Source of the DNA: Pseudomonas oryzihabitans
GTDB lineage: Bacteria > Pseudomonadota > Gammaproteobacteria > Pseudomonadales > Pseudomonadaceae
Assembly (NCBI RefSeq): GCF_001518815.1
Contig: NZ_CP013987.1
Location: 3,618,501-3,682,500, forward strand
DNA: 64,000 nt
Direction: 5' to 3'
The notes beneath the pieces were generated by a model that saw nothing but the letters and a program-made list of their open reading frames with translations, was not told the origin of the DNA and made no database searches. Shown in pieces: positions 1 to 64,000 of the stretch (its first letter is position 1; each line of letters opens with the position of its first letter). The position numbers and the translations under genes are program-made.

Positions 1-324
1 CAGTTTGACGTCGCGGCGACTGGTCGCGCCACTGAGCACGAAGCCCACCGAGTCGGCATCCACCGCGGGCAGCCCGCTCACCTGGCCCTCGATCCACAAT
101 ACCCGCTGCTCCAGCGCCGGATCCAGGCGATCCGCCAGGGCCCCGTGCGCAGCGAGCAGTGCCCAGGCCAGGCCGAGCCCGCAGGCGCCGAGCACGAAGA
201 AACGGGTGCCCAGCAGCACGATGGCGACCGAGGCGAGAGCCGCCAGCAGGGGCAGTGACGGTAGCGCGGCAAAGGCGCGCAGGAGCAGCACATCCAAGGC
301 GAAGGCAAGCAGAGCGGCACGCAT
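1..324 (-). CDS. comEC: ComEC/Rec2 DNA uptake channel protein, N-terminal fragment
   Basis: This is the first 108 codons of a gene that runs off the left edge. The translation starts MRAALLAFALDVLLLRAF, has three hydrophobic stretches in about 60 residues, then a soluble segment with IEGQVSGLPAVDADSVGFVL. That is the N-terminal pattern of ComEC/Rec2 (membrane helices followed by the DUF4131/OB-like region). ComEC is the inner-membrane channel that takes up single-stranded DNA during natural transformation. The gene follows lolE on the same strand after 111 bp, as comEC follows the lol genes in other Pseudomonas (from memory). The fragment is too short to show the competence domain or the C-terminal metallo-beta-lactamase domain. 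Confidence 0.72.
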   Translation of the reverse strand, partial: MRAALLAFALDVLLLRAFAALPSLPLLAALASVAIVLLGTRFFVLGACGLGLAWALLAAHGALADRLDPALEQRVLWIEGQVSGLPAVDADSVGFVLSGATSRRDVKL

Positions 325-435
325 CAGGACTCCATCCGTGGAGAACCAGCAGGGCTTCAGATGCGCGGATTAGAGCAGTTGGAACGCAGAAGTGCCAGGG
401 CCAGGGGCGTAAGGTCCGTCTGGCCCGGCAGGGGA

Positions 436-1677
436 TCAGTCGTAGCGCAGGGCTTCGGCCGGCGAGGTGCGCGAGGCGCGCCAGGCGGGATAGAGGGTCG
501 CCAGGAAACTCATGCTCAGGGCCGCCACGGCGATGAGTACCACGTCTTCCACTTCCAGCCGCGAGGGCAGGTTGCTGATGAAGTACATGTCGCCGCCGAA
601 CAGCTTGTGGCCGACCAGACGCTCCAGGGCGGCGATCCAGCTGCTGACGTTGAGCGCCGCGATGACGCCCAGCACGCCGCCGATCAGGGTACCGACCAGA
701 CCGATCACCGTACCCTGGACCATGAACACCGCCATGATCTGCCCAGGCGTGGCGCCCAGGGTACGCAGGATGGCGATGTCGGCCTTCTTGTCGGCCACCA
801 CCATGATCAGGGTGGCGATGATGTTGAAGGCGGCCACCGCCACGATCAGCAGGAGCAGCAGGCCGATCATGGTCTTTTCCATCTGCATGGCCTGGAACAG
901 GCTGCCCTGGGAGATCGTCCAGTCGCGTGCCTGGTAGCCCTCGCCTAGGGCCTTGGCCACGTCACGGGAGATACGGGGCGCCTGGAAGAGATCGTCCAGG
1001 GCCAGGCGGATGCTCTCCACCTGGCCCGGCTGCCAGCCCTTGAGCGGTGCGGCGTCGGCCACGTTGATCAGCGCCAGGGAGGCGTCCAGCTCGGCGCCGA
1101 CCTTGAAGGTGCCGACCACGGTGAAGCGACGCAGGCGCGGGGTGATGCTGCCGGTGGCGCCGACCTCGGGGATGATCACCGTAACCTGGCTGCCCACTTC
1201 CAGCTGGAAGCGCCGGGCGGCGATCTCGCCCAGGACGATGCCGAATTCGCCCGGTTTGAGGGCGTCGAGGCTGCCCTGGGTCATGCGCTCGCCAACGATG
1301 GAAACGCGTTTCTCCTGGGCGGGATCGATACCGTCCACCAGCAGCGGTTGCATGCGACCGCGCACCGACAGCATGCCCTGCAACTGGGTGTAGGGCACCG
1401 CGGCCAGCACATGGGGCTGCTGCTCGGCCTTGGCCGCCAGCGGGCGCCAGTCGTCCAGCGGCTGGGCGCCGCTGATGAAGGCATGGGGCACCATGCCGAG
1501 GATGCGGCCACGCATTTCCTCCTGGAAGCCGTTCATCACCGACAGCACCAGGATCATGGCCAGCACGCCCAGGGCCAGGCCGAACATGGAGACCAGCGAG
1601 AAGAAGGAGATGAACGACTTGCGCCGCTTGGCGCGGGTGTATCTCAGGCCTATGAATAGGGAGAGCGGTCTGAACAT
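436..1677 (-). CDS. lolE: Lipoprotein-releasing ABC transporter permease LolE
   Basis: This is an integral membrane subunit of LolCDE, which extracts outer-membrane lipoproteins from the inner membrane and passes them to LolA. At 413 residues it has the usual length. It has the family layout: an N-terminal helix at about 20-50 (FISFFSLVSMFGLALGVLAM) ahead of [13 protein letters not shown], a large periplasmic domain at about 50-270, then three C-terminal helices ([50 protein letters not shown]). It is the last gene of a tight three-gene operon, 7 nt after lolD. It is a clear paralogue of the first gene of the operon. The C/E naming follows operon order, so a swap of the two names cannot be excluded. 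Confidence 0.93.
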   Translation of the reverse strand: MFRPLSLFIGLRYTRAKRRKSFISFFSLVSMFGLALGVLAMILVLSVMNGFQEEMRGRILGMVPHAFISGAQPLDDWRPLAAKAEQQPHVLAAVPYTQLQGMLSVRGRMQPLLVDGIDPAQEKRVSIVGERMTQGSLDALKPGEFGIVLGEIAARRFQLEVGSQVTVIIPEVGATGSITPRLRRFTVVGTFKVGAELDASLALINVADAAPLKGWQPGQVESIRLALDDLFQAPRISRDVAKALGEGYQARDWTISQGSLFQAMQMEKTMIGLLLLLIVAVAAFNIIATLIMVVADKKADIAILRTLGATPGQIMAVFMVQGTVIGLVGTLIGGVLGVIAALNVSSWIAALERLVGHKLFGGDMYFISNLPSRLEVEDVVLIAVAALSMSFLATLYPAWRASRTSPAEALRYD

Positions 1678-1684
1678 AACGACC

Positions 1685-2386
1685 TCAGACCTGCCGGGCC
1701 GGCGTGGCGTCGACCAGATGGCCTTCGTCCAGGCGCAGCATCCGGTCCATCTGGCCGGCCAGCACCTGGTCGTGGGTCACCACCAGGAAGGCCGTGCGCA
1801 GCGAGGTGGACAGTTCCAGCATCAGGTCCTGGATACCGTGGGCGGTGTGCTGGTCGAGGTTGCCGGTGGGCTCGTCGAGCAGCACCAGCTTGGGCTGGTT
1901 GACCAGGGCCCGGGCGATGGCCACGCGCTGGCGCTCGCCGCCGGACAACTCGGCCGGCTTGTGCCCCAGGCGATGGCCGAGGCCGACCCGTTCCAGCAAC
2001 TTGGCCGCGCGCTCACGGGCTTCGCCAATGGAGGCCTTGCCGATCAGCAAGGGCATGCAGACGTTTTCCAGGGCACTGAATTCGGGCAGCAGGTGGTGGA
2101 ACTGGTAGACGAAGCCCATGGCGCGATTGCGTAGCAGACCGCGGGCCTTCTCGTTGAGCGCCGACAGCTCTTCGCCGTCGAGCCAGACGCTGCCACTGCT
2201 GGGGGTATCGAGGCCACCGAGCAGGTTCAGCAGGGTGGTCTTGCCCGATCCCGAGCTGCCGACGATGGAGACGCGCTCGCCCGGTTGCAGGGTCAGCTGA
2301 ACGTTGCTCAGCACCTCGACGGTCTGGGGGCCTTCCTCGTAGCGCTTGCCCAGGTCCTGGCAACGCAAAACGGCTCGATCATTCAT
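1685..2386 (-). CDS. lolD: Lipoprotein-releasing ABC transporter ATPase LolD
   Basis: This is the cytoplasmic ATPase of LolCDE, 233 residues. Visible motifs are Walker [12 protein letters not shown] (about 43-53), Q-loop region [15 protein letters not shown], signature [15 protein letters not shown], Walker [13 protein letters not shown] and H-loop VVTHD. The pattern GNLD after Walker B is typical of the LolD/MacB/FtsE group. The start overlaps the end of lolC by 8 nt and the stop is 7 nt before lolE, so translation is probably coupled. Confidence 0.96.
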
Positions 2387-3629
2387 AACGCAGGGCCTCG
2401 GCGGGTTGGGTACGGGCAGCGCTCCAGGAGGGATAGAGCGTGGCCAGGAAGCTCAGGGCAAAGGACGCGCCGCAGATCAGCAGGACGTCGTGCAGCTGGA
2501 GCTGGGCCGGCAGGTAGTCGATGAAATACACCTCGGCGTTGAGGAACTGATGCCCGGTGACCTGCTGCACCCAGGCCAGCGCCGCACTGACGTTGAGCGC
2601 GGCCAGCACCCCCAGCAGGCAACCGATGGCGGTGCCGATGATGCCGATGAAGGTTCCCTGGACCATGAACACCGCCATGATCTGCCGGGGTGTGGCGCCC
2701 AGGGTACGCAGGATGGCGATGTCGGATTTCTTGTCGGTCACCACCATCACCAGGGTGGAAACGATGTTGAAGGCGGCCACGGCCACGATCAGCAGGAGCA
2801 GCAGGCCGATCATGGTCTTTTCCATGCCGATGGCCTGGTAGAGGTTGCCATGGGTGCGGGTCCAGTCGCGGGCGTACCAATCGTTGCCGGGCAACTGGCG
2901 GGCGATGTTCCAGGACACGTCCGGCGCCTGGAACAGGTCATGCAGCTTGAGCCGCACACCCTGAACCGCATTCGCCGGCCAGCGTTGCAGCCGTGCGGCA
3001 TCCTCGATGTCGATCAGGCCCACCGAGCCATCCAGCTCGCCAGCGCCGACGCTGAAGATGCCCACCACGGTGAATCTTTTCATGCGCGGAAACATGCCGG
3101 CGGGGGTCACGGCCACTTCCGGAGCGATATAGGTGAGCTTGTCGCCAACCTTGACGCCCAGTTTCTCGGCGGCCAGGGAGCCGATGATGATGCCGAACTC
3201 GCCCGGCTTGAGGTCGTCGAGCCTACCCTCGCGCATGAAGCTGGCGATGATCGAGACCTTGGACTCCTCGGCCGGATCTATGGCGTTGAGCAAAACGGTC
3301 TGCACCGCCTTGTCGTGGGCCAGCATGCCCTGCAACTGGGTGAAGGGCGCCACCGCCGCCACCTGACTGTTTTGCAGTGCCAGCTCGCGCACGCTGCGCC
3401 AGTCGGTAACCGGCTGATAGGACTCCACCGTCGCATGGGGAATCATGCCGAGGACGCGATCGCGCATCTCGCGGTCGAAGCCGTTCATGACCGACAGCAC
3501 CACGATCATGACGACGACGCCGAGGGCCAGGCCGATCATGGAGGTGAGCGAGATGAAGGAGACGAAATGATTGCGGCGCTTGGCGCGGACATAACGCAGG
3601 CCAAGGTAGATCGGCAGGGGTCTGAACAT
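2379..3629 (-). CDS. lolC: Lipoprotein-releasing ABC transporter permease LolC
   Basis: This is the first gene of the lolCDE operon and is 416 residues long. The start is placed at [20 protein letters not shown] because it aligns with the start of LolE; a longer in-frame extension upstream looks non-coding. It has the same layout as LolE: an N-terminal helix ([19 protein letters not shown]), a periplasmic domain, and three C-terminal helices, with a segment around [20 protein letters not shown] nearly identical to LolE. It pairs with LolE to form the lipoprotein exit path across the membrane. It is divergent from the PilZ gene, with 107 bp between them. Confidence 0.93.
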
Positions 3630-3736
3630 AGGCTCGCTTGCACGGCGGAAAGACGTAGGCGCCCTGCGGGTTGGACGGCGACACCGTGCCGGCTCGCCGG
3701 CTACACTCGGGGCCATCACCCACGGAGCGGCCCAAC

Positions 3737-4288
3737 ATGACCACCCCAGACGCGCGTGAACGGCGGGAATACTATCGCATCACCGACCGTATCGCACTGC
3801 AAATCAGCCCTGCAGACGGGGCCCCAGGCGAGACCGCGCCGCTGTTCGCACTCCTGAGCGAACTGCATCAGCTGGAATTCGAATCCCGTCACCTGCTGCG
3901 CAATCTGGACGAACGCGACCGCGCCGTCACCGCCTGCCTGCGCCTGGTGAACAAGCGCCTCGACCTGCTCGGCCAGGCCTTCACCTGGAATCTGCTGCAC
4001 GACAGCGGCGCCACCCGTGACGTGGTGCTCTCCGAAGGTGGCCTGGCCTTCGTCGACGCCGAGCCCTATGCCCTGGGCACGCGACTCGACCTGCGCATGG
4101 CGCTGCCACCCCAGGGCCTGGGCCTGCAGGTGCTGGCCGAGGTGACCAGTTGCCAGGCAGTGGTCGGCGGTCACGAGATCGGCACCAGCTTCATCGACCT
4201 GGAAGATGCCCAGCGCCAGCTGCTGGCCCGTCATGTGCTGCGCCAGCAGGCCCGGGTGCGCCGCGCTGATCGCGGAGACGAGGCGTGA
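3737..4288 (+). CDS. PilZ-domain cyclic-di-GMP binding protein
   Basis: This 183-residue cytoplasmic protein has no signal peptide or membrane segment. The PilZ signature is split: the N-terminal arginine box ERREYYRITDRIALQ carries the RxxxR-type c-di-GMP ligand, and the downstream SEGGLAF stretch near residue 98 resembles the D/NxSxxG motif, although the Asp/Asn position is not obvious. Between them lies an alpha-helical segment (residues about 35-85). The C-terminus (LDLRMALPPQGLGLQVLAEVTSC) reads like PilZ barrel strands. The start was chosen because CGGAGCGG lies 7 nt upstream. Its stop overlaps the next gene (GTGA). The partner protein or process it controls is unknown. Confidence 0.78.
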   Translation: MTTPDARERREYYRITDRIALQISPADGAPGETAPLFALLSELHQLEFESRHLLRNLDERDRAVTACLRLVNKRLDLLGQAFTWNLLHDSGATRDVVLSEGGLAFVDAEPYALGTRLDLRMALPPQGLGLQVLAEVTSCQAVVGGHEIGTSFIDLEDAQRQLLARHVLRQQARVRRADRGDEA

Positions 4289-4575
4289 AACGCCCCTGGC
4301 TGGCCGTCCTGCTGCTCGGCATCGCCCTGCCCGGCTGGGCCGATACCTTGCAGATCCCGCTGGGTAGGCAAGGCGATGTCGGCACGCCGCTGCCCCAGCG
4401 GGGCGACAGCCGCTCCCAGGTACTGGAACGCTTCGGCCTGCCCGATCAGGAGCATCCCCCTGTCGGCCACCCGACGATCCGCCGCTGGGACTATCGGGAT
4501 TTCAGCGTCTATTTTGAAAACGATCGGGTCCTGGATGCGGTCCGCGAACCGCGCCGCCCGCCCCCCTCACCCTAG
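4285..4575 (+). CDS. Small exported protein of unknown function, SmpA/OmlA-like
   Basis: This 96-residue protein starts with GTG inside the stop codon of the PilZ gene (GTGA), so the two are translationally coupled. Residues 1-19 (KRPWLAVLLLGIALPGWAD) form a signal peptide with a likely cut after GWA. The mature part contains RGDSRSQVLERFGLPDQEHPPVG and ends WDYRDFSVYFENDRVLDAV. That resembles the SmpA/OmlA (BamE-like) fold, in which 'G.s..~v...~G.P' is followed by a WxY strand and an 'F..g.v' strand. The role is unknown. Similar small genes accompany the PilZ/phosphodiesterase pair in other Pseudomonas, as far as I recall. Confidence 0.7.
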   Translation: MKRPWLAVLLLGIALPGWADTLQIPLGRQGDVGTPLPQRGDSRSQVLERFGLPDQEHPPVGHPTIRRWDYRDFSVYFENDRVLDAVREPRRPPPSP

Positions 4576-4590
4576 CGCCAAGGAGCCCTC

Positions 4591-5307
4591 ATGACTCTTA
4601 TTTACGGACACCGCGGCGCCCGCGGCGAAGCCCCGGAAAACACGCTCGCCGGTTTCGAGCTGTGCCTGGAGCTGGGCGTCCAGCGCTGCGAGCTGGACCT
4701 GCACCTCTCCCGTGATGGCGAGCTGGTGGTGATCCACGACCCGACCCTGAAGCGCACCACCGGGCGCGGCGGCAAGGTCAGCGAAAAGACCGTCGCCGAT
4801 CTGCTCGCCCTGGATGCTCGCCAGGGTGGACCGTCCTGGCCACGCCCCTGCCCCATCCCGACCCTGCGCCAGCTGTTCGAGAAGTGCCGCTTCGAACACT
4901 GGCAACTGGAAGTGAAGAGCGCTTCGCGGGTGCGAGCGGCGCAGACCGTCAAGGCCATCGCCCAGCTGGTCGAGGAATTCGGCCTGCAGGACAGGATCAC
5001 CGTCACCAGTGCCTCGCGGGAGGTCCTGCGCTCCCTGCAACGCGACACGCCCCACCTGGCGCGCGGACTGGTCGCCGAATATGCCTGGCTGGATCCGCTG
5101 AAGGTGGCGGCCCACTACGACTGCCATCTGCTGGCACTGAACTGGACGCTGTGTACGCCGGAACGGCTGCTCAAGGCCCAACGCCAGGGTCTGCACGTCT
5201 CGGTCTGGACGGTGAACGATGCCAGCCTGATGCGTCGCCTGGCCGATTTCGGCGCGGACAGCGTCATCACCGACTTCCCGAGCCTGGCACGGCGCACCTT
5301 GGGGTAG
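4591..5307 (+). CDS. Glycerophosphodiester phosphodiesterase
   Basis: This enzyme hydrolyses glycerophosphodiesters to sn-glycerol-3-phosphate and an alcohol. The 238-residue protein shows the GDPD catalytic pattern: YGHRGARGEAPENTLAGF at the N-terminus (HRG..peNT), ELDLHLSRDGELVVIHDP (E-D pair and catalytic His) and the lysine strand LEVKSA. It has no signal peptide, so it is the cytoplasmic UgpQ-like type rather than periplasmic GlpQ. AAGGAG lies 7 nt upstream of the ATG. It is the third gene of a co-directional cluster with the PilZ and small exported genes, and it ends in an array of palindromic repeats. Confidence 0.92.
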   Translation: MTLIYGHRGARGEAPENTLAGFELCLELGVQRCELDLHLSRDGELVVIHDPTLKRTTGRGGKVSEKTVADLLALDARQGGPSWPRPCPIPTLRQLFEKCRFEHWQLEVKSASRVRAAQTVKAIAQLVEEFGLQDRITVTSASREVLRSLQRDTPHLARGLVAEYAWLDPLKVAAHYDCHLLALNWTLCTPERLLKAQRQGLHVSVWTVNDASLMRRLADFGADSVITDFPSLARRTLG

Positions 5308-5328
5308 TAGGACCGTCCTCCAAAAGAC

Positions 5329-5407
5329 ATCGCGGCCATGGGCCGCTCCTACAGGCACGGACGTCACCGTAGGAGCGGCCGCATCGGCGGACCACCATGG
5401 CCGCGAT
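5329..5407. repeat. Palindromic repeat, type B (GTAGGAGCGGCC ... GGCCGCGAT)
   Basis: The left arm ATCGCGGCCATGGGCCGCTC...CTAC and the right arm GTAGGAGCGGCC...CATGGCCGCGAT are inverted copies, with an extra insert in the right arm. A second copy of this family lies at 58318-58390. It is REP-like intergenic material between convergent genes; the family name is unknown to me. Confidence 0.75.
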
Positions 5408-5425
5408 GCGAACCGATTCAGCGTC

Positions 5426-5518
5426 GTAGGTTGGGCTGAGACAGCTTCATCGTCGAAGCCCAACAGCCCAGGTTGAACCTAAGCATTGTTGGGCTTCGCT
5501 GCGCTTAGCCCAACCTAC
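5426..5518. repeat. Palindromic repeat, type A copy 1 (GTAGGTTGGG family)
   Basis: This is a 93-bp element that begins GTAGGTTGGGCTGAG and ends CAACCTAC, with inner arms CGAAGCCCAACA and TGTTGGGCTTCG. The two ends are inverted copies, so the transcript would fold into a long hairpin. It is the first of two tandem copies. Confidence 0.8.
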
Positions 5519-5535
5519 GGGTGCTGCTTGGCGTA

Positions 5536-5628
5536 GTAGGTTGGGTTGAGACAGCTCTATCGTCGAAGCCCAACAGCCCAAGTTGAGCCTAGGCATTGCT
5601 GGGCTTCGCTACGCTCAACCCAACCTAC
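5536..5628. repeat. Palindromic repeat, type A copy 2 (GTAGGTTGGG family)
   Basis: This second 93-bp copy is in the same orientation, 17 bp after the first and with a few substitutions. It ends 27 bp before the stop of sthA, so it lies in the shared 3' region of two convergent genes. Apart from these repeats I see no gene, promoter or ordinary terminator in the 348-bp gap. Confidence 0.8.
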
Positions 5629-5655
5629 GGGTTATCGCGAAGAGAACCGGCCCGC

Positions 5656-7050
5656 TCAGAACAGCCGATTCAAGCCATCGAACGCCGCCACCCGGTAGGC
5701 CTCGGCCATGGTCGGGTAGTTGAAGGTGGTGTTGACGAAGTAGCGGATGCTGTTCGCCTCGCCTTCCTGGTTCATGATCGCCTGGCCGATGTGCAGGATC
5801 TCCGACGCCTGGTCGCCAAAGCAGTGCACACCCAGCACCTGCAGGGTCTCGCGGTGGAAGAGAATCTTCAGCATGCCCACGGGTTCGCCGGAGATCTGCG
5901 CCCGCGCCATGCTCTTGAAGAAGGCCTTGCCGACCTCGTAGGGCACCTTTTCCTGGGTCAGTTCGCGCTCGGTCTTACCCAGTGAGCTGATCTCGGGAAT
6001 GGTGTAGATGCCGGTGGGGATGTCGTTGACCACCCGCCCGTTGTTGTCGTGCAGGATATTGTCCGACGCCGAGCGGCCCTGGTCGTAAGCGGCACTGGCC
6101 AGGCTCGGCCAGCCGATGACATCGCCTGCGGCATAGATGTTGGCGACCGAGGTCCGGTAGTTTTCGTCCACGGTGACCTGGCCACGGCTGTTCACCGAGA
6201 TGCCGACGTTCTGCAGCCCGAGCTGGTCGGTGTTGCCGGTCCGGCCGTTACACCACAGCAAGGCATCGGCGCGCAGCTTCTTGCCAGACTTCAGGTGCAG
6301 GATGACGCCGTTCTCCTGGCCCTCGATGCGCTCGTATTCCTCGTTGTGACGGATGAGCACATTGTTGTTCTGCAGGTGGTAGCTCAGGGCGTCGGAGATC
6401 TCGTCATCGAGGAAGCTGAGCAACTGATCGCGGTTGTCGATCAGGTCCACCAGCACGCCGAGGCCGCTGAAGATGGAGGCGTATTCGCTGCCGATGACAC
6501 CAGCTCCGTAGATGATCAGCCGGCGCGGGGTGTGGGTCAGCGACAGGATGGTGTCGCTGTCGTAGATGCGCGGATGGCTGAAGTCGACATCCACCGGACG
6601 GTAGGGACGCGAACCGGTGGCGATGACGACCTGCTTGGCCACCAGGCGCTCGAGGTCGCCGCGCTGGTTGACGATCTCGATGGTGTTCTCGTCGGCGAAG
6701 CTGGCCGTCCCGAAGAACAGGTCGACCCGGTTGCGTGCGTAGTAGCCGGTACGGGAGGACACCTGGCGGGCAATCACCCGCTCGGCACTGCGCAGGACAT
6801 CGGGAAAGGAGAACCAGCGCGGCTCGCCGATGGAGCGGAACATCTCGTTGGTGTTGAACTGGATGATCTGCTTGACCGAATGGCGCAGCGCCTTGGAGGG
6901 AATGGTGCCCAGGTGGGTGCAGTTGCCGCCGACCACCTGGCGATTGTCCACCACCGCCACGCGGCGGCCGTTCTTGGCGGCGTTCATCGCCGCGCCCTCG
7001 CCTGCCGGTCCCGAACCCAGTACCACCACGTCGTAGCTATAGACCGCCAT
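5656..7050 (-). CDS. sthA: Soluble pyridine nucleotide transhydrogenase
   Basis: This FAD enzyme transfers hydride between NADPH and NAD+ and helps balance the two pools in the cytoplasm. The 464-residue length is that of the family. Features seen are the FAD-binding [19 protein letters not shown] at the N-terminus, the region [16 protein letters not shown], which lacks the CxxxxC redox pair of other flavoprotein disulphide reductases (diagnostic for SthA), the NAD(P)-binding [20 protein letters not shown], and the second FAD motif [24 protein letters not shown] lies 7 nt before the ATG. In P. aeruginosa I recall nqr genes between sth and gap; here they are adjacent. Confidence 0.96.
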
Positions 7051-7196
7051 GCTTTCTCCTCAGAAGGTTAGCCGTCCGCAGGCGACGGCTGGAGCCGGAC
7101 CGCCTCGTGAGAGGTCGCGTCCGGCGTGAGATCGCCCCAGGGGGCTGCGACCTCTTGTCACGGGCCGCTATTGTGGCGCAAAACCCGACCAAAACG

Positions 7197-7225
7197 AAAA
7201 CGGGAGCCATCTGGGCTCCCGTTTT
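7197..7225 (-). terminator. Intrinsic terminator of gap (bidirectional shape)
   Basis: A 12-bp stem AAAACGGGAGCC/GGCTCCCGTTTT with a 5-nt loop is followed by T-rich sequence on both strands. It lies 35 bp downstream of the gap stop codon and upstream of sthA, so it should separate the two transcripts. Confidence 0.85.
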
Positions 7226-7259
7226 TTCTTGCAAGTTAGCCTTGCCTAGAACGCAAGAC

Positions 7260-8702
7260 TCAGGCCGGGAAGGCCGGCGGATTGACGCCCGCCATCTCTT
7301 CCAGCACCCGCACGACCTGGCAGCTGTAGCCGAACTCATTGTCGTACCAGACATAGAGCACGACGCGGTTGTCGCTGACGATGGTGGCACCGGCATCGAC
7401 CACGCCCGCATGGCGGGAGCCAACGAAGTCGCTGGATACCACTTCCGGCGAGTTCACGAAGTCGATCTGCTTGTGCAGCGGCGAGTGCAGCGCCATTTCA
7501 CGCAGGTACTCGTTGATCTCGTCCTTGCTGGTGCCGTTCTCCAGGTTCAGGTTGAGGATCGCCATGGAGACGTTGGGCGTCGGCACGCGGATGGCGTTGC
7601 CAGTCAGCTTGCCAGCCAGTTCCGGCAGTGCCTTGGCCACGGCCTTGGCGGCCCCGGTCTCGGTGATCACCATGTTCAGCGCAGCGCTGCGGCCACGGCG
7701 ATCGCCCTTGTGGAAGTTGTCGATCAGGTTCTGGTCGTTGGTGTACGAGTGCACGGTCTCGACGTGACCGTTGACGATGCCGTACTTGTCGTTGACCGCC
7801 TTCAGGATCGGCACGATGGCGTTGGTGGTACAGGATGCCGCGGTGACGATGGTGTCTTCGGCGGTGATGGTGTCATGGTTGATGCCATGCACGATGTTCT
7901 TCAGGCTGCCCTTGCCCGGTGCGGTCAGCACCACGCGGGAGACGCCCTTGCACTTGAGGTGCTGGCCCAGGCCTTCGGCATCGCGCCATCTGCCGGTGTT
8001 GTCGACCACGATGGCATCCTGGATGCCGTACGCGGTGTAGTCGACGGTGGTGGGATCGTTGGAGTAGATCACCTTGATCAGGGTGCCGTTGGCACACAGG
8101 GTGCTGTTGGCTTCGTCGACGGTGATGGTGCCGTCGAAGGAACCGTGCACGGAATCGCGACGCAGCAGGCTGGCGCGCTTGACCAGGTCGTTGTCGGCGC
8201 CCTTGCGCACGACGATGGCGCGCAGACGCAGGCCGTCGCCGCTACCCTGGTGCTCGATGAGGATGCGGGCCAGCAGGCGGCCGATACGACCGAAGCCGTA
8301 GAGCACCACGTCCTTGCCTTTGCGCTGCTCGACGCCCTGCTTGCCGACCACGGCGGACAGCTCGCTGCGCAGGAAGTCCTTGAGGTCGCGGCCAGCGCCT
8401 TCGGCCTTGAACTTGAGGCTCAGGCGGGCCAGGTCGATGGACGCGGCGCCCAGTTCCAGCTCGCTCAGGGCCTTCACCAGCGGGTAGGTGTCCTGCACGG
8501 ACAGCTCGACATTGTCGATCTGGCGGGCGAAACGATGGGCCTTGAGAATGGAGATCACCGAACGGTTGACCAAACCGCGACCGTAAATGGAGGTCACAAC
8601 ATTGTTATTACGGTACAGCTGACCAATCAGGGGAATCATGGCCTCGGCGAGCGCTTCGCGATCGATCCATTCTTCAAGGCACTGCTCAGGCTTCTGACTC
8701 AC
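7260..8702 (-). CDS. gap: Glyceraldehyde-3-phosphate dehydrogenase, long form
   Basis: This phosphorylating NAD(P)-dependent enzyme of glycolysis/gluconeogenesis has 480 residues, about 140 more than a standard GapA. The extra N-terminal 130 residues (starting SQKPEQCLEEWIDREALAEAM) are the extension known from the Pseudomonas PA3001-type enzyme. The nucleotide-binding fold follows with YGFGRIGRLLARIL. The catalytic cysteine is in AASCTTNAIVP, with HSYTNDQ nearby, and the C-terminus has WYDNEFGYSCQVVRV. It starts at GTG with GGGAAGGA ahead of it. It is monocistronic, with its own promoter and terminator, and divergent from mfd. Confidence 0.94.
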   Translation of the reverse strand: MSQKPEQCLEEWIDREALAEAMIPLIGQLYRNNNVVTSIYGRGLVNRSVISILKAHRFARQIDNVELSVQDTYPLVKALSELELGAASIDLARLSLKFKAEGAGRDLKDFLRSELSAVVGKQGVEQRKGKDVVLYGFGRIGRLLARILIEHQGSGDGLRLRAIVVRKGADNDLVKRASLLRRDSVHGSFDGTITVDEANSTLCANGTLIKVIYSNDPTTVDYTAYGIQDAIVVDNTGRWRDAEGLGQHLKCKGVSRVVLTAPGKGSLKNIVHGINHDTITAEDTIVTAASCTTNAIVPILKAVNDKYGIVNGHVETVHSYTNDQNLIDNFHKGDRRGRSAALNMVITETGAAKAVAKALPELAGKLTGNAIRVPTPNVSMAILNLNLENGTSKDEINEYLREMALHSPLHKQIDFVNSPEVVSSDFVGSRHAGVVDAGATIVSDNRVVLYVWYDNEFGYSCQVVRVLEEMAGVNPPAFPA

Positions 8703-8743
8703 GACAAATCCTTCCCTATGTAGGAGCTGAAAAAAGGAACTAC

Positions 8744-8772
8744 ATTATGACCGCGCTGCCTGTCCCAGGCAA
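8744..8772 (-). promoter_or_regulatory. Candidate sigma70 promoter of gap
   Basis: Reading leftwards, TTGCCT (-35), a 17-bp spacer and CATAAT (-10, five of six consensus bases) lie about 45 bp upstream of the gap GTG. The spacing and position fit a housekeeping promoter. This is pattern evidence only. Confidence 0.6.
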
Positions 8773-8856
8773 TCGACGCGCGTCGCTGCACTGACAGCGC
8801 GAAAGCCCGGTCGTTACAATCCCAACCCTCCCAAAATCCACCGGAGTTCCGCCCGC

Positions 8857-11800
8857 GTGTCAGTTTTGCGTACCCCGTCAATTCCTGAAACCGCCGGTCG
8901 CCAGCAGTGGGGCAACCTACCCGGCGCCGCGCTAGCCCTCGCCATCGCTGAAGCCGCCAAGGCCGCGACACGCCGCTTCACCCTGCTGATCACCCAGGAC
9001 AGCCAGACCGCTGATCGCCTGGAGCAGGAACTGCGCTTCTTCGCCCCCGAATTGCCGGTGCTGAATTTCCCCGATTGGGAGACGCTGCCCTACGATGTCT
9101 TCTCGCCGCACCAGGACATCATCTCCCAGCGCGTCGCTACCCTTTATCGGCTGCCGGAGCTCTCCCACGGCATTTTGGTAGTCCCTCTGGCGACTGCCCT
9201 ACACCGCCTGGCACCCACGCGGTTCCTGCTCGGCAGCAGCCTGGTGCTCGACGTCGGCCAGCGGCTGGACGTGGAAGTCACCCGCGCGCGCCTGGAAGCG
9301 GCCGGCTATAGATATGTGGATACGGTGTACGAACACGGCGAGTTCGCCGTGCGCGGCGCCCTGATCGATCTCTTTCCCATGGGCAGCAGGCTGCCCTACC
9401 GGATCGACCTGTTCGACGACGAGATCGAGACGCTGCGCACCTTCGACCCGGAGACGCAGCGTTCCATCGACAAGGTCGACAGCATCCGCCTCCTGCCGGC
9501 ACGGGAGTTCCCGCTGCACAAGGAAGCCGTGACCGGCTTTCGCGCGCGCTTCCGCGAACGCTTCGACGTCGACTATCGCCGCTGCCCCATCTATCAGGAT
9601 CTGGCCAGCGGCATCACTCCGGCGGGTATCGAGTACTACCTGCCGCTGTTCTTCGACGAGACTTCCACCCTCTTCGACTATCTGCCGGCCAACACCCAGG
9701 TGTTTTCCCTGCCGGGCATCGAGCAGGCCGCCGAACAGTTCTGGACCGATGTGCGCACCCGTTACGAGGACCGCCGGGTCGATCCGGAGCGACCGCTGCT
9801 GCCGCCGGCCGATGTCTTCCTGCCGGTGGAAGACTGCTTCGCCCGTCTGAAGAGCTGGCCGCGGGTGGTCATAGGCGCAGATGACCTGGAGTCCGGCGTG
9901 GGCCGCGAGCGCTTCACGGCGCGGGCGCTGCCGGATCTAGCCATCGATGCCAAGGCCAGCCAGCCCCTGGCGGCGCTGGAGCACTTCATCACCGACTTCC
10001 CCGGTCGCGTGTTGTTCACCGCGGAAAGCGCCGGCCGCCGCGAGGTGTTGCTGGACCTCCTGGCCCGGCTGAACCTGCGCCCCGGTCAGGTCGAAGGCTG
10101 GGCAGCCTTTCAGGCCAGCGCCGAACGTATCGCCATCGCCCTGGCACCGCTGGACGAAGGCCTGGTACTGGATGAGGCCGGCGTCGCCCTGATCCCGGAA
10201 AACCCGCTGTTCGGCCAGCGCATCATGCAGCGCCGCCGCCGCGAGAAGGGTCGTGACGCCGGCGAGAACGTCATCAAGAACCTCACCGAGCTGCGCGAAG
10301 GCGCGCCGGTGGTGCATATCGACCACGGCGTGGGCCGCTACATGGGTTTGATCACCCTGGAGCTGGACGATCAGCCCCAGGAATTCCTGCTGCTCGAATA
10401 TGCCGACGACGCCAAGCTGTATGTGCCGGTGGCCAACCTGCACCTGATCGCCCGCTACTCGGGCACCGACGACGCCCTGGCGCCCTTGCACAAGCTGGGC
10501 TCCGAAACCTGGCAGAAGGCCAAGCGCAAGGCCGCCGAACAGGTACGGGACGTGGCCGCCGAGCTGCTCGACATCTATGCCCGCCGCGCCGCGCGCAAGG
10601 GCTATGCCTTCAAGGACCCGGCAGCCGACTACGCCACCTTCTCCGCCGGCTTCCCCTTCGAGGAGACCCCGGACCAGCAGGCTGCCATCGAGGCGGTGCA
10701 CAAGGACATGCTGGCGGGCACGCCCATGGATCGCCTGGTCTGCGGCGACGTGGGCTTCGGCAAGACCGAAGTGGCCATGCGGGCGGCCTTCATCGCCGTG
10801 CATGGCGGGCGCCAGGTGGCGGTGCTGGTCCCCACCACCCTGCTCGCCCAACAGCACTACAACAGCTTCCGCGACCGCTTCGCCGACTGGCCGGTGCGGG
10901 TCGAGGTGATGAGCCGCTTCAAGTCGACCCAGGAGGTCGCCGCCGCCGCGCGCGAGCTGGCCGACGGCAAGATCGACATCATCATCGGCACCCACAAGCT
11001 CCTGCAGGGCGATGTGAAGTTCAAGGACCTGGGCCTGGCCATCATCGACGAAGAACACCGTTTCGGAGTGCGACAGAAGGAGCAGCTCAAGTCGCTACGC
11101 AGCGAAGTGGACATCCTCACCCTCACCGCCACGCCCATTCCGCGCACCCTGAACATGGCCGTGGCGGGCATGCGCGACCTGTCCATCATCGCCACCCCGC
11201 CCGCGCGGCGTCTCTCGGTGCGCACCTTCGTCATGGAGGAGCAGAACGCGGTGATCAAGGAAGCCCTGCTGCGCGAACTCCTGCGTGGCGGCCAGGTGTA
11301 CTTCCTGCACAACGAGGTCAAGACCATCGAGAAGCGCGCCCGCGAACTGGCCGAACTGGTGCCCGAGGCCCGCGTGGGCATCGGCCACGGGCAGATGCGC
11401 GAACGCGATCTCGAACAGGTGATGAGCGACTTCTACCACAAGAGATTCAACGTGCTGGTGGCCTCGACCATCATCGAGACCGGCATCGACGTGCCCAACG
11501 CCAACACCATCATCATCGAACGCGCCGACAAGTTCGGCCTGGCCCAGCTGCACCAGCTGCGTGGCCGGGTCGGCCGCAGCCACCACCAGGCCTACGCCTA
11601 CCTGCTCACGCCGCCACGCAAGGGCATGACCCCGGACGCCGAGAAGCGCCTGGAGGCCATCGCTGGCGCCCAGGACCTGGGGGCCGGCTTCATCCTGGCG
11701 ACCCACGACCTGGAGATCCGCGGCGCCGGCGAACTGCTCGGCGAAGGCCAGAGCGGCCAGATCCAGGCAGTGGGTTTCACCCTCTACATGGAAATGCTGG

Positions 11801-12306
11801 AGCGTGCGGTCAAGGCCATTCGCAAGGGCGAGCAACCCAATCTCGAGAAGCCCTTGGGGGGCGGTCCGGACATCAACATGCGCGTCCCCGCCCTGATCCC
11901 GGAGGACTACCTGCCCGACGTCCATGCGCGGCTGATCCTCTACAAGCGCATCGCCTCGGCGCCGGACGAAGACGCCCTCAAGGAATTGCAGGTGGAGATG
12001 ATCGACCGCTTCGGGCTCCTGCCGGAACCGACCAAGAACCTGGTGCGCCTGACACTGCTCAAGCTACGTGCGGAAGGCCTGGGCATCGTCAAGGTGGATG
12101 CGGGGCCCCAGGGCGGACGCCTGGAGTTCGCTGCCGACACCCAGGTGGATCCGCTGGTGCTGGTGAAGATGATCCAGGCGCAGCCGAAGAAGTACCGGCT
12201 GGAGGGCGCGACCCTGTTCAAGTTCCAGGTACCGATGGAACGCGCCGAAGAACGCTTCAACGTGCTCGAAGCGCTCTTCGATCGCCTGACGCCGGCCGCC
12301 AGCTGA
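8857..12306 (+). CDS. mfd: Transcription-repair coupling factor Mfd
   Basis: Mfd is a DNA translocase that removes RNA polymerase stalled at lesions and recruits UvrA. It is 1149 residues long. The UvrB-homology region occupies the N-terminal third (PDWETLPYDVFSPHQDIISQR). The RNA-polymerase-interacting CarD-like domain is near 480-560 (GAPVVHIDHGVGRYMGL). The RecG-like helicase follows, with Walker A CGDVGFGKTEVAMRAAF, IIDEEHRFGVRQKE, LTATPIPRTLNMA and QLRGRVGRS; the TRCF C-terminal domain ends the protein. The GTG start is preceded by CCGGAG at 8 nt. It is transcribed divergently from gap and ends in a hairpin shared with mtnP. Confidence 0.97.
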   Translation: MSVLRTPSIPETAGRQQWGNLPGAALALAIAEAAKAATRRFTLLITQDSQTADRLEQELRFFAPELPVLNFPDWETLPYDVFSPHQDIISQRVATLYRLPELSHGILVVPLATALHRLAPTRFLLGSSLVLDVGQRLDVEVTRARLEAAGYRYVDTVYEHGEFAVRGALIDLFPMGSRLPYRIDLFDDEIETLRTFDPETQRSIDKVDSIRLLPAREFPLHKEAVTGFRARFRERFDVDYRRCPIYQDLASGITPAGIEYYLPLFFDETSTLFDYLPANTQVFSLPGIEQAAEQFWTDVRTRYEDRRVDPERPLLPPADVFLPVEDCFARLKSWPRVVIGADDLESGVGRERFTARALPDLAIDAKASQPLAALEHFITDFPGRVLFTAESAGRREVLLDLLARLNLRPGQVEGWAAFQASAERIAIALAPLDEGLVLDEAGVALIPENPLFGQRIMQRRRREKGRDAGENVIKNLTELREGAPVVHIDHGVGRYMGLITLELDDQPQEFLLLEYADDAKLYVPVANLHLIARYSGTDDALAPLHKLGSETWQKAKRKAAEQVRDVAAELLDIYARRAARKGYAFKDPAADYATFSAGFPFEETPDQQAAIEAVHKDMLAGTPMDRLVCGDVGFGKTEVAMRAAFIAVHGGRQVAVLVPTTLLAQQHYNSFRDRFADWPVRVEVMSRFKSTQEVAAAARELADGKIDIIIGTHKLLQGDVKFKDLGLAIIDEEHRFGVRQKEQLKSLRSEVDILTLTATPIPRTLNMAVAGMRDLSIIATPPARRLSVRTFVMEEQNAVIKEALLRELLRGGQVYFLHNEVKTIEKRARELAELVPEARVGIGHGQMRERDLEQVMSDFYHKRFNVLVASTIIETGIDVPNANTIIIERADKFGLAQLHQLRGRVGRSHHQAYAYLLTPPRKGMTPDAEKRLEAIAGAQDLGAGFILATHDLEIRGAGELLGEGQSGQIQAVGFTLYMEMLERAVKAIRKGEQPNLEKPLGGGPDINMRVPALIPEDYLPDVHARLILYKRIASAPDEDALKELQVEMIDRFGLLPEPTKNLVRLTLLKLRAEGLGIVKVDAGPQGGRLEFAADTQVDPLVLVKMIQAQPKKYRLEGATLFKFQVPMERAEERFNVLEALFDRLTPAAS

Positions 12307-12311
12307 CCAAC

Positions 12312-12343
12312 AGGCCGCCTCCGGGACCTCCCGGAAGCGGCCT
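12312..12343. terminator. Hairpin between convergent mfd and mtnP
   Basis: Two nested stems, AGGCCGC/GCGGCCT and TCCGGGA/TCCCGGA, form a nearly perfect 32-nt hairpin 6 bp after the mfd stop and 8 bp before the mtnP stop. There is no good T tract on either side, so termination is likely but not certain. Confidence 0.65.
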
Positions 12344-12350
12344 GGAGCTA

Positions 12351-14095
<1,745 letters not shown>

Positions 14096-14175
14096 GGGTA
14101 CCTCGTCCGAATGCTCCGGCGCATGGCGCCGTGAAAGGGACGCAAGCTTACCCCAGGCGCCCTTGGCGCCGCAGC

Positions 14176-14886
14176 CTAGTAGGTCTCGGCCGTCTCCGCC
14201 GCGACTGGACGTCGCGGCCGATACTGCGCCTGGGCCAGTTCGGGCTCCTGCATCGCCGTGGGTGCGCGCATGCCGGTGGCCAGGAAGGGCACCATCAGCC
14301 GCAGCACCTGGTCGGTGTGGGTATCGACGCCGAAGTCGTTTTCACCAATTGCCCGCAGCGCCTTGATGCCGGACATGCTGAACACCGCCGCGCCCAGCAT
14401 GAAGTGGGCACGCCAGAACAGCTCCAGCGGCGGAATCTCGGGCACGGCTCTATTCACCAGCAGCAGGAAGCGGCGGAAGGCCCGGCCATAGGTCTGCTCG
14501 AGGTATTTGCGCAAATGGCCCTGGCTCTGACTGAACGCCAGGCCCAGCAGGCGCATGAACACCGAGAGGTCGTTGCCGTGCCGCGGTTTGATGGCCAGGG
14601 AATGATCCACCAGCAGATTGAGCAACGCCTCCAGGCTCACCTCCTCCCCGTTCTTTGGCTGCCACTGATCCAGATCCCGCTCCAGGTTGAAGCAGAAGGG
14701 ATCGAGAAAGCGCGAGAACACCGCCTGGATCAGGGCCTTCTTGGAGCCGAAGTGATAGTTGACGGCTGCCAGGTTGACCCCGGCTCGCGTGGTGATGAGT
14801 CGCAACGAGGTTTCGGCGAAGCCGCGCTCGGCGAACAACTGTTCGGCGGCATCCAGAATGCGTTCAACGGTATCCGACTGCGCCAT
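14176..14886 (-). CDS. psrA: TetR-family transcriptional regulator PsrA
   Basis: PsrA represses fatty-acid degradation genes and is released by long-chain fatty acids; in Pseudomonas it also affects rpoS. The 236-residue protein has a TetR helix-turn-helix at about 25-50 (LRLITTRAGVNLAAVNYHFGS) and a ligand-binding C-terminal domain with FWRAHFMLGAAVFSMSG. The start at MAQSDTVERIL was chosen because AGGAAGG sits 4 nt upstream. A longer in-frame start would overlap the operator. The perfect palindrome 25 bp upstream implies autoregulation. The fadBA operon lies about 7 kb away in the same window. Confidence 0.93.
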   Translation of the reverse strand: MAQSDTVERILDAAEQLFAERGFAETSLRLITTRAGVNLAAVNYHFGSKKALIQAVFSRFLDPFCFNLERDLDQWQPKNGEEVSLEALLNLLVDHSLAIKPRHGNDLSVFMRLLGLAFSQSQGHLRKYLEQTYGRAFRRFLLLVNRAVPEIPPLELFWRAHFMLGAAVFSMSGIKALRAIGENDFGVDTHTDQVLRLMVPFLATGMRAPTAMQEPELAQAQYRPRRPVAAETAETY

Positions 14887-14910
14887 GACCTTCCTCGATA
14901 GATGAATTTC

Positions 14911-14934
14911 CGTTTGAAACATATGTTTCAAACG
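14911..14934. promoter_or_regulatory. PsrA operator
   Basis: This is a perfect 24-bp inverted repeat with core GAAACATATGTTTC, flanked by CGTTT and AAACG. It matches the published PsrA pattern (G/C)AAAC-N2-4-GTTT(G/C) and lies just upstream of psrA, so it is the likely autoregulatory site. Confidence 0.88.
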
Positions 14935-15080
14935 CTACCGAAGTCAATCGCGGGCTGGTCTGCGAACAGCCATGCGAAGCCTTGGAAGGCACGTCATTCC
15001 GTCATTTGAACGCTATTTGCCGTGAATCCGGCCTGTCGTCTGAAGCCAGGTGCAGCGGCCTTGCCTAGCACCTGGAGTTA

Positions 15081-15096
15081 CTGTATATAATCACAG
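15081..15096 (+). promoter_or_regulatory. LexA (SOS) box upstream of lexA
   Basis: CTGTATATAATCACAG fits the CTGT-N8-ACAG consensus and differs by little from the ideal box. It lies 27 bp before the lexA ATG, where binding would block the promoter. This is the expected autoregulation site. Confidence 0.9.
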
Positions 15097-15122
15097 CATC
15101 ATTAGACGACGCGACGTGCATC

Positions 15123-15734
15123 ATGCTGAAACTGACACCGCGACAAGCCGAGATTCTGGCCTTCATCAAGCGTTGCCTCGAAGCCAATGGCTTTCCGCCT
15201 ACCCGCGCGGAGATCGCGCAGGAGCTTGGTTTCAAATCGCCGAATGCGGCTGAGGAGCATCTCAAGGCCCTGGCCCGTAAGGGCGCCATCGAGATGACGC
15301 CGGGCGCCTCCCGGGGCATCCGCATTCCGGGTCTGGATACGACGCGCAAAGCCGATGAAAGCCTGCCGGTCATCGGTCGGGTGGCTGCCGGCGCGCCCAT
15401 TCTGGCCGAGCAGAACGTCGAAGAAAACTGTGCCATCAATCCGGCCTTCTTCCAGCCGCGTGCCGACTACCTGCTGAAGGTCAAGGGCATGAGCATGAGA
15501 GACGTCGGCATCCTCGATGGCGACCTCCTCGCGGTCCATGTGACCCGTGAGGTGCACAACGGTCAGATCGTCGTGGCTCGGGTGGGCGATGAAGTCACCG
15601 TGAAGAGATTCAAGCGCTCGGGCAACCAGGTCACCCTGCTGGCGGAAAATCCCGAGTTCGCCCCTATCGAAGTCGATCTTTCCAGCCAGGAATTCGCCAT
15701 CGAAGGGTTAAGCGTTGGCGTCATCCGCCGCTAA
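15123..15734 (+). CDS. lexA: SOS-response repressor LexA
   Basis: LexA represses DNA-damage genes and cleaves itself when RecA is activated. The 203-residue protein has the winged helix at 1-70 ([38 protein letters not shown]) and the S24 peptidase domain. The cleavage bond is Ala89-Gly90 in RVAAGAP. The catalytic Ser124 (GMSM) and Lys161 (VKRF) are 37 residues apart, as in E. coli. The start codon has only a weak ribosome site. An SOS box lies upstream, a hairpin follows the stop, and then sulA. Confidence 0.97.
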
Positions 15735-15741
15735 CTTCTAG

Positions 15742-15761
15742 GGCTGGCCTGCGGGCCAGCC
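15742..15761 (+). terminator. Hairpin after lexA
   Basis: GGCTGGCC/GGCCAGCC forms a perfect 8-bp stem with a 4-nt loop 7 bp after the lexA stop, followed by TCTTGTC. It looks like a terminator or an attenuator between lexA and sulA. Confidence 0.65.
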
Positions 15762-15855
15762 TCTTGTCACCGCCTTTTGCCTTACGCCGAAGTCTTGATC
15801 GGGGGTATCTGTTCGCGCTCCGGAAAGCGCTCAAGACCAGGCTGAGCACAGTGAC

Positions 15856-15878
15856 GTCATGTATCCGTGGTACATGAC
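15856..15878. promoter_or_regulatory. Inverted repeat upstream of sulA
   Basis: GTCATGTA and TACATGAC are perfect inverted copies separated by 7 bp, 39 bp before the sulA start. It does not match the SOS box. It could be an operator or an RNA hairpin in the leader; the function is unknown. Confidence 0.45.
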
Positions 15879-15917
15879 CTCAAGTGGATTTGATCGAGTC
15901 GCCTCCAGGAGGTCGCC

Positions 15918-16418
15918 ATGCAATTTCCCCTGATGTTCGATGCACCGCGCTCGTCCGTTCAAGAGCTGGACCTGGCACCTGAGTTCCTGCTGCAGGAACT
16001 CACCGCCTTTCTGCCCAAGTCCGGCAAGCCGGCACGGGAGCTGCCAGCCGCTCCGCTGCCGGATACCTTCAGTGAGATGTCCCTGCATGGCAGCCAGGAA
16101 CAGTGCCTGCAACTGCTGGCCCCCATCCTGCGCCAACTGAGCGACAAGGACGATGCCCGCTGGCTGACCCTGGTCACCCCGCCATCGCTGCTCAGCAATG
16201 CCTGGTTGCGCAGCACTCATCTGAATCCGGAACGGGTGCTTCTGCTGCAGACGCCGAGTGCTGCCAAGACGCTGCAACTGGCCTGCGAAGTGCTCCGCAA
16301 GGGGCAGAGCCACACGGTGATCAGCTGGCTGCACGACCTGAGCGATGCGGGCAAGCAGCAATTGGCGCGCGCCGCGGCACAAGGCCACAGCCAGAGTCTG
16401 AACGTCAGATTCGCGTAG
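15918..16418 (+). CDS. sulA: SulA-like cell division inhibitor
   Basis: In Pseudomonas the gene after lexA encodes SulA, which binds FtsZ and stops septation during the SOS response. This 166-residue protein has the SulA-type core: ISWLHDLSDAGKQQLARAAAQGHS near the C-terminus and RWLTLVTPPSLLSNAWLRSTHLNPERVLLLQ in the middle. That core is a degenerate RecA-like fold. An AGGAGGT ribosome site lies 5 nt before the ATG. No second SOS box is visible upstream, so induction would depend on read-through from the lexA promoter past the hairpin. Confidence 0.85.
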   Translation: MQFPLMFDAPRSSVQELDLAPEFLLQELTAFLPKSGKPARELPAAPLPDTFSEMSLHGSQEQCLQLLAPILRQLSDKDDARWLTLVTPPSLLSNAWLRSTHLNPERVLLLQTPSAAKTLQLACEVLRKGQSHTVISWLHDLSDAGKQQLARAAAQGHSQSLNVRFA

Positions 16419-16484
16419 GGAACAGGCGGCGGGACGGGATGTAGCGGCGGCATTCCAGGGCGGAATGCCGGATCGAGAAAAGAA

Positions 16485-16721
16485 TCAGTGCAGGACGCGC
16501 GGTTGATCATCGCGCTGGAGGCTATCGCCTTCGGCCAGTCGACCGGCCATCTGCACACCCAGGTTGAACATGGCCTTGGCCACCTCTATCTGCTGTCCAT
16601 GCAGGAAATCCTTGGCATCGCTGGAAAACTCCAGGGTAACGAGGGCTTCCTCGTCGTCCGCACGGCGCAACACGATGCGACCATCGGAGAGTTCAACGAT
16701 TTCCAGGTAGGCAGTAGTCAT
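16485..16721 (-). CDS. Conserved small protein of unknown function
   Basis: This 78-residue acidic soluble protein (AYLEIVELSDGRIVLRRADD ... ALVTLEFSSDAKDFLHGQQIEVAKAMFNLGVQMAGRLAEG) has no membrane segment. A TGGAG ribosome site precedes the ATG. In my recollection the same small gene sits between sulA and topA in other Pseudomonas (PA3009 position), which supports it being real. No domain is recognised and the function is unknown. Confidence 0.8.
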   Translation of the reverse strand: MTTAYLEIVELSDGRIVLRRADDEEALVTLEFSSDAKDFLHGQQIEVAKAMFNLGVQMAGRLAEGDSLQRDDQPRVLH

Positions 16722-16851
16722 TCAGTATCTCCACAGCTAAGCGGATAGTGTAACAGCGTGGGGTCTGAGAGGCTGACTTGCCTGAGCCTTTTTCGACGGT
16801 CTGCAAGGCCAGCATCCTGGCAGCCTTGGATGAGTTGCTGGTGGAACGGGC

Positions 16852-17370
16852 CTACCACTCGGTCATGGCACCGCGGAATCTGAGCGCCGTCTGCTTGAGG
16901 CTTTCGCGCCAGGCTTCCACTTCTTCAAGACCCAGTTCCGGCTCAGCCGGTTCCAGACTGACCGCCTCGATCAGGGCCAGCGTCGGGTCCTGCTTGGTCC
17001 GTCGTGGCGCCTGGGGCGGTTGCAGCAATCGCTGGTATTCGGCGATCAGCCGTGCCAGCCAGGTCTCCGAATTGCCAGCCAACTCGACCAGCTCGCCCAT
17101 CTCCGGACTAGGCGCCTCGTTCAGGGCTTCGGGTGATAGCAGAACGGCGAGCGACGTGGCCTCCATGGTCGGGTGGCGATAGAAGCCCGCCACCTCCTGA
17201 CAGAGGCCCAGCAGGGCGCCATGCAGGTGGAACAGACAGGCCTCGCGTTCGGCCATGATGCGGCCCTGGCTTTGCGCTGAAGGCGCCGCCTGAGCCGAGC
17301 GCCAGCTTTCCAGGGCCAGACCGGCAAAATAGAGCTTCTGGTTGGTGCGGGTGTAACGCTCGTTGGCCAT
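16852..17370 (-). CDS. Conserved hypothetical protein, possibly DUF6586
   Basis: This 172-residue soluble protein is rich in helices. It starts ANERYTRTNQKLYFAGLALESWRS and ends LEEVEAWRESLKQTALRFRGAMTEW. The start was chosen because AGGAGAAGGG lies just upstream; a longer in-frame start would displace this site. It follows topA on the same strand after 58 bp, as in other Pseudomonas (PA3010 position, from memory). I believe the family is called DUF6586, but that assignment is unverified. The function is unknown. Confidence 0.8.
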   Translation of the reverse strand: MANERYTRTNQKLYFAGLALESWRSAQAAPSAQSQGRIMAEREACLFHLHGALLGLCQEVAGFYRHPTMEATSLAVLLSPEALNEAPSPEMGELVELAGNSETWLARLIAEYQRLLQPPQAPRRTKQDPTLALIEAVSLEPAEPELGLEEVEAWRESLKQTALRFRGAMTEW

Positions 17371-17428
17371 GCCCTTCTCCTGGAGCCGACTCACGCCGGC
17401 CGCCTGTCTCCTGCCAGAACCCAGGGCT

Positions 17429-20035
17429 CTAGCGCTTTTCTTCCACCTGCCACTTCTTGCCGTCGTAGAAGGCCTTCCAGCCGGTGGGCTTGCCCTCGAC
17501 CTCGGTCTGCACGTACTGCTCCTTGGTCTTGCGGCTGAAGCGAATCACCGCCGGGCGACCTTCGGAATCCTTCACCGGAGCACTCAGCAGATAATGGTAC
17601 TTGGGATCGATCTCGTCGCGATGGGGCAGCAGTTCGCTGACCAACGGCGCACGGGTTTCGCGATTCTTCGGAAAGCCGCTGGCAGCCAGGAACAGGCCCG
17701 AAGCGCCGTCACGCAACACATAGGTGTCGTCGACCTTTTCGCAACGCAGCTCCGGCATGGGCACGGCATCCATCTTCGGCGGTGCGGGCTCGCCGTTCTT
17801 GAGCAATTTGCGGGTGTTCTTGCAGGCTGGATTGGTACAGCCGAAGAACTTGCCGAAGCGGCCCGTCTTGAGCTGCATCTCGCTGCCGCACTTGTCGCAC
17901 TCGAGCGATGGACCTTCGTAGCCCTTGATGCGATAGCTGCCTTCTTCGATTTCGTAGCCCGGGCAGTCCGGATTGTTGCCGCAGACGTGCAGCTTGCGAT
18001 GCTCGTCGATCAGATAGGCGTCCATCGCGGTGCTGCAGATGGGGCAGCGATGCTTGCCGCGCAGAACCAGGGATTCGGACTCGCCCTCGTCGTCGTCGGC
18101 GATCTCGTCGCCCGGCACCAGGTTGATGGTGGCCTTGCAGCGTTCCTTGGGCGGCAGGGCGTAGCCGGAGCAGCCCAGGAAGACGCCGGTGGAGGCGGTA
18201 CGGATCATCATCGGCCGGCCGCAGAGCTGGCAGGGAATGTCCGTCAGGGTCGGCTGATTGGCTCGCATGCCCTTCTCGCCTGCTTCGGCGTATTCCAGCT
18301 TCTGCTTGAAATCCCCATAGAATTCGTCGAGCAGATTCTTCCAGTCCCGTTCGCCCTGGGCGACGTTGTCCAGATTGCCTTCCATGTTGGCGGTGAAGCT
18401 GAAGTCCATCAGGTTAGCGAAGCTTTCGTTCAACCGGTCGGTGACGATGTCGCCCATCTTCTCGGCATAGAACCGGCGATTGTGCACCGTTACGTAGCCG
18501 CGATCCTGGATGGTGGAAATGATGGCGGCATAGGTCGACGGCCGGCCGATACCGCGCTTCTCCAGCTCCTTGACCAGACTGGCTTCGGAGAAGCGGGCCG
18601 GCGGCTTGGTGAAGTGCTGGCTGGGATCGAGCTTGACCAGGCCGAGGTCTTCGCCCTGCTTCATCTCGGGCAGGACGTCGTCGTCGCCCGGCTTGCCCTG
18701 CTGGGGCAGGACACGGGTGTAGCCGTCGAACTTGAGGATGCGGCCACGGGCACGCAGCTCGAAGTCTCCCGCCGCGGCGGTCACCGTGGTGGACAGGTAC
18801 TCGGCCGGGGGCATCTGGCAGGCCAGGAACTGGCGCCAGATCAGCTCGTACAGGCGCTCGGCGTCCCGCTCCATGCCCGACAGGCTGTTGGGCTTGACGT
18901 TGACGTCGGACGGGCGGATGGCCTCGTGTGCTTCCTGGGCGCCTTCGCGGCTGCCGTAGACGTTGGCCTTTTCCGGCAGGTACTGCTTGCCGAATTCGCT
19001 CTCGATATAGCCGCGAGCCATGGCGATGGCATCACCGGACAGGTTGGTCGAGTCGGTACGCATATAGGTGATGTAGCCAGCCTCATAGAGACGCTGGGCC
19101 ATCATCATGGTCTTCTTCACCCCGAAGCCCAGGCGATTGCTCGCCGCCTGCTGCAGGGTGGAGGTGATGAAGGGGGCGGAGGGCCTGCTGCTGGTCGGCT
19201 TGTCTTCACGCTTGGCGATGCGATAGCCGGCCTTCTCCAGCTTGGCCAGCGCGGCCTTGGCCTGGGCCTCGTTCAACGGCTTGAAGGCTTCACCCTTCTC
19301 GCGCACCACCTCGAAGCGCACCTGATCCTTTTTCGGGGTGGCGAGGTCGGCGTGGATTTCCCAGTATTCCTCGGGGACGAAGGCGCGGATCTCACGTTCG
19401 CGCTCCACGACCAGCTTGACCGCAACGGATTGCACCCGACCAGCGGACAGGCCACGGGCGATCTTCGACCACAGCAGCGGCGAGACCATGTAACCGACCA
19501 CGCGGTCCAGGAAGCGACGGGCCTGCTGGGCGTTGACGCGGTTGATATCCAGCTCGCCGGGCTGGGAGAAGGCCTCCTGGATGGCCTTCTTGGTGATCTC
19601 GTTGAAGACCACGCGCTTGTAGCGCGAGTCGTCGCCACCGATGGCTTCCCGCAGGTGCCAGGCGATGGCCTCCCCTTCGCGATCCAAGTCGGTTGCGAGA
19701 TAGACGGTGTCGGCGTCCTTGGCCAGACGGCGCAGTTCCTCGATCACCTTTTCCTTGCCAGGCAGGATCTCGTAGTGCGCCTTCCAGCCGTGTTCGGGGT
19801 CGACGCCCATGCGGGTGAAGAGCTGGCGCCGGGCCTTTTCCTTGGGTGACAGCGCGGGCGCCTCGGCGGCGGTCTTGCGCGTCTTGGCGGCGGGCTCCTT
19901 GGCGGTGCCGGCGCCGCTGGTGGGAAGGTCGCGGATATGGCCGATGCTCGACTTCACCACGTACTGGTTACCCAGATACTTGTTGATGGTCTTGGCCTTG
20001 GCCGGGGATTCCACGATGACCAGCGATTTACCCAT
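17429..20035 (-). CDS. topA: DNA topoisomerase I
   Basis: This type IA topoisomerase relaxes negative supercoils. The 868-residue protein begins with the Toprim domain ([21 protein letters not shown], then [18 protein letters not shown] with the acidic triad). The active-site tyrosine is in [13 protein letters not shown]. The C-terminal third holds zinc-ribbon segments ([40 protein letters not shown]). The length is that of the E. coli enzyme. The ribosome site is poor, so the start rests on the conserved N-terminus. Confidence 0.97.
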
Positions 20036-20184
20036 GGGAGAGTCAGATTCCTGCTTGAAAGCGGTGAGCGAGCGAAAGGCGAGCGCCGGGACGGCGGATG
20101 GAGGACCAGAACGACTTCAGTCTGGTGCGCCGGGGGCGGTCGGCCAACGCGGCACCGCTATATATAGTGGCGATGTCGGCAAGG

Positions 20185-20436
20185 TCAAGGCTGGGGCGTG
20201 GTATCCAGACCCAGGGGATCGGCTTCGACGCTGATCAGCGCGAAGCGCGGCACCTGCTCGCCATCCACCTGGACGCTCTCGCGAAACATGCTCAAGGGCC
20301 GCGCCCAGAGACCGTATTCGCCGTACAGCGCCTGATAGATGACCAGCTCTTCCTCGGTCTCCGAATGCCGGGCCACGCCCAGTACTCGATATTGCTGACC
20401 CTTGTAGTGCCGGTAGAGTCCCGTCTGCAATGCCAT
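20185..20436 (-). CDS. DUF1653 domain protein
   Basis: This 83-residue protein is almost entirely one DUF1653 domain: GLYRHYKGQQYRVLGVARHSETEEELVIYQALYG, then LWARPLSMFRESV. DUF1653 has a WYL/SH3-like beta structure in related proteins, but the function is unknown. GAGGTGG precedes the ATG. It lies between fadA and topA, with a terminator between it and fadA. Confidence 0.88.
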   Translation of the reverse strand: MALQTGLYRHYKGQQYRVLGVARHSETEEELVIYQALYGEYGLWARPLSMFRESVQVDGEQVPRFALISVEADPLGLDTTPQP

Positions 20437-20446
20437 GTTCCACCTC

Positions 20447-20485
20447 GAAAAAAGAAAACCGGGGCAGCCCTGGGGGCGCCCCGGT
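20447..20485 (-). terminator. Intrinsic terminator of fadBA
   Basis: Reading leftwards from fadA, the stem ACCGGGGC/GCCCCGGT with a 12-nt partly paired interior is followed by TTTCTTTTTTC. It lies 20 bp after the fadA stop. This is a textbook intrinsic terminator. Confidence 0.85.
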
Positions 20486-20505
20486 CGGATGACGCACGCC
20501 GCGGA

Positions 20506-21699
<1,194 letters not shown>

Positions 21700-23847
21700 T
21701 CAACCGAAGAAGCGTTGGCCAGCGGCGGCCATTTCGCGGAGTTTGGGGGTCGGGTGGTACAGCGGCCCGAGGTCGGCGTACTTGTCGGCCATGGCGACGA
21801 ATTCGGCCACGCCCAGGCTATCGATGTAGCGCAGCGCACCGCCACGGAAGGGTGGGAAGCCAATGCCGTAGATCAGGCCCATGTCGGCCTCGGCGGCGCT
21901 GTCGACGATGCCGTCTTCCAGGCAGCGCACGGCTTCCAGGCACAGCGGTACCATCATCCGCTCGACGATTTCCTCGTCGGTGAATTCACGCTGTTCGTAG
22001 GTGACCGGTGCCAGCACCTCGGCCACGGCCGGATCGGCGACCTTCTTCGGCTTGCCCTTCTTGTCAGTCTCGTAGACATAGAAGCCCTTGCCGTTCTTCT
22101 GGCCGAAGCGCTGGGCTTCGTAGAGGGCGTCCACCGCGGTCTTGCGACTTTCCTTCATGCGCTCGGGGAAGCCCTCGGCCATGACGTCGCGGGCGTGGTG
22201 GGCGGTGTCCATGCCGACCACGTCCATCAGGTAGGCCGGACCCATGGGCCAGCCGAATTTTTCCATCAACTTGTCGACGCGCTGGAAATCGGCACCTTGG
22301 GCCAGCAGCGCGGCGAAGCCGCCGAAGTACGGGAAGAGGATGCGGTTGACCAGGAAGCCGGGGCAGTCGTTGACCACGATGGGGTTCTTACCCATCTGGC
22401 GGGCGTAGGCCACGGTGGTGGCGATGGCCCTTTCGCTGGTCTTCTCGCCGCGGATCACCTCCACCAGGGGCATCATGTGCACCGGGTTGAAGAAGTGCAT
22501 GCCGCAGAAGTTTTCCGGACGCTTGAGCGCCTGGGCCAGGAGGCTGATGGAAATGGTGGAGGTGTTGGAGGTGAGGATGGCGTCCTCGCGTACCTGGCCT
22601 TCCACTTCGGCCAGCACGGCCTGCTTGACCTTGGGATTCTCGACCACCGCCTCGACCACCAGGTCGACGCTCTTGAAGTCGCCATAGGACAGGGTCGGCC
22701 GGATGCGATTGAGCGCCTCGGCCATCTTCACCGGCTCCAGGCGGCCCTTCTCGACACGCTTGTTGAGCAGCTTGCTGGCTTCGCTCAGGCCCAGCTCCAG
22801 AGCCTCGTCGCGAATGTCCTTCATCAGGATCGGCGTGCCCTTGAGCGCGGACTGGTAGGCAATGCCTCCGCCCATGATGCCGGCGCCCAGGACGCTGGTC
22901 AGCTTGACCGGAGCGGCCTGCTTTTCCAACACCTTGGCCTTGCGCTTGAGCGCCTGGTCATTGAGGAACAGCCCGACCAGGCTGGCGGAGACCGAAGTCT
23001 GGGCCATCTTGGCGAAGCCGGCGCCTTCGACCTCCAGGGCCTTGTCGCGACCGTAGTTGGCGGACTTCTGGATCGCCTTGATGGCTTCCAGCGGCGCCGG
23101 ATAGTGCGGCCCGGCCTGGCTGGCGACGAAACCCTTGGCCGACTCGAAGGCCATCATGGCTTCGATGGCATTGAGCTGCAGCTTCTCCAGCTTCGGCTTG
23201 CGCTTGGCGCGGTAGTCCAGCTCACCGGCGGCGGCGCGGCGGACCAGGTCCAGCGCCGCGTCGAACAGGTGCTCGGGCGCGACCACGGCATCGGCCACAC
23301 CGACCTTGAGCGCGGTGGCGGCGTCGTTTTCCTTGCCGGAGGCGATCCACTCGATGGCGTTGTCGCTGCCGATCAGGCGCGGCAGGCGGACGGTGCCGCC
23401 CCAGCCCGGATAGATGCCCAGCTTGACTTCCGGCAGGCCGATGCGCGCGGCAGTGCTCAGCACCCGGTAGTCGGCGGCCAGGGTCATCTCGCAGCCGCCA
23501 CCCAGGGCGATACCGCCCACGGCGGCCACGGTAGGTACCGGCAGGTCCTCGAAGTCGTTGAAGATGCGATTGATCTCGGCGATGCCGGCCTGCAGCTCTT
23601 CGGTCGGCCGGCCGAACATCTCGACGAATTCGGTGATGTCGGCGCCGACGATGAAGACGTCCTTGCCGCTGGTGACGATGACGCCGCGCAGTCCGGCATG
23701 GGCTTTCAGGGCGTCCACGGCCTGGCGGAATTCACGCAGGGTGATGGCGCTGAACTTGTTGACCGATTCGCCTTGGAGGTCGAAGCGAAGTTCGGCGATG
23801 CCGTCCTCCACGTCGCGCACCGAAAGGGCTTTGCCTTCGAAAATCAT
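21700..23847 (-). CDS. fadB: Fatty acid oxidation complex alpha subunit (hydratase/dehydrogenase)
   Basis: This 715-residue multifunctional enzyme carries enoyl-CoA hydratase/isomerase and 3-hydroxyacyl-CoA dehydrogenase activities. The N-terminal crotonase domain contains [19 protein letters not shown]. The NAD-binding domain starts near 315 with [19 protein letters not shown], followed by the dehydrogenase signature around [16 protein letters not shown]. The start at [12 protein letters not shown] gives exactly the family length; an upstream in-frame extension is not conserved-looking. It is the first gene of the fadBA operon, which in Pseudomonas is repressed by PsrA. Confidence 0.96.
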
Positions 23848-23968
23848 CAGCGGGTCTCCCTTGAGTCCTGGTCGCAAGGCGGGCGGCAGCTTCGGATGGA
23901 AGCCGAAAGTCGCCAGCCCCGATATTGTTCTGTGGAGGGCACCGGCCGGGCCGGGGCGAAAATTCATA

Positions 23969-23978
23969 CAACCGTTTG
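23969..23978 (-). promoter_or_regulatory. Weak PsrA-like site upstream of fadB
   Basis: On the fadB strand the sequence reads TCAAACGGTTGTA, with half-sites CAAAC and GTTG separated by a single base. The published PsrA motif has 2-4 bp between halves, so this is a poor match. It is offered only because PsrA is known to act on fadBA. Confidence 0.25.
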
Positions 23979-24258
23979 AACGGCTCGCACAACCTTCTGG
24001 CAAAAGCGCGCTCTTGTCAATTGGGACACAAGGGAAAGCGGCGGGTATTCGAACGACGGGTGCTTGAGCTTGCCGCGCTTCTGTGCAAGATAGCCGTGGA
24101 GCTATCCCCGACTCCTGGAGTCGAAACTACAAGTGGGCGAGCGTCTGCCTGAACAGTTGTCGAGCGAAAGCCGGTTCTGTTCAGCCAGAACCTGAAGCCC
24201 GCGAATCGAGCGCCAGCCACGGTATGGCCTGGCGCCCCATCATGAAGGAGAGATGTGT

Positions 24259-24699
24259 ATGGCCTACCAACACATATTGGTTGCTGTCGACCTGACCGAT
24301 GATTGCCAGCCGGTAATCCGTCGCGCCGTGGCCCTGGGTCAGTGCTGTGGCAGCAAGGTGTCCCTGGTGCACGTGGTCGAGCCTATGGCCATGGCCTTTG
24401 GCGGTGATGTGCCCATGGATCTGTCGTCGCTGCAGCAGCAGCAGATCGAGCAAGCCCGCGAGCGGCTGGATGGTTTCACCACCCAGTATGCCGAGCTGGC
24501 GGGCAACTGTGTGCTGGCCTACGGGCAACCGCGTCAGGAGATTCACCGCATGGCCAAGGAGCAGGGCTGCGACCTGATCGTGGTCGGCAGCCATGGTCGT
24601 CATGGTCTGGCGCTGCTGCTGGGCTCTACGTCCAACGACCTGCTGCACGGCGCGCCCTGCGATACCCTCGCGGTGGCCCTGAACAAAGACAAGGCCTAA
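24259..24699 (+). CDS. Universal stress protein UspA family, single domain
   Basis: This 146-residue cytoplasmic Usp starts YQHILVAVDLTDD. It carries the ATP-binding loop near the C-terminus, GSHGRHGLALLLGSTSNDLLHGAPCD, which has the G-2x-G-9x-G-S/T pattern of nucleotide-binding Usps. The ATG at 24259 is preferred to one 6 nt earlier because AAGGAGA then has the right spacing. It is divergent from fadB across 411 bp and is followed directly by a 184-bp hairpin element. Confidence 0.9.
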   Translation: MAYQHILVAVDLTDDCQPVIRRAVALGQCCGSKVSLVHVVEPMAMAFGGDVPMDLSSLQQQQIEQARERLDGFTTQYAELAGNCVLAYGQPRQEIHRMAKEQGCDLIVVGSHGRHGLALLLGSTSNDLLHGAPCDTLAVALNKDKA

Positions 24700-24700
24700 A

Positions 24701-24884
24701 AGCCTGTTCAAAGTCTGCTGCGCGTCGGCCAAACTGCGTTGAAAATGGCCTGAGTCGCCAGCCCGGTCGGAATGCTCATTTACCACTCGTAAACTCGAGC
24801 GCGAGCCCGGTCCGCTTCCTCAGCCATTTTCGTGGGGCCGCCCAGGCCTTGCTTGTCTCTAGCTCGCGAGACTTTGAACGGGCT
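24701..24884. repeat. 184-bp MITE-like element with 15-bp terminal inverted repeats
   Basis: The ends AGCCTGTTCAAAGTC and GACTTTGAACGGGCT are inverted copies with one mismatch. Inside, GAAAATGGCCTGAG and CTCAGCCATTTTC are also inverted copies, so nearly the whole element could fold into one long hairpin. It starts 1 bp after the usp stop codon and ends 22 bp before the uup stop. I recall similar sequence downstream of genes in other Pseudomonas, but not a name. No protein-coding gene is visible in it. Confidence 0.8.
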
Positions 24885-24906
24885 CCAAGCGCGCGGCCGG
24901 GTTGGA

Positions 24907-26823
24907 TCACTCCAACTCGGCCCAGCGCTCGATGAGGCGATCCAGTTCCGCTTGCAACGCCTCCATGCGGGCAAGCTTGCCGCGGCTGACCTCGGCGGGC
25001 AGCTGATAGAAGCCCGGATCGGCGATGGCGGTCTGCAAGGCCTCCAGCTCGATCTCCGCGGTCTCGATGGCAGCTGGCAGAGCGTCCAGCTCGCGCTGCT
25101 CCTTGTAACTGAGCTTGCGCTTGGCTGGCGTGGCTGTAGCAGCCACGGGAGTGGCGACCGGCGCAGGTTCACTCTTGCTAGCCGGTTGTGCCGACTTGCC
25201 GTCTTCACGGGTCTGCACACCTAGCAGACGTGGCGAGCCGCCCTGGCGCAGCCAGTCGTGATAGCCGCCGACGTATTCCTGTACCCGCCCTGCCCCTTCG
25301 AACACCAGGGTGCTGGTCACCACGTTATCGAGGAAGGCCCGGTCGTGGCTGACCATCAGCACGGTGCCCTCGAAACTCAGCAACACCTCTTCGAGCAGTT
25401 CCAGGGTCTCGACGTCGAGATCATTGGTCGGTTCGTCCAGCACCAGCAGGTTGGCGGGCTTGCTGAACAGCTTGGCCAGCAACAGCCGGGCCCGCTCACC
25501 ACCGGACAGCGCCTTGACCGGCGTACGGGCACGCTGCGGACTGAACAGGAAGTCCCCCAGGTAGCTCAGTACGTGGCGATCCTGGCCATTGATGGTGATG
25601 AACTCGCGACCCTCGGCGAGGTTGTCGATCACCGTCTTTTCCGGCTCCAGTTGCAGGCGCAGCTGGTCGAAGTAGGCGATCTCCAGCTTGGTGCCGTACT
25701 GGATCTTGCCGGCGGTGGGCTGCAGGTCACCCAGCAGCAGCTTGAGCAGGGTGGTCTTGCCCGAGCCGTTGGGGCCGAGCAGACCGATACGATCGCCGCG
25801 CTGGATCATCAGGGTCAGGTCGCGGATCAATGGCTCGCCACCAGGATGGGCATAGCTCATGTGCTCGGCGAGGATGACCTGCTTGCCGGACTTGTCGGCC
25901 GTTTCCAGCAGGAGATTGGCCTTGCCCTGGCGTTCGCGTCTCTCGCTACGCTCGTTGCGCATGGCCTTAAGGGCTCGGACGCGGCCTTCGTTGCGGGTAC
26001 GTCGGGCCTTGATGCCCTGGCGGATCCAGACCTCTTCCTGGGCCAGGCGCTTGTCGAACAGCGCATTGGCGGTCTCTTCCGCCGCCAGCTGCTGCTCCTT
26101 GTGCACCAGGAAGCTGGCGTAGTCGCCCTGCCAGTCGATCAGGTTGCCGCGATCCAGTTCGAGGATGCGGGTGGCCAGGGCCTGGAGGAAGGCACGGTCG
26201 TGGGTGATGAACAGCACGGCGCCGGGATAGCCGCGCAGGGCGTCTTCCAGCCAGGCGATAGCGCCGATGTCCAGGTGGTTGGTGGGTTCGTCGAGCAGCA
26301 GCAGATCGGGCTCGGCCACCAGGGCCTGGGCCAGCAGCACGCGCCGCCGCCAGCCACCGGAGAGTTCGGCGAGGGTCTTCTCCGCCGGCAGCTGCAGCCG
26401 GCTCAGGGTGCTTTCCACCAGTTGCTGCAGGCGCCAGCCATCACGGGCCTCCAGCTCCTGCTGGACGTGCATGAGGCGCTCCATGTCCAGTTCACCGCTG
26501 GTGTCCTGGGTCAGGTGGTGATACTCGGCGAGCAACTCGCCGACGCCCGCGAGGCCGGCGGCCACCACGTCGAACACCGAGCGGTCGTCGGCGCGCGGCA
26601 ATTCCTGCGGCAGCTCGCCGATCTTCAGCGCCGGGGCACGCCAGACCTCGCCATCGTCGGCCTGCTGCTCACCCTTGACGATGCGCAGCAGGCTGGATTT
26701 GCCGGTGCCGTTGCGGCCGATGATGCATACCCGCTCGCCCCGTTCGATCTGCCAGGACACCCCGTCCAGCAAGGGGGTGACGCCAAAGGCCAGGGATACG
26801 TTGGTGAACTTGAGCAGCGCCAT
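24907..26823 (-). CDS. uup: ABC-F family ATPase Uup
   Basis: This soluble ABC-F protein has two ATPase domains and no membrane segment. The first has GRNGTGKSSLLRI and LSGGWRRRVLLAQAL. The second has [13 protein letters not shown] and LSGGERARLLLAKLF. A charged linker separates them (RRTRNEGRVRALKAMRNER). The C-terminal 80 residues form a coiled coil (LSYKEQRELDALPAAIETAE). This C-terminal domain and the 638-residue length mark the Uup subgroup, which binds DNA and ribosomes and lowers transposon excision in E. coli. The start at MALLKFTNVSLAFG is chosen over an upstream in-frame ATG by homology. Confidence 0.92.
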   Translation of the reverse strand: MALLKFTNVSLAFGVTPLLDGVSWQIERGERVCIIGRNGTGKSSLLRIVKGEQQADDGEVWRAPALKIGELPQELPRADDRSVFDVVAAGLAGVGELLAEYHHLTQDTSGELDMERLMHVQQELEARDGWRLQQLVESTLSRLQLPAEKTLAELSGGWRRRVLLAQALVAEPDLLLLDEPTNHLDIGAIAWLEDALRGYPGAVLFITHDRAFLQALATRILELDRGNLIDWQGDYASFLVHKEQQLAAEETANALFDKRLAQEEVWIRQGIKARRTRNEGRVRALKAMRNERSERRERQGKANLLLETADKSGKQVILAEHMSYAHPGGEPLIRDLTLMIQRGDRIGLLGPNGSGKTTLLKLLLGDLQPTAGKIQYGTKLEIAYFDQLRLQLEPEKTVIDNLAEGREFITINGQDRHVLSYLGDFLFSPQRARTPVKALSGGERARLLLAKLFSKPANLLVLDEPTNDLDVETLELLEEVLLSFEGTVLMVSHDRAFLDNVVTSTLVFEGAGRVQEYVGGYHDWLRQGGSPRLLGVQTREDGKSAQPASKSEPAPVATPVAATATPAKRKLSYKEQRELDALPAAIETAEIELEALQTAIADPGFYQLPAEVSRGKLARMEALQAELDRLIERWAELE

Positions 26824-27043
26824 GGGTTTCTCCGCGAAAAAGGCCAACCAGTCTAGCAGAGACACCTACCCCGGCGCCGGTCGACGCGAGCCGGCGAAAC
26901 GCCCGGACCGCCCGACGGCAGGCCATGGCCAACGCTTTCGCCGCCTGGCGCCGGCACGTAAGCTAGACTGCCCCGTGACGGTCGGCCGCCTGCCCTGCGT
27001 AGCGCGCGCCACCCCCTCCGCATCCAGCTTTTACGGAATTCCC

Positions 27044-28972
27044 ATGCGCGGTCGCCTGTTCGTCATCCTGCCCCTGCTCCTCGCTCCCCTGATCGGCTCC
27101 ACCACCTCGCAAGCCGCTCCCCTGGAGCAGCAGCGGCAACTCTACGACCAGGCCAAGGCGGCGCTGGACCGGGGCGACGCCAGTGTCTACCTGGCCAATC
27201 GCGGCGACTTGCGCACCTATCCGCTGGAGCCTTACCTGGCTTACGACGAGCTGATCAAGCGCGTTCCTGGCGCCAGCGACGCCGAGATCGAGACCTTTCT
27301 CGCCGAGCACGGCGATCTGCCGCAATCCAACTGGCTGCGGCTGCGCTGGCTGCGCAGCCTGGCCGATCGCGGCGACTGGAATCGCTTCGAGAAATACTAT
27401 TCGCCCGACTACAACTTCACCGAGCTGGACTGCCTGCACGGCCAGTACCTGATCGCCCAGGGCAATGCCAGCGAGGGCTTCAAGCTGGCGGAAAAGTACT
27501 GGCTGGTGGGCAAGGCCCAACCGACCAGCTGCGATGGCCTGTTCCAGGCCTGGGCGGCGCGCGGCCAGCTCACCGAGGAGCGGGTCTGGGAACGCGCCAA
27601 GCTGGCCGCCGACAAAGGCGAGTACGGCCTGGTGCGCACCCTCTCCGCCCAGTTACCGACCCTGTCCGGCCAGGCCCAGCGGCTGATCGACGTGGCCCAG
27701 AAGCCCCAGCAGATCGCCAATGTCCAGGCCTTCGCCCCAGCCAGCGAAAGCCTCGCCGACGTGGTCGGCCTGGGACTGCGCAAACTGGCCCGCCAGGACC
27801 CGGAACAGGCCATGGGCCTGCTCGAGGTCTACAGCCAGCGCATGCCCTTCACCCGCGACGAGAAGGTGGCCATCGCCCGCCAGATCGGCCTGACCCTGGC
27901 CAAGAACTTCGATCCGCGCGCCCTGCCGCTGATGGAGCGCTACGATCCCGAGCTGCGTGACGACGACGTCAGCGAATGGCGCGCCCGACTGCTCCTGCGC
28001 CTGGGCCGCTGGAGCGATGCCCATGCCCTGATCGAGCGCTTCCCACCGAGCCTGGCCAAGGCCAATCGTTGGGAATACTGGCGCGCCCGCACCCTGGAGC
28101 TGATGCAGCCGCAGAGTCCGCAGGTGCTGCGCGAATACGCCGAGGTCAGCCGTGAGCGTGACTACTACGGCTTCCTCGCCGCCGACCGCAGCAAGGCGCC
28201 CTATCAGCTCAACAACAAGCCGCTGATGCTCAGCGACGCGCTCAAGCGCAAGGTACGCAACACGCCTGGCGTGCAGCGTGCCCTGGAGTTCATCGCCCGC
28301 GGCGAGCCGATCAATGCCCGCCGCGAGTGGTTCTATGTCAGCCGGCACTTCAACCGTGACGAACTGGTCGCCCAGGCCCGCATGGCCTACGACATGCAGT
28401 GGTACTTCCCGGCAATCCGCACCATCAGCCTCGCCAAGTACTGGGACGACCTGGACATCCGCTTCCCTATCGCCTATCGGGAAAGCTTCGTGCGCGAGGC
28501 CCAGACCCGCGGCCTGCACAGCAGCTGGGTGTTCGCCATCACCCGCCAGGAGAGCGGCTTCATGGCCGATGCGCGCTCCGGCGTGGGCGCCATAGGATTG
28601 ATGCAGTTGATGCCGGCCACCGCCAGCCATACCGCCAGCAAGTTCGCCATTCCCCTGGCCTCGCCGCAGCAGGCGCTGACCCCGGAAAAGAACATCCAGC
28701 TGGGCACCGCCTATCTGTCCATGGTCCATGCCCAGTTCAACGGCAACCGCGTATTGGCCTCGGCCGCCTACAACGCCGGGCCGGGCCGGGTGAAGCGCTG
28801 GCTGAGCGGCGCCCGCCACCTGGCCTTCGATGTCTGGGTGGAGACCATTCCCTTCGACGAGACGCGGCAATATGTGCAGAACGTGCTGGCCTATGCGGTG
28901 ATCTACGGGCAGAAGCTCAATTCGCCGCAACCCCTGGTGGACTGGAACGAGCGCTTCTTCGACGAGACCTGA
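27044..28972 (+). CDS. slt: Soluble lytic murein transglycosylase
   Basis: This periplasmic exolytic enzyme cleaves peptidoglycan glycan strands and releases anhydro-muropeptides, which NagZ then processes. The 642-residue protein has a signal peptide (RGRLFVILPLLLAPLIGSTTSQAAP), an alpha-superhelical U and L region of about 420 residues, and a C-terminal goose-lysozyme-like domain. The catalytic glutamate is in AITRQESGFMADARSGVGA, followed by GLMQLMPATA and AAYNAGPGRVKRW. It is divergent from uup with 220 bp between them and is followed by a strong hairpin. Confidence 0.95.
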   Translation: MRGRLFVILPLLLAPLIGSTTSQAAPLEQQRQLYDQAKAALDRGDASVYLANRGDLRTYPLEPYLAYDELIKRVPGASDAEIETFLAEHGDLPQSNWLRLRWLRSLADRGDWNRFEKYYSPDYNFTELDCLHGQYLIAQGNASEGFKLAEKYWLVGKAQPTSCDGLFQAWAARGQLTEERVWERAKLAADKGEYGLVRTLSAQLPTLSGQAQRLIDVAQKPQQIANVQAFAPASESLADVVGLGLRKLARQDPEQAMGLLEVYSQRMPFTRDEKVAIARQIGLTLAKNFDPRALPLMERYDPELRDDDVSEWRARLLLRLGRWSDAHALIERFPPSLAKANRWEYWRARTLELMQPQSPQVLREYAEVSRERDYYGFLAADRSKAPYQLNNKPLMLSDALKRKVRNTPGVQRALEFIARGEPINARREWFYVSRHFNRDELVAQARMAYDMQWYFPAIRTISLAKYWDDLDIRFPIAYRESFVREAQTRGLHSSWVFAITRQESGFMADARSGVGAIGLMQLMPATASHTASKFAIPLASPQQALTPEKNIQLGTAYLSMVHAQFNGNRVLASAAYNAGPGRVKRWLSGARHLAFDVWVETIPFDETRQYVQNVLAYAVIYGQKLNSPQPLVDWNERFFDET

Positions 28973-29002
28973 GCGCTCGCCGGCTAGCCCGGACATCAAC
29001 AT

Positions 29003-29032
29003 AGCGGACTCGAACGCCTGGGCGAGTCCGCT
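29003..29032 (+). terminator. Hairpin terminator after slt
   Basis: AGCGGACTCG/CGAGTCCGCT forms a perfect 10-bp stem with a 10-nt loop, 30 bp after the slt stop. The T tract is missing, so termination efficiency is uncertain. Confidence 0.6.
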
Positions 29033-29170
29033 GCACAGCGGCTCTCCAGAGCACTTCTGCCATCCCGCCATGGCTTCCGGCACCGTTCAGGGGTAGGCGA
29101 CGGCTGCGCAAACGAGCGCCACCCCCTATACTGCAGCCCCTTTTTTTCCGCTATTGAACCGGAGAAACCC

Positions 29171-30019
29171 ATGCTCAAGCGTTCGCTGGCCCTGGCAGCA
29201 GGCCTGGCCCTGTCCCTGACGTCCCTGCTCTCCCACGCCGCCGACGAATTGCGCGTCTCGGCCATTCCCGACGAGGCCCCCACCGAGCTGATCCGCAAGT
29301 TCAAGCCGCTGGGTGAATACCTGCAGCAGCGTCTGGGCATGCCCGTCAAGTTCGTGCCGGTATCCGACTATGCCGGCGTGGTGGAAGCCATGGCGTCGGA
29401 TCGGCTGGACATGGCCTGGTTCGGTGGCTTCACCTTCGTCCAGGCGCAGCGCAAGGCGCCGATGAATCCCCTGGTACAGCGCGAAGAAGATCAGCAGTTC
29501 ACCAGCAAATTCATCACCGCCGACCCGGCCGTGAAGAGCCTGCAGGACCTCAAGGGCAAGACCTTCGCCTTTGGTTCGGTCTCCTCCACCTCGGGCAGCC
29601 TGATGCCACGCTACTTCATGCAGAAGGACGGCATCGTCCCTGAACAGTTCTTCTCGCGGGTGGCCTATTCCGGTGCCCATGACGCCACCGTTGCCTGGGT
29701 CGCGGCCGGCAAGGCCGATGCCGGGGTGCTCAACGCCTCGGTGTGGAAGAAGCTGGTCGACGCCGGCAAGGTCGACACCAGCAAGGTGCGGGTGATCGCC
29801 ACCACCCCGACCTACTACGACTACAACTGGACGGTGCGGGGCAATCTGGATCCGCAACTGGCGGCCAAGATCAAGCAGGCCTTCCTCGACCTGGACCCGG
29901 CCAAGCCGGCGGACAAGGCGATCCTCGACCTGCAGGCGGCCAGCCGCTTCGTGCCGACTTCGCCGGACAACTACAAGAGCATCGAGGCTTCCGCCCTGGC
30001 AGCCGGCCTGCTCAAGTGA
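29171..30019 (+). CDS. Putative selenate/phosphonate-type ABC transporter substrate-binding protein
   Basis: This 282-residue periplasmic binding protein of the PhnD type has a signal peptide of about 24 residues (ending SLLSHAADE). The binding domain has ELRVSAIPDEAPTELIRKFKPLGEYL, SDRLDMAWFGGFTFVQA and FGSVSSTSGSLMPRYFMQK. A PhnD-like subfamily located near selenium genes is annotated as a putative selenate binder (TIGR04553, from memory). The transporter here ends against selA, which favours that reading over phosphonate. GGAG lies 6 nt upstream, and a TATACT -10-like hexamer is at 29127-29132. The ligand itself cannot be read from sequence. Confidence 0.78.
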   Translation: MLKRSLALAAGLALSLTSLLSHAADELRVSAIPDEAPTELIRKFKPLGEYLQQRLGMPVKFVPVSDYAGVVEAMASDRLDMAWFGGFTFVQAQRKAPMNPLVQREEDQQFTSKFITADPAVKSLQDLKGKTFAFGSVSSTSGSLMPRYFMQKDGIVPEQFFSRVAYSGAHDATVAWVAAGKADAGVLNASVWKKLVDAGKVDTSKVRVIATTPTYYDYNWTVRGNLDPQLAAKIKQAFLDLDPAKPADKAILDLQAASRFVPTSPDNYKSIEASALAAGLLK

Positions 30020-30825
30020 GTCTCGCCCTCAGCGGCGTGACGCTGGTACACGCCGACGGCTCGCCTGCCCTGGCCGATCTCGACCTGCACCTGGAACAGG
30101 GTGAACAGGTCGCCCTGATCGGCCCGTCCGGTGCCGGCAAGACCAGCCTGCTGCGGCTGCTGGCCACCGGTCTGCGGCCGGTGGCGGGTCAGCTGGAGCT
30201 ACTCGGGGAGGATCCCTGGACGCTGGGCAACCGCGCACGGCGCCAGCTGCGCGCCCGCATCGGCCTCATTCACCAGGCCCCGCCGCTGCCCGCACGCCAG
30301 AGAGTCATCACCGCGGTGCTGGCCGGACGTCTCGGCCAGTGGTCGCTGGCGCGCAGCCTGATCAGCCTGGTGCATCCCCTGGATCGCGACGGCGCCGCCG
30401 CCGCCCTGGCGCCGCTGGACCTGGCCGACCGTCTCTACGCCTCCTGCGATCAGCTGTCCGGTGGCCAGTTGCAGCGCATCGGTATCGCCCGGGCGCTCTA
30501 CCAGCGGCCGCAGCTGCTGCTTGCCGACGAACCCGTGTCGGCCATGGACCCGGTGTTGGCCGGTCACACCCTGGAGGTGCTGCGCGACACCGCCGGGCGC
30601 CAGGGCACCACCCTGGTCACCAGCCTGCACAATGTGGAGCTGGCGCTGCAGCGCTTTCCGCGCATCCTCGGCCTGCGCGCCGGCAGGCTGCTGTGGGACA
30701 AGCCCGCCAGCGCGGTGAGCGAGGCCGATCTCGCGGCGCTCTATGCCAATGACGGCCTGAGCACCACCCTATCGCCCGCCGCGCCGACTCCGGCCGAGAC
30801 GCCGCTCGATCTGCCACGATGCTGA
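30016..30825 (+). CDS. ABC transporter ATPase, PhnC-like (selenate/phosphonate type)
   Basis: This is a 269-residue ATPase. The GTG start overlaps the stop of the binding-protein gene (GTGA), and the 3' end overlaps the permease by 7 nt. Motifs are Walker A GPSGAGKTSLLRLLATG, Q-loop IGLIHQAPPLPAR, signature QLSGGQLQRIGIARAL, Walker B LLLADEPVSAMDP and the H-loop SLHNVE. The PVSAMDP and SLHNVE versions match PhnC-type ATPases (usual forms PxSALDP and SLHQVD). A longer in-frame reading upstream overlaps the previous gene and is not real. Confidence 0.88.
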   Translation: MSLALSGVTLVHADGSPALADLDLHLEQGEQVALIGPSGAGKTSLLRLLATGLRPVAGQLELLGEDPWTLGNRARRQLRARIGLIHQAPPLPARQRVITAVLAGRLGQWSLARSLISLVHPLDRDGAAAALAPLDLADRLYASCDQLSGGQLQRIGIARALYQRPQLLLADEPVSAMDPVLAGHTLEVLRDTAGRQGTTLVTSLHNVELALQRFPRILGLRAGRLLWDKPASAVSEADLAALYANDGLSTTLSPAAPTPAETPLDLPRC

Positions 30826-32414
30826 ATCCGCCTCGTCGGGACCCCGCTGCCCGGCCCCGCCTGTTGCTTACCCTGCTGGCCCTGGTGCTGGCCTGGCCGA
30901 CGCTGCGCCTGGCGGAATTCGATCTCTTCGGACTCTTCACCGGCGATAATGCCCGCACCATGGGCAACTTTCTCGCCGGCTTCTGGCCACCGGCCCATGA
31001 CGCCGACTTTCTCGCCGTGCTGGGGCGTGCCACCCTGGAAACCCTGGCCATCGCCACCCTGGGCATGGCCCTGGCGGCACTGATCGCCCTGCCCGCCGCC
31101 CTGCTGGCCACCCGCGCGCTGTCGATCTCCGCGCTGCCCCGCGCCGGTCGCCCCGGTCGGTTGCCGCGCCTGCTCCGCGGGCTGGTCCGCGGGGTACTGA
31201 TCGTCCTGCGCAGCGTGCCGGAGATCGTCTGGGCGCTGCTATTCGTCCGCGCCGTCGGCCTGGGCCCCACGGCGGGGGTGCTGGCCATCGCCATCACCTA
31301 CGGCGGCATGCTCGGCAAGGTCTATGCGGAGATCTTCGAATCGGTCGATCCACGCCCGGCGCGGGCCCTGCTGCTGCAGGGCGCCGGGCGCCTGCAGGCC
31401 TTCGTCTATGGCGTGCTGCCCAATGCCGCGGGCGAGATGATTTCCTACAGTGTCTACCGCTGGGAGTGCGCCATCCGCGCCTCGGTGGTGATGGGCTTCG
31501 TCGGCGCTGGCGGCCTCGGCCAGCAGGTGGACCTGTCGCTGCGCATGTTTGCCGGTGGCGAGGTGGCCAGCCTGCTGCTGACCTTCCTGGTACTGGTGCT
31601 GCTGGCCGATGTGCTGAGCCGGCTGCTGCGCCAGGTGGAACGCGGCCGGGCCGGCGGCCGCGGGCTGTTGACGGTGGTGGCGATGGGCACCGCCCTGCTG
31701 GCTTCCATCAGCTACCTGGGCACGGCCTTCGGCGAATTGCTGAGCGCCCGCGCCCTGGGTCAGATGGGTAGCTTCCTGGCCGATTTCCTCAAGCCGGATT
31801 TCTCCGTCGTCCAGCTGTCGGCCGTGGTCCGGGGCGCTGTGGAAACCCTCGCGATGTCGGCCCTGGGTACCCTGCTCGCCGGACTGCTGGGGCTGCTGCT
31901 GGCCTTGCCGGCGGCCGGCCGCTTCGGCTTGGCCGCCCTGGCGCTGGCGCGACTACTGCTCAACGCTCTGCGTGCTGTTCCTGAACTGGTCTGGGCGGCA
32001 CTGATGGTGCTGGCCGCCGGACTCGGCCCCAACGCCGGCACCCTGGCTCTGGCCCTGCACACCGCCGGGGTACTTGGCCGATTGTTCGCCGAAGCCCTGG
32101 AAAACACCCCCAAGGCACCGGCCGAGGCCATCCGCCTGGCCGGCGGCGGCGCGCTGACGGCCTTTCTCTACGGCACCCTGCCGGCGGTCTGGCCGCAGTT
32201 GCTGGCCTATCTGCTCTATCGCTGGGAAAACAACATCCGCATGGCCAGCATCCTTGGCTTCGTCGGCGCCGGCGGCCTGGGGCAGCAGCTGTATTTCAGC
32301 CTGAGCCTGTTCCAGCAGGCCCAGGCCGCCACCGTGATCCTCGGCATGCTGGTGCTGGTGCTGGGCGTGGATCTGCTGAGCAACTGGGCAAGGCAGCGCT
32401 GGGTGGTGCGCTGA
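30819..32414 (+). CDS. Fused double-domain ABC permease, PhnE-PhnE (selenate/phosphonate type)
   Basis: This 531-residue membrane protein is made of two homologous permease halves (about 1-265 and 266-531). Each ends with a matching block: YRWECAIRASVVMGFVGAGG then LGQQVDLSLRMF in the first, and YRWENNIRMASILGFVGAGG then LGQQLYFSLSLF in the second. Each also has the EAA-type loop (EIFESVDPRPARALLLQGAG; EALENTPKAPAEAIRLAGGG). A typical PhnE is one half of about 260 residues, so this single protein would form the whole channel. It is the last gene of the three-gene operon and converges on selA with only 8 bp between stops. Confidence 0.88.
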   Translation: MLNPPRRDPAARPRLLLTLLALVLAWPTLRLAEFDLFGLFTGDNARTMGNFLAGFWPPAHDADFLAVLGRATLETLAIATLGMALAALIALPAALLATRALSISALPRAGRPGRLPRLLRGLVRGVLIVLRSVPEIVWALLFVRAVGLGPTAGVLAIAITYGGMLGKVYAEIFESVDPRPARALLLQGAGRLQAFVYGVLPNAAGEMISYSVYRWECAIRASVVMGFVGAGGLGQQVDLSLRMFAGGEVASLLLTFLVLVLLADVLSRLLRQVERGRAGGRGLLTVVAMGTALLASISYLGTAFGELLSARALGQMGSFLADFLKPDFSVVQLSAVVRGAVETLAMSALGTLLAGLLGLLLALPAAGRFGLAALALARLLLNALRAVPELVWAALMVLAAGLGPNAGTLALALHTAGVLGRLFAEALENTPKAPAEAIRLAGGGALTAFLYGTLPAVWPQLLAYLLYRWENNIRMASILGFVGAGGLGQQLYFSLSLFQQAQAATVILGMLVLVLGVDLLSNWARQRWVVR

Positions 32415-32422
32415 GCCAAGCC

Positions 32423-33832
32423 CTAGCGGATTTCCGGTAGCAACAACTCCGGCAACTGGGCCAGGAAGGCGGCCTCGTCGTCGAGCTGGCGCAGGTCCAG
32501 CCAGAGGGCATCGGCGTCGATGCGTCCCACCACCGGGATGGGCAGCTGACGCAAGGCTTCTTCCAGCTGCCGCAGGGCGCGGCCGCGCAGGCGCTTGCTG
32601 ACCTGAGGGCGGCAGCACAGCGCCGCGCCGGGCAGCCGTGCCACTGGCTGGGCGCCGCTACCGATCATACCCAATGCCGGTTCCACGCTTACCGCATAGG
32701 TCGCGCCCAGGACGGCGGCGAAGGCCGGCAGCAGGCGCTCGGCCTGGGCGGTGATGTCAGCCGCCGGGCGAGATAGCAGACGCAGGCTGGGCAGCCGCTC
32801 GGCCAAGCGATCCGGATCGCGATAGAGCGCCAGGGTCGCTTCCAGGGCAGCCAGGGTAAGCTTGTCTACCCGCAGGGCGCGCTTGAGCGGATTCTTCTTG
32901 ATGCGCTCGATGAGGTCGCGCCGGCCGACGATGAGGCCACACTGGGGTCCGCCAAGCAGCTTGTCGCCACTGAAGGTCACCAGGTCCGCGCCATCGCGCA
33001 GGGCCTGCTGCACCGTGGGTTCGGCGGGCAGGCCCCAGCGGGTCAGATCCACCAGGGTGCCGCTACCCAGGTCTTCCAGCAGCGGAACCTCATGGGCACG
33101 GGCGATTGCGGCCAGCTCGGGGGTGGCGACGCTGGCGGTGAACCCCTGGACGCTGTAGTTGCTGGTGTGCACGCGCATCAGCAACGCGGTACGCGGCCCG
33201 ATGGCCGCCTCGTAGTCGCGGGCATGGGTGCGATTGGTGGTGCCCACTTCCACCAGCTTGACTCCGGCGCGGGCCATGATGTCGGGAATGCGGAAGGCGC
33301 CACCGATCTCGATCAGCTCGCCACGGGACAGCACCCCTTCCTTGCGTGCGCCTATGGCATGCAAGGCCAGCAGGACCGCCGCAGCGTTATTGTTGACCAC
33401 GGTCACCGCCTCGGCGCCGGTCAGTTCGCGTACCAGGTCAGCCACCAGGTCGTCGCGATCGCCGCGCTTGCCGGTGGCCAGGTCGAATTCCAGATTCATC
33501 GGCTGACGCGCGGCCTCGCTCACCGCGGCGATGGCCTCTTCCGCCAGCAGGGCCCGCCCCAGGTTGGTGTGCAACACCGTGCCGGTGAGGTTGAACACCC
33601 GCCGCACCCGCGGCTGACTGCTCAGCGCCAGACGCTCGCCCAGGCGTCCGGCCAGGACGCCCTCCTCCACCTCCACGGCGGCCAGGGTGCCCGCTCTCAA
33701 GGCCTCGCGCAGATCGTCCAGCAGGGACCGGTAGCCGCCAAGCACCTGCTCGCGACCGTGCCGCTCCTCCAGCGGACGCGAAGCGGGATGGCGCAGCAGG
33801 CGGTCGATGGATGGCAGGCGGATGGCGGTCAT
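32423..33832 (-). CDS. selA: L-seryl-tRNA(Sec) selenium transferase SelA
   Basis: This PLP enzyme converts Ser-tRNA(Sec) to Sec-tRNA(Sec) using selenophosphate and forms a decamer in the cytoplasm. The 469-residue protein has the family N-terminus ([10 protein letters not shown]), the substrate pocket region [19 protein letters not shown] and [15 protein letters not shown], and the PLP lysine Lys291 in [19 protein letters not shown] (Lys295 in E. coli). AAGAGG lies upstream of the ATG; a much longer in-frame extension upstream is not real. selB usually follows selA but does not here. The selenoprotein that needs it, FdoG, is about 13 kb away. Confidence 0.95.
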
Positions 33833-34120
33833 GAAAGCCTCTTGGGTCGAGTCGACCCCCAGTGTAGCCCGAACCCACGACGGGTCGACCAGGGTACTGG
33901 CAGACCCAAGGAGCTGCCGCAGGCGCCGCCAACCATGACCGCAGGCGCCTGGGCCCAGATCTCGGCCGTCTGGAAATGACCCCCGGGTTCCCGGTTTGCC
34001 GCGTGCCAGAGCCCGTCCTAGGATGGAAATCGAGTGCTTGCCCGACCGTCCGCCCACGACGCCGACGGCAGCGCCCTGGCCACCACGTCCACCGCCTTCG
34101 ACAACAACAAAGGTGCCGTC

Positions 34121-35212
34121 ATGTCCAAGAAAAGCTCCCTCTGGGCCAGCGATGGCCTGTTCGACCACAGCGACATCGTCAGCCTCGGCAACTTCACCTA
34201 TGTGCACACGCTGAAGAGTGCCGAGGTCGCGCCACTGAAGCAGACCGCCTCGGCCAGCACCCCCACCGTCAGCGAATTTCTCAACGGCGCCATCAGCGAA
34301 TACGTGCTGGGTGGCACGCCCGACGGCATGCGGCCCTTCCTGGTCGATGGCCATCAGCTGACGCTGCACAACTCGCTCAACGGCGCGACGGCCCACGCCT
34401 GGATCACCGCCGAGAACCAGGTGCTCATCACCTATGCCGGCACCACCCGCGGCGAGAATCTGCTGATCGCTCCCCTGTCCACCGCCGGTGGCCTACTGAG
34501 CGATCTGCAGATCCTCGGCCAGCAGGTGTCCAGTGCCCAGCGCCAGTCACTGGACTTCGCCCATCAAGTAATCGAGGCGGCGGCCAAACAGGGCTATGGC
34601 ACCCAGGACATCTTCGTCACCGGTCACTCCCTGGGTGGCATCTCGGCGGAATACGTTGCCCAGCAGACCGGTCTGGGCGGCATCAGCTTCGAAGCCTCGG
34701 GGATTCCGCGTGACCTGCACGCGGTGGGCCAGGGAGGCAACTTCGTCAACGTGGTCACCCTCGGTGATCCAGTGGCCAACTACAGTTCCGACATCCGTGG
34801 CGAGCAACCCTTCGCACCCAGCTTCGTCAGCCAGGCCGAGGGCGGTGGCAGCCTGCCGCACTATGGCTCGCTGTTCCTGATCGGCGCTCAGGCGGATCAG
34901 CAGGACCTGGCCGAGGCGGCGGCCAAGGTGGGCCACCTGTTCAGCGGCGACAACGGCGGCCAGGTCACGCCGGTGGATGCCGCCCTGCATCCGGTCAGCG
35001 TCACTGCCGGACTGGCCGAGGCAGTACGGCTGATCGCCGAATTCCACCTGCCGGCCGCCGAGTACACCAACCTGGGCGTGACACCTACCGGCGGCTTTCT
35101 CGATACCCTGCCGGCCCATATAGGCACCGCCCACGGCCCGGTGCTGATGGTCGGCAACTACAGCGTGGCGGAGCTGCAGGCCTTTGCCGAGACCCACGCG
35201 ACCTTCGGCTGA
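34121..35212 (+). CDS. Lipase-like alpha/beta hydrolase without signal peptide
   Basis: This 363-residue protein has the nucleophile elbow [16 protein letters not shown] with Ser170 (GxSxG). The preceding [16 protein letters not shown] looks like the oxyanion strand of class 3 lipases. Candidate acid and base residues follow ([18 protein letters not shown]). There is no N-terminal signal or RTX repeat, so export by the Sec route is unlikely; type I, type VI or another route cannot be excluded. The ATG is preferred to an upstream in-frame start because AAAGGT lies nearby. An ankyrin-repeat gene follows 117 bp later on the same strand. The substrate is unknown. Confidence 0.75.
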
Positions 35213-35217
35213 GAGCC

Positions 35218-35246
35218 CTCGCGGTGGCTTCTTTCGCCGCCGCGAG
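35218..35246 (+). terminator. Hairpin after lipase-like gene
   Basis: CTCGCGGTGGC and GCCGCCGCGAG form an 11-bp stem (one G-U pair) with a 7-nt loop, 5 bp after the stop. A second small hairpin GGGACC/GGTCCC follows at about 35289-35305. There is no clear T tract. Confidence 0.5.
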
Positions 35247-35329
35247 AGAACTCCCCCTTGCCGTTCGGGTCTGCCCTCCTATCGCCCGGGACCCTCGGGG
35301 TCCCGCCCGCCGTAGCCCAGGAGAGAACC

Positions 35330-35854
35330 ATGACCGAAGACGGTCCCCAGCGCATGACCGATGAAGAAGCCCAGGAATTCGCCACCGAGGTGTTCAACCT
35401 CGCCCGCACCGGCAATGCCGAGGTGCTGGCTCTGGTGCTGGAAAAGGGGCTGACGCCCAACCTGCGCAACCACAAGGGCGACAGCCTGCTGATGCTGGCC
35501 AGCTACCACGGCCACCTGGAGGCCAGCCGCGTGCTGCTGGAGCACCAGGCCGACCCGAATCTGGCTAACGACATGGGCCAGTCACCACTGGCCGGCGCCG
35601 CCTTCAAGAACAACCTGCCCATGGCCGAACTGCTGCTGGACCAGGGCGCCGCCGTGGAAGGCGCCATGCCCGACGGCAAGACCGCGCTGATGATGGCGGC
35701 GATGTTCAATCACGTGCAGATGGTGGAGCTGCTCATCGCCCGCGGCGCCGATCCCAAGGCGCGCGACGCCGTCGGCAACACGGCGCTGAGCGTGGCCCGT
35801 GCCATGGGTGCCCAGGATACCCCCGCCGTACTGGAGCGCCTTGGCGGCGTCTGA
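35330..35854 (+). CDS. Ankyrin-repeat protein
   Basis: This 174-residue soluble protein has about four ankyrin repeats. Examples are NHKGDSLLMLASYHGHLEAS, NDMGQSPLAGAAFKNNLPMA and MPDGKTALMMAAMFNHVQMV, each followed by a helix of the type LLLEHQADPNLA. Ankyrin repeats bind other proteins. AGGAGAGAA lies just before the ATG, which decides the start over an upstream in-frame ATG. No signal peptide is present, unlike the exported AnkB proteins linked to catalase. Its stop abuts the stop of the next gene (TGATCA). The partner could be the upstream lipase. Confidence 0.88.
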   Translation: MTEDGPQRMTDEEAQEFATEVFNLARTGNAEVLALVLEKGLTPNLRNHKGDSLLMLASYHGHLEASRVLLEHQADPNLANDMGQSPLAGAAFKNNLPMAELLLDQGAAVEGAMPDGKTALMMAAMFNHVQMVELLIARGADPKARDAVGNTALSVARAMGAQDTPAVLERLGGV

Positions 35855-36778
35855 TCAGCGCTTCTGGTAGCGATAGAACAGATTGGGCTCGCTGACCACA
35901 TAGAGGTTGCCGGCCCTATCCAGGGTGACCCCTTCCGGCTGGCGGATACGCCGTGACAGGCCGCCGAAGGGTGCCACCAGGGAGCGGGTGTCCAGGGTGC
36001 GCCCCTGGTCGTCGAGTTCGATCAGCATCCGCGACTCGTCGCTGAGCAACAGCAGGTGACCGGTACGGCGATCGACATGGACCGCGGACAGATCGCCGGT
36101 GCTCGGCGCCTGGTCCAGCCAGGCTTGGCGGTCGATGATGCGCAGGGCGAAGTCGCCGTCGAAGCTCTTGAGCAGGCCGCGGATTTCATAGAGCTTGCGC
36201 GGTGAGTGCTCCTTGACCACGAACAACCGATCGCGGACGGCGTCGTAGTCCAGGCCTTCGAAACCCTGGTTGGCGCGGGGGAAGAGATCCAGGGTCAGAC
36301 TGCGGTAGTCGCTACGGCGCAGGACGTCATCTCCCTCGGGAATATCTACCAGGGTCAGGGCATTGGCGCCCTCTTCCGCCAGCAGCAGGCGATCGTTGCC
36401 CAGATAGGTCACGCCCTCTACATCGTCGAAGCCTTCCAGGCGATGCCGCTGCAGCAGGTCGCCGTCGCGACTCAGGGCCAGGAGCTCCGGCGGATTGTTG
36501 ACCACTGCCCAGAGTCGATCGCGCACCGGGTCGTAGCTGAGATCGGAGAGATTCTCGGTGACGCCGGCCACCGGCTTGGCTTCCACCGCGACGCGATAAC
36601 GCCCCAACTCCAGGGAAGTCCGGGGTTCGCTCTGCCACTGCTGGCCTAGCCAGAACAGCAGCTGGCTGTCCAGGTGGCTGCTGCGCAGGCCCTGGGTGAG
36701 CCCCAGCGCCAGCAGCAGGGCCACGCCCAGCCGCCAACCATTCCGCCCAACCCTGATCCGTCGTACCCACGCCGTCAT
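35855..36778 (-). CDS. SdiA-regulated (YjiK-like) beta-propeller protein
   Basis: This 307-residue protein has a basic N-terminus and one hydrophobic segment (RLGVALLLALGLTQGL, about 17-32), which acts as a membrane anchor or uncleaved signal. The rest is a beta-propeller with repeats such as LSDLSYDPVRDRLWAVVNNP, FEGLDYDAVRDRLFVVKEHS and PEGVTLDRAGNLYVVSEPN. This is the SdiA-regulated domain family (YjiK). The function is unknown; it is probably periplasmic and metal- or ligand-binding. It lies 67 bp downstream of the Pls/PosA-like synthetase on the same strand and could share its transcript. Confidence 0.85.
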   Translation of the reverse strand: MTAWVRRIRVGRNGWRLGVALLLALGLTQGLRSSHLDSQLLFWLGQQWQSEPRTSLELGRYRVAVEAKPVAGVTENLSDLSYDPVRDRLWAVVNNPPELLALSRDGDLLQRHRLEGFDDVEGVTYLGNDRLLLAEEGANALTLVDIPEGDDVLRRSDYRSLTLDLFPRANQGFEGLDYDAVRDRLFVVKEHSPRKLYEIRGLLKSFDGDFALRIIDRQAWLDQAPSTGDLSAVHVDRRTGHLLLLSDESRMLIELDDQGRTLDTRSLVAPFGGLSRRIRQPEGVTLDRAGNLYVVSEPNLFYRYQKR

Positions 36779-36784
36779 CGCCTT

Positions 36785-36807
36785 GCCCCGTCATCGTTGT
36801 ACGGGGC
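36785..36807 (-). terminator. Hairpin after the Pls/PosA-like gene
   Basis: GCCCCGT/ACGGGGC forms a 7-bp stem with a 9-nt loop between the synthetase stop and the next gene's ATG. It has no T tract and sits 6 nt before that ATG, so it could instead affect translation of the YjiK-like gene. Confidence 0.4.
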
Positions 36808-36845
36808 GGAGTATCCAGGGCTGTCTTTATGGTTGTATGACAGTC

Positions 36846-39800
36846 CTAACGACGGGGCTGAACGGGGTTACCTTCCCAACGCGAGTGATTTGGCAGAGTT
36901 TCGCCCTTCATCACCAGCGACAGGGGCCCCAGTTCCACGTTGTCGCCGACCCGGGCGCCATAGAGCACCACGCTGCGCGGCCCCAGGTTGATGCCGGCAC
37001 CCAGCTCCACCTCGCCGACCTTCATCACCCGGTCTTCGAACAGGTGGGTCTGGGGACCGGCCAGGGCGTTGAGTTCGCCGTGATCGCCCAGCCGCACGCA
37101 ATCGAACTCGGTGAGGTCGGTGGTATCCAGGTAGGTGCCCCGGCCCAGTCGGGCGCCGAGCAGGCGCAGGGCCAGGGGCAGCCAGGGCGTACCGCGCAGG
37201 GTGCCGAGCAGATTGGGCACGGCCAGGGTCTCGTAGAGGCTGGTGATGGCTTCGCTGCGCCAGACGAAAAAGGTCCACATGGGCGCCGAGCGCGGTCGAT
37301 AGCGACCGACCACCAGCCACTTGAGGCCCAGCACCACCAGGAAACTGGCCAGGGCGAAGACGCTGCCGGCCAGCAGGGTCTCGCCCAGCAGCTGCAGCCA
37401 GGCTCCGGCCTGCCACAGCGGCACCAGGGCCTCGGCGATGGCGCAGCCGGCGGCGACGGTGAAGCCGGTGGGCAGCACGATGCGCAGTGCCTCGATCAGG
37501 CCACGCGCCACCCGGCGCCAGGGTGCCGGGCGGAACGTCAGACTTTCCGGGTAGCCGGTGAGGGTTTCCCGCGCCGGCAACCGCACCGCCGGCGAGCCTA
37601 GCCAGGTCTCGCCCTGGCGCAGGGGCACGCCTTCGTCGAGCCGACCGAGGACACCGATCAGGGCGTCCTCGGGGATATGGCAGCCGTCGGCGACATAGGC
37701 GCCGTTGCCGACGAAACTGCGGCGGGCGATGGAGGTGCGCCTGAGGGTCATCCAGCCCTGGGCTACCTGTTCGTCGCCTAGCATCACGGCATCGGCGATA
37801 AAGGTCTCGGCGCCCAGTTCCAGCAACGAGGACACCGGGCCCTGGGCGGTGGATATCTCCGCATCACGGCCGACCCGGGCACCCAGCAGGCGATACCAGA
37901 GGGCCGAGTACACCGTGGCATAGAGGCCCTGCAGGCTTTGCAGCGCCGACTCCTGGATCAGGTTGGCCAGCCACTTGCGCCAGTAGAAGAGGCTGTCGAC
38001 CGACCACTGGCCTTCGTCCAGGCGCGGCAGGATCAGCCGGCGCGCCAGGGCGCAGCCGAGCAGGGTCAGGGCAACGCTGACCACGCCCAGTGGCAGCGCC
38101 AGCACCCCATACTGCAGGGCGTCGAGCAGCGGCGAAGAGGTGTGCCACCAGGGCAGTCCACCGAAACTTTCCAGTTCGTCGATCAGCAGCGCCAGCGGGA
38201 ACAGCGGCATGAAGAACAGCACCGAGACCACCAGGCCGCTGAGGGCATAGAGGCCTTTGAGCAAGGTACGTTGAATGCGGGACACCGGGGTTGGCGGCAG
38301 GACGCGGGCACCGGCGGCACCCTGGTCGTGGGCCGGCGCGCCGCCCCAGTTGCGTCCGGCCGGGACGCGCTGACCGCTGCGCAAGGCAGACTGGGCCTGC
38401 AGGCGAGCGCCGTCACCAAGGGCGGTATCACCTTCGAGGATGGCATAGGAGCCGACCTGGGCCTCCTGGCCGAGGGTCACGGGGCCAAGCAGCAACTCGC
38501 CGCGCAGCACCCGGGCGTTCTCGAAGTTGACGCCATTGCCCAGGCTGGCGCCCTGCCCCAGGGTCAGCAGCTCGGGGACGCGCAAGGTCAGGGTGCCGAC
38601 GAAGGCCTCGGCACCGACCTGGGCGCCCAGCAGCCGGAGCCAGCCACGAGCCAATGGCGAGCCGCTGAGCAGGTAGGCCGGCGCCAGGGCGAGAAAGCGT
38701 TCGCCCAGCCACCAGCGGTAGTAGGTCAGGCCCCACAGCGGATAACGACCGGGCTGCAGGCGCCCGGTCAGGCGCTTGCCTACCAGGGCCACGGCGAATT
38801 CCAGGCCGATGGCCAGAACGAACAGACTCAGGGCGGTCAGCATGGCCAGGGGCAGCGTGGTGCCGGAATGGATCAGCAGCGGGAAGGCCAGGAAAGGTGC
38901 CAACCAGCGTCCCAGGCGCAGGGTCAGGAGTGGCGGCAGAGCCGCCGCCTGGGCCAGCCCGCAACGCCAGCGGCGCCAGCGGCTGGGTGGGGCCCAGGCC
39001 TCGGTGGCCATGGCCTGGCCAGCCTCGGCGGCATCCGCCTCCAGGGCGTCGGCAATGGCGCCCAGGGTGCGACCGGAATAGACCGCCTTGACCGTGGCGC
39101 TGGCATAGCGCGAGTCCTGACGCAGGCGCGAAACCAGTCGGGCGGCAAACAGCGAGTGACCGCCCAGGTCATCGAAGAAATCCATCTCGGCGTGCAGCGC
39201 CTGGCCGGGAAACAGTTCGGCGGTGGCCGCGAGAACGGCGCCCAGGGCGCCGCTGGCCGGAGCGACCGGCGCCACCACGGCAATGGCCAGCGGCCGGGTG
39301 CGCAACTGCTTGCGGTCGATCTTGCCGGAATTCAGTCGCGGCATCTCGCCGAGCCACTCGAAACGGCTGGGCACCATGTACAGCGGCAGGCAGCCGGCCA
39401 GCTCGGTCCGCAACAGGTCGCTGCGCGGCACCGGGCCGCCATCACCGACCAGGAAGGCCACCAGTTGCTCGACGCCGGCCTCTTCGCGCAGCACCACTGC
39501 CACGGTCCCGACGCCGGGCTGCCTCGCCAGGGTGGCTTCGATCTCGCCCAGCTCGACCCGATAGCCGCGGATCTTCACCTGGTCGTCGACCCGCCCCAGG
39601 CAATGCACCTGGCCGTGTTCGTCGACCCGCGCCAGGTCGCCGGTGCGATAGAGCTTGAGGTCGTGACTGCCGGTGCTCCAGGGATTGGGCAGGAATTTCT
39701 CGGCGGTCAGTTCGGGACGCCCCAGATAGCCATCGGCGACACCCGGACCGGTGATGCAGAGTTCGCCCACCTGGTCGCGCGGCAGCAAGGTCAGCGGCTG

Positions 39801-40841
39801 GCTGGCATCGGCCGGCACCACCAGCAGGCTGTAGTTGGGCAGCGGGCGGCCGATGGTCACGGGTTCGCCCGCGTGCAGCTGCGCCAGACTGGCCGAGACG
39901 GTGCCCTCACTCGGACCATAGGTATTGAATAGTTGCCGCTGCGGCCGACTCCAGCGCGCCACCAGGGGCTCGGGGCACATCTCGCCGCCGAGGTTGATCA
40001 GCCGCAGGCTAGGGACGTCTTCCGGCAACAGCGCCAGCAGGGTCGGCACCACGTGCAACACGCTGATGCGATTGGCGGTCAGGGCGCGGGCCAGGGCCTC
40101 GGGGTCGGCGGTGATCTCCCGCGGCGCCAGCCAGAGGGTGGCGCCCACCAGGTAGCTGATCCAGATCTCCTCGAAGGACATGTCGAACGCTACCGAGAAG
40201 CCCTGGTAGACCCGGTCGCCGGCCTCGATGCCGAGCAGCGAATTCTCACTGCGCAAGAAGTGGCAGATGCTGTCCTGGCGGATGCCGATGCCCTTGGGTT
40301 TGCCGGTGGAGCCGGAGGTATAGATCAGGTAGGCCAGGTTGTCCGGGGAGACCTGGCCACGCCGGCGCAGGGTCTCGCCCTGGGCCAGGGCGACGCTCAG
40401 CTCGCCGGGGGTCCAGCAGCCAAGCCCGGGACGCGCCAGCAGATCGGCGAAGGGCGCTCCAGTGATGACACCGACCGCCTGGGCGTCCTCCAGGCAGAGG
40501 GCCACGCGGTCGGCCGGGGTCTCGGCATCGCAGGGCAGCCAGGCGGCGCCGGTCTTGGCGATGGCCAGTTGCATCACCAGCAGCTCGATGCCGCGCGGCA
40601 GCCAGAGGCCGACCACGCGGCCAGGCCCGGCGCCAGCCGCCAGCAGCCGCGAGGCAGCGCGATCGGCCCAGGCGTCCAGCTCGCCGTAGCTCAGGCTGCG
40701 CTCGCCTTCGAGCAGGGCGGGCCGCTCCGGCGCCCGCGTCGCGGTGGCCTCGAACAGATCGGCGAGGACTTCATCGCGGCACAGGTCGGGGTGGATGGGG
40801 CCTTCGACCAGACTGAGGGAGAGTTCGGCAAGCGCTTCCAT
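36846..40841 (-). CDS. Pls/PosA-family membrane nonribosomal peptide synthetase
   Basis: This single-module enzyme of 1331 residues matches poly-lysine synthetase Pls (about 1319) in length. An adenylation domain occupies 30-510 (A3 YLIYTSGSTGKPKG 171-184, FDMS 219-222, A5 NTYGPSEG 306-313, TGDL, A10 lysine Lys507). A carrier domain follows, with Ser563 in DDLGGHSL. The rest has six or so membrane helices interleaved with hexapeptide beta-helix domains (ALGDGARLQAQSAL, IGVLGRLDEGVPLRQG, LGDHGELNALAGP). There is no condensation or thioesterase domain. Known members make cationic homopolymers (epsilon-poly-lysine, delta-poly-ornithine). The pocket has Asp220 and Glu224, consistent with a basic amino acid. 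The product is unproven. Confidence 0.88.
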   Translation of the reverse strand: MEALAELSLSLVEGPIHPDLCRDEVLADLFEATATRAPERPALLEGERSLSYGELDAWADRAASRLLAAGAGPGRVVGLWLPRGIELLVMQLAIAKTGAAWLPCDAETPADRVALCLEDAQAVGVITGAPFADLLARPGLGCWTPGELSVALAQGETLRRRGQVSPDNLAYLIYTSGSTGKPKGIGIRQDSICHFLRSENSLLGIEAGDRVYQGFSVAFDMSFEEIWISYLVGATLWLAPREITADPEALARALTANRISVLHVVPTLLALLPEDVPSLRLINLGGEMCPEPLVARWSRPQRQLFNTYGPSEGTVSASLAQLHAGEPVTIGRPLPNYSLLVVPADASQPLTLLPRDQVGELCITGPGVADGYLGRPELTAEKFLPNPWSTGSHDLKLYRTGDLARVDEHGQVHCLGRVDDQVKIRGYRVELGEIEATLARQPGVGTVAVVLREEAGVEQLVAFLVGDGGPVPRSDLLRTELAGCLPLYMVPSRFEWLGEMPRLNSGKIDRKQLRTRPLAIAVVAPVAPASGALGAVLAATAELFPGQALHAEMDFFDDLGGHSLFAARLVSRLRQDSRYASATVKAVYSGRTLGAIADALEADAAEAGQAMATEAWAPPSRWRRWRCGLAQAAALPPLLTLRLGRWLAPFLAFPLLIHSGTTLPLAMLTALSLFVLAIGLEFAVALVGKRLTGRLQPGRYPLWGLTYYRWWLGERFLALAPAYLLSGSPLARGWLRLLGAQVGAEAFVGTLTLRVPELLTLGQGASLGNGVNFENARVLRGELLLGPVTLGQEAQVGSYAILEGDTALGDGARLQAQSALRSGQRVPAGRNWGGAPAHDQGAAGARVLPPTPVSRIQRTLLKGLYALSGLVVSVLFFMPLFPLALLIDELESFGGLPWWHTSSPLLDALQYGVLALPLGVVSVALTLLGCALARRLILPRLDEGQWSVDSLFYWRKWLANLIQESALQSLQGLYATVYSALWYRLLGARVGRDAEISTAQGPVSSLLELGAETFIADAVMLGDEQVAQGWMTLRRTSIARRSFVGNGAYVADGCHIPEDALIGVLGRLDEGVPLRQGETWLGSPAVRLPARETLTGYPESLTFRPAPWRRVARGLIEALRIVLPTGFTVAAGCAIAEALVPLWQAGAWLQLLGETLLAGSVFALASFLVVLGLKWLVVGRYRPRSAPMWTFFVWRSEAITSLYETLAVPNLLGTLRGTPWLPLALRLLGARLGRGTYLDTTDLTEFDCVRLGDHGELNALAGPQTHLFEDRVMKVGEVELGAGINLGPRSVVLYGARVGDNVELGPLSLVMKGETLPNHSRWEGNPVQPRR

Positions 40842-40894
40842 GGGGACAGCCTCTGGGTGTTTAGCGCAGTCTGTATCCCCTCGGTTATGCGCTC

Positions 40895-40922
40895 CTTAAG
40901 GGGCGCTTAGGGTTTGCTTAAG
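40895..40922 (-). promoter_or_regulatory. Triple CTTAAG direct repeat (PmrA-like box) upstream of Pls/PosA-like gene
   Basis: Read towards the gene: CTTAAG, 5 bp, CCTAAG, 5 bp, CTTAAG. The 11-bp period places all three on one face of DNA, as for OmpR-family response regulators; CTTAAG-N5-CTTAAG is the published PmrA-type box. The last hexamer is 54 bp before the ATG. A weak -10-like GATACA lies 17 bp further on, so this hexamer would occupy the -35 position. Confidence 0.65.
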
Positions 40923-41024
40923 GTGGGCCGGACATGGCATATCACACGCAAAAAAGGCTCTGGAATGCGCCTTAAAGGCGACTTTCCATTGATCGGCGAT
41001 GAGTGGCGGATCGGTTGCGCGGAC

Positions 41025-41049
41025 AAAAAAACGCCTCCCGGAGGAGGCG
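41025..41049 (-). terminator. Intrinsic terminator of katG
   Basis: The stem CGCCTCC/GGAGGCG with a 4-nt loop is followed on the katG strand by seven T residues, 22 bp after the katG stop. Confidence 0.9.
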
Positions 41050-41070
41050 CTTCTGGTTACTACGTGGCGA

Positions 41071-43813
<2,743 letters not shown>

Positions 43814-44731
43814 CTAGCCGGGGGCGAACAGCAGGTTGGGCGCGTGGCGTTCGTAGCCCTCTTCCGCCAGGCGTACGTCCAGCGCCAGACTGGCAAGGTC
43901 GGCGGACAGGGGTTCGCTGCGAGCGTCGTAGTCGCGGTAGAGGTGCTTGAGGTAGGTCTTGCAGTGGGCGCAGGTCTCGGCGCGTAGCGGCGCCTTCTGG
44001 GCGTTGGCGTCGTCGGTGCTCAGGGAGTAGTAGCCCAGGCCCTTGCCAGTCTCGCAGTGGCTGCACTTGACCCGTACGAAGTGCCACTCGCAGGCGCACA
44101 GCGAGCAGGTGAGATACCTCAGGCCATTGGCCTTGCCCAGGTGATGGATGATGCCGGCCATGGGCGGCGCGCCGCAGCAGGGGCAGAGGGTCTGGCTGCC
44201 CTGTTCGCGCAGGGCACTGAAGTCACTGCGCTGCAGCCAGTGGGTCCAGGCTACCTGCAGGGCGGCGCCGAGGAAGGGCACCACGCCGGCGGGCACCAGC
44301 TCATAGCTGCCGGCCAGCAGGGCGATGGCCCAGGCCTTGCGCTGGCCGGCATCGGCCTGGCGCAAGGCGTCGAGGGCGGCCCGTACCGGCGCCTGCTCGA
44401 CCGTGCAGGCCTCCAATAGCGCATCCAGCGCGGGCAACCAGTCACCTTCGCGGACCAGGGTGTCGTAACCCAGGGGTGGCAGACCGTGCGCCAGGCTCTG
44501 GGCGCTGCGGGCCTCGTCCAATGGCAGGGGCGCGAGCTGGTCGAAGACCCCTTGCTGGGCCTCGCACAGGTCGGCCATCAGCAGCAGGTAGTCACTCAGC
44601 GCATTGCCGGTGGCCAGCAGTCGCAGGCGGTCGGCGCGATAGCCGAACAGCTCGCCACCAGGCAGGAGGATGAAATCGGGGTTGACGGCCGCGGCTTCGA
44701 TTTCGCCGGGCTCGAGGATCTGGCCCGCCAT
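43814..44731 (-). CDS. fdhE: Formate dehydrogenase accessory protein FdhE
   Basis: FdhE is a cytoplasmic rubredoxin-like protein needed to mature respiratory formate dehydrogenases before Tat export. The 305-residue protein carries four CxxC pairs in its C-terminal half: TLCPCCGAPPMAG, YLTCSLCACEWHF, KCSHCETGKG and ETCAHCKTY. These bind iron. It follows fdoI on the same strand, but the 160-bp gap contains a palindromic repeat. It closes the fdoGHI-fdhE cluster. Confidence 0.95.
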   Translation of the reverse strand: MAGQILEPGEIEAAAVNPDFILLPGGELFGYRADRLRLLATGNALSDYLLLMADLCEAQQGVFDQLAPLPLDEARSAQSLAHGLPPLGYDTLVREGDWLPALDALLEACTVEQAPVRAALDALRQADAGQRKAWAIALLAGSYELVPAGVVPFLGAALQVAWTHWLQRSDFSALREQGSQTLCPCCGAPPMAGIIHHLGKANGLRYLTCSLCACEWHFVRVKCSHCETGKGLGYYSLSTDDANAQKAPLRAETCAHCKTYLKHLYRDYDARSEPLSADLASLALDVRLAEEGYERHAPNLLFAPG

Positions 44732-44807
44732 GGCAGGGCTCCTTAGGAAAACAGTGGAAGACAGCGCCCGGGGGCGAGGATTCAGGATAGCCCGAGGGCT
44801 GGGGAGA

Positions 44808-44885
44808 TGTTGGGCTTCGCGGGGCTCAGCCCAACCTACGGTGTCGCGGCGTCGTAGGTTGGGTTGAGCGCAGCGAAGCCCAACA
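44808..44885. repeat. Palindromic repeat, type A, inside the fdo operon
   Basis: The arms TGTTGGGCTTCGC...CCCAACCTACGG and CGTAGGTTGGG...GCGAAGCCCAACA are inverted copies about 33 bp long around an 11-bp centre. It belongs to the family of the copies at 5426, 5536 and 58214, but is shorter. It lies 6 bp from the fdoI stop, between fdoI and fdhE. Confidence 0.85.
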
Positions 44886-44891
44886 ACAGGC

Positions 44892-45515
44892 TCACTTCTT
44901 CTCGCGGGTGACCTTCTCGTACCACAGCGAATGGTGCTTCTTGGCCCAAGCGCGACTGACCCAACCGGTCATCATCGCGGTCACCGAGCCCTTGATCCAG
45001 ATCCCCGCATAGATGTGCACGATGATCGACAGCACCAGCACGAAGGCGGCGACGGCGTGGGCCAGGGCGCCCAGGCGGATCACCGGGATAGGGAACAGGT
45101 GGGCGAAGTACTGCCGCCAGATGACCACGCCGCTGACCAGCAGGATCAGCATGCAGGCCAGTAGCACCCAGAACAGGATCTTCTGCCCGGGGTTGTACTT
45201 GTCGATCGGCGGCAGCTTCTCCTCGCGGTTGTTCAGCACGTCGTTGATCTGCTTGAGCCACTGGGCGTCTTCGCGGCCGATCTTGTTGTGCCGCCAGAAG
45301 CGGATCACCAGAAAGGCGAAGAACAGGAACATCGCCACACCCATGAAGGGATGCAGGATGCGCGTCCAGGTGCCGCCGCCGAACAGGCTCGACAACGGAA
45401 ACAGCGCGGGGTGGAACAGCGCCAGTCCCGACAGCCCGGCCATGAAGAACAGGATCGCCACGATCCAGTGGTTGGTCCGCTCGTTGGCGTTGTAACGCTG
45501 GATTTCAGGTTTCAT
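44892..45515 (-). CDS. fdoI: Formate dehydrogenase cytochrome b556 subunit (gamma)
   Basis: This is the membrane anchor of the respiratory formate dehydrogenase, which passes electrons to quinone. The 207-residue protein has four transmembrane helices (HWIVAILFFMAGLSGLALF; LHPFMGVAMFLFFAFLVIRF; ILFWVLLACMLILLVSGVVI; HAVAAFVLVLSIIVHIYAGI). Conserved histidines, including HW near residue 16, HPFMG, and VHIYAG, act as haem ligands. It lies 45 nt after fdoH, with a strong hairpin in the gap. The fdo versus fdn name is a choice; sequence alone does not decide regulation. Confidence 0.94.
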   Translation of the reverse strand: MKPEIQRYNANERTNHWIVAILFFMAGLSGLALFHPALFPLSSLFGGGTWTRILHPFMGVAMFLFFAFLVIRFWRHNKIGREDAQWLKQINDVLNNREEKLPPIDKYNPGQKILFWVLLACMLILLVSGVVIWRQYFAHLFPIPVIRLGALAHAVAAFVLVLSIIVHIYAGIWIKGSVTAMMTGWVSRAWAKKHHSLWYEKVTREKK

Positions 45516-45530
45516 CTCGATCTCCCAGGA

Positions 45531-45552
45531 CGCCCCCGGCTAACCGGGGGCG
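45531..45552 (-). other. Intercistronic hairpin between fdoH and fdoI
   Basis: CGCCCCCGG/CCGGGGGCG forms a perfect 9-bp GC-rich stem with a 4-nt loop in the 45-nt gap. No T tract follows, so it is more likely an mRNA stability element than a terminator. Confidence 0.65.
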
Positions 45553-45560
45553 TACACCTG

Positions 45561-46520
45561 CTAGGGCTGCTTGTCGTGCGGATCGAAGATCTGCACGGAC
45601 GGACTCAGCTGCTTGACCTCGCCCTTGGGCGCATCGCCCTCGTGACGGGGCGGCGCCTCGACCACTTCGTCGTCGTTATCGGTCCGGTTGGGACCGACGC
45701 GCACGTAGTGGAAGAAACCGGCCAGCACCGCCGCGCCCATGGCGAACAGCGCCAGGGGTTTGGTGAAGCCCTTCCACAGCCCCACGGTGGGGCTGATGGT
45801 CGGATCCTTGGGCAGGTGGTTGTACAGCTGCGGCTGGTCGGCATGGTGCAGCACGTACATGACGTGGGTGCCCCCTACCCCAACCGGGTCGTACAGACCG
45901 GCGTTCTCGTAGCCGCGGCTCTTGAGATCGACGATGCGCTCGGCGGCATGCTCCTTCATCTCGTCCTTGGTGCCGAACACGATGGCGCCGGTCGGGCAGG
46001 TCTTGACGCAGGCGGGCTCCAGGCCGACCCCGACCCGGTCCGAGCAGAGGGAGCACTTGTAGGCCTTGTTGTCCTTCTTCGAGATCCGCGGGATGTCGAA
46101 GGGGCAACCGGCGATGCAGTAGCCGCACCCAATACAGTGGTCCTGGTTGAAGTCGACGATGCCGTTGGCGTACTTCACGATGGCCCCCGGACTCGGACAG
46201 GCCTTCAGGCAGCCCGGCTCGGCGCAGTGCATGCAGCCGTCCTTGCGGATCAGCCACTCCAGCTTGCCGGCCTCGTCCTCGTGCTCGGTGAAACGCATCA
46301 GCGTCCAGGAGTCCGCGGTGAGGTCCGCCGGGTTGTCGTAGGTGCCGTGGGTATGGCCCACCTCGTCGCGCAGCTCGTTCCATTCCGAACAGGCGACCTG
46401 GCAGGCCTTGCAGCCGATGCACTTGGACACATCGATCAGCTTGGCCACTTCCGCCTGATTGCGCACGGACGGATAAGCCGTAGTCGTCGCGGAGCGGGCG
46501 TAGATATCTTGGCTTGCCAT
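45561..46520 (-). CDS. fdoH: Formate dehydrogenase iron-sulfur subunit (beta)
   Basis: This ferredoxin-like subunit carries electrons from FdoG to the cytochrome subunit. The 319-residue protein shows four cysteine clusters: [45 protein letters not shown] and [23 protein letters not shown]-terminal transmembrane helix ([20 protein letters not shown], about 256-275) anchors it at the periplasmic face. The ATG shares one base with the fdoG stop (TGATG), which implies translational coupling. It has no signal peptide of its own, so it is exported with FdoG by the Tat system. Confidence 0.95.
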
Positions 46521-49500
46521 CACGCTTTCTCCACGTTGACCAGGAACGACTTGAACTCGGGCGTCTGGGTGTTCCCGTCACCCACGAAGGGAGTCAGGGT
46601 GTTGGCCAGGTAACCCATCCGTGCCACGCCGGAGAAGCCCCAGTGGATGGGGATGCCGATATGGTGCACCGTCTCGCCATTGACCTGCAGCGGACGGATC
46701 CGCTTGGTCACCACCGCCTTGCAGACGATGTGGCCGCGCTTGGAGCTGACGCGTACGAGATCACCCGCGGCGATGCCCTTCTGCTTGGCCAGCACCTCGC
46801 CGATCTCGACGAACTGCTCGGGCTGGATGATGGCGTTGAGGCGGCAGTGCTTGCTCCAGTAGTGGAAGTGCTCGGTCAGGCGGTAGGTGGTGGCCGCATA
46901 GGGGAAGTCCTTGCGATCGCCGAAGTCCGCCCAGTCGTCCTTGAACACCCGCGCCGCCGGGCTGTTCAGCGCCTTGCGGTTGTTCGGGTGCAGCGGGTTG
47001 ACGCCGATGGGCGTTTCGAACGGCTCGTAGTGCTCCGGGAAGGGCCCCTCGGCCATCTTGTCCAGCGAGAAGAAGCGCGCTACCCCTTCCGGGTTCATGA
47101 TGAACGGACTCATCCCGTCGCCAGGCTTGCCGTCGATCTTGAAGTCCGGCACGTCGGTACCGCCCCACTTCTGCGCCTTGTCGTTCCACCAGACCAGCTT
47201 CTTGCTCGGGTCCCACGGCTTGCCGCTAAGATCCGAGGAGGCACGGTTGTAGAGGATGCGGCGGTTGTTCGGCCACGACCAGGCCCAGCCCAGGGTCTGC
47301 CCCATATGGAACGGATCGCTGTTGTCGCGCCGCGCCATCTGGTTGCCCTGCTCGGTCCAGGCGCCGCAATAGATCCAGCAGCCCGAGGCGGTACTGCCGT
47401 CGTCCATCAACTGGCCGAAACCGGCAAGTTGCTGGCCAGCCTTGGCCGAAACGGCGCCCTTGGCATCGAGCACGTCGGTCACAGCGTAGCCGTTGAACTC
47501 CTTGGCCAACTCCTCCGCCGAAGGCTCTCCTGGTTTGGCATAGGGCCAGGAAAGGCCCAGGATTGGATCAGGAAAGGCACCGCCGTCCTGGCGATAGGCC
47601 TCGCGCAATCTGAGGAACAGTTCGGACATGATGACGATGTCGCTTCGGCCCTCGGCAGGCGCTTCGGCACCCTTGAAGTGCCACTGCAGCCAGCGGCTGG
47701 AATTCACCAGGGAGCCGTCTTCCTCGGCGAAGCAGGTGGTGGGCAGGCGGAACACCTCGGTCTGGATTTCCGCGGTATTCACATCGTTGTGATCGCCGTG
47801 GTTGCGCCAGAACTCGGAGGTCTCGGTGGCCAGCGGATCCATGATCACCAGCCACTTGAGCTTGGACAGCCCGCGCATCACCTTGGCCTTGTTGGGGAAG
47901 GCGGCGATGGGGTTGAAACCCTGGCAGAAATAGCCGTTGACCTGACCCTTGCCCATCATGTCGAAGTAGCGCAGCACATCGTAGCCAGCACCCGTGACAT
48001 CGACCTTGGGCAACCAGTGGTAGCACCAGTCGTTATCCTTGGTGGCGTTGTCGCCGTACCACGCCTTCATCAGGCTGACGTGAAACTTGCCGTAGTTCTG
48101 CCAGTAGCTCATCTGTCCCGGACGCAGCGGCTTGCTGGCGCGTCGGTCGATGAAGGCGTGGTAGTCCTGCTCGCCGTCGGCGCCGATGGTCAGGTAGCCC
48201 GGCAGCTGGATCGACAAGAGACCCAGGTCGGTAAGGCCTTGGATGTTGGAGTGACCGCGCAGGGCGTTCATCCCGCCACCGGGCATACCGATGTTGCCAA
48301 GCAGCAGCTGCACCATGGCGCCGGCACGAATGATCTGGGCGCCAATGGAGTGCTGAGTCCAACCTAGGGCATAGAGGATGGTCATCGTGCGACCGGGCGC
48401 CGAAGTCTCAGCAATCTCGGCCCAGACCTTCTGGATCGCCTCAACGGGCGTACCACATACCTGACTGGCCACTTCCAGGGTGTAGCGGCTGTAGTGCTGC
48501 TTCATCAACTGGAAGACGCAACGCGGGTGCTCAAGCGTTGCATCGATCTTGACGAAGCCGTCGTCGCCGATCTCGTAGCCCCATTGAGTCTTGTCGGTAT
48601 AGGTACGTTTTTCAGCGTCGTAGCCGGTATACAGGCCGTCTTCGAAGGAGAAGCCTTCCTTCACGATAAAGCCTACGTCGGTGTAGTTACGGACGTATTC
48701 GTGCTGGATCTTGTCGTGAGTGATCAGGTAATTGATCAACCCGCCCAAGAAGGCAATGTCGCTGCCGGTCCGGATGGGGGCGTAGTAGTCCGCAACCGAG
48801 GCAGAACGGGTATAGCGCGGATCGACCACGATCAGCCGGGCGTTGTTGTGCGCCTTGGCCTCGGTGACCCACTTGAAACCACACGGGTGCGCTTCAGCGG
48901 CATTGCCGCCCATGATCAAGACGAGGTTAGCGTTCTTGATGTCGCTCCAGTGATTTGTCATGGCGCCACGGCCAAACGTCGGGGCAAGACCTGCCACCGT
49001 CGGGCCGTGTCAGACGCGCGCTTGGTTATCGAAGGCCAACAGGCCCAGATTCCGCGCGATCTTGTGCGTCAAATAACCGGTTTCATTGGAGGACGCCGAG
49101 GCGGCCAGGAAGCCCGTGGTCAGCCAGCGATTGACCGTCTGGCCCTTGTCGTTGGTGGCGATGAAGTTGGCATCGCGGTCTTCCTTCATCAGGGTGGCGA
49201 TGCGGTCAAGCGCCTCGTCCCAGCTGATGCGGGTCCACTCGTTGCTGCCAGGCTTGCGCACCTCGGGATACTTGAGGCGATTGGGGCTGTGGATGAAATC
49301 CAACAGGCCGGCGCCTTTCGGGCAGAGGGTGCCACGGTTGACCGGATGGTCGGCGTCGCCCTCGATGTGAATGATGTTCTGGGCCACGTTCTTGGCCCGG
49401 TCACCCATGCTGTACATGATCAGGCCGCAGCCGACCGAGCAGTAGGGACAGGTGTTGCGGGTTTCCACGGTGTGCGCCAGTTTGAAATGGCGCACCTGGT

Positions 49501-49594
49501 CGGCAAAGGCGGCTGTGGGAGCCATGCCTAACGCCGCCAGGCTGGATCCCGCAAGGCCGACTCCAGCGACCTTGAAGAATTGCCGACGGTTCAT
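46520..49594 (-). CDS. fdoG: Formate dehydrogenase catalytic subunit, selenocysteine-containing (alpha)
   Basis: This periplasmic molybdopterin/selenocysteine enzyme oxidises formate to CO2. Conceptual translation gives 1024 residues with an in-frame TGA at 49010-49012 read as Sec195 (context [22 protein letters not shown]). The N-terminus has the twin-arginine signal [13 protein letters not shown]. The [4Fe-4S] cysteines are Cys49, Cys52, Cys56 and Cys91 ([16 protein letters not shown]). The start at MNRRQFF is preferred over an upstream in-frame one because GAGGA precedes it and the Tat motif is then terminal. An ordinary gene finder would split it into two pieces of about 194 and 830 residues. 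It heads the fdoGHI-fdhE cluster. Confidence 0.96.
48969..49012 (-). promoter_or_regulatory. Sec UGA codon and bacterial SECIS element in fdoG
   Basis: After TGA-CA, a lower stem CGGCC/GGCCG (49003-49007 with 48969-48973) and an upper stem GGCA/TGCC carry the loop GGTCT. The loop matches the E. coli fdhF SECIS loop recognised by SelB, and its distance from the UGA is right. Confidence 0.9.
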
Positions 49595-49623
49595 ATCCAC
49601 GTTTTCTTGTCCTCGTTCAGGCT

Positions 49624-49646
49624 GGGCCTGGTGCATAGCCAGGCCC
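49624..49646 (-). other. Hairpin in the fdoG leader
   Basis: GGGCCTGG/CCAGGCCC is a perfect 8-bp stem with a 7-nt loop, 30 bp before the fdoG ATG. It does not cover the ribosome site. Its role is unknown. Confidence 0.5.
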
Positions 49647-49660
49647 TGAGGCAAGAGTAA

Positions 49661-49682
49661 CTCAATCGTTTGGCTTATTGAG
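49661..49682. promoter_or_regulatory. Candidate operator upstream of fdoG
   Basis: CTCAAT and ATTGAG are inverted copies separated by 10 bp, about 67 bp before the fdoG ATG. The spacing suits a dimeric regulator. It does not match the Anr box TTGAT-N4-ATCAA. Confidence 0.4.
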
Positions 49683-49727
49683 CGCTTCGTCCTTGTCGCC
49701 GATCAATGGAAGTCATCCTTTTGTCCC

Positions 49728-50198
49728 CTAACCCGACGCTGCCTGACGAATGGCCTTGGCCTCCCGTTCAGCCGGCGCGCTGTCTGCCTGCAGGAGATTG
49801 TCGCCCCGTTCCAGCAGCCGTTCGCCAACCAGTCGCGAGCCGCTGACATTGAGGTGGTTGCCGTCCTGATACAGCGGCGTTCCGTCCAGCGCGGAATGGC
49901 GGCGCTGGGCATCGCAGGTGATCGCCTCGGGATCCAGGGTCACCCGTTACGGATAGCGCTGCTTGAGGTCGTCGAGCATCAGGAGGAAAGGCCCCTGGCG
50001 CCGCACCACGTCTTCCCGCTCGATGGAGCAGTCGTTGGCGGTATGGAACAGCCTGCTCTTGACCAGGCAGGTGTCGCGTCCGGCGCCGGTCTCAGGGATG
50101 CCGGCAAGATCACTGGCGTGGCGCCACTCTGGATGAGCGGGGCGCGCCAGGAATGCCGAGGCAGCCCCGGCAAGAAGGTGGCACGGCCACCGCTGCAA
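49728..50198 (-). pseudogene. Relic of an acyltransferase C-terminal SGNH domain
   Basis: The frame reads GIPETGAGRDTCLVKSRLFH, then DCSIEREDVVRRQ, then LMLDDLKQRYP, a TAA stop at 49947-49949, then VTLDPEAITC and LYQDGNHLNVSGSRLV. This is the end of the SGNH domain of OafA/YrhL-type O-acetyltransferases, with the D-x-x-H catalytic pair as DGNH. The stop interrupts it, the N-terminal membrane acyltransferase part is missing, and upstream sequence has further stops. It appears to be a decayed fragment. Confidence 0.7.
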
Positions 50199-50557
50199 GG
50201 TTGGCTGCGCATCCCGTCGCGCAACGCGTCTTCAAGCCCTAGATCGAACAGAGATTACCGGAAAAATATACTTATAATTCAATAGCTTGAACAAGCCGAC
50301 TGATGGCGATTTGCTGCCAACGAAACGGTCACCGATCTCGCTGATTCGGCAGTATCGGCAAGTCATGCTAAGCTCGCTAACTTTCCTCGCGATACCTACG
50401 GACCCTTTGCCATGTCCAATCGCCTGCCGACGCCGCCATAGTCGAGCGCGCTACCATCCTGCCTGGTAGCCGCGCCTGCGGCGCGTGACCTTTCCGTTCC
50501 GCCCTGTGGTTTCTCCGCGACCGTACCCCTCGTGCCGTCGCCTGTTCTGGATACGCC
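50199..50557. other. Non-coding leader region upstream of the SulP gene
   Basis: The left part is AT-rich (TATAAT at 50273-50278, without a good -35). The right part holds two hairpins in a row, GCTACCA/TGGTAGC (50450-50470) and CGCGCC/GGCGCG (50471-50485). They follow a possible 9-codon frame MSNRLPTPP (50412-50441) that lacks a ribosome site. No gene is evident. Confidence 0.5.
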
Positions 50558-52018
50558 ATGAAAAGTGTTTCTCCCCGCGCCGACATCCTGGCCGGTCTCA
50601 CCACGTCCTTCGCGCTGGTGCCCGAGTGCATCGCGTTCGCCCTGGTCGCCCATCTCAATCCGCTGATGGGGCTCTATGGCGCCTTCTTCATCTGTACCTT
50701 CACGGCGCTCTTCGGTGGACGGCCCGGCATGATCTCCGGCGCGGCCGGCTCCATGGCGGTGGTGATCGTCGCCCTGGTGGTCCAGCACGGCGTGCAGTAC
50801 CTGCTGGCCACGGTGGTGCTGGGCGGCCTGCTGATGATCGCCTTCGGCCTGCTGCGCCTGGGCAAGCTGATCCGCATGGTGCCGCACCCGGTCATGCTGG
50901 GCTTCGTCAACGGCCTGGCCATCGTCATCGCCCTGGCCCAGCTGGAACACTTCAAGCAGGGCGACACCTGGCTCAGCGGCGCCCCGCTGTATCTGATGAT
51001 CGGCCTGACCCTGGCGACCATGGCCATCATCTGGCTCCTGCCCCGCCTGACCCGTGCCGTGCCGCCAGCGCTGGCGGCCATCCTTGGCGTGGGGCTGGCG
51101 GTGTATTTCCTCGACCTGCCGACCCGCACCCTGGGCGACATGGCCCACATCGCCGGCGGGTTGCCGCAGCTGGCCCTGCCCGACATCCCCTGGACGCTCG
51201 AAACGCTGCAGATCATCCTGCCCTATGCGGTGCTGATGGCCCTGGTCGGTCTCCTGGAAACCCTGCTGACGCTGAATCTCACCGACGAGATCACCGAGAG
51301 CCGCGGCCGGCCCAATCGTGAGTGCGTAGCGCTCGGCGCGGCCAATATGGCATCCGGCCTGTTCGGCGGCATGGGCGGCTGCGCCATGATCGGCCAGACC
51401 ATGATCAACCTGAGTTCGGGCGGCCGCGGCCGGCTGTCGGGTCTGGTCGCGGGGATCCTGATGCTGCTCTTCGTGCTGTTCCTGTCGCCGCTGATCGAGC
51501 GCATTCCGCTGGCGGCGCTGGTCGGCACCATGTTCGTGGTCGCCCAGCAGACCTTTGCCTGGGCCTCGCTGCGCGTGCTGCACCGGGTACCGCGCAGCGA
51601 CACCCTGATGATCATCGCCGTCACCGTGATCACGGTGTTCGCCGACCTCGCCACCGCGGTGCTCTGCGGCATCGTCCTGGCCGCGCTCAACTTCGCCTGG
51701 CAGCACGCCCGACGCCTCTATGCCGACAGCCATCTGGAAGCCGATGGCAGCAGGAAGTACCAGGTGCACGGGACCCTGTTCTTCGCTTCCACCGCCACCT
51801 TTCTCAACCAGTTCGATCCGGCCGGCGATCCGCCCAAGGTGGTGGTGGACTGCAGCCACCTGAGCTTCGTCGACTACTCCGCCGTGGCGGCACTGCGTAC
51901 CCTGCACGAGCGCTATGCCAAGGCCGGCAAGCGGGTGCGCGTATTGCACCTGTCCGCCCGTTGCAAGCAGCTGCTGCGTCGTGGCGGCGTGACGGACGAC
52001 CTCGCCCTCGGCGATTGA
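50558..52018 (+). CDS. SulP/SLC26 family inorganic anion transporter with STAS domain
   Basis: This 486-residue inner-membrane protein has about 12-14 hydrophobic helices. It begins SPRADILAGLTTSFALVPECIAFAL, the conserved SulP start (usually PxxVxAGLTVAxxxIPQAMAYA). The cytoplasmic C-terminus is a short STAS domain with KVVVDCSHLSFVDYSAVAAL. SulP members carry sulfate, bicarbonate or other anions; the substrate here cannot be told. The ribosome site is weak (GGA). A universal stress protein gene follows 60 bp later and is probably co-transcribed, a pairing seen with bicarbonate/sulfate transporters. Confidence 0.92.
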   Translation: MKSVSPRADILAGLTTSFALVPECIAFALVAHLNPLMGLYGAFFICTFTALFGGRPGMISGAAGSMAVVIVALVVQHGVQYLLATVVLGGLLMIAFGLLRLGKLIRMVPHPVMLGFVNGLAIVIALAQLEHFKQGDTWLSGAPLYLMIGLTLATMAIIWLLPRLTRAVPPALAAILGVGLAVYFLDLPTRTLGDMAHIAGGLPQLALPDIPWTLETLQIILPYAVLMALVGLLETLLTLNLTDEITESRGRPNRECVALGAANMASGLFGGMGGCAMIGQTMINLSSGGRGRLSGLVAGILMLLFVLFLSPLIERIPLAALVGTMFVVAQQTFAWASLRVLHRVPRSDTLMIIAVTVITVFADLATAVLCGIVLAALNFAWQHARRLYADSHLEADGSRKYQVHGTLFFASTATFLNQFDPAGDPPKVVVDCSHLSFVDYSAVAALRTLHERYAKAGKRVRVLHLSARCKQLLRRGGVTDDLALGD

Positions 52019-52078
52019 ACCCCTGACGGCGCCTTCGGGTCTCTCCCAGCAATGTCCTGCTTTCGGAGACCCGCGGCC

Positions 52079-52927
52079 ATGTCCAAGATCCTCGCCTGCC
52101 TCGACGGCTCCGCCGTGAGCGCCGCCGTCTGCGACTTCGCCGCCTGGGCCGGGATCGCCCTGGACGTCCCGATCACCCTGCTCCACGTCCTGGATCAGCG
52201 CCGCTTTCCCCGCCCCGGCAACGGCGTCCCGGCGCCCCTGCTGGGCAATCGCGAGCAACTGCTCACCGACCTTGCGGCCCTCGACGTCCGGCGCGGCGAT
52301 CTGGCGGAAGATCAAGGCCGGCTATTGCTCGACGCCGCCCAGCTGCGGGTGGAAGAGCAGCGAGCGCGTTGCGCTGGCGCCGTATTGCAGCATGGCGATC
52401 TGATGACTTCGCTGGAGAGTCTGCAGGAGGACTTCGACCTCATCGTGCTGGGTCGCCAGGGCGAGGACAGTCCACCCAAGCGACTGATCGGCCGCCATCT
52501 GGAAAGTGCCATCCGCCTCCTGCATCGCCCCCTGCTGGTAGCCGGCCACCTGTTCGTCAAACCCAGCGGCGTGCTGCTGGCCTATGACGACAGCAGCAGC
52601 GCCCGCAAGGCAGTGACCTGGGTGGCCAACTGCAGCCTGTTCGATGGCCTCGTCTGCCACCTGGTAACCGTCGGCCGCGACCGCGAAGAGCGCCGCGCCG
52701 CCCTCACCCGCGCCGCCGACGAACTCCAGGCCCAGGGCCGCCAGGTCATCACCGCCATCACCGATGGCGACGTGGAACTGGGCCTGGAGCGCTATCGCAA
52801 GCGGCACGGCCTGGAGCTGGTGGTGATGGGCGCCTTCGGCCACTCCCGCCTGCGCCACTTCTTCATGGGCAGCAACACCCGCAACATGCTGGAGACTGCT
52901 GGCAGCGCGCTGATCGTGGTGCGTTAA
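52079..52927 (+). CDS. Tandem-domain universal stress protein
   Basis: This 282-residue protein has two Usp domains. The first starts SKILACLDGSAVSAAVCDFAA and ends near LLHRPLLVAG. The second starts with GVLLAYDDSSSARKAV and ends GAFGHSRLRHFFMGSNTRNMLE, with the nucleotide-binding G-x2-G-like pattern partly kept. The start is chosen at the ATG 12 nt after GGAG. It lies just downstream of the SulP gene and converges on arfB. A role in regulating the transporter is only an inference. Confidence 0.9.
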   Translation: MSKILACLDGSAVSAAVCDFAAWAGIALDVPITLLHVLDQRRFPRPGNGVPAPLLGNREQLLTDLAALDVRRGDLAEDQGRLLLDAAQLRVEEQRARCAGAVLQHGDLMTSLESLQEDFDLIVLGRQGEDSPPKRLIGRHLESAIRLLHRPLLVAGHLFVKPSGVLLAYDDSSSARKAVTWVANCSLFDGLVCHLVTVGRDREERRAALTRAADELQAQGRQVITAITDGDVELGLERYRKRHGLELVVMGAFGHSRLRHFFMGSNTRNMLETAGSALIVVR

Positions 52928-52945
52928 AGCCGGATCGACCACACC

Positions 52946-53362
52946 CTAGAAATCCACCCGCCCGCGATTGGCCTTGACGCCGCTGCGGCGGGACTTGCCC
53001 TCCAGGCGGCGCTGCTTGGAACCGTAGGTGGGCTTCGTCGGGCGACGTGGCTTTTCCGGAACGTTGGCCGCAGCGATCAGCGCGGCCAGGCGTTCCAGGG
53101 CGTCGGCCCGGTTCTGTTCCTGGGTGCGATATTGCTGTGCCTTGATCACCACCACGCCGTCGCGGCTGATGCGCCCGTCGCGCAGCGCCAGCAGCCGCTC
53201 CTTGAGCGTTTCCGGCAGCGACGAGGCCTGGATGTCGAATCTCAGGTGGACGGCGCTGGAAACCTTGTTGACGTTCTGCCCACCCGCACCCTGGGCACGA
53301 ACCGCGGTGAGCTGGATTTCCTGCTCGGGCAGCGTCAGACGCTCGTCGATGACCAGACTCAC
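52946..53362 (-). CDS. arfB: Alternative ribosome-rescue factor ArfB (YaeJ)
   Basis: ArfB is a codon-independent peptidyl-tRNA hydrolase that frees ribosomes stalled at mRNA ends. The 138-residue protein has the GGQ motif in RAQGAGGQNVNKVSSAVHLRF. A basic C-terminal tail (KPRRPTKPTYGSKQRRLEGKS then RRSGVKANRGR) enters the empty mRNA channel. The ATG overlaps the stop of the DsbA-like gene (ATGA), so the two are co-translated. Confidence 0.95.
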   Translation of the reverse strand: MSLVIDERLTLPEQEIQLTAVRAQGAGGQNVNKVSSAVHLRFDIQASSLPETLKERLLALRDGRISRDGVVVIKAQQYRTQEQNRADALERLAALIAAANVPEKPRRPTKPTYGSKQRRLEGKSRRSGVKANRGRVDF

Positions 53363-53994
53363 GCCAGGTGCGCGCCGCGGCTGAGCCAGGCGTCCAGCAG
53401 CGGTTCCAGTTCGGCCAGCGGCTGGTAGCCGTTGGTGACCAGCGCCAGCTGGCCGTCACGCTCGGCCAGCAGCGTGGGAAAGCCGGCGATACCCAGATTC
53501 AAGGCCCAGTCGAAGTCGGCCTGGGTCGCCTGGTGCGCCGGCTCGCCGTCGAACAGCGGCGCGAATTCGATGCGCGGCAGGCCACAGGCTTCGGCCAGTT
53601 CTACCAGCAGCGCCGGCTGGGTGACGTCGCGGGCTTCGACATAGAAGGCCCGCTGGATACGCTTGGCCAGTGGCCAGACCGCCTCTTCGTCGAGCTGGCG
53701 AGCGGCGACCAGGGCGCGGCAGGCCGGCTCGGTGTCGTACACCAGGCCTTCCGGCGGCCCCTGGTCCACGGCGAAGGGCTGGCCGGTGGTCTCCTGTACC
53801 GCCTGCCAGTAGGCCAGGGTGCGCACCCGGCTGGCGGTGTCCTGGGCCGCCCGCTCGCGACGCAGACCGCCGACCACCAGGCGCAGGGAGATGCCCTGGG
53901 CGGCCGCCCGCTCGGCCAGGCGCTCCACCACCGGGGCGAAGCCCCAGCACCAGGAACACATGGGGTCCATCACATAGAGCAGGCGACCGGGCAT
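53359..53994 (-). CDS. DsbA-family thioredoxin-fold protein
   Basis: This 211-residue protein begins PGRLLYVMDPMCSWCWGFAPV, with the active site CSWC right at the N-terminus and no signal peptide, so it is cytoplasmic. The cis-proline loop is GIAGFPTLL near residue 170. This is the FrnE/DsbA-like subgroup (thiol oxidoreductase or glutathione-linked isomerase), not periplasmic DsbA. It lies 1 nt after trhO and overlaps arfB by 4 nt, forming an operon of three. Confidence 0.88.
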   Translation of the reverse strand: MPGRLLYVMDPMCSWCWGFAPVVERLAERAAAQGISLRLVVGGLRRERAAQDTASRVRTLAYWQAVQETTGQPFAVDQGPPEGLVYDTEPACRALVAARQLDEEAVWPLAKRIQRAFYVEARDVTQPALLVELAEACGLPRIEFAPLFDGEPAHQATQADFDWALNLGIAGFPTLLAERDGQLALVTNGYQPLAELEPLLDAWLSRGAHLA

Positions 53995-53995
53995 C

Positions 53996-54949
53996 CTAGA
54001 CCTCCTCTAAGCTGGGCGTGGCGTTCAACCGCGGATCGCGGCCGATGGGATGGGGTTCGTTACGCAGGCGGGCCAGTTCGATCTGCTTTTGCCGCTCGCG
54101 GGCACCGGCACGGGTCTTTTCCGAGAGCGAATCCCAGCAGTGCGGGCAACTGATGCCGGGGCTGTAGTGCGGCGACTGCATGTCCTCGGGCGAAACCGGA
54201 TGGCGACAGGCGTGGCACTGGTCGTAGACCCCTTCGACCAGCTCGTGGGTCACGGTCACGCGGTTGTCGAAGACGAAGCACTCGCCCTCCCAACGCGACT
54301 CGGCCGCCGGGACTTCTTCGAGGTACTTGAGGATACCGCCCTTGAGGTGGAAGACCTCGGGAAAGCCCTCCTGCAGCATGAAGCTGGAGGCCTTCTCGCA
54401 GCGGATGCCACCGGTGCAGAACATGGCGACCTTCTTGTGCCGGGCCGGATCGAAGTGCTCGCGGATATAGGCCGGGAAATCGCGGAAACTCTTGGTCTTG
54501 GGGTCGATGGCGCCCCTGAAGCTGCCGATGTCCACCTCGTAGTCGTTGCGGGTATCGATCACCAGTACCTCGGGGTCGTCGACCAGGGCGTTCCAGTCCA
54601 GGGGTTCGACATAGGTGCCCACGCGCTGGTTGGGATCGACGCCAGGCACGCCCAGGGTGACGATCTCCTTTTTCAGTTTGACCTTGGTGCGATAGAAGGG
54701 CTGCTCGGCGCAGTAGGATTCCTTGTGGTCGATGTCGACCAGACGCGCATCGGCGCGCAGCCAGGCGAGCACGGCGTCGATGCCTTCACGGCTGCCGGAG
54801 ACGGTGCCGTTGATGCCTTCCTCGGCCAGCAACAGGGTGCCCTTGACGTCGTTCACCAGCAGGGTCTGCAGCAGGGGTTCACGCAATTGGACGTAGTCGT
54901 CCAGGGTGACGAACTTGTATAAGGCCGCCACGACAATCTTGTCGGTCAT
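53996..54949 (-). CDS. trhO: tRNA uridine(34) hydroxylase TrhO
   Basis: TrhO (YceA) is a rhodanese-family enzyme that makes 5-hydroxyuridine at the wobble base of tRNA. The 317-residue protein has an N-terminal acylphosphatase-like domain ([36 protein letters not shown]) and a rhodanese domain with [17 protein letters not shown] and the active-site cysteine in [18 protein letters not shown]-terminal cysteine cluster is also present ([18 protein letters not shown]). It is the first gene of the trhO-dsbA-like-arfB operon. Confidence 0.93.
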
Positions 54950-54995
54950 CTTCGGGTTCCCAGGGGTCGCCCTCGCAAAGGGCGGACCGGTTAGA

Positions 54996-55021
54996 CGAAA
55001 ACGCCGGCAAGGATGCCGGCG
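54996..55021 (-). terminator. Intrinsic terminator after bolA
   Basis: CGCCGGC/GCCGGCG is a perfect 7-bp stem with a 6-nt loop, followed on the bolA strand by TTTTCGTC. It lies about 52 bp after the bolA stop and ahead of trhO. Confidence 0.75.
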
Positions 55022-55072
55022 CCGGTCAAATTTTAACCAATTAGCAGGGCACCGAACAATGGCGCCCTGAAC

Positions 55073-55384
55073 TCAACCCACCAGGTCGTGCTTGCTGCCG
55101 CCACGGCAGGTGGGCGAATCCGGCGCCTGACCCCGGGCCGCCCACTCCTCCGGGGTATAGGTGTGCAGCGCCAGCGCATGGAACTGGCCCATGAGCTCGC
55201 CCAGGGTGCCGTAGACCTTCTGATGGCGCTTCACCGAGTTGAGGCCGGCGAAGTGTTCGCTGACCACCACCGCCTTGTAGTGGGTCTCCTGGCCGCGACT
55301 GTGCATGTGGCTTTCGTCCTGCACCTCCAGGTACTCGGGTTGCAACAGGCCCAGGCTGGACTGGATACGTTCGCGCATGCTCAT
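55073..55384 (-). CDS. bolA: BolA family protein
   Basis: This 103-residue BolA protein has the family core RERIQSSLGLLQPEYLEVQDES and VVVSEHFAGLNSVKRHQKVYG, with the conserved HxxV-R-H-Q-like helix and the HALALHTYTPEEWA end. BolA acts with glutaredoxins in Fe-S handling and affects cell shape and biofilm. A second in-frame ATG two codons later is possible. Terminators lie on both sides, so it may be transcribed alone. Confidence 0.93.
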   Translation of the reverse strand: MSMRERIQSSLGLLQPEYLEVQDESHMHSRGQETHYKAVVVSEHFAGLNSVKRHQKVYGTLGELMGQFHALALHTYTPEEWAARGQAPDSPTCRGGSKHDLVG

Positions 55385-55445
55385 GGGGATACCTCGACTG
55401 TGAGAACCGTCATTCTAGCGAGCCTGGGCACCGCCCGGAAACGAC

Positions 55446-55470
55446 AAAGCCCGGAACGGGTCCGGGCTTT
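55446..55470 (-). terminator. Intrinsic terminator after the DUF2059 gene
   Basis: AAAGCCCGGA/TCCGGGCTTT is a perfect 10-bp stem with a 5-nt loop, 15 bp after the stop, ending in TTTG on the gene strand. Confidence 0.75.
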
Positions 55471-55484
55471 GCGGCAAGGCTGAA

Positions 55485-56021
55485 TCAGCGCTTGGCGGGC
55501 GGGGTGGCGTTGCCGGCCCCGGCCGGAGGTTTGACGCCCAGCTCCTTGTCCATCTCGGCGAGGATGCCATTGACCTTGGGCACCGCCTGCTCCAGCTTGG
55601 CCTGGGTCATCTGCGCGGACTGGGCCGACAGGCGCGGCAGCGTGGCGATCATCTTCTTGCCCAGATCCGACTGGTAGAACTTGATCAGGCCTTCCAGCTC
55701 GTCTTCGGTGAAGTTGTCGGTGTACAGCTTGACCATCTCGGGCTTGATCTTTTCCCAGCCGATGGTGCTGTCCAGCGCCTGATTGGCACGGGCGGTATAG
55801 CTTTCCAGCACGGCCTTCTTGGCCGGCGCCTTGGCCTGCTCGAAATGCTGGGCGAAGAGCTGCTGTACCTGGGCATAGACCGGCGTGGTCAGCTTGTCGG
55901 CGTTGGCCAGCTTGAGAAAGCGCTCTGCGTCGGCTGCGTGGCTTTTGGCGTCGGCCAGGGCCAGACCACTCGCGCTGGACAGCAGGACGAGGGCACCGAG
56001 CGTACGGAGAGTCTTTTTCAT
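55485..56021 (-). CDS. Exported DUF2059 protein
   Basis: This 178-residue protein has a signal peptide (KKTLRTLGALVLLSSASGLALADA). A DUF2059 helical domain follows, at about 90-150 (YTDNFTEDELEGLIKFYQSDLGKKMIATLP). The C-terminus is proline-rich. The start at MKKTLRTLG is chosen because it gives a proper signal peptide; a 35-residue longer frame would not. DUF2059 function is unknown. It is divergent from fumC and upstream of bolA, as in other Pseudomonas (from memory). Confidence 0.9.
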   Translation of the reverse strand: MKKTLRTLGALVLLSSASGLALADAKSHAADAERFLKLANADKLTTPVYAQVQQLFAQHFEQAKAPAKKAVLESYTARANQALDSTIGWEKIKPEMVKLYTDNFTEDELEGLIKFYQSDLGKKMIATLPRLSAQSAQMTQAKLEQAVPKVNGILAEMDKELGVKPPAGAGNATPPAKR

Positions 56022-56194
56022 GGGCGTCCTTGGGGATGCGAAAAATGGACGAGAAGTCTGGCAGAGATGGGCTGAATGCCAGCTGAACTGCCCAAGACAC
56101 CCTGCACAATTGAGAATACTTCCCATTTGGGAACCCTGGCGCTAAGCTGCTGCCCAATCTAGCTCGACCCACCCATTCCTAAGCGGAGACCGCC

Positions 56195-57589
56195 ATGAGC
56201 CGTACCGAAACCGATAGCATCGGCCCCATCGAAGTGGCCGACGACGTCTACTGGGGCGCCCAGACCCAAAGGTCGCTGGAGAACTTCGCCATCGGCAACC
56301 AGCAGATGCCGCTGGCGGTGGTGCATGCCCTGGCAACGGTGAAGAAGGCCGCCGCACGGGTCAATCTGCGCCTTGGCGAATTGCCGGAAGATGTCGCCAC
56401 CCTCATCGAAAAGGCCAGCAGCGAGATCCTCGATGGCTTCCATGACGACCAGTTTCCCCTGGTGGTCTGGCAGACCGGCAGCGGCACCCAGAGCAACATG
56501 AACGTCAACGAGGTCATCGCCGGCCGCAGCAACGAGCTGGCCGGCAATGGCATGGGCGGCAAGCAGCCGGTTCATCCCAACGACCACGTCAACCGCGGCC
56601 AGAGCTCCAACGACTGCTTCCCCACCGCCATGCACATCGCCACTGCCCTGGCGGTGCAGAACGACCTGCTGCCTGCCATCGCCGAGCTGTCCGGCGGATT
56701 GGCGCTGCAGTCGGCACGCTACCAGAACCTGGTCAAGACCGGTCGCACCCACATGATGGATGCCACCCCGGTAACCTTCGGCCAGGAACTGTCGGCCTTC
56801 GTCGCCCAGCTGGACCTGGCCGAGCGCGCCATCCGCAACGCCCTGCCGGCGGTCATGGAATTGGCCCAGGGGGGTACCGCGGTCGGCACCGGCCTGAATG
56901 CGCCCAAGGGCTTCGACGAAGCCATCGCCAAGGAAATCGCCGAACTCACCGGCCTCCCCTTCGTCACCGCACCGAACAAGTTCGCCGCCCTCGCCGGCCA
57001 TGAACCGCTGGTAGCCCTGCACGGTGGTCTCAAGACCCTGGCCGTAGCGCTGATGAAGATCGCCAACGACCTGCGCCTGCTGGGCTCCGGTCCGCGCGCG
57101 GGCTTCGCCGAGGTCAGGCTGCCGGCCAACGAGCCGGGCAGTTCCATCATGCCGGGCAAGGTCAATCCGACCCAGTGCGAGGCGCTGTCGATGCTGGCCT
57201 GCCAGGTGATCGGCAACGACGTCACCGTCGGTTTCGCTGCCAGCCAGGGTCATCTGCAGCTCAATGTCTACAAGCCGGTGATCGCCCATAACGTCCTGGA
57301 ATCCATCCGCCTGCTGGCCGATGGCAGCCGCAACTTCAACACCCATTGCGTCACCGGCATGGAGCCGGATGAACACAAGATGGCCGAGCACCTGGAGCAG
57401 GGGTTGATGCTGGTGACGGCGCTCAATCCGCACATCGGCTACGACAAGGCCGCCGAGATCGCCAAGAAGGCCTATGCCGAGAACAAGACCCTGCGTGCTG
57501 CCGCGCTGGAGCTTGGCTACCTGACCGATGAGCAGTTCGATCAGTGGGTACGCCCGGAGACCATGCTGGAAGCCGGTGGCCGTGGCTGA
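56195..57589 (+). CDS. fumC: Class II fumarate hydratase FumC
   Basis: This iron-free, oxidant-stable fumarase of the TCA cycle interconverts fumarate and malate. The 464-residue protein contains [31 protein letters not shown] (catalytic His) and the family signature [25 protein letters not shown] precedes the ATG. The 3' end overlaps the next gene, an oxidoreductase, so the two are probably co-transcribed. No clear Fur site was found upstream. Confidence 0.96.
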
Positions 57590-58196
57590 GGCTCGCGGCG
57601 CCACGCCGCTGGAAGGGGATGGCCGGCGCCTGCTGGTCATCCAGGGCAATCCCAAGAGCACCAGCTTCTGCCAGTCGCTGGCCGACGCCTATGTCCAGGG
57701 CGCCCAGGCCAGCGGTCAGGTGGTGCGTCAGCTCAAGCTGGCCGACGCCCAGTTCGACCCTGTGCTGCGCGAGGGCTATGACCTCTCCCAGACCCTGGAG
57801 CCGGACCTGCTGGAAGCTCAGCGGCAGATCCATTGGGCCGAGCACCTGGTGTTCATCTACCCGGTGTGGTGGAACGGCCTACCAGCGGTATTGGCGGGCT
57901 TTCTCGAACGGGTGCTGCAGCCGGGCTTCGCCTTCGCCCAGCGCGACCAGACCTGGGGCGGCGAACCCCTGCTGACCGGGCGCAGCGCCGAACTGCTGGT
58001 CACCTCCGATACCCCGCCCTCCCCCTGGCAGCGCCTGCGCAACCAGGCGCCCCATCGCCAGGTCATCCAGGAAGGCCTCGAAGCCTGCGGCATCCAGGTG
58101 CTGCAGGTGCACGAGTATTCGCCGGTGCGGGCGGCCGACGAGGAGCAGCGGCTGCGCTGGCTGCAGGAAGTGGAACGGCTGGGGCGAAACGAGTAG
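57582..58196 (+). CDS. NAD(P)H-dependent flavodoxin-like oxidoreductase
   Basis: This protein of about 204 residues has a flavodoxin/quinone-reductase fold. It has [23 protein letters not shown] (FMN phosphate loop), [23 protein letters not shown] and RVLQPGFAF. This is the Kef-regulator/NQO1-like group (NAD(P)H:quinone reductase with FMN or FAD). The start is uncertain: GTG at 57582 overlaps the fumC stop by 8 nt and has GGAAG at good distance; GTG at 57576 is the alternative. It follows fumC in an apparent operon. Confidence 0.85.
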
Positions 58197-58213
58197 TCCA
58201 CCCAAGGGCCTTG

Positions 58214-58310
58214 GTAGGTTGGGTTGAGCGCCAGCGAAGCCCAACGCAGCGGAGGCCTTGATACCGGCAGTGTTGGGCGTCGACGGTAGAGCCGTCTCAG
58301 CCCAACCTAC
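58214..58310. repeat. Palindromic repeat, type A (GTAGGTTGGG family)
   Basis: This 97-bp element starts GTAGGTTGGGTTGAGCG and ends CTCAGCCCAACCTAC, with inner CGAAGCCCAACG and TGTTGGGCGTCG arms. It is like the copies at 5426 and 5536. It is 17 bp after the oxidoreductase stop and next to a type B repeat. Confidence 0.8.
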
Positions 58311-58317
58311 GGTTTTT

Positions 58318-58390
58318 CGCGGCCATGGCGGTCCATCGATACAGCCCCTCCTACGCGGTGCTACCGGTAGGAGCGGCCCATGGCCGCGAT
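58318..58390. repeat. Palindromic repeat, type B (GTAGGAGCGGCC family)
   Basis: CGCGGCCATGG...CTCCTAC and GTAGGAGCGGCCCATGGCCG form inverted arms. It lies 7 bp after the type A element, in the 304-bp gap before the hydrolase gene. The rest of this gap (58391-58500) holds only the hydrolase leader with its ribosome site. Confidence 0.75.
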
Positions 58391-58500
58391 CACACCCCGC
58401 CCCTGAATCCATCGGCATAACCAAAGCGCCTTTTATTCTTTCTCCTCCAGAACATCCGCCGTCACTATCGGCTCTCCCCTTTTGTCCGCGGAGATCCGCC

Positions 58501-59061
58501 ATGACCCGCTATCTCATCCTGCCCGGCTGGCAGGGCTCAGGTCCCGACCATTGGCAGACCCACTGGCAGCGCCTGCTGCCTGACGCCCGCCGCGTCGAGC
58601 AGGAGAACTGGCAGCGCCCCGACCCGCAGCGGTGGGTAGCGGCGCTCGACCGGGCCATAGGGCAAGCCAGCACCCCGGTGGTGGTGATCGCCCATAGCCT
58701 GGGCTGCGTGACCGTCGCGCGCTGGGCCGCCAGCGCCCCGGTGGCCCGACGGCAGCGGGTACTCGCCGCCTTGCTGGTCGCTCCGGCCGATGTGGAGCGA
58801 CCCGGTTGCCCGGTGGAACTGGTGGGGTTCGCGCCGCTACCGCGCCAACCACTGCCCTTCCCGACACGGATGGTGACCTCGGACAACGACCACGCCATCA
58901 GCCTCACCCGGGCCGAAGCCCTGGCACGTGACTGGGGCAGCGACCTGGACATCCTGCCGGGCGCGGGCCATATCAATACCCGCTCCGGGCATCGGCAGTG
59001 GGAAGAAGGTTTGCTGCACCTGGCCAAGTTGGGGGCCGCCCAGGGCCTCCGGGTCGCCTGA
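58501..59061 (+). CDS. RBBP9/YdeN-family serine hydrolase
   Basis: This 186-residue alpha/beta hydrolase starts TRYLILPGWQGSGPDHWQTHW, the typical N-terminus of the RBBP9/YdeN family. It has the nucleophile elbow VVIAHSLGCVTVARW (GxSxG variant HSLGC), the aspartate in MVTSDNDHAISL, and the catalytic histidine in GAGHINTRSGHRQWEEG. It is cytoplasmic. GGAG lies 7 nt upstream; a longer upstream frame runs through repeats and is rejected. The substrate is unknown. It converges on gspN with a 14-bp gap. Confidence 0.9.
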   Translation: MTRYLILPGWQGSGPDHWQTHWQRLLPDARRVEQENWQRPDPQRWVAALDRAIGQASTPVVVIAHSLGCVTVARWAASAPVARRQRVLAALLVAPADVERPGCPVELVGFAPLPRQPLPFPTRMVTSDNDHAISLTRAEALARDWGSDLDILPGAGHINTRSGHRQWEEGLLHLAKLGAAQGLRVA

Positions 59062-59075
59062 ACGGCGCTCGGAGG

Positions 59076-59768
59076 TCAGAAACGTCCCATGACCTGGGTC
59101 TGGCCGGCCTTGAGCCAGCCGATGCTCTGCAGCACCGGGGCGATCTCGCTGCCGGGCTGCGCCGTACCCTGCACCTGCCCCCGCCAGTTGGCCAGGCTCA
59201 GGCGGATCTCCAGCTGATGCTGGGCCCCGCGTTCGAAGACGCCCTGCAGCCAGGGCGCCGTCTGGCAATCCACCTGCAACCGGGCCTCACCCAGGGCCAG
59301 GCGGCGGGGCACCAGGACCTGCAAGGCATCGCCTTGCCAGCTGCCACTGGCGGCCTGGCACCGGCGCCAGCTGCCTGCCAGCCGTACCTCGCCCGTCAGC
59401 CGGCCGGCCAGCAGGGCGCTGCCCGGGGCCTGCAGCCAGCGCAGATCGCCGCCGGCGAGATCGGCCTGCCACTGCCAGGGCCAGCCACTCAGGTTCATTC
59501 CCCAGGGCGCGCCCTCGGGCTCGCCTACCGTGACCTGCAGCTTGCCCGGCCAGCGCAGGTGCCACTGCCAGGGCCCGGCACCACCACCCGGCCAGGCGAG
59601 GCGCTGCATGCCGCCGCCGAGCAGGGAGCCCTGCAAGCCGACCGGCGTGACCTGGGGCGGCAGCAGGCGCGGCAGCCAGTCCGCGGCCGGCCAGTAGAGC
59701 AGGCAGCCCAGGACGAAGATCAGGCAGGCGAACAGGGTGAACGCCAGGCGCACGAGCCAGCGAGTCAT
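59076..59768 (-). CDS. gspN: Type II secretion system protein N
   Basis: This 230-residue bitopic inner-membrane protein has an N-terminal helix (RLAFTLFACLIFVLGCLLYW) and a periplasmic part rich in short beta-strands with many Trp and Gly (LQGSLLGGGMQRLAWPGGG). The N-terminal anchor, the motif near residue 45 and the last position of the operon fit GspN. The ATG overlaps the gspM stop (ATGA). A longer frame reading into gspM is not used. GspN is a minor, sometimes dispensable component. Confidence 0.82.
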   Translation of the reverse strand: MTRWLVRLAFTLFACLIFVLGCLLYWPAADWLPRLLPPQVTPVGLQGSLLGGGMQRLAWPGGGAGPWQWHLRWPGKLQVTVGEPEGAPWGMNLSGWPWQWQADLAGGDLRWLQAPGSALLAGRLTGEVRLAGSWRRCQAASGSWQGDALQVLVPRRLALGEARLQVDCQTAPWLQGVFERGAQHQLEIRLSLANWRGQVQGTAQPGSEIAPVLQSIGWLKAGQTQVMGRF

Positions 59769-60187
59769 GGCGCACGCTCCACCAGTACCGCCAGGACTTC
59801 CAGTTCGAAGGCCACGCCCGTCGACTGGCTGCGAATTCTCAGGGTCCGGGGTAGCCAACCCCGCGCCCGCGCCCAGGCCTGCAACCGTTCCACGGCGCCC
59901 ACGTCGACCGCCTCGCCACGCACCTGCCAGACCGGCTCGGCCAGGGTCAGGACGCTGAAGGTCACGCCGTCGACCGCCCCGCGCCAGTCCGCCTCCTGCA
60001 GCGGCTGGGCGACGGGCAGCGCCCGGGCCTCTTCGGCGAGGCGCACCCAATCGGTGGTGGCTGGGCGGCTACCCGGGGTGGCGCGCAACAGCAGGATGGC
60101 GGCCAGCACCAGGATGACCAGCCCGCCAAGGGCCAGCCGCTGGCGCTCGGCTGGCAGGCGCTGCCAGTGCTGAAGGATGGTGCTCAT
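59765..60187 (-). CDS. gspM: Type II secretion system protein M
   Basis: This 140-residue bitopic protein has one helix (LALGGLVILVLAAILLLRA, about 18-36) and a small ferredoxin-like periplasmic domain ending LQAWARARGWLPRTLRIR. GspM binds GspL and supports the inner-membrane assembly platform. Overlaps of 4 nt (ATGA) with both neighbours show tight translational coupling. Confidence 0.85.
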   Translation of the reverse strand: MSTILQHWQRLPAERQRLALGGLVILVLAAILLLRATPGSRPATTDWVRLAEEARALPVAQPLQEADWRGAVDGVTFSVLTLAEPVWQVRGEAVDVGAVERLQAWARARGWLPRTLRIRSQSTGVAFELEVLAVLVERAP

Positions 60188-61350
60188 GGTCGCTTCTCCA
60201 CGGGGCTAGCCAGGCGCAGGGTCAGGCGCCCGGCCTGACGCTGCCACTGCAGGGTATCGAATTCCTGGCCGAGCCGGGTGCGCAGGGCCTTGTCCAGGCT
60301 GGCGGGACCGTCCAGCACCACGCGGATGCCCTGCTCGTCCAGCGCCCATTCCACCAGCCGCCAGCCGGGCTGGGCGCCGAGCGCAGCGCCCAGCGGACCG
60401 CTGAGGCGCTGCCAGAGGCGCCACTGCCCTTCCAGCTGCCGCTGGGCCCGGCTGGCCAGTTGGAGTTCGCGCTCGGCGCGACCGCCATCGAGGCGGTCAC
60501 TGGCCAGGCCCAGGCGCTGGGCGACAACGTCCCGGTCGAGCCGCGCCAGGCGCCCGTGCTGGACCTGTTGCACGCCCAGATGCAGCAGCGCCAGCCCGGC
60601 CGCCGCGGCCATGCCCAGCAGCAGGGGTCGGGGCAGCCCCAGGGACGGCCGGCGACGGCGCTGGCCCTGTCGCGGCCAGAGGTCCTGGGGCGCCGAGCCG
60701 GCGACCGCATCGGGCCAGAGCCGCTCAGCGGACGCCGCGGGTCCCGCGTCGATCAGGGCCGCCAGGGCCGGCGGCAGATTGCCTTCGAGCGCGGCTGGCC
60801 AGGTCAGCCAGACCTCGCGGTCATCGGTGCGAGTCTTGAATCTCAGGCTGTCGCCCAGACGCAGGCCGATCCCACCCCCGGCCGATGGCTCGGGCAGGAA
60901 CTGGAAGTCGACCCAGCAGGCGGCCACTGACCAGCCAACGGCGGCGCAGTGTTCGCGCCAGGCGTCCAGCAGCGCCCGGTCCAGGGCCAGCAGGCGCAGC
61001 CGTCCGGGCGCGCGACCCAGGCAGACCAAATGCTGGCCGCTGGCATCCTCCAGCAACTGATCTTCCAGCAGCAGCCCCCACTCGTGCGGGCGCAGTCCCT
61101 TGGGCGCGGCCACATCGAACAGGCTGCACTCTTCGCCGTGCAGCAGCAGGGTGACCGGCTGGGCCGCCGCCGGCAGCACAGCCATGGCCTGGAGCTGGTC
61201 ATCCTGCAGATGCGCGGTCATTACCGGATTATCCGGGCCGGGCGGGCCGGGATGACGCGTGCGCAGCAGCAGGCGGTCGCCGGTACGAGCCGGGCTGAAG
61301 TCGCGGCGGATCAGGGGCAGGAGGCGCCCGAACAGTGGAGAGGCGTGCAT
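60184..61350 (-). CDS. gspL: Type II secretion system protein L
   Basis: This 388-residue protein has a cytoplasmic actin-like half (to about 245), a single transmembrane helix (LLLGMAAAAGLALLHLGVQ, near 248-266) and a periplasmic ferredoxin-like domain. It recruits the ATPase GspE to the platform. The start at MHASPLFGRLL is chosen because it lies 4 bp after the gspJ stop and avoids overlap with gspJ. It follows gspJ directly; gspK, which normally sits between them, is absent. Confidence 0.86.
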   Translation of the reverse strand: MHASPLFGRLLPLIRRDFSPARTGDRLLLRTRHPGPPGPDNPVMTAHLQDDQLQAMAVLPAAAQPVTLLLHGEECSLFDVAAPKGLRPHEWGLLLEDQLLEDASGQHLVCLGRAPGRLRLLALDRALLDAWREHCAAVGWSVAACWVDFQFLPEPSAGGGIGLRLGDSLRFKTRTDDREVWLTWPAALEGNLPPALAALIDAGPAASAERLWPDAVAGSAPQDLWPRQGQRRRRPSLGLPRPLLLGMAAAAGLALLHLGVQQVQHGRLARLDRDVVAQRLGLASDRLDGGRAERELQLASRAQRQLEGQWRLWQRLSGPLGAALGAQPGWRLVEWALDEQGIRVVLDGPASLDKALRTRLGQEFDTLQWQRQAGRLTLRLASPVEKRP

Positions 61351-61354
61351 GGCG

Positions 61355-61942
61355 TCAACCGGTCTGAGGCAGGGCGAAGGTGCAGACATAGCCGGCGCCC
61401 TGGAGGGTGAAGGTCAGCCGCACCCCGTTGGCGGGTTCGGCCAGCGGCGGATAGGCGAGCCAGCGCCCGCCGCCATGGAATTCCAAATTCAGGCGCTCGA
61501 CGCCTGGCTGATCGAGGACCTGCTGCCAAGCGGGAGCATCCACCGCGTCCAGCTCGGCGCTACGGCTCAGCCGCAAGCGGTCGGTGCTGGCGTTCCACTC
61601 CAGACGCTGGCGGCGCAAGCGCCCGGCCCCCTGGTCCGCGCCCACCGGCAAGGCATCCAGGGCGACCCAGTCCAGTCGGTTCTCGGCGGGGTGCCAGTCC
61701 AGCACGGCGTTGTGCAGCGGCCGGCGCTGTTCCTGCAGCGGTCGCCAGACCAGTCCGGCCAGGCGCCGATCCAGCAGGCCGCAGATGTCCAGCACCCGCG
61801 CGTTGGTCGACTCCCGGGCGGCCAGCCGGCCACGCGCATCGAGCCAGAGATTGACCAGGCTACCGAGCAGCACGGCGAGCAGCGCCGTGAGCGCCATGGC
61901 CAGGAGCACCTCGATCAGGGTCATGCCCTGCTGGCGGCTCAT
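61355..61942 (-). CDS. gspJ: Type II secretion minor pseudopilin J
   Basis: This 195-residue prepilin has the PilD/GspO cleavage motif QQG-MTLIEVLLAMALTALLA, with a Gly before the cut and Glu5 after it. A long N-terminal helix and a globular domain follow. Position and size fit GspJ, part of the I-J-K tip. It overlaps gspI by 4 nt. Confidence 0.88.
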   Translation of the reverse strand: MSRQQGMTLIEVLLAMALTALLAVLLGSLVNLWLDARGRLAARESTNARVLDICGLLDRRLAGLVWRPLQEQRRPLHNAVLDWHPAENRLDWVALDALPVGADQGAGRLRRQRLEWNASTDRLRLSRSAELDAVDAPAWQQVLDQPGVERLNLEFHGGGRWLAYPPLAEPANGVRLTFTLQGAGYVCTFALPQTG

Positions 61943-62283
61943 GGGCGGGCTCCGGCATAGAGCGGCCAGTCGCCCAGCGCGCGACTAAGGGCGGCATCGG
62001 CATAGAGCGAGAGCCGCTGCGCGCCCAGGGCTCCGCCGGCGGCTTCAAGACGCCAGTAGCAGCGGTCGCCGCCCTGGCTCAATTCGCCCTGCCCTGCGGC
62101 CAGGCCTTCCACCTGCCAGCGGGCATTGAGCTCGCGGGCGCAGAGCTGGGCCAGTTCGCGGGATTGGGCGACGCCGGCGATGTCCAGCCGCTGACCGATC
62201 ACCTGGCTGACGCCCACGGCCATGAAGGCGACGATAGCCAGGGCCACCAGCACCTCCAGCAGGGTGAAGCCGGTCTGCCTCAT
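61939..62283 (-). CDS. gspI: Type II secretion minor pseudopilin I
   Basis: This 114-residue prepilin starts MRQTG-FTLLEVLVALAIVAFMAVG with the prepilin peptidase motif right at the N-terminus. The short globular part has CARELNARWQVEG, typical of GspI. The ATG overlaps the gspH stop (ATGA). A longer frame reading into gspH is rejected. Confidence 0.9.
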   Translation of the reverse strand: MRQTGFTLLEVLVALAIVAFMAVGVSQVIGQRLDIAGVAQSRELAQLCARELNARWQVEGLAAGQGELSQGGDRCYWRLEAAGGALGAQRLSLYADAALSRALGDWPLYAGARP

Positions 62284-62738
62284 GGTCGTTCCACCGAGGC
62301 GCGGCCGTGCGCGTCCACCACCAGCAGCCACTGCCGTTCCTCTTCGGCGAAGGCGAGGCGCTGAGCACGGGTATCGCCGTTCGGCCACCAGATCAGGCGC
62401 GGCTGAGCGCTGGCCGGTTCGGCCAGGTGCAGTCCCGCCGGCCAGTGCCCGTCAGGCAGATCGGCGCTGGCCAGGGGCTGCCAGCGTGGGCCACGAGCGT
62501 CACCCACCAGCTGCAGATAGCGAAAGCCGGCGGCGTCGGCCTGCCAGCCGAGAATGCGTCCGCTGCGGCGGGCGCTGTCCCGAGCCAGCTGGAAGTCGCT
62601 CGCCAGGCTTTCCAGCCGCCACTGTCCGGCCGGACTGCCACCGCCGAGGCGCGCCACGCCCACCGCGGTCAGCAGGCCGACGATCAGCAGCACGACCATC
62701 AGCTCCAGCAGGGTAAAGCCGTCCTGGCGCGCCGACAT
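62280..62738 (-). CDS. gspH: Type II secretion minor pseudopilin H
   Basis: This 152-residue prepilin has QDG-FTLLELMVVLLIVGLLTAVG at its N-terminus. LESLASDFQLARDSARRSGRI follows, the helix and strand pattern of the GspH/FimT family. It lies 6 nt after gspG and overlaps gspI. Confidence 0.9.
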   Translation of the reverse strand: MSARQDGFTLLELMVVLLIVGLLTAVGVARLGGGSPAGQWRLESLASDFQLARDSARRSGRILGWQADAAGFRYLQLVGDARGPRWQPLASADLPDGHWPAGLHLAEPASAQPRLIWWPNGDTRAQRLAFAEEERQWLLVVDAHGRASVERP

Positions 62739-62744
62739 GGGGGT

Positions 62745-63185
62745 TCAGAGCGTCCAGTTGCCGATGTCGGCGTCGCTGCCCTCGCCGCCTTCGCGGCCGT
62801 CGGCGCCGAGGGTATAGAGGTCCACCCGGCCGTGTTCGCCCGGAATGCGATAGCGGTAGGCGGCGCCCCAGGGGTCCTCCGGCAGGCGGCGGATATAGCC
62901 GTCGGCGCGATAGTTGCGCGGCTCGGGGGCCTGGGTCGGCTTGCTCACCAGGGCGGCGAGGCCCTGCTCGGAAGTGGGATAGCGCAGGTTGTCCAGGCGG
63001 TACATGTCCAGCGCCTGCTCCAGGCTGGCGAGATCGGCGCGGGCCTTCTGCTGCATGGCCTTGTCCTGGTTGTCCAGCACATTGGGCGCGACGATGGCCA
63101 CCAGCAGGCCGATGATGAAGATCACCACCATGATCTCGATGAGGGTGAAACCGGCCTGGCGGGCGGCTACGGCATGGGAACGCAT
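62745..63185 (-). CDS. gspG: Type II secretion major pseudopilin G
   Basis: GspG is the main subunit of the T2SS pseudopilus. The 146-residue precursor has RQAG-FTLIEIMVVIFIIGLLVA, then the conserved GspG pattern ADLASLEQALDMYRLDNLRYP, TSEQGLAALV, and the calcium-site region ending ADGREGGEGSDADIGNW. The start at 63185 is chosen because AAGGAG lies 9 nt upstream. An in-frame ATG overlapping the gspF stop (TGATG, 63209) is possible and would add 8 residues. Confidence 0.94.
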   Translation of the reverse strand: MRSHAVAARQAGFTLIEIMVVIFIIGLLVAIVAPNVLDNQDKAMQQKARADLASLEQALDMYRLDNLRYPTSEQGLAALVSKPTQAPEPRNYRADGYIRRLPEDPWGAAYRYRIPGEHGRVDLYTLGADGREGGEGSDADIGNWTL

Positions 63186-63208
63186 CGCGAAAGTCTCCTT
63201 GGGGCGCA

Positions 63209-64000
63209 TCAGAGGTTGAGCGCCTGGTTGAGCTGCATGATGGGCAGCAGGATGGCGAGCACGATGGCCAGTACCACCCCGCCGAGCACGAGGATCAGTA
63301 CCGGCTCGAACAGCGCCAGGGCCAGGTCCACCTGTTGGTTGAAATCCCGCTCCTGGGCATCGGCGACCCGCTCGAGCATGGCGTCGAGGGTGCCGCTGGC
63401 CTCGCCGCTGGCAACCATGTTCACCAGCAAGGGGGGAAAGACGCCGCTGCGGTCCAGCGCCCGGCCGAGGCCGGTACCGGAGGTGACCTGTTCGATGGCC
63501 GCCTCCAGGGCATCGCGCAGGACCTGATTGCCCAGGGTGGCGCGGCTGACCTGCAGACCTTCGAGCACCGGGATGCCGCTGCCGACCAGGATCGCCAGGC
63601 TGCGGGTCAGGCGGGCGCTGTCGAGGGTACGCAGCAACTCGCCCAGGCGCGGCAGGCGCAGCAGCTGGCGATGCCAGCGTCGCCGCCACTCAACCTGGCG
63701 CAACAGGCGCTGCAGACCTAAGCCGGCCAGCAATAGCAGGCCCAGCAACCAGGGCCCGAAGACCAGCAGGCCGTCACTGACGGCCACCAGGGCGCGGGTG
63801 ATCCAGGGCAGTTGCAGGCCGCTGTGGATGAACTGCTCGGTGAGCTTGGGCACCACGAAGGTCATCAGCCCCGCCACCACGGCGACCGACACCAGGGCCA
63901 ACGCCAGCGGATAGATGAGCGCGGTGCGCGCCTTGTGGCGCTGGCGCTGCACCCGTTCGAGATAGTCGGCCAGGCGTTCCAGCACCGGGCCCAGGCGTCC
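63209..64000 (-). CDS. gspF: Type II secretion inner-membrane platform protein F, C-terminal part
   Basis: The gene runs off the right edge; at least 263 C-terminal residues are visible. It starts in-window with GRLGPVLERLADYLERVQ. It shows GspF helices (ALIYPLALALVSVAVVAGLM, then VVPKLTEQF), the second repeat SLAILVGSGIPVLEGLQVS, GVFPPLLVNMVASGEASG and the last helix FEPVLILVLGGVVLAIVLA. It is the first visible gene of the operon; gspE and gspD would lie beyond the edge. Confidence 0.94.
   Translation of the reverse strand, partial: GRLGPVLERLADYLERVQRQRHKARTALIYPLALALVSVAVVAGLMTFVVPKLTEQFIHSGLQLPWITRALVAVSDGLLVFGPWLLGLLLLAGLGLQRLLRQVEWRRRWHRQLLRLPRLGELLRTLDSARLTRSLAILVGSGIPVLEGLQVSRATLGNQVLRDALEAAIEQVTSGTGLGRALDRSGVFPPLLVNMVASGEASGTLDAMLERVADAQERDFNQQVDLALALFEPVLILVLGGVVLAIVLAILLPIMQLNQALNL

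Follow-up and report, generated by a model that had tools for sequence, protein, structure and literature searches.

A PosA-type synthetase gene behind a candidate CarR/BqsR-type triple operator in Pseudomonas oryzihabitans

The closest described relatives of the protein reported here are Pls, the epsilon-poly-L-lysine synthetase of Streptomyces, and PosA of Acinetobacter baumannii. As described in PMC10522769, the substrate pocket of PosA carries the code D-M-E-H-N-G-T-V-S-K, and lysine-activating members of the family have an alanine at the second of these positions (M221 in the protein below). The biological role of polycationic homopoly(amino acid)s from bacteria was termed unclear in 2022 (PMC9606270).

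In Pseudomonas aeruginosa, TTAAG-N6-TTAAG is the site recognised by the response regulator CarR (BqsR), which drives genes for polyamines and cationic stress. In the excerpts available of the literature on this regulon, we found no polyamino acid synthetase among its targets. A change of T to C at position one of the upstream pentamer lowers expression nearly ten-fold in this organism (PMC4682146).

Here, we describe a synthetase gene in a stretch of 64,000 nucleotides of Pseudomonas oryzihabitans (the window). Its product is a new member of the known Pls/PosA family. No account of such a synthetase or its product in Pseudomonas was found among the open-licence papers listed, although the supplementary table of the PosA paper may include Pseudomonas proteins.

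Domain layout and substrate pocket

The gene (36846..40841) has its ATG at 40841 and its stop at 36846, and encodes 1331 amino acids. These boundaries had been proposed in an earlier sequence-only reading and are correct; the strand, which was not given there, is minus. Pfam places AMP-binding at residues 30-373, AMP-binding_C at 433-507, PP-binding at 542-600 and a hexapeptide stretch at 788-818, and finds no condensation or thioesterase domain. Pfam and alignment therefore bear out the one adenylation domain (residues 30-514; 39300..40754, minus strand) and one carrier domain (residues 542-600; 39042..39218, minus strand) of that reading, with neither of the two other domain types. The carrier Ser563 is invariant in all 104 aligned sequences, window included.

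The remainder of the protein (residues 630-1327; 36861..38954, minus strand) is a membrane and left-handed beta-helix domain that matches the NCBIfam model TIGR02353, "Pls/PosA", at 688.9 bits against a cut-off of 423.1. When the whole genome is searched, the synthetase scores 691.3 bits and is the sole copy above the cut-off. AlphaFold2 predicts membrane helix pairs and three beta-helices for this domain, in agreement with the long membrane/beta-helix part noticed earlier; the arrangement expected of the family, with three pairs of helices and, in tandem, three soluble parts of beta-helical fold, is thus present by prediction. Hydropathy places five of the six expected C-terminal membrane segments above threshold. 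Among the 50 of 941 matches listed, fold matches (VIA re-alignment of Foldseek matches) fall mainly on the first beta-helix. The third beta-helix carries the motif Q1264-T-H-L-F-E-D-R-V-M-K1274 (37020..37052, minus strand), in which Q1264 and H1266 are invariant in 104/104 aligned sequences. This Q-x-H motif is a candidate catalytic site of the terminal domain, the proposed polymerising domain. The homologue L179, which has an in-frame stop, was dropped before the motif-invariance, pocket-code and tree counts.

The substrate pocket was mapped by alignment to the PosA crystal chain 8g95, which ends short of K507; this last residue was instead read from the A10-type motif NSGKIDR. The pocket is composed of D220, M221, E224, H263, N283, G285, T307, V315, S316 and K507 (D-M-E-H-N-G-T-V-S-K), and every one of these ten residues is the same in the PosA code. 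The code read by eye beforehand, D-M-E-H-I-L-T-V-S-K, was right in eight letters of ten and wrong at positions 5 and 6, which are N and G per the PosA alignment; its claim of an ornithine-type pocket understated the likeness. DMEHNGTVSK is also found in 71 of the 73 named non-Pseudomonas relatives, with DMEHNGSVSK in the remaining two, and in three copies from another genus of the Pseudomonadaceae. DAESIGTVVK is the code of L167, which is annotated as Pls, and of L171 from Rhodococcus opacus.

The protein is very likely a PosA-type cationic homopolymer synthetase that makes short delta-poly-L-ornithine. From its sequence, we infer the following route. The adenylation domain would activate L-ornithine with ATP, and Ser563 would carry the activated unit on its phosphopantetheine arm. 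The genome has a single PF01648 PPTase, which presumably attaches this arm. The terminal domain, in which three membrane-helix pairs bear a fusion of three left-handed beta-helices with the hexapeptide acyltransferase fold, would then couple the ornithines via the side-chain amine to yield short delta-poly-L-ornithine, with H1266 perhaps the catalytic base of polymerisation.

Two other products were weighed. PosA itself has weak lysine activity (PMC10522769), and adenylation codes alone are imperfect substrate predictors, so that the enzyme might activate another basic amino acid (lysine, diaminobutyrate) or yield a mixed polymer. This is improbable given that all ten pocket positions are those of PosA, including M221, where alanine stands in lysine-activating members and in L167. 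More improbable still is an enzyme that makes no polymer but attaches ornithines one at a time to an acceptor in the envelope, as a membrane analogue of D-alanylation. It would fit the DltA model (234.4 bits on the synthetase, below that model's cut-off of 476), a terminal fold shared by acyltransferases with varied acceptors and control of an envelope-stress type, but PosA, which shares this layout and this code, produces 7-12-mers in vitro (PMC10522769).

The protein is 92-97% identical across the genus copies compared, and of the 729 four-fold degenerate sites in the gene no more than 349 are invariant (9 sequences), which points to purifying selection. These figures speak against a chance open reading frame and against a decayed gene.

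Relatives and genomic setting

Full-length identity to the A. baumannii PosA protein is 49%; identity to the annotated Pls (L167) is 35%. In a quick tree of 104 rows, for which the program flagged long branches and odd letter make-up, genus copies included, the synthetase groups with A. baumannii PosA on a neighbouring branch, apart from the Streptomyces Pls branch. The 90 rows with DMEHNG-type codes form one set (SH-aLRT 100), the fork joining PosA and 87 others has an SH-aLRT of 89, and a Sphingomonas row with DMEHNGTVTK lies outside the set. Together with TIGR02353, the domain layout and the full-length A. baumannii match, the tree upholds the Pls/PosA assignment of the sequence-only reading, for which a place outside this clade had been named as contrary evidence; the synthetase falls inside it. 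The label "Pls-type" holds for the family and the layout, but the branch is that of PosA (ornithine), and the Streptomyces Pls (lysine) reading is rejected by pocket code and tree. Named betaproteobacterial homologues, whose pockets are of the DMEHNG type like those of the other named non-Pseudomonas relatives, are 54-60% identical to the synthetase over the best segment.

The gene is within a lineage-specific block, bounded in the locus comparison by fdhE (43814..44731, minus strand) and selA (32423..33844, minus strand, start approximate). The A. baumannii gene belongs to another genus and differs in this genome site; neither gene has an obvious partner (for PosA, as far as PMC10522769 describes). 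The upstream neighbour is katG, encoding a catalase-peroxidase (PF00141; 41071..43332, minus strand), whose presence and absence match those of the synthetase gene across 13 genus genomes. The same presence pattern holds for the gene of an SdiA-regulated protein (PF06977; 35855..36778, minus strand), 67 bases downstream on the same strand and possibly co-transcribed with the synthetase gene. The block also contains a 392-aa open reading frame (34034..35212, plus strand) that all four loci of the genus in the comparison retain and that has no Pfam match. After katG, a terminator-like hairpin and T run can be read directly from the sequence (41025..41050, minus strand), and the synthetase gene thus probably has its own promoter. 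A terminator scan reported the hairpin after katG on the plus strand only, with terminator-like sites no more frequent than in shuffles, and a sigma-70 scan listed no promoter-like site upstream of the synthetase gene.

Of the 73 named non-Pseudomonas relatives, 37 have a PPTase-cluster gene downstream of the synthetase (at most 40 bases from the stop in 35), and such a gene is adjacent in the three copies of the other Pseudomonadaceae genus, whereas no PPTase gene lies beside the synthetase in the eight genus loci examined; this difference weighs against the reading proposed above. A conserved gene cluster around the synthetase was rejected; only the PPTase cluster (37) is common to more than nine of the 80 named loci, and it is absent at the genus copies.

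Among 298 family genomes, 13 have a protein above the TIGR02353 cut-off, ten in the same genus and three in the other. Vertical descent within the Pseudomonadaceae, modelled as a single clade of the two genus groups, was rejected by an AU test (p 2.6e-47; 7 of 44 rows in the constrained group, which was chosen after the first tree was seen; long branches flagged). Separate acquisitions in the two genera are thus favoured, although absence in three genus genomes may alternatively reflect deletion of the block. Composition gives no clear signal of recent foreign DNA: GC is 0.699 in the gene against 0.662 in the window, and GC3 is 0.86 against 0.84 in katG and fdhA.

The triple operator and its candidate regulator

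By pattern and conservation, a candidate triple CarR/BqsR-type operator, TTAAG-N6-CTAAG-N6-TTAAG (40895..40921, minus strand), lies 54-80 bases upstream of the synthetase start codon. The perfect triple TTAAG-N6-YTAAK-N6-TTAAG precedes the synthetase gene in all ten carriers among the 13 genus genomes. It also precedes a PepSY-PepSY-regulator-kinase operon in 8 genomes, with no other occurrence in the 13. Conservation extends beyond the box: between -85 and -1, invariant positions number 65 of 85, and all six positions of the first spacer are invariant as well.

Like sites of the P. aeruginosa regulon (PMC4682146), the box has TTAAG pentamers 6 bp apart and shared pentamers; unlike them, its middle pentamer is CTAAK (CTAAG or CTAAT), a departure from the BqsR consensus. 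No perfect pair occurs at the synthetase gene, and the site was accepted within the two-mismatch limit of PMC4682146: of the nine genus sequences, five, among them that of the window, have a single C-for-T mismatch in each adjacent pentamer pair, and the other four have two mismatches. In these four CTAAT copies, the best single pair, with two mismatches, is equalled by shuffled sequence in 4-8% of trials, so the case for an operator is carried by the triple and its conservation. The strict two-repeat pattern occurs at seven of the 80 named loci, all Pseudomonas, and at none of the 73 non-Pseudomonas relatives. A looser scan of 103 upstream stretches (without L179 and L185, the latter far under the family cut-off) gave scattered hits, with a perfect pair at L085 and one-mismatch pairs at L097, L102, L112 and L163. 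Upstream of the A. baumannii gene there is only a look-alike, TTAAT-N6-TTAAG, that is not significant (shuffle fraction 0.055).

The genome encodes a candidate for the regulator, the response regulator of locus L204, whose best solved relative is CarR (8gc6, 2.6e-61; 9yfa, 3.1e-42), from structures that we take to be those of the P. aeruginosa protein. The L204 operon has the order PepSY-PepSY-RR-HK and, like bqsPQRS of P. aeruginosa, is composed of four genes. Control of the synthetase gene by such a CarR-like regulator is predicted and probable: a CarRS/BqsRS-type two-component system would switch on the gene via the triple TTAAG box, and the polymer would accordingly be produced when ferrous iron or a related cationic stress challenges the envelope.

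Given the T-to-C effect in P. aeruginosa, the C in the middle pentamer leaves room for a weak operator, or for one that a related regulator such as PmrA recognises. PmrA/BasR-type sites are similar, the middle pentamer of the box is off the BqsR consensus, and after CarR the L204 regulator is closest to BasR (153.3 bits over 219 residues). Reading by PmrA or another OmpR-type regulator is nevertheless unlikely, as the sole other perfect triples in the genus precede the CarR-like operon itself and the receiver of CarR by itself scores 210.5 bits, more than full-length BasR.

Possible role of the polymer

The CarR/BqsR-type site in the promoter suggests a polycation that protects the envelope and does not serve as an antibiotic alone. 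Tentatively, we propose that poly-ornithine is a regulated envelope polycation, induced by CarRS/BqsRS under ferrous iron or cationic stress, that would occupy anionic surface sites; as a polymer, it may take the part that spermidine plays at the surface of P. aeruginosa. Rather unlikely, in our view, is a secreted antifungal or antibacterial weapon whose release the regulator merely times. The PosA polymer inhibits yeasts and the epsilon-poly-lysine of Streptomyces is antimicrobial (PMC10522769), but the delta-poly-ornithine MICs on fungi are high, at 0.15-0.30 g/L (PMC10522769). Moreover, no exporter, immunity or degradation gene is among the identified block genes (katG and the PF06977 gene; the 392-aa frame is without a Pfam match), and away from the synthetase gene the triple operator occurs only at the operon of the CarR-like regulator. 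In A. baumannii, a posA knockout grew similarly and formed slightly more biofilm (PMC10522769). This phenotype and the antifungal synthetic polymer do not by themselves suggest a stress shield.

What is new here is the probable control of the synthetase gene by a CarR/BqsR-type site. Through this locus, a synthetase whose pocket is the one proven for ornithine gains both a candidate regulator and a candidate stimulus. If true, the reading of the polymer as an envelope polycation would explain the function of cationic homopoly(amino acid)s in Gram-negative bacteria.

The synthetase and its relatives

The open reading frame at 36846-40841, on the minus strand, is real and encodes 1331 amino acids. 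The domain layout proposed in the sequence-only reading was borne out by Pfam, which found AMP-binding, AMP-binding_C, PP-binding and hexapeptide domains in the protein and, as that reading had it, no condensation or thioesterase domain. Its Pls/PosA-type assignment is also upheld by the NCBIfam model TIGR02353, named 'Pls/PosA family non-ribosomal peptide synthetase', which the protein matches at 688.9 bits (cut-off 423.1). By family-model search, the gene is the sole one above this cut-off in its own 4.83-Mb genome. Elsewhere in the genome, at G000:C1:2875116-2897881, are two very large adenylation-domain frames of 5349 and 3241 amino acids.

Aligned to the PosA chain, the pocket residues are D220, M221, E224, H263, N283, G285, T307, V315 and S316; K507 was assigned from its own motif. 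The PosA code is printed as D M E H N G T V S K in a passage of PMC10522769. The pocket had earlier been read by eye, and eight of its letters were right by this mapping, while positions 5 and 6 are N-G instead of I-L. Of 336 confirmed relatives the best 80, all named, were retained, a set biased to close kin by search patterns derived from the synthetase itself; 78 of them share the synthetase's code exactly, and the remaining two have S for T. Outside Pseudomonas, the exact code occurs in 71 of 73 (of the best 80 of 336). The code of the Streptomyces copy annotated as Pls (L167) and of a Rhodococcus opacus copy (L171) is D-A-E-S-I-G-T-V-V-K. The nearest named records, among the best 80 of 336 confirmed relatives, are from Pseudomonas oryzihabitans and near kin, with 93-97% identity. 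The enzyme is an additional member of the PosA kind, a kind that is already known.

A quick 104-row tree, for which the program warned of long branches and unusual residue composition, also among the genus copies, places the 9 genus copies as sister to 73 other rows. These comprise the three copies of another Pseudomonadaceae genus and 70 named relatives from outside Pseudomonas, out of 73 such relatives. Support is 88 for these 73 rows and 99 for the 82 rows that include the genus copies. Acinetobacter baumannii PosA branches outside the 82-row group, and Streptomyces Pls is distant. A single clade joining the genus copies with those of the other Pseudomonadaceae genus, a group picked after the first tree was seen, was rejected as a constraint (AU p 2.6e-47, from 44 of the 104 rows). 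One distant homologue, L130/L179 of genome G362, is interrupted by a single in-frame stop and was omitted from the counts of pocket codes, tree, upstream-repeat scan and residue conservation. The TIGR02353 cut-off is passed in 13 of 298 Pseudomonadaceae genomes (10 of 13 of the genus and 3 of the other genus) and, own genome counted, in 8 of 369 genomes of the class sample and 6 of 390 of the order sample.

A presumed carrier-domain partner and the genomic setting

Of the 73 named relatives outside Pseudomonas (of the best 80 of 336), 37 have a gene of one cluster downstream of the synthetase gene on the same strand, and in 35 of them it starts at most 40 bases past the synthetase stop. The one cluster member tested is a phosphopantetheinyl transferase (PPTase; PF01648), and annotated Rhizobium and Sphingomonas records have the same adjacency. 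The own genome has one PF01648 match, located away from the synthetase gene, and this single protein presumably serves the synthetase carrier domain. The three copies of the other Pseudomonadaceae genus (L172-L174) nest among Oxalobacteraceae and have an adjoining PPTase gene, which together suggest transfer of a two-gene unit.

In the window, approximately 10 kb between fdhE and selA hold katG, the synthetase gene, a PF06977 gene and a 392-amino-acid ORF (34034-35212, plus strand). The first three occur together: one set of 10 of the 13 genus genomes carries all of them, and the other three genomes lack all of them. In those three, selA directly follows fdhE with a gap of at most ~150 bases, and only PF06977 paralogues of 35-40% identity occur. 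The 392-amino-acid ORF has no Pfam match, is 88-98% identical in four genus loci compared, and did not turn up in any of the three empty-site loci (19 kb each). The block looks like a lineage-specific insertion; conversely, it may have been deleted in the three genomes that lack the synthetase gene. In genome G007 (L186:8944-14001), an extra 5 kb with OprD, MFS and IclR genes separates katG from the synthetase gene, and the final 85 promoter bases are kept despite this segment.

A predicted operator upstream of the synthetase gene

At the end of katG, upstream of the synthetase gene, is a hairpin with a T run, and the synthetase gene should therefore have its own promoter. A sigma-70 scan listed no promoter-like site before the gene, as would fit an activator-dependent promoter. 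On the coding strand, TTAAG-N6-CTAAG-N6-TTAAG lies at -80 to -54 (chance expectation 0.00 within the window; 100 shuffles, up to 1 mismatch). The pentamers are invariant at 14 of 15 positions across 9 genus sequences, spacer one at 6/6 and spacer two at 2/6; 65 of 85 positions are invariant from -85 to -1, 1 of 35 from -120 to -86, and 349 of 729 four-fold sites of the gene.

Across the 13 genus genomes there are 18 perfect triple sites (a single match over all 13 together for the reversed control). Ten of these sites lie 54-81 bases before the synthetase gene, in every carrier genome, with positions recomputed and nine of them read directly. The other 8 precede a PepSY-PepSY-response regulator-kinase operon. 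No triple form was found in the three genus genomes without the synthetase gene, and no second one in carriers G010 and G012. In the own genome, the CarR/BqsR-like operon is at G000:C1:2505900-2511000 (L204), outside the window, and its box (G000:C1:2508408-2508434) consists of three perfect pentamers followed 6 bp later by a fourth, TTAAT. The best solved relatives of its response regulator are CarR structures: the receiver scores 210.5 bits (8gc6) and the DNA-binding domain 148.1 bits (9yfa), vs 153.3 bits for full-length BasR. We take both entries to be the P. aeruginosa protein, which fits the close alignment.

Passages of the literature describe BqsRS of P. aeruginosa, also named CarRS, as having a kinase that responds in vitro to Fe2+ and not to Ca2+ (PMC12666569). 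BqsR activates from TTAAG(N)6TTAAG, and its operators can overlap with common pentamers, the last of which covers -35 (passages of PMC4682146). In parts of two further papers, BqsRS/CarRS drives polyamine synthesis and transport genes, and spermidine shielded the mutant of this system against cationic stress (PMC5192502, PMC8120321). The synthetase site shares the TTAAG pentamers and N6 spacing with this regulon but differs in its middle pentamer, where C replaces T. The case for CarR-type control of the synthetase is weakened by this change, since T-to-C caused a nearly ten-fold loss in a two-pentamer test promoter (a passage of PMC4682146), and by single pairs in four CTAAT copies that 4-8% of shuffles equalled. 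Among the matches listed, the predicted link between the synthetase and a CarR/BqsR-type regulator was not found in open-licence literature.

In a scan of 103 upstream stretches, TTAAG-like repeats with 6-bp spacing precede the A. baumannii gene (L163; shuffle fraction 0.055), such repeats precede three Undibacterium-type copies (L097, L102, L112; 0.02-0.045), and a perfect pair matched by 0 of 200 shuffles precedes one beta copy (L085). These repeats are suggestive only. In the own genome, the two-repeat form is present at 7 places (9 strand hits; control 0). Five others of these (L200-L203, L205; G000:C1:398203, 1044154, 1318851, 1454965 and 4133398) are followed within approximately 280 bases by DUF4337, no-Pfam ORF, alginate-lyase-family, CLP_protease-family and DUF748/AsmA genes, which form a candidate small regulon. 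The L204 operon itself is likely an autoregulated metal/cation sensor.
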